A stretch of 20,150 nucleotides of DNA, taken from positions 1-20,150 of IMG/VR virus record IMGVR_UViG_3300018481_000090, one strand, 5' to 3'. The notes below the pieces were generated by a model. The model had not been told where the DNA came from and did no database searches. It saw nothing but the letters and a program-made list of their open reading frames with translations. This document shows positions 1-20,150 of this stretch, piece by piece. Source of the stretch: a virus. Within the stretch, counting starts at the first letter, position 1. The number at the start of each line of letters is the position of its first letter. Made by a program: the position numbers and the translations under genes.

Positions 1-134
1 CCAAAAAATACCCCCGGGGGGACTTTTTGTGGGAACAATCCTCATGGTACCCTCGGTAAAGACCCCCTGAGTCAACCCGAAGGAGGTCGAAGCAAGTCCG
101 AAGCCGTAGAAACTTTTGGCCATGGAGGTGCTGG
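1..134. other. Non-coding left region with GC palindrome
   Basis: No gene is supported here. Bases 11-20 are the perfect palindrome CCCCCGGGGG, with an A-run on the left (3-8) and a T-run on the right (24-28). A transcription terminator normally has a loop and this one has almost none, so a packaging or end-type site (cos-like) is equally possible. An AAGGAGG-like sequence at 80-86 has no start codon at a usable distance. The only working ribosome site appears to be GGAGG at 124-128, which serves the gene at 135. Confidence 0.4.
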
Positions 135-371
135 GTGCACATCACCCACGACGAGTTGGTCCGACGCTTCAACTACCACCGCCCCAACACCGAAGCGAAG
201 GTGGAGAGGCATCAGCAAATCCGCGAAGCCTGCTTGGCCGCCGCGGAGACGATCGTCGACGTCACGGGACCTCCGTCACGTGAGCAGTCGACGGCTATCA
301 CCAAGCTCGAGGAGGCGATGTTCTGGGCGAACGCCGCCGTCGCTCGGGAGATCACCGCCCCAACCGAGTAG
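135..371 (+). CDS. acb2: Acb2/Tad1-hairpin-type cyclic nucleotide sponge (anti-CBASS)
   Basis: This 78-residue protein matches the small phage Acb2 (T4 Vs.4-like) family. The N-terminus reads RRFNYHRPN, followed by a basic helix, then SREQSTAITKLEEAMFWANA and AVARE near the C-terminus, the block I recognise from actinophage members. Acb2 proteins assemble into small helical oligomers that bind cyclic di- and trinucleotides made by CBASS sensors and so keep the effector from firing. The start is GTG at 135, six bases after GGAGG. An ATG at 122 lies in another frame. Length fits the family, usually under 100 residues. The family call rests on motif memory and the ligand is inferred, not shown. 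It sits alone before the packaging genes and may be expressed early in infection. Confidence 0.8.
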   Translation: MHITHDELVRRFNYHRPNTEAKVERHQQIREACLAAAETIVDVTGPPSREQSTAITKLEEAMFWANAAVAREITAPTE

Positions 372-415
372 GGGCCTCGGCCAGATTCTCAAGCTAGAAG
401 AAAGGAGTGTGAGCC

Positions 416-769
416 ATGGCCCGAGCAAGTAACAACGGTAACCGATCGGCTCCGGCCCGCACTCCTGAAGCCCGTGAGGACGAGTTGGCGGCGTACGCTT
501 ACGATCTCGCTGAGGAGCAGATCAAGAGCGGCACCGCGTCGTCGCAAGTCATCACGCACTTCCTGAAGGCTGGGTCTCGGCGTGAGCGCATCGAGCAGTT
601 GCGCATGCAGCACGAGATCGAGCTGATGGAAGTGAAGAAGGAACAGCTCGAAGGTCAGAAGCGGGTGGAGGAGCTCTTCGTCCATGCCATCAACGCCATG
701 CGTTCGTACCAGGGCGGTGACCCCGCGGAGATCTCGGAAGGCAACGGTCCTCAGCCGTATGAGGACTAG
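416..769 (+). CDS. Probable terminase small subunit
   Basis: This 117-residue, highly charged, mostly helical protein has the pattern TPEAREDELAAYAYDLAEEQIKSGTASSQVITHFLK followed in separate parts by a long amphipathic helix rich in E, K, R and Q and ending in RVEELFVHAINAMRSY. I recognise this arrangement from small proteins near the left end of phage genomes that are annotated as small terminase or DNA-binding packaging subunits. Such subunits recognise the packaging site and recruit the large subunit. The ATG at 416 follows AAAGGAG (401-407) with eight bases of spacing. The large terminase is about 7.5 kb downstream, so synteny alone does not prove the role. A generic coiled-coil DNA-binding protein is the main alternative. 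Confidence 0.55.
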   Translation: MARASNNGNRSAPARTPEAREDELAAYAYDLAEEQIKSGTASSQVITHFLKAGSRRERIEQLRMQHEIELMEVKKEQLEGQKRVEELFVHAINAMRSYQGGDPAEISEGNGPQPYED

Positions 770-848
770 GCGCTCTTGCTACGAGCTTGACTTCTTAGAG
801 GAGGCGTACGATCTTTCTCTGAGTAGTTGGGCACTGGTCTTCGAATGA
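759..848 (+). CDS. Small overlapping ORF, 29 residues, upstream of HNH gene
   Basis: This ORF starts at an ATG inside the end of the preceding gene (11 bases of overlap) and ends in TGA at 846-848, which overlaps the ATG of the HNH gene as ATGA. The peptide begins MRTRRSCYELDFLEEAYDLS and ends SSWALVFE. It fills the whole gap between the two genes, and its first residues (MRTRRSCYEL) resemble the HNH start (MRTRTYSEL). The HNH start has no ribosome site of its own, which argues that translation reaches it through this ORF. No function is recognised. It may be only a coupling leader. Confidence 0.5.
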   Translation: MRTRRSCYELDFLEEAYDLSLSSWALVFE

Positions 849-1255
849 GGACCCGAACGTATTCCGAGCTGCGTCGGTTCTCGACTTTCGACGAACGCTT
901 CGACTACCTGTCCATGCCGGGGGAGGTGGGGACTGCCACCTTCGGTTTCGACCGTTGGATGAACCAGCAGTTCTACCAGTCTCGCCAGTGGAAGCAAGTT
1001 CGGGACGCGGTCATCTTTCGAGATGGTGCCTGCGACCTGGGTATCCCTGGCTACGAGATCTCAGCCATGCTGCTCGTTCACCACATGAATCCAGTCACAC
1101 CCAACGATCTCGTTCGGGGTGAGGAGTGGGTGCTCGATCCAGAGTTCTTGATCACTACGACACGTCGTACACACAACGCCATCCACTACGGCGACCGAAG
1201 GCTTATTCGTCAAGGGCCGGTAGAGCGGCGACCAGGCGACACCAAGCTTTGGTGA
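845..1255 (+). CDS. HNH endonuclease
   Basis: This 136-residue nuclease carries the HNH core: HHMNPVT as the first histidine block, ITTTRRTHNAIHYG as the asparagine/histidine block, and a conserved end VERRPGDTKLW. The middle (FGFDRWMNQQFYQSRQWKQ) is typical of an actinophage HNH subfamily. HNH proteins beside phage terminases often nick or cut DNA and in several systems are needed for packaging. I chose the ATG at 845 because it overlaps the preceding stop. A TTG at 827 is in frame but lies 22 bases beyond the only GGAGG (800-804). I see no extra domain, and it does not look like a free-standing homing enzyme in an intron. Confidence 0.88.
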   Translation: MRTRTYSELRRFSTFDERFDYLSMPGEVGTATFGFDRWMNQQFYQSRQWKQVRDAVIFRDGACDLGIPGYEISAMLLVHHMNPVTPNDLVRGEEWVLDPEFLITTTRRTHNAIHYGDRRLIRQGPVERRPGDTKLW

Positions 1256-1268
1256 AAGGAGATTCACA

Positions 1269-1679
1269 GTGGCGAAGACACGTCATCGCCTGAGCAAGCA
1301 CTTCGTGGTCGAGGAGTTCGACTGCAAGGACGGGACCAAGGTGGCGAAGCGGGACTACAACGGCCTGGAGTACCTGTGCCGTCAGTTCCTCGAGCCCATG
1401 CGTCGCGAGTTCGGTGCATGCTCGGTCCACTCCGGCTTCCGCACGCGGAGCCACAACGCCAACGTGGGGGGCGAGAAGAACTCGTTCCATATCTACACGA
1501 TCCACGACGGCAACGACCAGGCGGCGGACGTTTCCTTCGCCAAGGGGACGCCGAAGCAGTGGGCGGCCAAGGCCAACGCCATCCGGCGCAAGAAGCGCAA
1601 CGGGCGCGGAGGCATCGGTATCTACCGAACCTTCGTCCATCTCGACATCCGCGACTTCGCGGCCAACTGGAGGGGCTGA
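1269..1679 (+). CDS. Endolysin-type peptidase, M15 family
   Basis: This 136-residue enzyme resembles M15-type peptidases (Peptidase_M15_3 style) that cut peptide cross-bridges in peptidoglycan. Visible parts are SGFRTRSHNANVGG at residues 55-68, a zinc-site pattern H74...D87 (FHIYTIHDGNDQAADVSF) and a C-terminal GIGIYRTFVHLDIR block with H124 and D126. There is no signal peptide, as expected for an enzyme released through a holin. The GTG at 1269 follows GAAAGGAG (1255-1262). Another peptidoglycan peptidase is encoded 300 bases downstream, so the lysis activity is split over two genes. It could instead be a virion-associated hydrolase. Confidence 0.85.
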   Translation: MAKTRHRLSKHFVVEEFDCKDGTKVAKRDYNGLEYLCRQFLEPMRREFGACSVHSGFRTRSHNANVGGEKNSFHIYTIHDGNDQAADVSFAKGTPKQWAAKANAIRRKKRNGRGGIGIYRTFVHLDIRDFAANWRG

Positions 1680-1933
1680 TGAACGCTGAGTTGCAGGGCG
1701 GCGACGCCGCCGAGGCCGATCCCACGGCCATCGAGCCCGACGAGAATCCGGCGCTGCCGGTTGACAACCCGGACCTGCCCCCCGAGGGCGACCCGGAGGA
1801 CATCGAGGGCGAGGAGATCGACGAGAACGAGTTCGATCCCGCCGGGGACGATCGTGACAACGCCGAGAACGAGGAGGAGCCGAACGACCTCTCCGGCATC
1901 GACAAGGAGTTCGACGACGGAGACGACACCTAG
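1679..1933 (+). CDS. Acidic disordered protein, unknown function
   Basis: The ATG at 1679 overlaps the stop of the M15 gene (TGATG), so translation is probably coupled. The 84-residue product is dominated by D, E, P and N with few hydrophobic residues, and it lacks signal peptide, membrane segment or recognisable motif. It is predicted to be unfolded and strongly negative. The + frame GC pattern (G/C at third positions) supports it as coding. It may be an accessory or regulatory partner of the adjacent lytic enzymes, but that is speculation. Confidence 0.65.
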   Translation: MNAELQGGDAAEADPTAIEPDENPALPVDNPDLPPEGDPEDIEGEEIDENEFDPAGDDRDNAENEEEPNDLSGIDKEFDDGDDT

Positions 1934-1974
1934 CCCATATCTGGGTTAGGTAATGGAGAGTAAGGAGAGTAAGC

Positions 1975-2748
1975 ATGCCCAAGCAACGGACGTTCAAGGT
2001 CGGCCGGGAAGTCATGAAGGGCCCGGACGTCAAGGCCTGGCAGGAGCTCATCGACAAGGAGTTCCGTCACCTCAAGATCATCTGTCCGATCAAGAAGGAC
2101 GGGGTCTACGGCGTCCACACCCGGACGTACTCGGCGGCTCTCTGTCGCGCGCGCGGGATCGTGGCCAAGCGAGCCATGGAGGACGGCGTCACGCCCGAGC
2201 TGCGGGAGAAGATCCGTAAGCGCGAGCTCAACGCCGCGGAGACCAAGCGGTTCCACTCGGTGACCACCGTGAACTACCGCAAGAAGCTGCGTGAGGACTG
2301 GAAGGTGAAGAAGGTTCACCAGCCAGTCTCCAACATCATCGCCGATTCCTGGGACTACCACCCCGGCGTGCACGACGGCATCGATGTCATCTGCAAGCCC
2401 AACGCGGCCTGCTTCGCCATGGTCAAGTCCCGGGTCATCGACGTCCGTGCCGGTGGCTGGTGGGGCAACGCTCCGAGCGGCGATGTCAAGAAGGGTGACG
2501 GCATCGTCCAGCTCGAGATCCTCGAGAACGTCGGTCCGTTCAAGCGGGGTCAGCACATCGGCTACGGCCACTGTGAGCACGCGCGCGTGAAGGTCGGCGA
2601 CATCGTCCAGGCGGGCGAGGTCATCGCCTTGGCCGGGCTGGCCGTGGCCTGGCACATCCACCTCATGCTCAACGACGGCAGCACCAATCGGGGGATCGGC
2701 AACCGCGATCCCCGCGCCATCCTGGAGTACTCGAAGAAGCACGGGTAG
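1975..2748 (+). CDS. Endolysin-type peptidase, M23 family with N-terminal binding-like domain
   Basis: The 257-residue protein has two parts. Residues about 8-60 resemble a peptidoglycan-binding-like helical domain (GPDVKAWQELIDKEF, then DGVYGVHTRTYSAALC). The C-terminal half is an M23 (LytM) fold: HDGID gives H133 and D137, IGYGHCEH is the middle strand and WHIHLML gives H227 and H229, the usual HxH. M23 zinc enzymes cut the interpeptide bridge of peptidoglycan. The ATG follows TAAGGAGAG at 1961-1969. It complements the M15 enzyme upstream. The linker region from 75 to 125 is charged and may be flexible. A virion-borne role cannot be excluded. Confidence 0.85.
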   Translation: MPKQRTFKVGREVMKGPDVKAWQELIDKEFRHLKIICPIKKDGVYGVHTRTYSAALCRARGIVAKRAMEDGVTPELREKIRKRELNAAETKRFHSVTTVNYRKKLREDWKVKKVHQPVSNIIADSWDYHPGVHDGIDVICKPNAACFAMVKSRVIDVRAGGWWGNAPSGDVKKGDGIVQLEILENVGPFKRGQHIGYGHCEHARVKVGDIVQAGEVIALAGLAVAWHIHLMLNDGSTNRGIGNRDPRAILEYSKKHG

Positions 2749-2767
2749 TCCATCAACCTCTCACTAC

Positions 2768-2774
2768 AAGGAGG
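2768..2774 (+). promoter_or_regulatory. Strong ribosome binding site placing an ATT start
   Basis: AAGGAGG is followed after eight bases by ATT at 2783-2785. No ATG, GTG or TTG in the reading frame occurs before GTG at 2930. The site therefore points to initiation at ATT or to a mutated ATG. Confidence 0.6.
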
Positions 2775-2782
2775 CGATTCGC

Positions 2783-3172
2783 ATTCCGCAGGCCAAGAAG
2801 AAGGCAGCGAAGAAGTCCGCGAAGCCCGCATCGCGCAGGCGTCCGGCCAAGTCCGCTCCGCCGCAGGTCGATCGAGGACCGTCGGCCGCCAACGAGCAGG
2901 ACGCCGCCGTCGCGGTCGAGCAGCGGGAGGTGACCTCAGGCCAAACGGGCCAGGACGCCGAGGGGCTCGAGTACCAGCCGAAGCATCTTCCGCTCGGGAA
3001 CGCCGGTCTCGACCAGCATTCCGCCGAGGCGGATCGGTCGGCCGAGCGAGCGGAGCAGCGAGCCGAGCACAACGAGCGGGTCGGGGGAGCGGGCGAGGGC
3101 TACGAGGACGAGCAGGAGGAGCAGCGCGAGCTCCACCGTCGCCGTACCGTCGGCACCAACGTCGCTCCCTGA
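2783..3172 (+). CDS. Lysine-rich then acidic low-complexity protein, apparent ATT start
   Basis: The reading frame stays open upstream of the first canonical start at GTG 2930, and a perfect AAGGAGG lies eight bases before ATT at 2783. From there the product is 129 residues: a Lys/Ala/Pro/Arg-rich basic head (KKKAAKKSAKPASRRRPAKS), a Gln/Glu/Gly/Ala middle, and an acidic tail with EDEQEEQRELHRRR. It looks disordered and has no known domain. Nearby lysis-type genes and two other low-complexity proteins form a mini-cluster. If only GTG 2930 were used, the protein would be 80 residues and lose its basic head. AUU starts are known but rare, as in infC of E. coli. A sequencing error or a point mutation of ATG is an alternative. 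Confidence 0.55.
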   Translation: MPQAKKKAAKKSAKPASRRRPAKSAPPQVDRGPSAANEQDAAVAVEQREVTSGQTGQDAEGLEYQPKHLPLGNAGLDQHSAEADRSAERAEQRAEHNERVGGAGEGYEDEQEEQRELHRRRTVGTNVAP

Positions 3173-3292
3173 CAAGCGGGTGGTCCCGTCGTCTCGGATT
3201 CCGCCTTCCGATCCGATTCCCGCATCGCCACAGTCTACGAGCCGAAGGATCGGGATAGGCTCGTTCAGCAATCAAAATCAGGAGTGAATCGT
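3173..3292. other. 120-base gap with hairpin
   Basis: This gap lies between two low-complexity genes. It holds a 7-bp perfect inverted repeat ACGAGCC (3237-3243) / GGCTCGT (3258-3264) with a 14-base loop and no T-run after it, so it is not a clear terminator. A GTG-started 35-codon frame (3180-3287) has no ribosome site and is not called. Confidence 0.4.
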
Positions 3293-3499
3293 ATGAACGA
3301 CGAAGGACCGAAGGACTCGCAGCAGGAGCCGCGAGACGATTCTGGGCTGCAGACACCGCAGCCGGATCAGCCGCATCCGCCGGTGAGCGACACCGCCGAG
3401 GATTCGCCTCCGCGCGAGGACGATCTCCGTCCCGACGACGCCGCCGAGGATTCGCCTCCGCGTGAGACCAGCGACCAGCAAGCCGAGGGTGAGGGCTGA
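3293..3499 (+). CDS. Pro/Asp/Glu-rich short protein with internal repeat
   Basis: The ATG at 3293 follows AGGAGTG at 3280-3286. A GTG at 3284 is in frame but overlaps that ribosome site. The 68-residue product is disordered and acidic and contains AEDSPPRE twice. The two DNA copies (3395-3414 and 3443-3462) are identical over 20 bases and spaced 48 bases apart, which points to a short tandem duplication. No domain is recognised and its role is unknown. Confidence 0.6.
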   Translation: MNDEGPKDSQQEPRDDSGLQTPQPDQPHPPVSDTAEDSPPREDDLRPDDAAEDSPPRETSDQQAEGEG

Positions 3500-3582
3500 T
3501 GTCAGCTCAGCAGCTTCTTCTCGTGGCCCTCGTGGCCGCGGCCGTCTGCGTGGTCATCCTGGCCCTCGCCGACGTGATCTGA
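3499..3582 (+). CDS. Single-span membrane peptide, 27 residues
   Basis: The ATG overlaps the stop of the preceding gene (TGATG). The peptide is MSAQQ, then a hydrophobic stretch LLLVALVAAAVCVVILAL, then ADVI. This is one clear transmembrane helix with a very short N-terminus and no charged tail. Its place after two peptidoglycan peptidases suggests a lysis accessory such as a small holin-like peptide, but the length is below most holins. It could also simply be a small membrane protein of unknown role. Confidence 0.5.
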   Translation: MSAQQLLLVALVAAAVCVVILALADVI

Positions 3583-3613
3583 TCCGACCCGACCAGCCGA
3601 AAGGAGGTGTAGA

Positions 3614-4036
3614 ATGGAACCGAGCATCCTCAAGAGCACCAAGAAGGTCCTGGGTGTGAGTGACGGTGACGCGTCGTTCGATCTCGACATCATCACCCAC
3701 ATCAACACGGCGTTCTCCACCATCAACGATCTGGGGGTGGGGCCTCCGGGTGGTTTCGTCATCGAAGGGGAAGACGAGGAGTGGGAATCGTTTTTCCCCA
3801 ACGAGGACGATCCGTACAAGATGAAGGTCATGCTCGCCAAGGTCAAGGCCGTCGTGCATCTAAGAGCCAAGATGCTCTTTGATCCGCCGACCGTCGCCTA
3901 CATGTTGACGGCCCACCAGGAGCAGCTGCGGGAGGCCGAGTGGCGGCTCAACGTCAACCGCGAGGACAGCGACTGGGTCGATCCGGCACCGAATCCGGTC
4001 CTCATCGTGGACGGCGGAGACCCGTCTGGGGAATAG
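3614..4036 (+). CDS. Probable head-tail connector (gp6-like)
   Basis: This 140-residue protein starts at ATG after AAAGGAGG (3600-3607) and reads SILKSTKKVLGVSDGDASFD, then DLDIITHINTAFSTINDLGVGP, later VHLRAKMLFDPPTVAYML and a helix LREAEWRLNVNRED. This is the pattern I associate with phage head-completion or connector proteins of the gp6/gp15 type, which bind under the portal and link head to tail. It ends in a short acidic tail. The portal is about 12 kb away, so the genes are not adjacent as in many phages. The sequence evidence is moderate. Confidence 0.6.
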   Translation: MEPSILKSTKKVLGVSDGDASFDLDIITHINTAFSTINDLGVGPPGGFVIEGEDEEWESFFPNEDDPYKMKVMLAKVKAVVHLRAKMLFDPPTVAYMLTAHQEQLREAEWRLNVNREDSDWVDPAPNPVLIVDGGDPSGE

Positions 4037-4039
4037 CCG

Positions 4040-4333
4040 GTGTCCTCTCGCATCCAACTCCGCCGAGGCACGGCGGCTTTCTGGACGGATGAGAATCCGG
4101 TCCTCCACCACGGCGAACCCGGGTACGAGAGTGACACCGGGAAGCTGAAGTTCGGGGACGGCGAGACCTTCTGGCGAGACTTGCCATATTTCACCGGCCT
4201 TGAGCTGGATCCCGACGAGGATGACGCCACGGCGATGGCGCTCATCACCAACCATCTCGCCGACTCCACGCCGCATCCCGTCTATGACGACGGGCCGTCC
4301 CTTGTCCTCATCTACGAGAATGCGAAGGTGTGA
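4040..4333 (+). CDS. Fibre N-terminal domain protein (Mtd-N-like)
   Basis: The 97-residue product opens with IQLRRGTAAFWTDENPVL, then GEPGYESDTGKLKFGDGETFW and RDLPYF. This is the signature of the short beta domain at the N-terminus of phage tropism determinants and tail fibres, which usually binds the tail or baseplate. The rest (LADSTPHPVYDDGPSLVLIYENAKV) is short, so the protein seems to be the domain alone. The GTG start follows the preceding stop by three bases with only a weak ribosome site. The downstream gene overlaps it (GTGTGA). No reverse transcriptase or template repeat is near. Confidence 0.65.
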   Translation: MSSRIQLRRGTAAFWTDENPVLHHGEPGYESDTGKLKFGDGETFWRDLPYFTGLELDPDEDDATAMALITNHLADSTPHPVYDDGPSLVLIYENAKV

Positions 4334-4749
4334 CCGTGTCACTGGATACACGACTCAGCGACCTGGCCACCGCCGTCGCGACCGACATCAAGCAGCATCG
4401 AGTCTGGATCTCCGGATCAAGCTCAGGAGATCTCACCGGGCTCAACACCACCAACAAGGCCAGCCTGGTGGCGGCTATCAACGAGGTCCTTGCCGGTTCT
4501 GCGGGTGGAGACGTCGTGCAGGCCGACCTCGATGCGCTCAAGGAAGAGATCCTCGGCGCCGGTGTGCCGGAAGCGCTCGACACGCTAGACGAGTTGGCTC
4601 AGGCGTTGGGCGATGACGAGAATTTCGCCGCTACGGTCACTGCGCAATTGGCCGCCCTTGACGCCGAGCTGGACACCAAGCAGGATGCCGACGAGATCGG
4701 CGACCCCAACATCGATCTGGTCTCGCTGTACATCGCCGCCAAGTCGTAG
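4330..4749 (+). CDS. Fibre-associated helical protein
   Basis: The start is GTG at 4330, overlapping the stop of the previous gene (another GTG at 4336 is in frame). The 139 residues are mostly alanine- and leucine-rich heptads. Segments such as NTTNKASLVAAINEVLAG, then VPEALDTLDELAQALGDDENFAATVTAQLAALDAELDTKQ in pieces, recall trimeric tail-fibre stalks. It may sit between the Mtd-like domain and the receptor-binding-like protein. No enzyme motif is visible, and function is inferred from neighbours and fibre-like composition. Confidence 0.5.
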   Translation: MTVSLDTRLSDLATAVATDIKQHRVWISGSSSGDLTGLNTTNKASLVAAINEVLAGSAGGDVVQADLDALKEEILGAGVPEALDTLDELAQALGDDENFAATVTAQLAALDAELDTKQDADEIGDPNIDLVSLYIAAKS

Positions 4750-4755
4750 GTCGTC

Positions 4756-5850
4756 ATGTCGCTATCGCAACGACTTGAGGATCTGGTCGCGGTCCTTGGT
4801 TTCGATGTCAAGGATCTCGACAGTCGAATCCCGTATTTCCTGGCGACGGATCCATGGCATAGGGTAGGGACCGCAGGTGAACCGGCGTTCGGGGCTAGCT
4901 GGGTGAATTACAACGCCTCATATTTCATGGCGTTTCGCAAAGGACTAGACGGCGTAGTTCGCCTTCGTGGGTTGCTGAAAGGTGGAGCGAACGGTAGTTC
5001 CCCATTCACGCTTCCCGTGGGATACCGTCCGGTTCAGGAAGAATCGTATCTTGTGTTTGCGGCTGGAGGATCCGCATATATCACGATCACGAATGCCGGA
5101 GTGGTGTCGATCACCGGTCAAGGTGCAGCCAACATCACTAATTACGTCTACTTCTCGGGGATCGAGTTCGACACTGACACGGTTACCGAAGCCATGGTGG
5201 GACCCAAGGGTGAACAAGGTCCAGCTGGTCCTCCTGGAAATTTTGACATCACCGCACCGTCGGTCGCCAATTGGAACGACGCGCCGTTAGGGGCTGCCTA
5301 CGCGTTGGCCAACGCGACCAATGCGCCTGCGTATGACGCCGCGGTGGATAGCGGGTTATTCATGGCGGAAACTTGGGAGGTAGTTGACCCCCAAGATCCG
5401 GTCAACAACTCGTTCATCATCCAGCGAGCTACCGACCTCATGACGAACGCTACGTTTGAGCGTCGTAGCTGGTTCGGGCGGTCGAGTTGGAAAGCTTGGA
5501 GCAAGGTTGCTACCAACAAGGCACCGATCTGGACAAGCTTTGCCGGGTTGTACGCCAACAGCTGGACCGAGTATGACACCGCCCGATATTCCAAGGACGC
5601 TCTTGGCTACGTTCAGTTCCGAGGAGAGATCCGATCCTGGACCGGCGGAGCCACCGCTGCTGACGTCTTTGTACTGGGACCGATGCCGGTGGGGTTCCGA
5701 CCGGCAATCCGTACCGGTTGCCCAGTATGGGCCAATACCGGCGCGTTGTTGAGCCTCTACGTCGCATCCGATGGCGTTATTCGCGTCTCCACAGCTGTGA
5801 GCGCGGGTGCTGTCGTCAACATCGGGTCCGTGAGGTACCCGACGCAGTGA
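4756..5850 (+). CDS. Receptor-binding/tail-fibre-like protein with short collagen segment
   Basis: This 364-residue protein starts at ATG 4756 after a weak site. An N-terminal helix carries a LEDLVAVLGFDVKDLDSRI motif. Residues about 45-135 form a beta-rich domain (VRLRGLLKGG, then LPVGYRP, then AGVVSITGQGAANI). Residues 149-161 are a GPKGEQGPAGPPG collagen run. The C-terminal domain (about 255-364) repeats the N-terminal one (VQFRGEIRSW, then MPVGFRP, then DGVIRVST). Two copies of one beta domain flanking a middle region is a fibre or spike design. Its DNA uses more A/T-ending codons than the packaging genes. Receptor binding is plausible but unproven. Confidence 0.6.
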   Translation: MSLSQRLEDLVAVLGFDVKDLDSRIPYFLATDPWHRVGTAGEPAFGASWVNYNASYFMAFRKGLDGVVRLRGLLKGGANGSSPFTLPVGYRPVQEESYLVFAAGGSAYITITNAGVVSITGQGAANITNYVYFSGIEFDTDTVTEAMVGPKGEQGPAGPPGNFDITAPSVANWNDAPLGAAYALANATNAPAYDAAVDSGLFMAETWEVVDPQDPVNNSFIIQRATDLMTNATFERRSWFGRSSWKAWSKVATNKAPIWTSFAGLYANSWTEYDTARYSKDALGYVQFRGEIRSWTGGATAADVFVLGPMPVGFRPAIRTGCPVWANTGALLSLYVASDGVIRVSTAVSAGAVVNIGSVRYPTQ

Positions 5851-5878
5851 TCATCCATATTTCGATCAGGAGGTCTAC

Positions 5879-8239
5879 ATGAGTAACCTCGTCATCGTGG
5901 CCATTCCTGACGAGAATGACCGCGTGTGGAAGGTTTCGAGCGAAGAGATCCCACACATGACGCTGCTGTTTCTTGGCGAGGCCGACGAGGTCGCCAATCT
6001 TCAGCAGATCATCGAGTTCACGGAGCACGCGGCCAACACCACGCTGCGACGCTTCTGGCTGCCGGTGGACCGGCGGGCCGAGTTGGGCGAAGACAAGGCG
6101 GATGTCCTCTTCTTCAAGAAGGGTCGCTACGACTACAAGGCAATCCGGGATTTCCGTGTCCAGCTGCTGAAGGACGACAACATCCGGACTGCCTACGACT
6201 CATCTCCGCAGCACGAAGGCGTGTGGCAGCCGCACCTGACGCTGGGCTATCCGGGCAAGCCCGCCAAGCCGGACGAGACGGATCGGGACTACGGGTTCTA
6301 CGATGTGCAGTTCAACAAGATCGCCGTCTGGCCCGAGGACTACAACGGTCCCGAGTTCCTGCTCAAGGACTACTGGGACGAGTACGAGGCTCTGGAGAGC
6401 GTGCCCATGGACGTCGCCATGAGCAGCGTGAACCAAGCTCGCATCGCGCTCGGGCTGGATGCCGTCGAGAACATCGAGCACTACGGCGTCAGGGGCATGC
6501 GCTGGGGCGTGCGCAAGGAGGACGTCGAGAACGCGGCCAAGAGCGGTACGTCAGCTGTCGCCAAGGCAGTGGCGGATGTCAATCGGTTCGCAGGTGATGT
6601 TCAGTTCGAAGCCCGTACTGCCCCCCGCACGGATTCCGAAACCGGCGCAGAGAAGGACAGCAAGGCTCGCGAGCTGGTCATCGGCGCCGCGCACAAGGAC
6701 TTCAAGGCGAAGGACTTGTCGGCGATCAACGCCAAGCCGGAGTACGAGAAGACGAGGAAGCTCCACAACCGGTTGTTGAAGCCGTTCGACAAGACGACCA
6801 AGGCCTACCGGGCCGAGGTGAAGGCTGCCTATATTCAGCGGCTGGAGACCACGGCCAACGCGATGAAGAATCCGTCGGGTACGCGCGAGTACTCGATTCG
6901 TGAGCGTGGTGGCGATCTGCCCAAATCGAAGTACTACTGGGAGGTCAGCACTCGCGAAGCGCGCCACGCCGCAGGTGACGACTTCACCCTGGTCGAGGTG
7001 CTCACCGATGACGACGGCTTCATCACGGGCACCAAGGTGGTCAAGGCCGAGAGCACGATGGCCCAGACTGCCGATCTCGGCGCCGATTTTCTGGCTCACT
7101 ACGGCGTCAAGGGCATGAAGTGGGGCGTCCGCAACGAGAGAGGCGGATCCAACACTTCCAGTGTTGGCGAGAAGAAGCGAGAAGGAATTCAGCGATTCCT
7201 GGATCCTCAGGGCAACGATCTGGGCACCGACATCGTCAAGTCGGTTCTCTGGCCCATGGTTCCGCCGCTTGGGCTCTTCGCCATTCCGTCCGATATTCGC
7301 CTGGCCCGCGCGGGTGCGCGTGGAGTCAAGGCCAAGGTCATCGACGCCAACGAGAAGCACTTCGAGAAGAAGGCGCAGTCGGCCAAGAACTTCGTCGCCA
7401 TCCACAACGGATCAGGTGAGCGCGTCAATCGCGAGCTCGAGACGATCAACAAGAAGTACCCCAAGCCGAACGTCGACGCCGCGACGCAGGCGAAGTACGA
7501 CAAGGAAGTTCTCACGATGATGCAGAAGGCCTACAAGGAGTCGGCCAACTCGCTCACCAACAAGTTCAACACGCGCCATCTCGACGTCGAGTTCAAGGGC
7601 GACGGGATGGATGTCAAGATCTCGGCGAAGGAAGGACCGGGGACTCCGCTTCCGCAGCGGGTCAAGCACGCGGATGAGGATGAGGACGAGGTCTTCACCT
7701 TCCACGCCAAGTTCAAGCGTGACACCGAAGGGCACATCGTCGGCATGGAGTTCGAGGACTTCGAGAAGCCCGAGGTACCCAAAGAGATGGCACAGTCTGC
7801 CATCATCATGGGTTCCCAGCTTGTCCTCGAGCACTACGGGGTCAAGGGCATGCGCTGGGGTGTGCGTCGCAATCGGGAAACCCCGTCGGCAGTGGATGCC
7901 ATGGCTACGTCTCGGGTGCCACACGGGGCAAAGCGCAAGACCAAGATCGACACCGAGGGCGGGGAGAACCATCCCGCCGCCGACGACGCCATCAAGGTGG
8001 CCAAGTCTCGGGTCAAGCTGGCCAAGAGTGGCACCGCCGCGCTTTCCAACCAGGAGCTCCGTGAGGTGGCCAATCGCCTGCAGCTTGAGCAGCAGGTGAA
8101 GCAGCTGACGGCTCCCGCGGGCAAGAAGTTCGTGACCAATCTGCTGCGGAGCGAAACCCAGCAGGGCGGCCAGATGCTCTTCAGGAAGGGTGTCAAGAAG
8201 GGCGGCAAGGGGGTCAGGAAGGTCGCACTCGGGTTCTAG
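5879..8239 (+). CDS. 2H phosphoesterase domain protein with three HYGVKGMRWGVR tags
   Basis: The ATG follows AGGAGG (5868-5873). Residues 1 to about 190 are a 2H phosphoesterase-like domain: H26-M-T28 (PHMTLLFLG) and H119-L-T121 (WQPHLTLGY). This superfamily opens cyclic phosphates or cuts cyclic and 2'-5' nucleotides (LigT, Acb1). Three tags follow: residues 201-212, 407-418 and 652-663. They divide the rest into segments: about 214-405 (unknown, basic), 420-650 (charged, helical) and 665-786 (helix with LSNQELREVANRLQLEQQ, then GKKFVTNLL, basic end). The last segment recalls actinophage head-associated proteins. The gene precedes the large terminase, suggesting virion assembly. Enzyme activity, target and any processing are inferences. 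It may act on the host after ejection. Confidence 0.75.
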   Translation: MSNLVIVAIPDENDRVWKVSSEEIPHMTLLFLGEADEVANLQQIIEFTEHAANTTLRRFWLPVDRRAELGEDKADVLFFKKGRYDYKAIRDFRVQLLKDDNIRTAYDSSPQHEGVWQPHLTLGYPGKPAKPDETDRDYGFYDVQFNKIAVWPEDYNGPEFLLKDYWDEYEALESVPMDVAMSSVNQARIALGLDAVENIEHYGVRGMRWGVRKEDVENAAKSGTSAVAKAVADVNRFAGDVQFEARTAPRTDSETGAEKDSKARELVIGAAHKDFKAKDLSAINAKPEYEKTRKLHNRLLKPFDKTTKAYRAEVKAAYIQRLETTANAMKNPSGTREYSIRERGGDLPKSKYYWEVSTREARHAAGDDFTLVEVLTDDDGFITGTKVVKAESTMAQTADLGADFLAHYGVKGMKWGVRNERGGSNTSSVGEKKREGIQRFLDPQGNDLGTDIVKSVLWPMVPPLGLFAIPSDIRLARAGARGVKAKVIDANEKHFEKKAQSAKNFVAIHNGSGERVNRELETINKKYPKPNVDAATQAKYDKEVLTMMQKAYKESANSLTNKFNTRHLDVEFKGDGMDVKISAKEGPGTPLPQRVKHADEDEDEVFTFHAKFKRDTEGHIVGMEFEDFEKPEVPKEMAQSAIIMGSQLVLEHYGVKGMRWGVRRNRETPSAVDAMATSRVPHGAKRKTKIDTEGGENHPAADDAIKVAKSRVKLAKSGTAALSNQELREVANRLQLEQQVKQLTAPAGKKFVTNLLRSETQQGGQMLFRKGVKKGGKGVRKVALGF
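6479..6514 (+). repeat. Tag copy 1, HYGVRGMRWGVR
   Basis: This copy lies at residues 201-212 of the 786-residue protein, right after the 2H domain and preceded by E. It differs from the other copies by R in place of the first K. Confidence 0.85.
7097..7132 (+). repeat. Tag copy 2, HYGVKGMKWGVR
   Basis: This copy lies at residues 407-418, preceded by DFLA. It has K in place of R before the tryptophan. Confidence 0.85.
7832..7867 (+). repeat. Tag copy 3, HYGVKGMRWGVR
   Basis: This copy lies at residues 652-663, preceded by LVLE. Its DNA is nearly identical to that of the copy at 13386, differing only at scattered third positions. Confidence 0.85.
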
Positions 8240-8254
8240 GGAGGAGGGGGTTAC

Positions 8255-10000
8255 GTGGCGCTGTCCAATACTGCAGTCCCGGTGTACTACGGGCAGTTTC
8301 GTCACGCGGTGATGCGCGGAGAAATTCCGGTCAACCGGGAGATCTCTATGGAGATGAACCGGATCGACGCGCTCATCAAGAACCCGAATTTCTACTACGA
8401 CGATCAGGCGGTGGAGGGTTTTCTGCGCTTCTGTGAGGGTGAGATGACCCTGACGGATGGCAACGACCTCCACCTCCTGTTCACTTTCAAACTGTGGGCC
8501 GAAGAGATCCTCGGTTGGTACTACTTCGTGGACCGGTCGGTCTACGTCCCCTCGGATGGTGACCACGGTGGGCATTACGAGAACCGGACGGTAAAGATCC
8601 GTCTGGTCAAGAAGTTTTACCTCATCGTGGCCCGAGGTGCGGCCAAGTCGATGTTCGCGGCGCTGATCCAGGCGTACTTCATGACCGTTGACACGGCGAC
8701 CACGCACCAGATCACAACGGCCCCGACCATGAAGCAGGCGGAAGAGGTCATGTCACCCATCCGCACTGCCATAACTCGTGCTCGGGGACCGTTGTTCAAG
8801 TTTCTTACCGAAGGCTCGATGCAAAACACCACGGGCAATCGGTTGTTGCGACAGAAGTTGGCAGCGACCAAGAAGGGCATCGAGAACTTCCTCACTGGAT
8901 CACTGCTCGAGATCCGGCCGATGGCCATCAACAAGCTTCAGGGTCTACGGACCAAGATTGCCACCATCGATGAGTGGCTTTCCGGTGATCTCCGAGAGGA
9001 TGTCATCGGCGCAGTGGAGCAGGGCGCTTCCAAGCTGGACGACTACTTGATTCTCGCCATCTCTTCGGAGGGAACCGTTCGTAACGGTTCGGGTGACACA
9101 ATCAAAATGGAACTCCATGACATCCTCAAGGGTGAGTACAACGCTCCCCACATTTCGATCTGGCACTACAAGCTGGACGAGTTGGAGGAAGTCAGCGATC
9201 CAGCCATGTGGCTGAAGGCCAATCCCAATCTTGGTCAAACCGTGACATACGAGACGTATCAGTTGGACGTCGAACGCGCCGAGAAGGCTCCGGCAGCGCG
9301 CAACGATATTCTCGCCAAGCGGTTTGGTATCCCGATGGAGGGGTACACGTACTTCTTCACCTACGAGGAAACGCTGATTCATCGCGTCCGCGAGTTCTGG
9401 CAGCTACCCTGTTCGTTGGGGATGGATGCTTCGCAGGGCGACGACTTCTGGGCTTTCACCTTCATGTTTCCGCTGGGTGGAGATCGCTACGGGATCAAGA
9501 CGAGGAGTTACATCACCGAGCGGACACTCTTCCTGCTTCAGCCCGCCATGCGACAGAAGTACGAGGAGTTCATCAACGAGGGCTCGCTCCACGTGATGAA
9601 CGGGACGATCTTGGATTGGGAAGAGATCTACGACGATCTCGATCGATTTATCATCGCCTCGGAGTACGATGTTCGGTCTTTCGGATACGACCCATACAAC
9701 GCCAAAGAGTTCGTCAAGCGTTGGGAGGCGGAGAATGGTCCTTTCGGTATCGAGAAAGTTATTCAGGGAGCTAAGACGGAATCTGTTCCGCTGGGTGAAC
9801 TGAAGAAGCTTTCCGAAGACCGTCGCCTCATATTCGACCAGGTGTTGATGCAGTTTGCCATGGGCAACGCCATCACTCTGGAAGACACCAACGGAAACCG
9901 CAAACTCCTCAAGAAGCGTCAGGAGGAGAAGATCGACAACGTGGCGGCCCTTATGGACGCCTACATCGCTTTCAAAGCCAATCAGGAGGCCTTCGAGTAA
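8255..10000 (+). CDS. terL: Terminase large subunit
   Basis: This 581-residue protein has the HK97-type (Terminase_1) layout. Residues 126-132 ARGAAKS are the ATPase P-loop, an ARGxxKS variant, and KIATIDEW places the Walker B pair at D239-E240. The nuclease carboxylates are D391 (GMDASQGDD), D479 ([11 protein letters not shown]) and D561 or D568 ([12 protein letters not shown]). It pumps DNA into the prohead and cuts it. The start is GTG at 8255 after a GGAGGAGG run, and length is normal. The stop TAA overlaps the ATG of the next gene at 10000, and the final codons (EAFE) also act as its ribosome site and spacer. TerL is separated from portal by some 6.5 kb of fibre-like genes. Confidence 0.93.
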
Positions 10001-10018
10001 TGCCGCCCGGAATTACCA
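9984..10018 (+). repeat. Start-leader repeat, copy 1 (inside terL end)
   Basis: AGGAGG, a 10-base spacer CCTTCGAGTA, then ATGCC and the first codons (PPGIT). This copy is constrained because its spacer codes for the terminase C-terminus. It recurs at 10614 and 11680, and in diverged form at 12734. Confidence 0.8.
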
Positions 10019-10608
10019 ATGCCATTGTGCTTCAGACCGGAGCCAAGGCCGCTGAAGGTCAGGATTACATGCGACTGGCGCTGTTCGACGAGGCCGGTCA
10101 GCCGATCAACCTGACGGGCGGGGAGCAGGGACTGCAGGGGGTGCAAGGACCTCCAGGTCCGGCGGGAGCACAGGGATTGCAAGGCCCGCAGGGTCCTCAG
10201 GGAGCCACCGGTTCTCAAGGAACGCAGGGTCCGAAGGGTGATCCGGGAGTTGCAGGCCCTCCCGGTTCGGTGGCGACGCTTCTCTGGGCGCCATATCCCA
10301 AGGCGAACGGTTGGAAGTACTACCACGAGCAGTTCCCGGCCGATGAGTTCGGTGACCCCGCTTACTGCATTCTGGGTTCGTTGGTGTTCCTTACCGGAGC
10401 CTGGTACTGCGGCGACGTCAGCGGCGCCATGGCTCAGCTTCCCGTTGAAGCTCGTCCGGTTCGGCGTCAGCGGTTGATCTTCAATCAGGGGCAGGCCTTT
10501 GTCAGCCTCGATATGGACACCGACGGCCGCCTGAAGACTGGGGGCGATGGGGTGCCCCCCACCTCAAGCGCCCTCATGATGATGGGCTTCTACCGGCTTA
10601 CCAACTGA
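10000..10608 (+). CDS. Collagen-like fibre protein, short paralogue
   Basis: This 202-residue protein begins [20 protein letters not shown], then a conserved anchor [18 protein letters not shown] (residues 24-41), then about 16 Gly-X-Y triplets (residues 41-88). A beta-type head follows ([13 protein letters not shown], then DMDTDGRLK, ending in MMMGFYRL). Collagen-like triplets in phages form trimeric stalks of tail fibres or head decorations. Head residues resemble the repeated domain of the 4756 gene. It overlaps terL by one base, so the two are translated together. Which structure it joins is not shown. Confidence 0.75.
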
Positions 10609-10613
10609 TTGAA

Positions 10614-10648
10614 AGGAGGCCTTCGAGTAATGCCACCCGGAGTTACCA
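10614..10648 (+). repeat. Start-leader repeat, copy 2
   Basis: The same AGGAGG and 10-base spacer precede ATG at 10630, with two base changes in the first codons relative to copy 1. It lies in an intergenic gap and is free of any coding constraint. Confidence 0.8.
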
Positions 10649-11652
10649 GGGCCCAGATACTTACAGGCCCCAAGGCTTTACGTGAGTCTATGGGCAATGA
10701 GTACATGCGGCTCGTCTTGTTCGACGAAGACGACAACCCATTCAACTTGACCGGGGGAGAGACCGGGCCTGAGGGTCCTATGGGTCCGGCTGGCCCGAGG
10801 GGTGACACCGGTCTGAAGGGGGACAAGGGTGACAAGGGCGATACCGGTTCTCCGGGAGCCAAGGGAGATACCGGTGCTCAGGGCCCGACCGGGACGAAGG
10901 GTGACAAGGGTGATCCTGGTAACACAGGCCCCCCTGGAGAGCAAGGAGATCCTGGAACGCCTGGAGAGCAAGGCCCCGAAGGCCCTGCCGGACAGTCGGC
11001 CAGCATTTTCGAGTTCATGTTCTCTACGGCGCTCACCGAGCCACCGACTGGTTCGGAGGTTCGACTGAACCATGCCTCGGCATCCTCGGCGACGAAGCTG
11101 TGGGTGCGTCACTCGACTGTGGATTCGGTTGATATTTCCAACTTGATGGCGTTGACGCAGGTTGGGGATCGGCTGACCGTGCAAGACAAGGATGAGCCGG
11201 GCAAGATCCAGCGATTCAACGTGACGTCGATTACTCCGAAGTCGAGTTACATGGAATTTGGAGTGACGTTCGTGAGTGGTGGATCACCGCTGACCGCACA
11301 ACGAGTGATGCTTCTGCTCGGACGTGCCGGTACCCCAGGACGCGGAGTTCCGAGCGGCGGTACCACAGCGCAAGTACTACGCAAGAAGACCAATTCGGAT
11401 TACGACACCGAATGGGCAACGAGTGAGGGTGGGTCTACCGATCTGTCAGAGCTCCAGGATACGGTGTCGACGGTTCAGACCGAGCTGGGGAACCTCAAGT
11501 CTCTGGTCGAATCGCCAGCGGGAGGGGATCTGGAGGGAACGTATCCGAATCTGACCGTTCCCTACATGGCTCAGATTCAGATCCAGATCACCAATCTCGA
11601 AGGACTTATCCAAGCTCTCGACGGACGAGTCGCAGCTCTCGAATCAGCGTAG
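10630..11652 (+). CDS. Collagen-like fibre protein, middle paralogue
   Basis: The ATG at 10630 is chosen over an in-frame TTG at 10609 because the repeated leader ends there. The 340-residue product shares the MPPGVTRAQILTGPKALRES and [18 protein letters not shown] anchor with its neighbours. About 27 Gly-X-Y triplets follow (residues 43-123), rich in GDKGDKGDT. The C-terminal part differs: a beta region (SASIFEFMFSTALTE, then DRLTVQDKDEPGK), then GVPSGGTTAQVLRKKTNSDY and DTEW, a pattern seen in tail-fibre proteins, then coiled-coil heptads to the end. It probably trimerises. The stop lies inside a 22-base palindrome. Confidence 0.75.
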   Translation: MPPGVTRAQILTGPKALRESMGNEYMRLVLFDEDDNPFNLTGGETGPEGPMGPAGPRGDTGLKGDKGDKGDTGSPGAKGDTGAQGPTGTKGDKGDPGNTGPPGEQGDPGTPGEQGPEGPAGQSASIFEFMFSTALTEPPTGSEVRLNHASASSATKLWVRHSTVDSVDISNLMALTQVGDRLTVQDKDEPGKIQRFNVTSITPKSSYMEFGVTFVSGGSPLTAQRVMLLLGRAGTPGRGVPSGGTTAQVLRKKTNSDYDTEWATSEGGSTDLSELQDTVSTVQTELGNLKSLVESPAGGDLEGTYPNLTVPYMAQIQIQITNLEGLIQALDGRVAALESA

Positions 11653-11664
11653 ATCTACGCTGAT
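11643..11664. terminator. 22-base perfect palindrome, possible terminator
   Basis: ATCAGCGTAGA is followed directly by its reverse complement TCTACGCTGAT. The stop codon TAG (11650-11652) lies within it. Next comes CCATATTTTATAACC, which is T-rich but broken. A hairpin with a small loop would be stable, so a partial intrinsic terminator fits. A dimeric repressor operator is an alternative. Confidence 0.45.
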
Positions 11665-11679
11665 CCATATTTTATAACC

Positions 11680-11714
11680 AGGAGGCCTTCGAGTAATGCC
11701 GCCCGGAATCACCA
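11680..11714 (+). repeat. Start-leader repeat, copy 3
   Basis: AGGAGG, 10-base spacer and the first codons are nearly identical to copy 1. It begins nine bases after CCATAT at 11665-11670. Confidence 0.8.
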
Positions 11715-12733
11715 GAGCCATGATTCTCACGGATCCGAAGTCGTTGGATGAGGCTTTGGGGAATGAGAGCATGCGGCTCGTGTTGTTCGACGAGCATGGA
11801 CAACCGTTCAATCTCGTCGGCGGAGAGACCGGCCCTGCGGGGCCGATGGGTCCGGCCGGTCCTCGAGGGGACATCGGACTGAAGGGAGACAAGGGAGACA
11901 AGGGAGATACGGGATCTCCGGGAGCGAAGGGTGATACGGGAGTTCAGGGTCCGGCTGGGCCGTTGGGTCCGGCTGGTTCGGTTGGCCCGGCTGGGCCGAA
12001 GGGTGATCCGGGAGAACCCGGTCAGACGGGAGCTAAGGGAGACAAGGGCGATACCGGTAACACCGGTGGCCAAGGTCTTCAAGGGGTCAAGGGCGATACC
12101 GGATTCGTCGGTCCGCAGGGGCCTCAAGGACCGCAAGGTCCTGAAGGGCCTCAAGGCGCTTCAGCGTTGGCTATTCCGATTGTCACCGCTCTTCCTACGG
12201 ATCCGGATGACGGCGACGAGGTCTACTTCCAGAACGCTGTGATGGCGACGGCAGGTGTTCGCTGGCGCTTCGCCTTTCGGCAAGGCTCGGCGGGTACGCA
12301 TAAGTGGGAGTACGTTGGCGGCGCCATGTTGTACTCCAAGATTGCGGCTACACACCAGGTCAATCCCACACCCAACGATTACGCCGATGTTGGCACTCCG
12401 GGAAACGGGTTTGGTCCGGACATTGTGTGCCCACTCCCGGGTGAGTACGAGTACTACTCGTGCGCATATTTGTATACCAACGCGGCAAGTTACGGCCTGG
12501 TAGGGACGATCATCTACCGCGTCGGAGCAGGAGGTGGCGCTATCGGTCCGGGAACTCAAGTCCCGCTTCCGAACGCCCGATCAATCTATGTTTACGGCGG
12601 TGGACCTCTCGCTCAGGATTTAGTCAAGGGCGTGACCTATCGTCTTCGATATTTCTTCGAGACGCCCCCGGCTTCGGTCGGGAACGCGGGTAACCGCATT
12701 TTCGGCCTCAAGCCGATCCGAGTTTCCCCCTAA
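11696..12733 (+). CDS. Collagen-like fibre protein, long paralogue
   Basis: This 345-residue protein has the same start ([20 protein letters not shown]) and anchor ([18 protein letters not shown]). It has about 38 Gly-X-Y triplets at residues 43-156, with GPKGDP and GDKGDT repeats. The C-terminal head begins [17 protein letters not shown] and continues through a WRFAF and KWEYVGG block common in tail-fibre proteins, then a beta region ([15 protein letters not shown]) to the end. The collagen part matches that of the middle paralogue over the first thirteen triplets and then diverges, so the genes look duplicated and then recombined. Virion location is inferred. Confidence 0.75.
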
Positions 12734-12749
12734 AGGAGGTCTTTTAGTA

Positions 12750-13283
12750 GTGAGCGCGTATAAGGCTCATATCTTCAAGCAGCGTAACGTAGGCGAGCGA
12801 GAAGAAGTCAAGCTGAAGATCTTCGGTCCGGACGGTGAGGAACTCGAACTCGGTGGTGGAGGAAGCGAATCCGGTGTTACCTACACCGGTGGCGCAGGAG
12901 AAGATCCCGGACTCCCGAACTCTGGTTCGATTGTCGTACTCGACTTCGAAGAGAACGCCGAAGCCTTGCCGGACGGCCCTCCTGGTATGTACATGGGAAA
13001 GCTCGACGTCGAATGGACCACGAGCGCACCAACGCTGGGGTTGGCCTCGGTCTCGTTGATTCATCTCGACGAGGACGACATGCAGACCGCGATCTGCACC
13101 GTCGAGTTGTATGCGGACGAGAGCGGTTGGGGAGATGGTGTGCTTACACCCGACGGTGCTCGGCATGTCAAGTTGGACATGGGTCTAGTTCGCAATCCGG
13201 GACGATTCGAAGTTTGGGTCTACCAGACCACAGATCAACAGCCGATGCCGGTGTGGGTGCAGCTCTCACTCGCTAAGTTCTGA
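12750..13283 (+). CDS. Structural-type protein with shared N-terminal module
   Basis: The start is GTG at 12750, ten bases after AGGAGG (12734-12739), the same spacing as in the three preceding genes. Residues 1-40 (MSAYKAHIFKQRNVGEREEV, then KLKIFGPDGEELELGGG) repeat the anchor in diverged form, but collagen triplets are absent. The 177-residue protein continues with SGVTYTGGAGEDPG, a beta-rich domain and a C-terminal WVYQTTDQQPMPVWVQLS. CTAAA (12730-12734) and TTTAG (12743-12747) can pair around the ribosome site, so translation may be damped. It may be a decoration or fibre-tip protein, and no enzyme motif is seen. Confidence 0.55.
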   Translation: MSAYKAHIFKQRNVGEREEVKLKIFGPDGEELELGGGGSESGVTYTGGAGEDPGLPNSGSIVVLDFEENAEALPDGPPGMYMGKLDVEWTTSAPTLGLASVSLIHLDEDDMQTAICTVELYADESGWGDGVLTPDGARHVKLDMGLVRNPGRFEVWVYQTTDQQPMPVWVQLSLAKF

Positions 13284-13307
13284 CCATATCCCCAAAGGAG
13301 GCAGTAC

Positions 13308-14537
13308 ATGCGACTGGGTGAGACCCAGGACTTTGCCTCCCCAGGGGAGGCGCTCAAAGCACTCGAGGAAGCGACGGTCCTCGAGCACTACGGGGTCAAG
13401 GGAATGCGCTGGGGAGTGCGCAAGAAAGAAGAACTTTCTGGCCGCGACTCGGCAAAAAAGAACGAAGAAGTAAAGGTTCAACTGGCACCCGGTCTTCCGG
13501 AGTTCCAGCAACGGATCGAGAAGATCACCAGGACTGATAATCCTCAGGTGCTCAGTCCTCAGAAAGATGAAGGTGGGCGAGTCGGAGCTCAGCAACCCAA
13601 GGAAGAGAAGAGTGGGTTGTCGCGTGAGCAAAAGCTCTGGATAACTTTCGGCGCAGTCAGTGTTGCGGCGGCCGGATATTACGCCTACAACCAGTACCAA
13701 GGCAACAAAATGCCTGGTATCAGCGATCTCGAAAAGCTCAGGCAAGAAACCCTGAAGCTGGATCAGATGACGCTCCCGTCCAAGTGGGATGTTCGCGGAC
13801 TGAAAGATGGTCCGATCAGCACTACGAGACTGGGCCAGCTGGCGGGTGATGAATTCAACGCCAGGCTTCTCGATGCGGATAATCTGGTGGTCAACACTTC
13901 TCGAGGCTACGCCGATATTCTGCCGAAGGATGGATTCAGCAATCCGTTTGCGGCAGAGCAACATGACAGCGTTATCCGAGTTCTCGATGAGATGCGCGAG
14001 AAATTCCCCGCTATTCGCAACATGAACATCGAAGTGATTCCGTTTTCCAAGGTTCCCGGCGTGAACGGCAGTAGCGCGCATATGTGCGTTCAGACCATGC
14101 GTGCCGGAGAAGCCCGAGTCATGTACAACGACATGATGAAGGCACCGAGCGCTTCGACAATTCGAGCGAATCGTAACTTCCTCCCCGGTTTGGGGAAGAA
14201 GGACTACGTGGCGTATCACGAGATGGGTCACTTACTTGCTGCCGCAGGTGGTGATCTACCTTCGACGTTCGATCTTCTGAGCAACAAAGCTAGCCCCACG
14301 GCTTGGAGGACGTGGCAGAAAGCTGAACCTCTGCTGCACAAGAAGCGGTTCGTCAAGCATGGCTTCACGTTCAAGGAGCTTTCGAAGCTGAGCCAGTACG
14401 CAGCCACAGAGCCTGCCGAAGCCATGGCCGAATTGGCTGGTCACTATTTCCATCCCGAAATGCGAGCGAAGTTGACCTCAGATCAGCTTCGTCGGGCCAA
14501 GGCAATGTTCGACGAAATGGGAGGGGTGACGGGATGA
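13308..14537 (+). CDS. Tagged zinc-metallopeptidase-like protein
   Basis: The 409-residue product carries the tag HYGVKGMRWGVR at residues 27-38 after a short lead. A charged linker and a hydrophobic segment follow (about 110-128, WITFGAVSVAAAGYYAY). The C-terminal domain has HEMGH at 304-308, the zincin HExxH pattern, with a possible third ligand in TEPAEAMAELAGHYFHPEM (E371 or E375). This resembles a gluzincin-type site. The ATG follows AAAGGAGG (13294-13301). Its tag matches that of the 2H protein, so both may be loaded into the virion by the same route. A 50-residue gene overlaps its stop. Its target is unknown; it could be a capsid-processing enzyme or an ejected effector. Confidence 0.7.
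   Translation: MRLGETQDFASPGEALKALEEATVLEHYGVKGMRWGVRKKEELSGRDSAKKNEEVKVQLAPGLPEFQQRIEKITRTDNPQVLSPQKDEGGRVGAQQPKEEKSGLSREQKLWITFGAVSVAAAGYYAYNQYQGNKMPGISDLEKLRQETLKLDQMTLPSKWDVRGLKDGPISTTRLGQLAGDEFNARLLDADNLVVNTSRGYADILPKDGFSNPFAAEQHDSVIRVLDEMREKFPAIRNMNIEVIPFSKVPGVNGSSAHMCVQTMRAGEARVMYNDMMKAPSASTIRANRNFLPGLGKKDYVAYHEMGHLLAAAGGDLPSTFDLLSNKASPTAWRTWQKAEPLLHKKRFVKHGFTFKELSKLSQYAATEPAEAMAELAGHYFHPEMRAKLTSDQLRRAKAMFDEMGGVTG
13386..13421 (+). repeat. Tag copy 4, HYGVKGMRWGVR
   Basis: This copy lies at residues 27-38 of the metallopeptidase-like protein, preceded by VLE. The DNA is close to that of tag copy 3. Confidence 0.85.
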
Positions 14538-14686
14538 TCCCCAGTGATCCAAACACGATCAAGAAGATGGAGGAATTGGCAAAACGCAATATCGCTAATG
14601 GTGATTGGGGCGACGAGGTCACGATCCCTGGTCTCCCCGGAGAGACCATGCCAATTTCTCCTGAGGAACGGGAAGCCAAGAAGTAA
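14534..14686 (+). CDS. Short protein coupled to the metallopeptidase gene
   Basis: The ATG overlaps the preceding stop (ATGA), so translation is coupled. The 50 residues begin MIPSDPNTIKKMEELAKRNI, continue NGDWGDEVTIPGLPGETMPI and end in EERE and lysines. It has one amphipathic helix and a Pro/Gly-rich middle, with no known domain. The tight coupling to a peptidase-like gene suggests a partner, inhibitor or chaperone, but this is only inference. Confidence 0.55.
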   Translation: MIPSDPNTIKKMEELAKRNIANGDWGDEVTIPGLPGETMPISPEEREAKK

Positions 14687-14717
14687 CCAAGTCCATATTC
14701 AACTAAGGAGGCGCGTC

Positions 14718-15224
14718 TTGGCGCGAGTTAGATCGCAGCAAGTTCGTCAGATGCTCCTCGTATCCGGCGATCCGATGGACCCGGATCTGGTCCCCGAGAG
14801 GTTGCAGCTGTTCAATGAGCTCGGAGAACCCCTCATGCTGGGTGGGGGATATTCCCGACACGAACAGGAAGAAACCACGGGGCTGTTGATCCCCAACGAG
14901 ATCGAGACCGACACCCTGGTGATGTATCCCTCGGTTCGGTTGTACAAGATCTCTACGAATCGCCCTGCGCGGGTTCGTCTATATCCGACTCCGGAGCAGC
15001 GACAGCTTGACATCGGTCGCTCAATCGGAGTCAAGCCGCAGGGCAACCACGGTCGACTTCTCGAGGTGGTCACAACTCCGACGCTTCTCGAACTCATCCT
15101 CAGTCCAGCCGTGGACATGACCTCCGTGGACGCGTTCAACTCGGAGTTCTATTCCACCGTGACAAACATGGACTCCGTCGATGGCGCTGTCGCGGTCACC
15201 TACTACTTCTTCAGGACGGAGTGA
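14718..15224 (+). CDS. Structural-type protein with shared N-terminal module
   Basis: The TTG at 14718 is chosen because AAGGAGG (14705-14711) lies six bases before it; earlier in-frame starts overlap the previous gene. The 168-residue product has MARVRSQQVRQMLLVSGDPM, then the module ERLQLFNELGEPLMLGGG, recalling the anchor of the collagen-like genes. The rest is beta-rich (NEIETDTLVMYPSVRLYKIS, then RPARVRLYPTPEQR), ending in VAVTYYFFRTE. It looks like a small virion or fibre-tip component. No specific family is recognised. Confidence 0.55.
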   Translation: MARVRSQQVRQMLLVSGDPMDPDLVPERLQLFNELGEPLMLGGGYSRHEQEETTGLLIPNEIETDTLVMYPSVRLYKISTNRPARVRLYPTPEQRQLDIGRSIGVKPQGNHGRLLEVVTTPTLLELILSPAVDMTSVDAFNSEFYSTVTNMDSVDGAVAVTYYFFRTE

Positions 15225-15225
15225 C

Positions 15226-16179
15226 ATGGCACTGATCTATACGACAGGAACCATCAACCAGCCCGATGCTGGCTCCGTCGGCCTCGCGATGGTCAACAAG
15301 ATCCGCGATGATCTTGTCGCGCACGAGGCGTGGGAGCTGGTCGAGGAGTACACAGCGGGCGGCGGTGTGGTGCGTTGGACCGTCCTCAAGTGCCTGGCTG
15401 CCGAATCCGGGATGTCTGAGGATTTCCACCTCGTCATCGGTCGAACGCTGTCGACGGGCGAGCTTCGGTTCGCCATCTGTGAGGAGTATACCGCCGGTTC
15501 TCACACGATGGCGAAGTACGCTCAGGCTAGCGGTTCGGTGCTCTACGACGCCGATGGTTGCAGCCCGAGCACGTACACGCTGAGCACCGTGGTGTTTCCG
15601 TCTACGGGTGCGACCCCCAGGTATCAGAGCTGGACTCCGTCTGGTACCTCGACAAAGTGGTGGATCATCGCGGCCGACGATGGATGCACCGTGGCGTTCA
15701 ACGGCGCTTCCAACGGATTCGTGCACCTCGGCAAGTACACGCCGCTCACTCCGTCCCCGATTACGTTCCCGATCCAGATGATCGGTCTGAGCACAACCGG
15801 CGAGATCACCCGAAATCCGGCGGTGGCGGGTATCAACGCCGTGGCCAATGCGCTGCATATCGAGGGCAGCGGAGGAAGCGCGGATAGCAGCGCTCTCTAT
15901 CAGCTCGGGTTCATGGGTGATCTTCGCTACAACGACAAGCTGCAGGACAATCAGCGCTCGATGGCCGAGGCCGGGATGATCATCTATTCTCAGGGCGCAC
16001 CGGAGAACATGGCGATTTTCGGTTACGTTCTCGGTAAGCAGAACCGTATGCGGGTCAACTCCAGAGGGACGCCGGTAGGATTCGCTTTCGGAGACGCCTA
16101 CGCGATGAACGGCACGTTGTGGGTTCCGTGGAAGCCGGACTCGGGTCGGATCTGGGATACCGGAGTGGCGAGCTCCTGA
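15226..16179 (+). CDS. Probable virion structural protein
   Basis: The ATG at 15226 is one base after the stop of the previous gene, with AGGACGGAG before it. The 317 residues are soluble and beta-rich, with no signal peptide. Visible pieces are GSVGLAMVNKIRDDLVAHEA, WTVLKCLAAESGMSEDFHLV, then TMAKYAQASGSVLYDADG and a late block LWVPWKPDSGRIW. I recall similar sequences in actinophage virion genes but cannot name the family. The position between fibre genes and portal suggests a tail or decoration protein. No catalytic motif is seen. Confidence 0.5.
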   Translation: MALIYTTGTINQPDAGSVGLAMVNKIRDDLVAHEAWELVEEYTAGGGVVRWTVLKCLAAESGMSEDFHLVIGRTLSTGELRFAICEEYTAGSHTMAKYAQASGSVLYDADGCSPSTYTLSTVVFPSTGATPRYQSWTPSGTSTKWWIIAADDGCTVAFNGASNGFVHLGKYTPLTPSPITFPIQMIGLSTTGEITRNPAVAGINAVANALHIEGSGGSADSSALYQLGFMGDLRYNDKLQDNQRSMAEAGMIIYSQGAPENMAIFGYVLGKQNRMRVNSRGTPVGFAFGDAYAMNGTLWVPWKPDSGRIWDTGVASS

Positions 16180-16472
16180 TGGCGGTTCACGGCACGTTGA
16201 ACGAGCCGTTCGTGCTGGATGAGGTCGAGAACATATCGCAAATACCGATGGGAGATTTAGTAACCCCGACTGATATCGGGGTGCCTGATCTCATCACGGC
16301 GTTGGCGCCTTCTCGGTTCCCGGTTCCACCAACGGCCTGGGGATTTCTCACCGATATCCTCGAGCTCGAGATGGCATTCAGCCGCGTCGGACCTCCGTAC
16401 GTGTACACAGGGCTGCTTTACCCGGAGAGTCCCTACCTCGAGCCCACCATCGGTCAGATCTGGCCACGATGA
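16179..16472 (+). CDS. Small protein of unknown function before portal
   Basis: The ATG overlaps the stop of the previous gene (TGATG). The 97-residue product begins MAVHGTLNEPFVLDEVENIS and ends YLEPTIGQIWPR, with many prolines and few charges. No domain is recognised. Coupled translation with the previous structural-type gene suggests the two act together in the virion. Confidence 0.6.
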   Translation: MAVHGTLNEPFVLDEVENISQIPMGDLVTPTDIGVPDLITALAPSRFPVPPTAWGFLTDILELEMAFSRVGPPYVYTGLLYPESPYLEPTIGQIWPR

Positions 16473-16487
16473 GAAAGGAGGTGATGT

Positions 16488-17813
16488 ATGGCAAAGTTCG
16501 GAGATCGGATACGGCACGCCTGGAATGCGTTCGTCGACAGTGACAGCGCCAGGAACCGACCGATCGAAGTCACCGGTGGTGGCGGTTCATATTTCGGTGG
16601 ACAGCCTCATCGAATGCGTCCACGGTATTCGAACGAGCGATCGATCATCTCCTCGATCTACACCCGGATCGGAATCGATGTGGCCGCGGTGCCTATGCGA
16701 CATGTTCGTGTGGACGATACGGGTCGATATCTCGAAGACATCATCAGCGGTCTTGACAGCTGTCTGACCCTCGAGGCCAACATTGATCAGGCTGGTCGGG
16801 CCTTTCGACAGGACATCATCATGACCGTCCTGGATGAAGGTGTCGCTGCCATTGTTCCGGTGGACACCACGCTGTCGCCTGAGGAATCGGGTGGTTGGGA
16901 CATCAAGACCTTGCGGGTGGGTCGGATCACATCGTGGTTCCCGCAGCATGTTCGGGTTTCGTTGTACAACGAGGCGCGCGGTATGCGTGAGGAGATCACG
17001 TTGCCGAAGAAGATGGTGGCGATCGTCGAAAACCCACTATATTCGGTGATGAACGAGCCGAATTCGACTCTGCAACGTCTCATCCGAAAACTCAACATGC
17101 TGGACGAGACGGATGAGAAGGCGTCCTCGGGCAAGCTGGACATCATCATCCAGCTTCCGTATGTGATCAAGTCGGAAGCACGTCGGCAACAGGCTGAACA
17201 ACGACGTAAGGACATCGAGTTCCAGCTGTCGGGGAGCAAGTACGGCATCGCCTACACCGATGGCACTGAGAAGGTCGTTCAGCTCAACCGTGCGGTGGAG
17301 AACAATCTGCTGCCGCAGATCCAGGAGCTCAAGACCCAGCTTTACGGTGAGCTGGGACTCACGCCTGAGGTCATGAACGGTACAGCAGACGAAAAGGTCA
17401 TGCTGAACTACTACGCCCGAACCATCGAGCCGATGCTCGATTCGGTGATCGAGGCGATGATCCGCACCTTTCTCACCAAGACGGCGCGCACGCAAGGTCA
17501 GTCGATCATGTACTTCCGGGATCCGTTCAAGTTCGTCCCGATGGGTGGCGAAGGCGGCATCGCCGATATCGCCGACAAGTTCACTCGTAACGAGATCGTC
17601 TCGTCCAACGAGATTCGACAGGGCATCGGCATGAAGCCCCGTCCCGAGCCCAAGGCCGATGCGTTGATCAACTCCAACATGCCGCAAGCGGATACTGGAG
17701 TGGACATCACCGACGCCGAAGTGGTCGAAGAAGAAGATCCCGTGGTGGCTCAGCTGACCGAAGGGTTGGCGACATCCGAAGCTGAGATCGATGCCGCACT
17801 GGCGGGTGGGTAA
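16488..17813 (+). CDS. Portal protein
   Basis: The ATG follows AAAGGAGG, with a short spacer. The 441 residues match phage portals of the HK97-like kind: a basic N-terminus, RSIISSIYTRIGIDVAAVPM in the body, a long coiled helix (QIQELKTQLYGELGLTPEV), then MNGTADEKVMLNYYARTIEP, and RDPFKFVP before a domain that starts EIVSSNEIRQGIGMKPRPEP. The end is acidic. Portals form the ring through which DNA enters and leaves the head. It is directly followed (TAATG overlap) by a basic coiled-coil protein and then the protease/capsid fusion, the usual head module. Confidence 0.9.
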   Translation: MAKFGDRIRHAWNAFVDSDSARNRPIEVTGGGGSYFGGQPHRMRPRYSNERSIISSIYTRIGIDVAAVPMRHVRVDDTGRYLEDIISGLDSCLTLEANIDQAGRAFRQDIIMTVLDEGVAAIVPVDTTLSPEESGGWDIKTLRVGRITSWFPQHVRVSLYNEARGMREEITLPKKMVAIVENPLYSVMNEPNSTLQRLIRKLNMLDETDEKASSGKLDIIIQLPYVIKSEARRQQAEQRRKDIEFQLSGSKYGIAYTDGTEKVVQLNRAVENNLLPQIQELKTQLYGELGLTPEVMNGTADEKVMLNYYARTIEPMLDSVIEAMIRTFLTKTARTQGQSIMYFRDPFKFVPMGGEGGIADIADKFTRNEIVSSNEIRQGIGMKPRPEPKADALINSNMPQADTGVDITDAEVVEEEDPVVAQLTEGLATSEAEIDAALAGG

Positions 17814-18373
17814 TGCAGACGCCCACCGAACTCGATCTCCAGCACATCGGTCAGTTCGTTTCGAACTACGACCCAGTCAAGGCTCATGAGTACTACGAGC
17901 GGACCAAGAAGCTGAAGGGTCGTCGAAGGGGGACTACGTCAGACCCCCGGACCGGCAAGACCATGGGGCAGATCTCCAAGGATGCCCGGGCCAAGCAACG
18001 CACGGAACTCGCCGCCCGTATCCAATCTCTCTCCAGGAAACTGCAGAAGCTCGAAGCCAAGATTCGAGAGATGGAAACAAAGGAGGCCAGCGAGGATCGC
18101 AAAGGTGAGGCCAAGAGAGAGCGCGCAGCCAAGGAGGCAGAAAAGCCGAAGACCGCGGCAGAAAAGCGTGAAGCGGCTCGCGAGGCTGAAAAGTATCGCG
18201 ACAAAAATCAGCAAAAGCTGAAGAGCGACGCGAAAGACGCCAAGTCTGGCGGCGGTAACGCCAAGGATTCGAAGTCGAAATCGAAGTCTTCTTCGCTTTC
18301 CGACCTCAAGGCTCTGGCTACTAAGGTGAAGGGGCAGATCGCCGTCGCCAAACAGAAGCTAGCTGCGCTCTAA
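17813..18373 (+). CDS. Basic coiled-coil head-morphogenesis protein
   Basis: The ATG overlaps the portal stop. The 186-residue product has an N-terminal YDPVKAHEYYERTKKLKGRR motif (residues 19-38), which I recall from phage head-morphogenesis proteins. A heptad-rich helix follows (LAARIQSLSRKLQKLEAKI), then a Lys/Glu/Ala/Ser low-complexity tail and a final LKALATKVKGQIAVAKQKL helix. It lies between portal and capsid, where scaffolds are often coded, so a scaffold role is plausible. It is very basic, unlike many scaffolds, and might bind DNA or the portal instead. Confidence 0.55.
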   Translation: MQTPTELDLQHIGQFVSNYDPVKAHEYYERTKKLKGRRRGTTSDPRTGKTMGQISKDARAKQRTELAARIQSLSRKLQKLEAKIREMETKEASEDRKGEAKRERAAKEAEKPKTAAEKREAAREAEKYRDKNQQKLKSDAKDAKSGGGNAKDSKSKSKSSSLSDLKALATKVKGQIAVAKQKLAAL

Positions 18374-18410
18374 GAGCGCCGAAGACCAAAAGACGAAAGG
18401 AACAGTCAAA

Positions 18411-20150
18411 ATGGGAGCACAGTCCCACGGACTGGACTTCGGTGACTCTTCGCCGGAGCACAGCCTGATGCACTCGGCCCTTGCGGCCAAGAAGCCGGAC
18501 TTCAGCGGATGGGCGTCGAAGTACGGTCTGAAGTGCACGGACGGACGGACGATCCTGACCGGTGCTTTCCAGCACCAGGACGGTGACCAGCTTCCGCTGG
18601 TGTGGCAGCACGGCCACAATTCGCCCGAGAACGTGCTGGGCCACGTGGTGCTCGAGCATCGGGCCCAGGGTCCGTACTGCTACGGGTACTTCAACGAGAC
18701 CACCCAGGGGAAGAACGCGAAGACGCTGGTGCAGCACGAGGACGTTTCGTCGCTGTCGATCTTCGCCAACGCTCTCGTCGAGAAGGTCAAGCAGGTCTCT
18801 CACGGCATGATCCGAGAGGTCTCGCTGGTCCTCGCGGGTGCCAATCCCGGCGCCCTGATCGACAACATCGAGATCCAGCATTCCGACGGAGAGGTCGACA
18901 TCGTCGCAGACGAGGCGATCATCTACACCGGACTCGAGCTCGAGCACGAAGACGGCGCCGCCGTCGAGACCGAGACGGAGACCGAGACGGAGACGGCGTC
19001 GGAAGACGACGAGCCGACCGTCCAGGACGTCTACGCGGGGATGACCGAGGAGCAGCAGGAGGTCGTCCACTACATGGTGGGCGCAGCTCTGGAGGCCAAC
19101 GCGGCATCTCCCGCCAGCACCACCGAGACCGGCGCCTCCGAAGAGGGGGACATCACCCACGAGGACAAGGACGAGAACGAGATGAGCGGACGCAACGTGT
19201 TCGAGCAGGACAAGGAGACCCGCGGTTCGGAGCCGCGGACCGTGCTCTCGCACGACGCGATGCGCGGGATCGCCCAGGACGCCATCAAGCGCGGATCGCT
19301 GAAGGAGGCCGTCGAGGACTACGCCTTCAAGCACGGCATCGAGAACATCGACACGCTGTTCCCGGATGCGCGGACGATCACGGACACCCCGGAGTTCGAC
19401 AAGCGTCGGACCGAGTGGGTCTCCGAGGTCCTCGGCGCCGTCCGCAAGAGCCCGTTCTCGCGGATCAAGTCGATCACCGCGGACATCACCCACGGCGAGG
19501 CGAGGGCCAAGGGCTACATCAAGGGCACGCTGAAGAAGGAGGAGTTCTTCGGCCTGATGAAGCGCGTCACGACGCCTTCGACGATCTACAAGAAGCAGCG
19601 GCTCGACCGTGACGACATCATCGACATCACGGACTTCGACGTCGTGCTGTGGCTCAAGGCCGAGATGCGCCTCATGCTGGACGAGGAGCTCGCGCGCGCC
19701 ATCCTCATCGGGGACGGCCGCGACGTCGACGACGAGGACAAGGTCCGTGACCCGAAGGGCGCCACGGACGGGGCGGGCATCCGCTCGATCCTCAACGACG
19801 ACGACCTCTACGCCGCGGTCATCACCATCGACGTCGACGGCGATCTGCGCAAGACGGACCTCGTCGACAAGATCCTCGAGTCGATGCGGTTCTACAAGGG
19901 CTCGGGCCTGCCGACGTTCTACACGACGTTGCCGGTCATGACCCAGATGCTGCTGGCTCGCGACACCCAGGGACGCCGGTATTACCGCACGGCGACCGAT
20001 CTGGCTGCGGAACTCGGCGTCAACAAGGTTGTGACCGTCGAGGTCATGGAGAGCGTGCCGGACCTCGTCGGTCTCATCGTGAACCTGCAGGACTACACGA
20101 TGGGCGCCGATCGCGGTGGCGAGATCTCGTTCTTCGACGACTTCGACATC
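18411..20150 (+). CDS. Prohead protease fused to major capsid protein (partial at window end)
   Basis: The frame is open from ATG 18411 to the end of the window (580 codons, no stop), after AAAGGA (18396-18401). Residues 1 to about 185 resemble an HK97-type (S78) prohead protease: QHGHNSPEN (H67, H69), LEHRAQGPYCYGYF and S116 in VSSLSIFANALVEK, followed by EVSLVLAGANPGALID. An acidic linker with TETETETET-type repeats (about 185-255) follows. From about residue 258 the sequence begins MSGRNVFEQDKETRG and continues as an HK97-fold capsid protein (SPFSRIKSITADITHGEARA, then DGAGIRSILNDDDLYAAV, then GSGLPTFYTTLPVMTQMLLA). The protease would process the shell and itself. The C-terminus lies outside the window. 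Confidence 0.88.
   Translation, partial: MGAQSHGLDFGDSSPEHSLMHSALAAKKPDFSGWASKYGLKCTDGRTILTGAFQHQDGDQLPLVWQHGHNSPENVLGHVVLEHRAQGPYCYGYFNETTQGKNAKTLVQHEDVSSLSIFANALVEKVKQVSHGMIREVSLVLAGANPGALIDNIEIQHSDGEVDIVADEAIIYTGLELEHEDGAAVETETETETETASEDDEPTVQDVYAGMTEEQQEVVHYMVGAALEANAASPASTTETGASEEGDITHEDKDENEMSGRNVFEQDKETRGSEPRTVLSHDAMRGIAQDAIKRGSLKEAVEDYAFKHGIENIDTLFPDARTITDTPEFDKRRTEWVSEVLGAVRKSPFSRIKSITADITHGEARAKGYIKGTLKKEEFFGLMKRVTTPSTIYKKQRLDRDDIIDITDFDVVLWLKAEMRLMLDEELARAILIGDGRDVDDEDKVRDPKGATDGAGIRSILNDDDLYAAVITIDVDGDLRKTDLVDKILESMRFYKGSGLPTFYTTLPVMTQMLLARDTQGRRYYRTATDLAAELGVNKVVTVEVMESVPDLVGLIVNLQDYTMGADRGGEISFFDDFDI

What the first reader, a model, noticed from the sequence alone, without database searches (positions are those of the whole stretch)
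5879..6480. 2H phosphoesterase domain in a late-gene protein, alongside an Acb2-type gene
H26xT28 and H119xT121 have the spacing of the 2H fold, the fold of the Acb1 anti-CBASS nuclease. The same window has an Acb2-type sponge at 135. The phage may hold two tools against cyclic-nucleotide defence, one possibly delivered with the virion. The domain may equally be a generic RNA or nucleotide repair enzyme.
Basis: inference. Interest (0 to 1): 0.6.

Follow-up and report, generated by a model that had tools for sequence, protein, structure and literature searches.

The report
Tagged phage-head enzyme with phosphoesterase domain
A phage gene next to the DNA-packaging motor encodes a nucleotide-cutting enzyme (2H phosphoesterase) joined to a short repeated peptide that, across many phages, marks varied proteins encoded at the same packaging genes; this suggests a cargo tag for enzymes the virus carries into its host, which can be tested directly.

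Summary
Residues 1-180 of the 786-aa ORF at 5879-8239 form a 2H phosphoesterase: H26xT28/H119xT121, LigT-family profile hits, a confident AlphaFold2 model matching LigT/CPDase/Usb1 (Z 12-13), and dN/dS about 0.1-0.2. It belongs to the 2H superfamily but not recognisably to Acb1 (Z 8.6; profile-profile probability 53%, covering only the second HxT). The neighbour at 135 is a real Acb2/Tad1-hairpin gene, but this pairing is mostly limited to the window's own clade.

In 63 of 65 non-fused 2H relatives the protein carries this tag. In phages of an unrelated terminase/portal lineage the same 2H domain is fused to MuF and/or capsid-maturation-protease proteins, with no DUF7211 anywhere in the genome. 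In a pattern-based IMG/VR sample, 69 of 74 tag loci hold the window-type terminase; the nearest tagged ORF lies a median 4 bp away, and all 161 are on its strand. Tagged proteins carry 2H, GNAT and papain-fold toxin domains. Best reading: a virion-loaded 2H effector. Its substrate (cyclic-nucleotide signal or RNA) remains open.

The parts
5879..8239 (+). 786-aa ORF: 2H phosphoesterase domain followed by three DUF7211-tagged modules; ends 16 nt before TerL
   Evidence: phrog_24711, 3e-77
5879..6418 (+). 2H phosphoesterase domain, aa 1-180
   Evidence: Pfam, AlphaFold2, fold searches
5954..5962 (+). first HxT motif, H26-M-T28
   Evidence: invariant in 58 relatives
6233..6241 (+). second HxT motif, H119-L-T121
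6479..6514 (+). tag 1, HYGVRGMRWGVR (DUF7211), aa 201-212
   Evidence: PF23847 1.3e-11
6524..7084 (+). module m2 (aa 216-402), unknown domain homologous to m3
   Evidence: hhalign 98.7%
7097..7132 (+). tag 2, HYGVKGMKWGVR (DUF7211), aa 407-418
   Evidence: PF23847 5.1e-15
7139..7822 (+). module m3 (aa 421-648), helices plus beta strands, no fold match; order relative to m2 varies between relatives
7832..7867 (+). tag 3, HYGVKGMRWGVR (DUF7211), aa 652-663
   Evidence: PF23847 8.9e-14
7868..8236 (+). module m4 (aa 664-786), C-terminal module shared with most 2H relatives
8255..10000 (+). terminase large subunit, the lineage to which the tag is linked
   Evidence: PF20441 4.1e-37, phrog_9 1.6e-110; linkage
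13308..14537 (+). second tagged protein: DUF7211 (13386-13421) plus M90-like metallopeptidase with HExxH
   Evidence: M90 match 19 bits, below the cut-off of 26.2
135..371 (+). Acb2/Tad1-hairpin protein, candidate nucleotide sponge
   Evidence: PF24729 1.2e-19
16488..17813 (+). portal protein of the same head lineage
   Evidence: phrog_12 1.3e-34

Best explanation
The ORF encodes a virion-loaded effector. The N-terminal 2H domain is an active, metal-independent phosphoesterase using the two HxT motifs for acid-base catalysis. The DUF7211 peptide (HYGVKGMKWGVR), here in three copies, is a linear tag that brings the protein to the growing head made by the TerL-portal-protease/capsid module it is encoded beside. 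The protein enters the new host with the DNA, so the 2H domain acts before phage genes are expressed, most likely on a host phosphodiester nucleotide: first choice an immune signal (CBASS-type cyclic oligonucleotide), second choice RNA or RNA 2',3'-cyclic-phosphate ends. Shown here: fold, catalytic residues, purifying selection, tag identity, and tag linkage to TerL/portal. Inferred: loading, injection, substrate. My separate estimates: catalytically active 2H 0.9; head-associated 0.7; injected effector 0.6; immune nucleotide as main substrate 0.4.
For: (1) 2H fold and intact tetrad; dN/dS 0.09-0.20. (2) Tag in 62 of 65 non-MuF 2H proteins by pattern, plus one variant, HFGKKGMKWG, in L056. (3) Of 79 loci listed from a tag-pattern scan of IMG/VR, 74 carry a tagged ORF and 69 of these hold the window-type TerL; nearest tagged ORF median 4 bp away; 161 of 161 on its strand. 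40 further loci of the same scan, on which the TerL profile was not built: 34 with TerL, median 16.5 bp, 72 of 72 same strand. Untagged neighbours are mostly TerL, portal and head protease. (4) In phages with unrelated TerL and portal the same 2H domain is fused to MuF (PF04233) or lies in the large protein between portal and capsid; those five genomes hold no DUF7211, the ten tag-type ones all do. Two different head anchors for one domain argue for head loading. (5) Lactococcus phage 1706 gp07, directly upstream of TerL, has two tags and is deposited as 'structural protein'. (6) Tagged proteins carry enzyme or toxin-like domains: 2H (8 of 130), papain-fold Gln_amidase (7), GNAT (4), then GNAT 9 of 100 in a second set. 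(7) No RNA ligase PF09414 or RtcB in 15 2H-bearing phage records, which disfavours a self-contained RNA-repair pathway. (8) Earlier proposals that MuF/portal-fused 2H domains are injected and act on RNA or immune nucleotides: PMC5512222, PMC9503650.
Against: No virion proteomics or enzymology was available; the 1706 'structural protein' label could not be traced to its experiment. Two 2H relatives (L053, L065) lack the tag, though they lie directly upstream of the portal gene. Tag-TerL linkage also fits non-cargo roles (assembly factor, outer head protein). Substrate specificity cannot be read from the fold: nearest structures are CPDase, LigT and Usb1, and Acb1 scores lower. Of Acb1's base-stacking residues, only the F107 position is aromatic here (F/Y/H in 58 of 58; H112 in the window); the W74 position, by my own hand-extended alignment, is G/D/A.
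Confidence: 0.5

Rival explanations
1. The 2H domain is an RNA enzyme: it opens 2',3'-cyclic phosphates or trims RNA ends (LigT/Usb1-like), countering host tRNA- or RNA-cleaving defences, or acting as an injected RNase.
For: Nearest structures are CPDase, LigT, YjcG and Usb1 (Z 12-13); the NCBIfam model for RNA 2',3'-cyclic phosphodiesterase hits weakly (2.2e-5); Iyer et al. 2017 suggested RNase activity for MuF/portal-fused 2H domains.
Against: No ATP-dependent RNA ligase PF09414 or RtcB in 15 2H-bearing phage records; the T4 Rnl1 search found nothing in the controls either, so it is uninformative. Host repair enzymes could still partner with it.
Confidence: 0.3
2. A phage anti-CBASS nuclease of the Acb1 kind, working together with the Acb2-type sponge at 135.
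For: Shared 2H fold and HxT/HxT tetrad; phmmer and profile search rank the penguinpox cGAMP PDE first among solved structures (E 0.04 and 0.0013); aromatic residue at the Acb1 F107 position; real Acb2-hairpin gene nearby.
Against: Acb1 scores below LigT-type enzymes (Z 8.6 against 12-13); Acb1 profile gives 53% probability over 47 columns; Acb2 is absent from 9 of 10 named 2H phages and from all 18 large tag-bearing records searched.
Confidence: 0.2
3. The tagged proteins are head assembly or structural parts (e.g. scaffold, portal-bound or outer head proteins) and the 2H domain is a passenger with no role in the host.
For: Constant place next to TerL and portal; a 1706 homologue is labelled 'structural protein'; the m4 module is shared by most relatives.
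Against: The 2H active site is kept under purifying selection while tagged proteins vary widely in their other domains; the domain also occurs in an unrelated head lineage.
Confidence: 0.15

Closest known systems
2H phosphoesterases of MuF/portal-fusion and polyvalent phage proteins (Iyer et al. 2017, PMC5512222; 2022, PMC9503650)
   Same: 2H domain in late-gene, multidomain phage proteins, proposed to be packaged and injected; the Microbacterium/Arthrobacter relatives found here are such MuF fusions
   Different: Here the head link is not MuF but the DUF7211 peptide, in an unrelated TerL/portal lineage, with multiple tags separating modules
Acb1 (T4 gp57B), anti-CBASS nuclease
   Same: 2H fold, HxT/HxT tetrad; phage-encoded; T4 acb1 lies beside ipI, an injected internal protein gene
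   Different: Acb1 is an untagged solo 152-aa protein; sequence profiles barely match; the present domain is structurally nearer LigT/CPDase
Avipoxvirus cGAMP PDE (PDB 9bkq/9ciw)
   Same: Best hit among solved structures by sequence; shares the 'LGxxxxAxV' and 'WxPHxTxGY' stretches
   Different: Match is weak (E 0.0013 with the profile); untagged, animal virus, substrate here untested
E. coli LigT / plant CPDase / human Usb1
   Same: Highest structural similarity (Z 12-13)
   Different: Cellular solo RNA/nucleotide enzymes, not in a tagged phage head-gene protein
T4 internal proteins with capsid-targeting sequence (IPI-III, Alt)
   Same: Functional analogy: short peptide brings diverse effectors into the head for injection
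   Different: Different peptide, often several copies and internal rather than a single N-terminal one; cleavage by the head protease not tested

Membership tests
2H phosphoesterase superfamily (LigT-like) | two HxT/S motifs at 2H spacing | tested here: met
   H26xT28, H119xT121, invariant in 58 relatives; also in 11 of 11 named-phage homologues
2H phosphoesterase superfamily (LigT-like) | 2H fold | tested here: met
   model over known 2H structures, Z up to 13.1
2H phosphoesterase superfamily (LigT-like) | phosphodiesterase activity | not testable with these tools
   needs protein
Acb1 anti-CBASS nuclease | HxT/HxT tetrad in a 2H fold | tested here: met
   Acb1 aligned at Z 8.6 over 120 residues
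Acb1 anti-CBASS nuclease | sequence-profile kinship to the T4 Acb1 family | tested here: not met
   probability 53%, 47 columns only; no Acb1 hit at E<=10
Acb1 anti-CBASS nuclease | nucleobase-stacking aromatics Y12, W74, F107, W147 and E141 with C-terminal lid | tested here: inconclusive
   F107 position F/Y/H; W74 and Y12 positions not aromatic by a hand-extended alignment; lid region low-confidence in the model
Acb1 anti-CBASS nuclease | cleaves CBASS cyclic nucleotides | not testable with these tools
   needs enzymology
DUF7211 (PF23847) | profile match above the curated cut-off (27 bits) | tested here: met
   four matches of 39-50 bits in the window; none in 14 control genomes
MuF-fusion effector/toxin | MuF domain in the same polypeptide | tested here: not met
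   no MuF match in the window ORF; present in relatives L017, L018, L020
T4-type capsid-targeted internal proteins | targeting peptide cleaved by the head protease | not testable with these tools
   no virion protein data
Acb2 sponge (gene at 135) | Acb2/Tad1 hairpin domain | tested here: met
   PF24729, 70.6 bits against a cut-off of 27
Acb2 sponge (gene at 135) | ligand-binding residues and cyclic-nucleotide binding | not tested
   not examined residue by residue

The most novel reading that the evidence does not exclude
DUF7211 is a general head-loading (and injection) tag of one large terminase/portal lineage of tailed phages: a roughly 12-residue peptide that marks a rapidly exchanged set of enzymes (2H, GNAT, papain-fold toxins, metallopeptidase-like proteins) as virion cargo, so that a phage's injected arsenal can be read from its genome. 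The window protein carries several tagged modules in one chain.
Probability: 0.5. Interest if true: 0.85.

Novelty: new variant of a known kind. Interest (0 to 1): 0.6.

Why it matters
That phages carry 2H enzymes into hosts has been proposed but lacked a loading signal outside MuF/portal fusions. If the DUF7211 peptide is that signal, many 'hypothetical proteins' beside terminase and portal genes in actinobacterial and Firmicutes phages become predicted injected effectors, readable by a 12-residue motif and testable by virion proteomics in existing laboratory phages. It would also give a portable tag for loading proteins into heads of this lineage, and would place a nucleotide-cleaving enzyme in the cell before host cyclic-nucleotide defences respond.

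Tried and rejected
Acb1 membership: rejected on profile comparison, although the fold is shared. Functional pairing with Acb2: considered; co-occurrence is mostly clade-limited (the last had no positive control of its own), so it is not used as evidence of function. RNA-repair cassette: searched for PF09414, PF01139 and PF09511 in 15 records, none found (PF09511 uninformative because no control rang). PADLOC: no hit. Portal-adjacent protein with 'YDPxKAHEYY...LKGR' as the tag's partner: motif in only 5 of 79 tag loci, so not a general partner. Fold of module m3: model of low confidence (mean pLDDT 67), no match in Foldseek at E<=0.001; no claim made. Literature searches for DUF7211, for the peptide itself, and for packaged effectors with a short motif found nothing on the tag; the two papers that would document 1706 and ReqiPepy6 virion proteins are not held. 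The EMBO Rep 2025 phage 'phosphoesterase' is a metallophosphoesterase, unrelated. Random-placement control for tag-TerL distance was poor, since small loci make short distances likely (53% within 100 bp by chance, overlaps included), so the argument rests on TerL presence in most loci and on strand identity.

Full report
What is in the sequence. The window is a 20,150-base virus record carrying a tailed-phage late region: Acb2-type gene (135), HNH endonuclease (827), M15 and M23 peptidases (1269, 1975), connector (3614), tail proteins, the 786-aa ORF in question (5879-8239), TerL (8255-10000), collagen-like tail proteins, a second tagged ORF (13308-14537), portal (16488), a lysine-rich portal-adjacent protein (17813), and what reads as a protease-capsid fusion running off the end.

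It is a 2H phosphoesterase. The domain alone scores 27.7 bits to LigT_PEase (cut-off 23.3) and 25.2 bits to 2_5_RNA_ligase2 (cut-off 27); 23 of 23 relatives match the latter. AlphaFold2 on a 58-sequence alignment gives mean pLDDT 87 with a core above 90. Second-look structural Z-scores are 13.1 for plant CPDase, 12-12.6 for LigT, YjcG and Usb1, 8.6 for Acb1 and 8.6 for the penguinpox cGAMP PDE. dN/dS against five relatives is 0.09-0.20. The second HxT was part of the collection search pattern, so I rely for it on the 11 named phages found by tblastn without motif selection, all of which keep both motifs.

It is not recognisably Acb1. A profile of T4 Acb1 and its relatives matches only around the second HxT (53% probability, 47 columns). 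One detail is suggestive: the Acb1 base-stacking position F107 is F, Y or H in all 58 relatives. The other stacking positions do not appear to match, by a hand-extended alignment.

The tag. After the 2H domain come three copies of HYGVKGM(K/R)WGVR, Pfam DUF7211, each opening a module. The last module is shared with most 2H relatives; the two middle ones are homologous to each other (hhalign 98.7%) and swap order between relatives. Of 65 non-MuF 2H proteins, 62 carry the tag by pattern and one more a variant; two (L053, L065) do not and sit directly upstream of the portal gene.

Where the tag occurs. In the first 79, 172 non-redundant tagged ORFs appear, typically with one tag near residue 16, often in tandem arrays. 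Sixty-nine of the 74 loci with a tagged ORF hold the window-type TerL; the nearest tagged ORF is a median 4 bp away, and 161 of 161 share its strand. Forty further loci from the same scan repeat this: 34 with TerL, median 16.5 bp, 72 of 72 same strand. Chance placement in these short loci would also put about half within 100 bp, so TerL presence and strand are the stronger facts. The scan was by pattern and limited in rows, so it is a sample, not a census. Untagged neighbours are TerL, portal, head protease and major tail protein. DUF7211 matches none of 14 control genomes.

The same enzyme on another anchor. In Microbacterium, Arthrobacter and Curtobacterium phages the 2H domain is part of the large protein between portal and capsid genes, mostly annotated as capsid maturation protease or MuF-like fusion; Pfam finds MuF in three of five scanned. 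Their TerL and portal do not match the window lineage, and the five such genomes searched contain no DUF7211, against ten of ten tag-type records. One enzyme domain attached to head proteins by two unrelated means is what cargo loading would predict; the exclusivity itself follows head lineage and so is not independent evidence.

A labelled relative. Lactococcus phage 1706 gp07, in the same place upstream of TerL, has two tags and no 2H domain and is deposited as 'structural protein'. I believe this label comes from virion protein analysis, but could not read the paper. ReqiPepy6 has eight DUF7211 matches; one of its tagged proteins is likewise labelled structural.

What the tag carries. In 130 tagged ORFs Pfam finds 2H domains (8), papain-fold glutamine deamidase toxin (7) and GNAT acetyltransferases (4); a second set of 100 chosen to exclude recognised 2H proteins gives GNAT (9), Gln_amidase (3) and 2H (2). 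Most have no named domain.

Function. Iyer and colleagues proposed that MuF/portal-fused 2H domains are packaged, injected and act as RNases or against immune nucleotides. The present data extend this to the tagged lineage. For RNA: the nearest structures. For a signal: no RNA ligase PF09414 or RtcB in 15 2H-bearing phage records, the poxvirus cGAMP PDE as best sequence hit among solved structures, and an Acb2-type gene in the window clade. Acb2 is found in 4 of 5 larger records of that clade, 1 of 10 named phages and 0 of 18 large tag-bearing records, so it mostly reflects ancestry. I favour an immune nucleotide, at about 0.4.

Verdict. Observation confirmed; interpretation partly supported. 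The new element is the DUF7211 tag and its linkage to one head lineage, with virion loading inferred, not shown.

Noticed in passing
13308-14537: Second DUF7211-tagged protein with an HExxH motif (AYHEMGH) and weak Peptidase_M90 similarity; a candidate metallopeptidase cargo.
   Followed up: partly
135-371: Acb2/Tad1-hairpin gene; also found in 4 of 5 larger records of the window's clade and in Curtobacterium phage Sunfish.
   Followed up: partly
L015 (Rhodococcus phage ReqiPepy6) 11454-16546: Six consecutive tagged ORFs downstream of TerL; eight DUF7211 matches in the whole genome.
   Followed up: partly
17813-18373: Portal-adjacent lysine-rich protein with a 'YDPVKAHEYYERTKKLKGRRRG' stretch conserved in many relatives at the same place.
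   Followed up: partly
10000-12733: Three neighbouring ORFs with long collagen-like G-x-y repeats, probably tail or fibre proteins.
   Followed up: no
named phages (L014 and others): The 2H gene is widely annotated 'RNA ligase' in actinobacteriophage records, from the old name of the LigT family.
   Followed up: no
L053, L065: Short untagged 2H proteins of about 200 aa directly upstream of the portal gene.
   Followed up: partly
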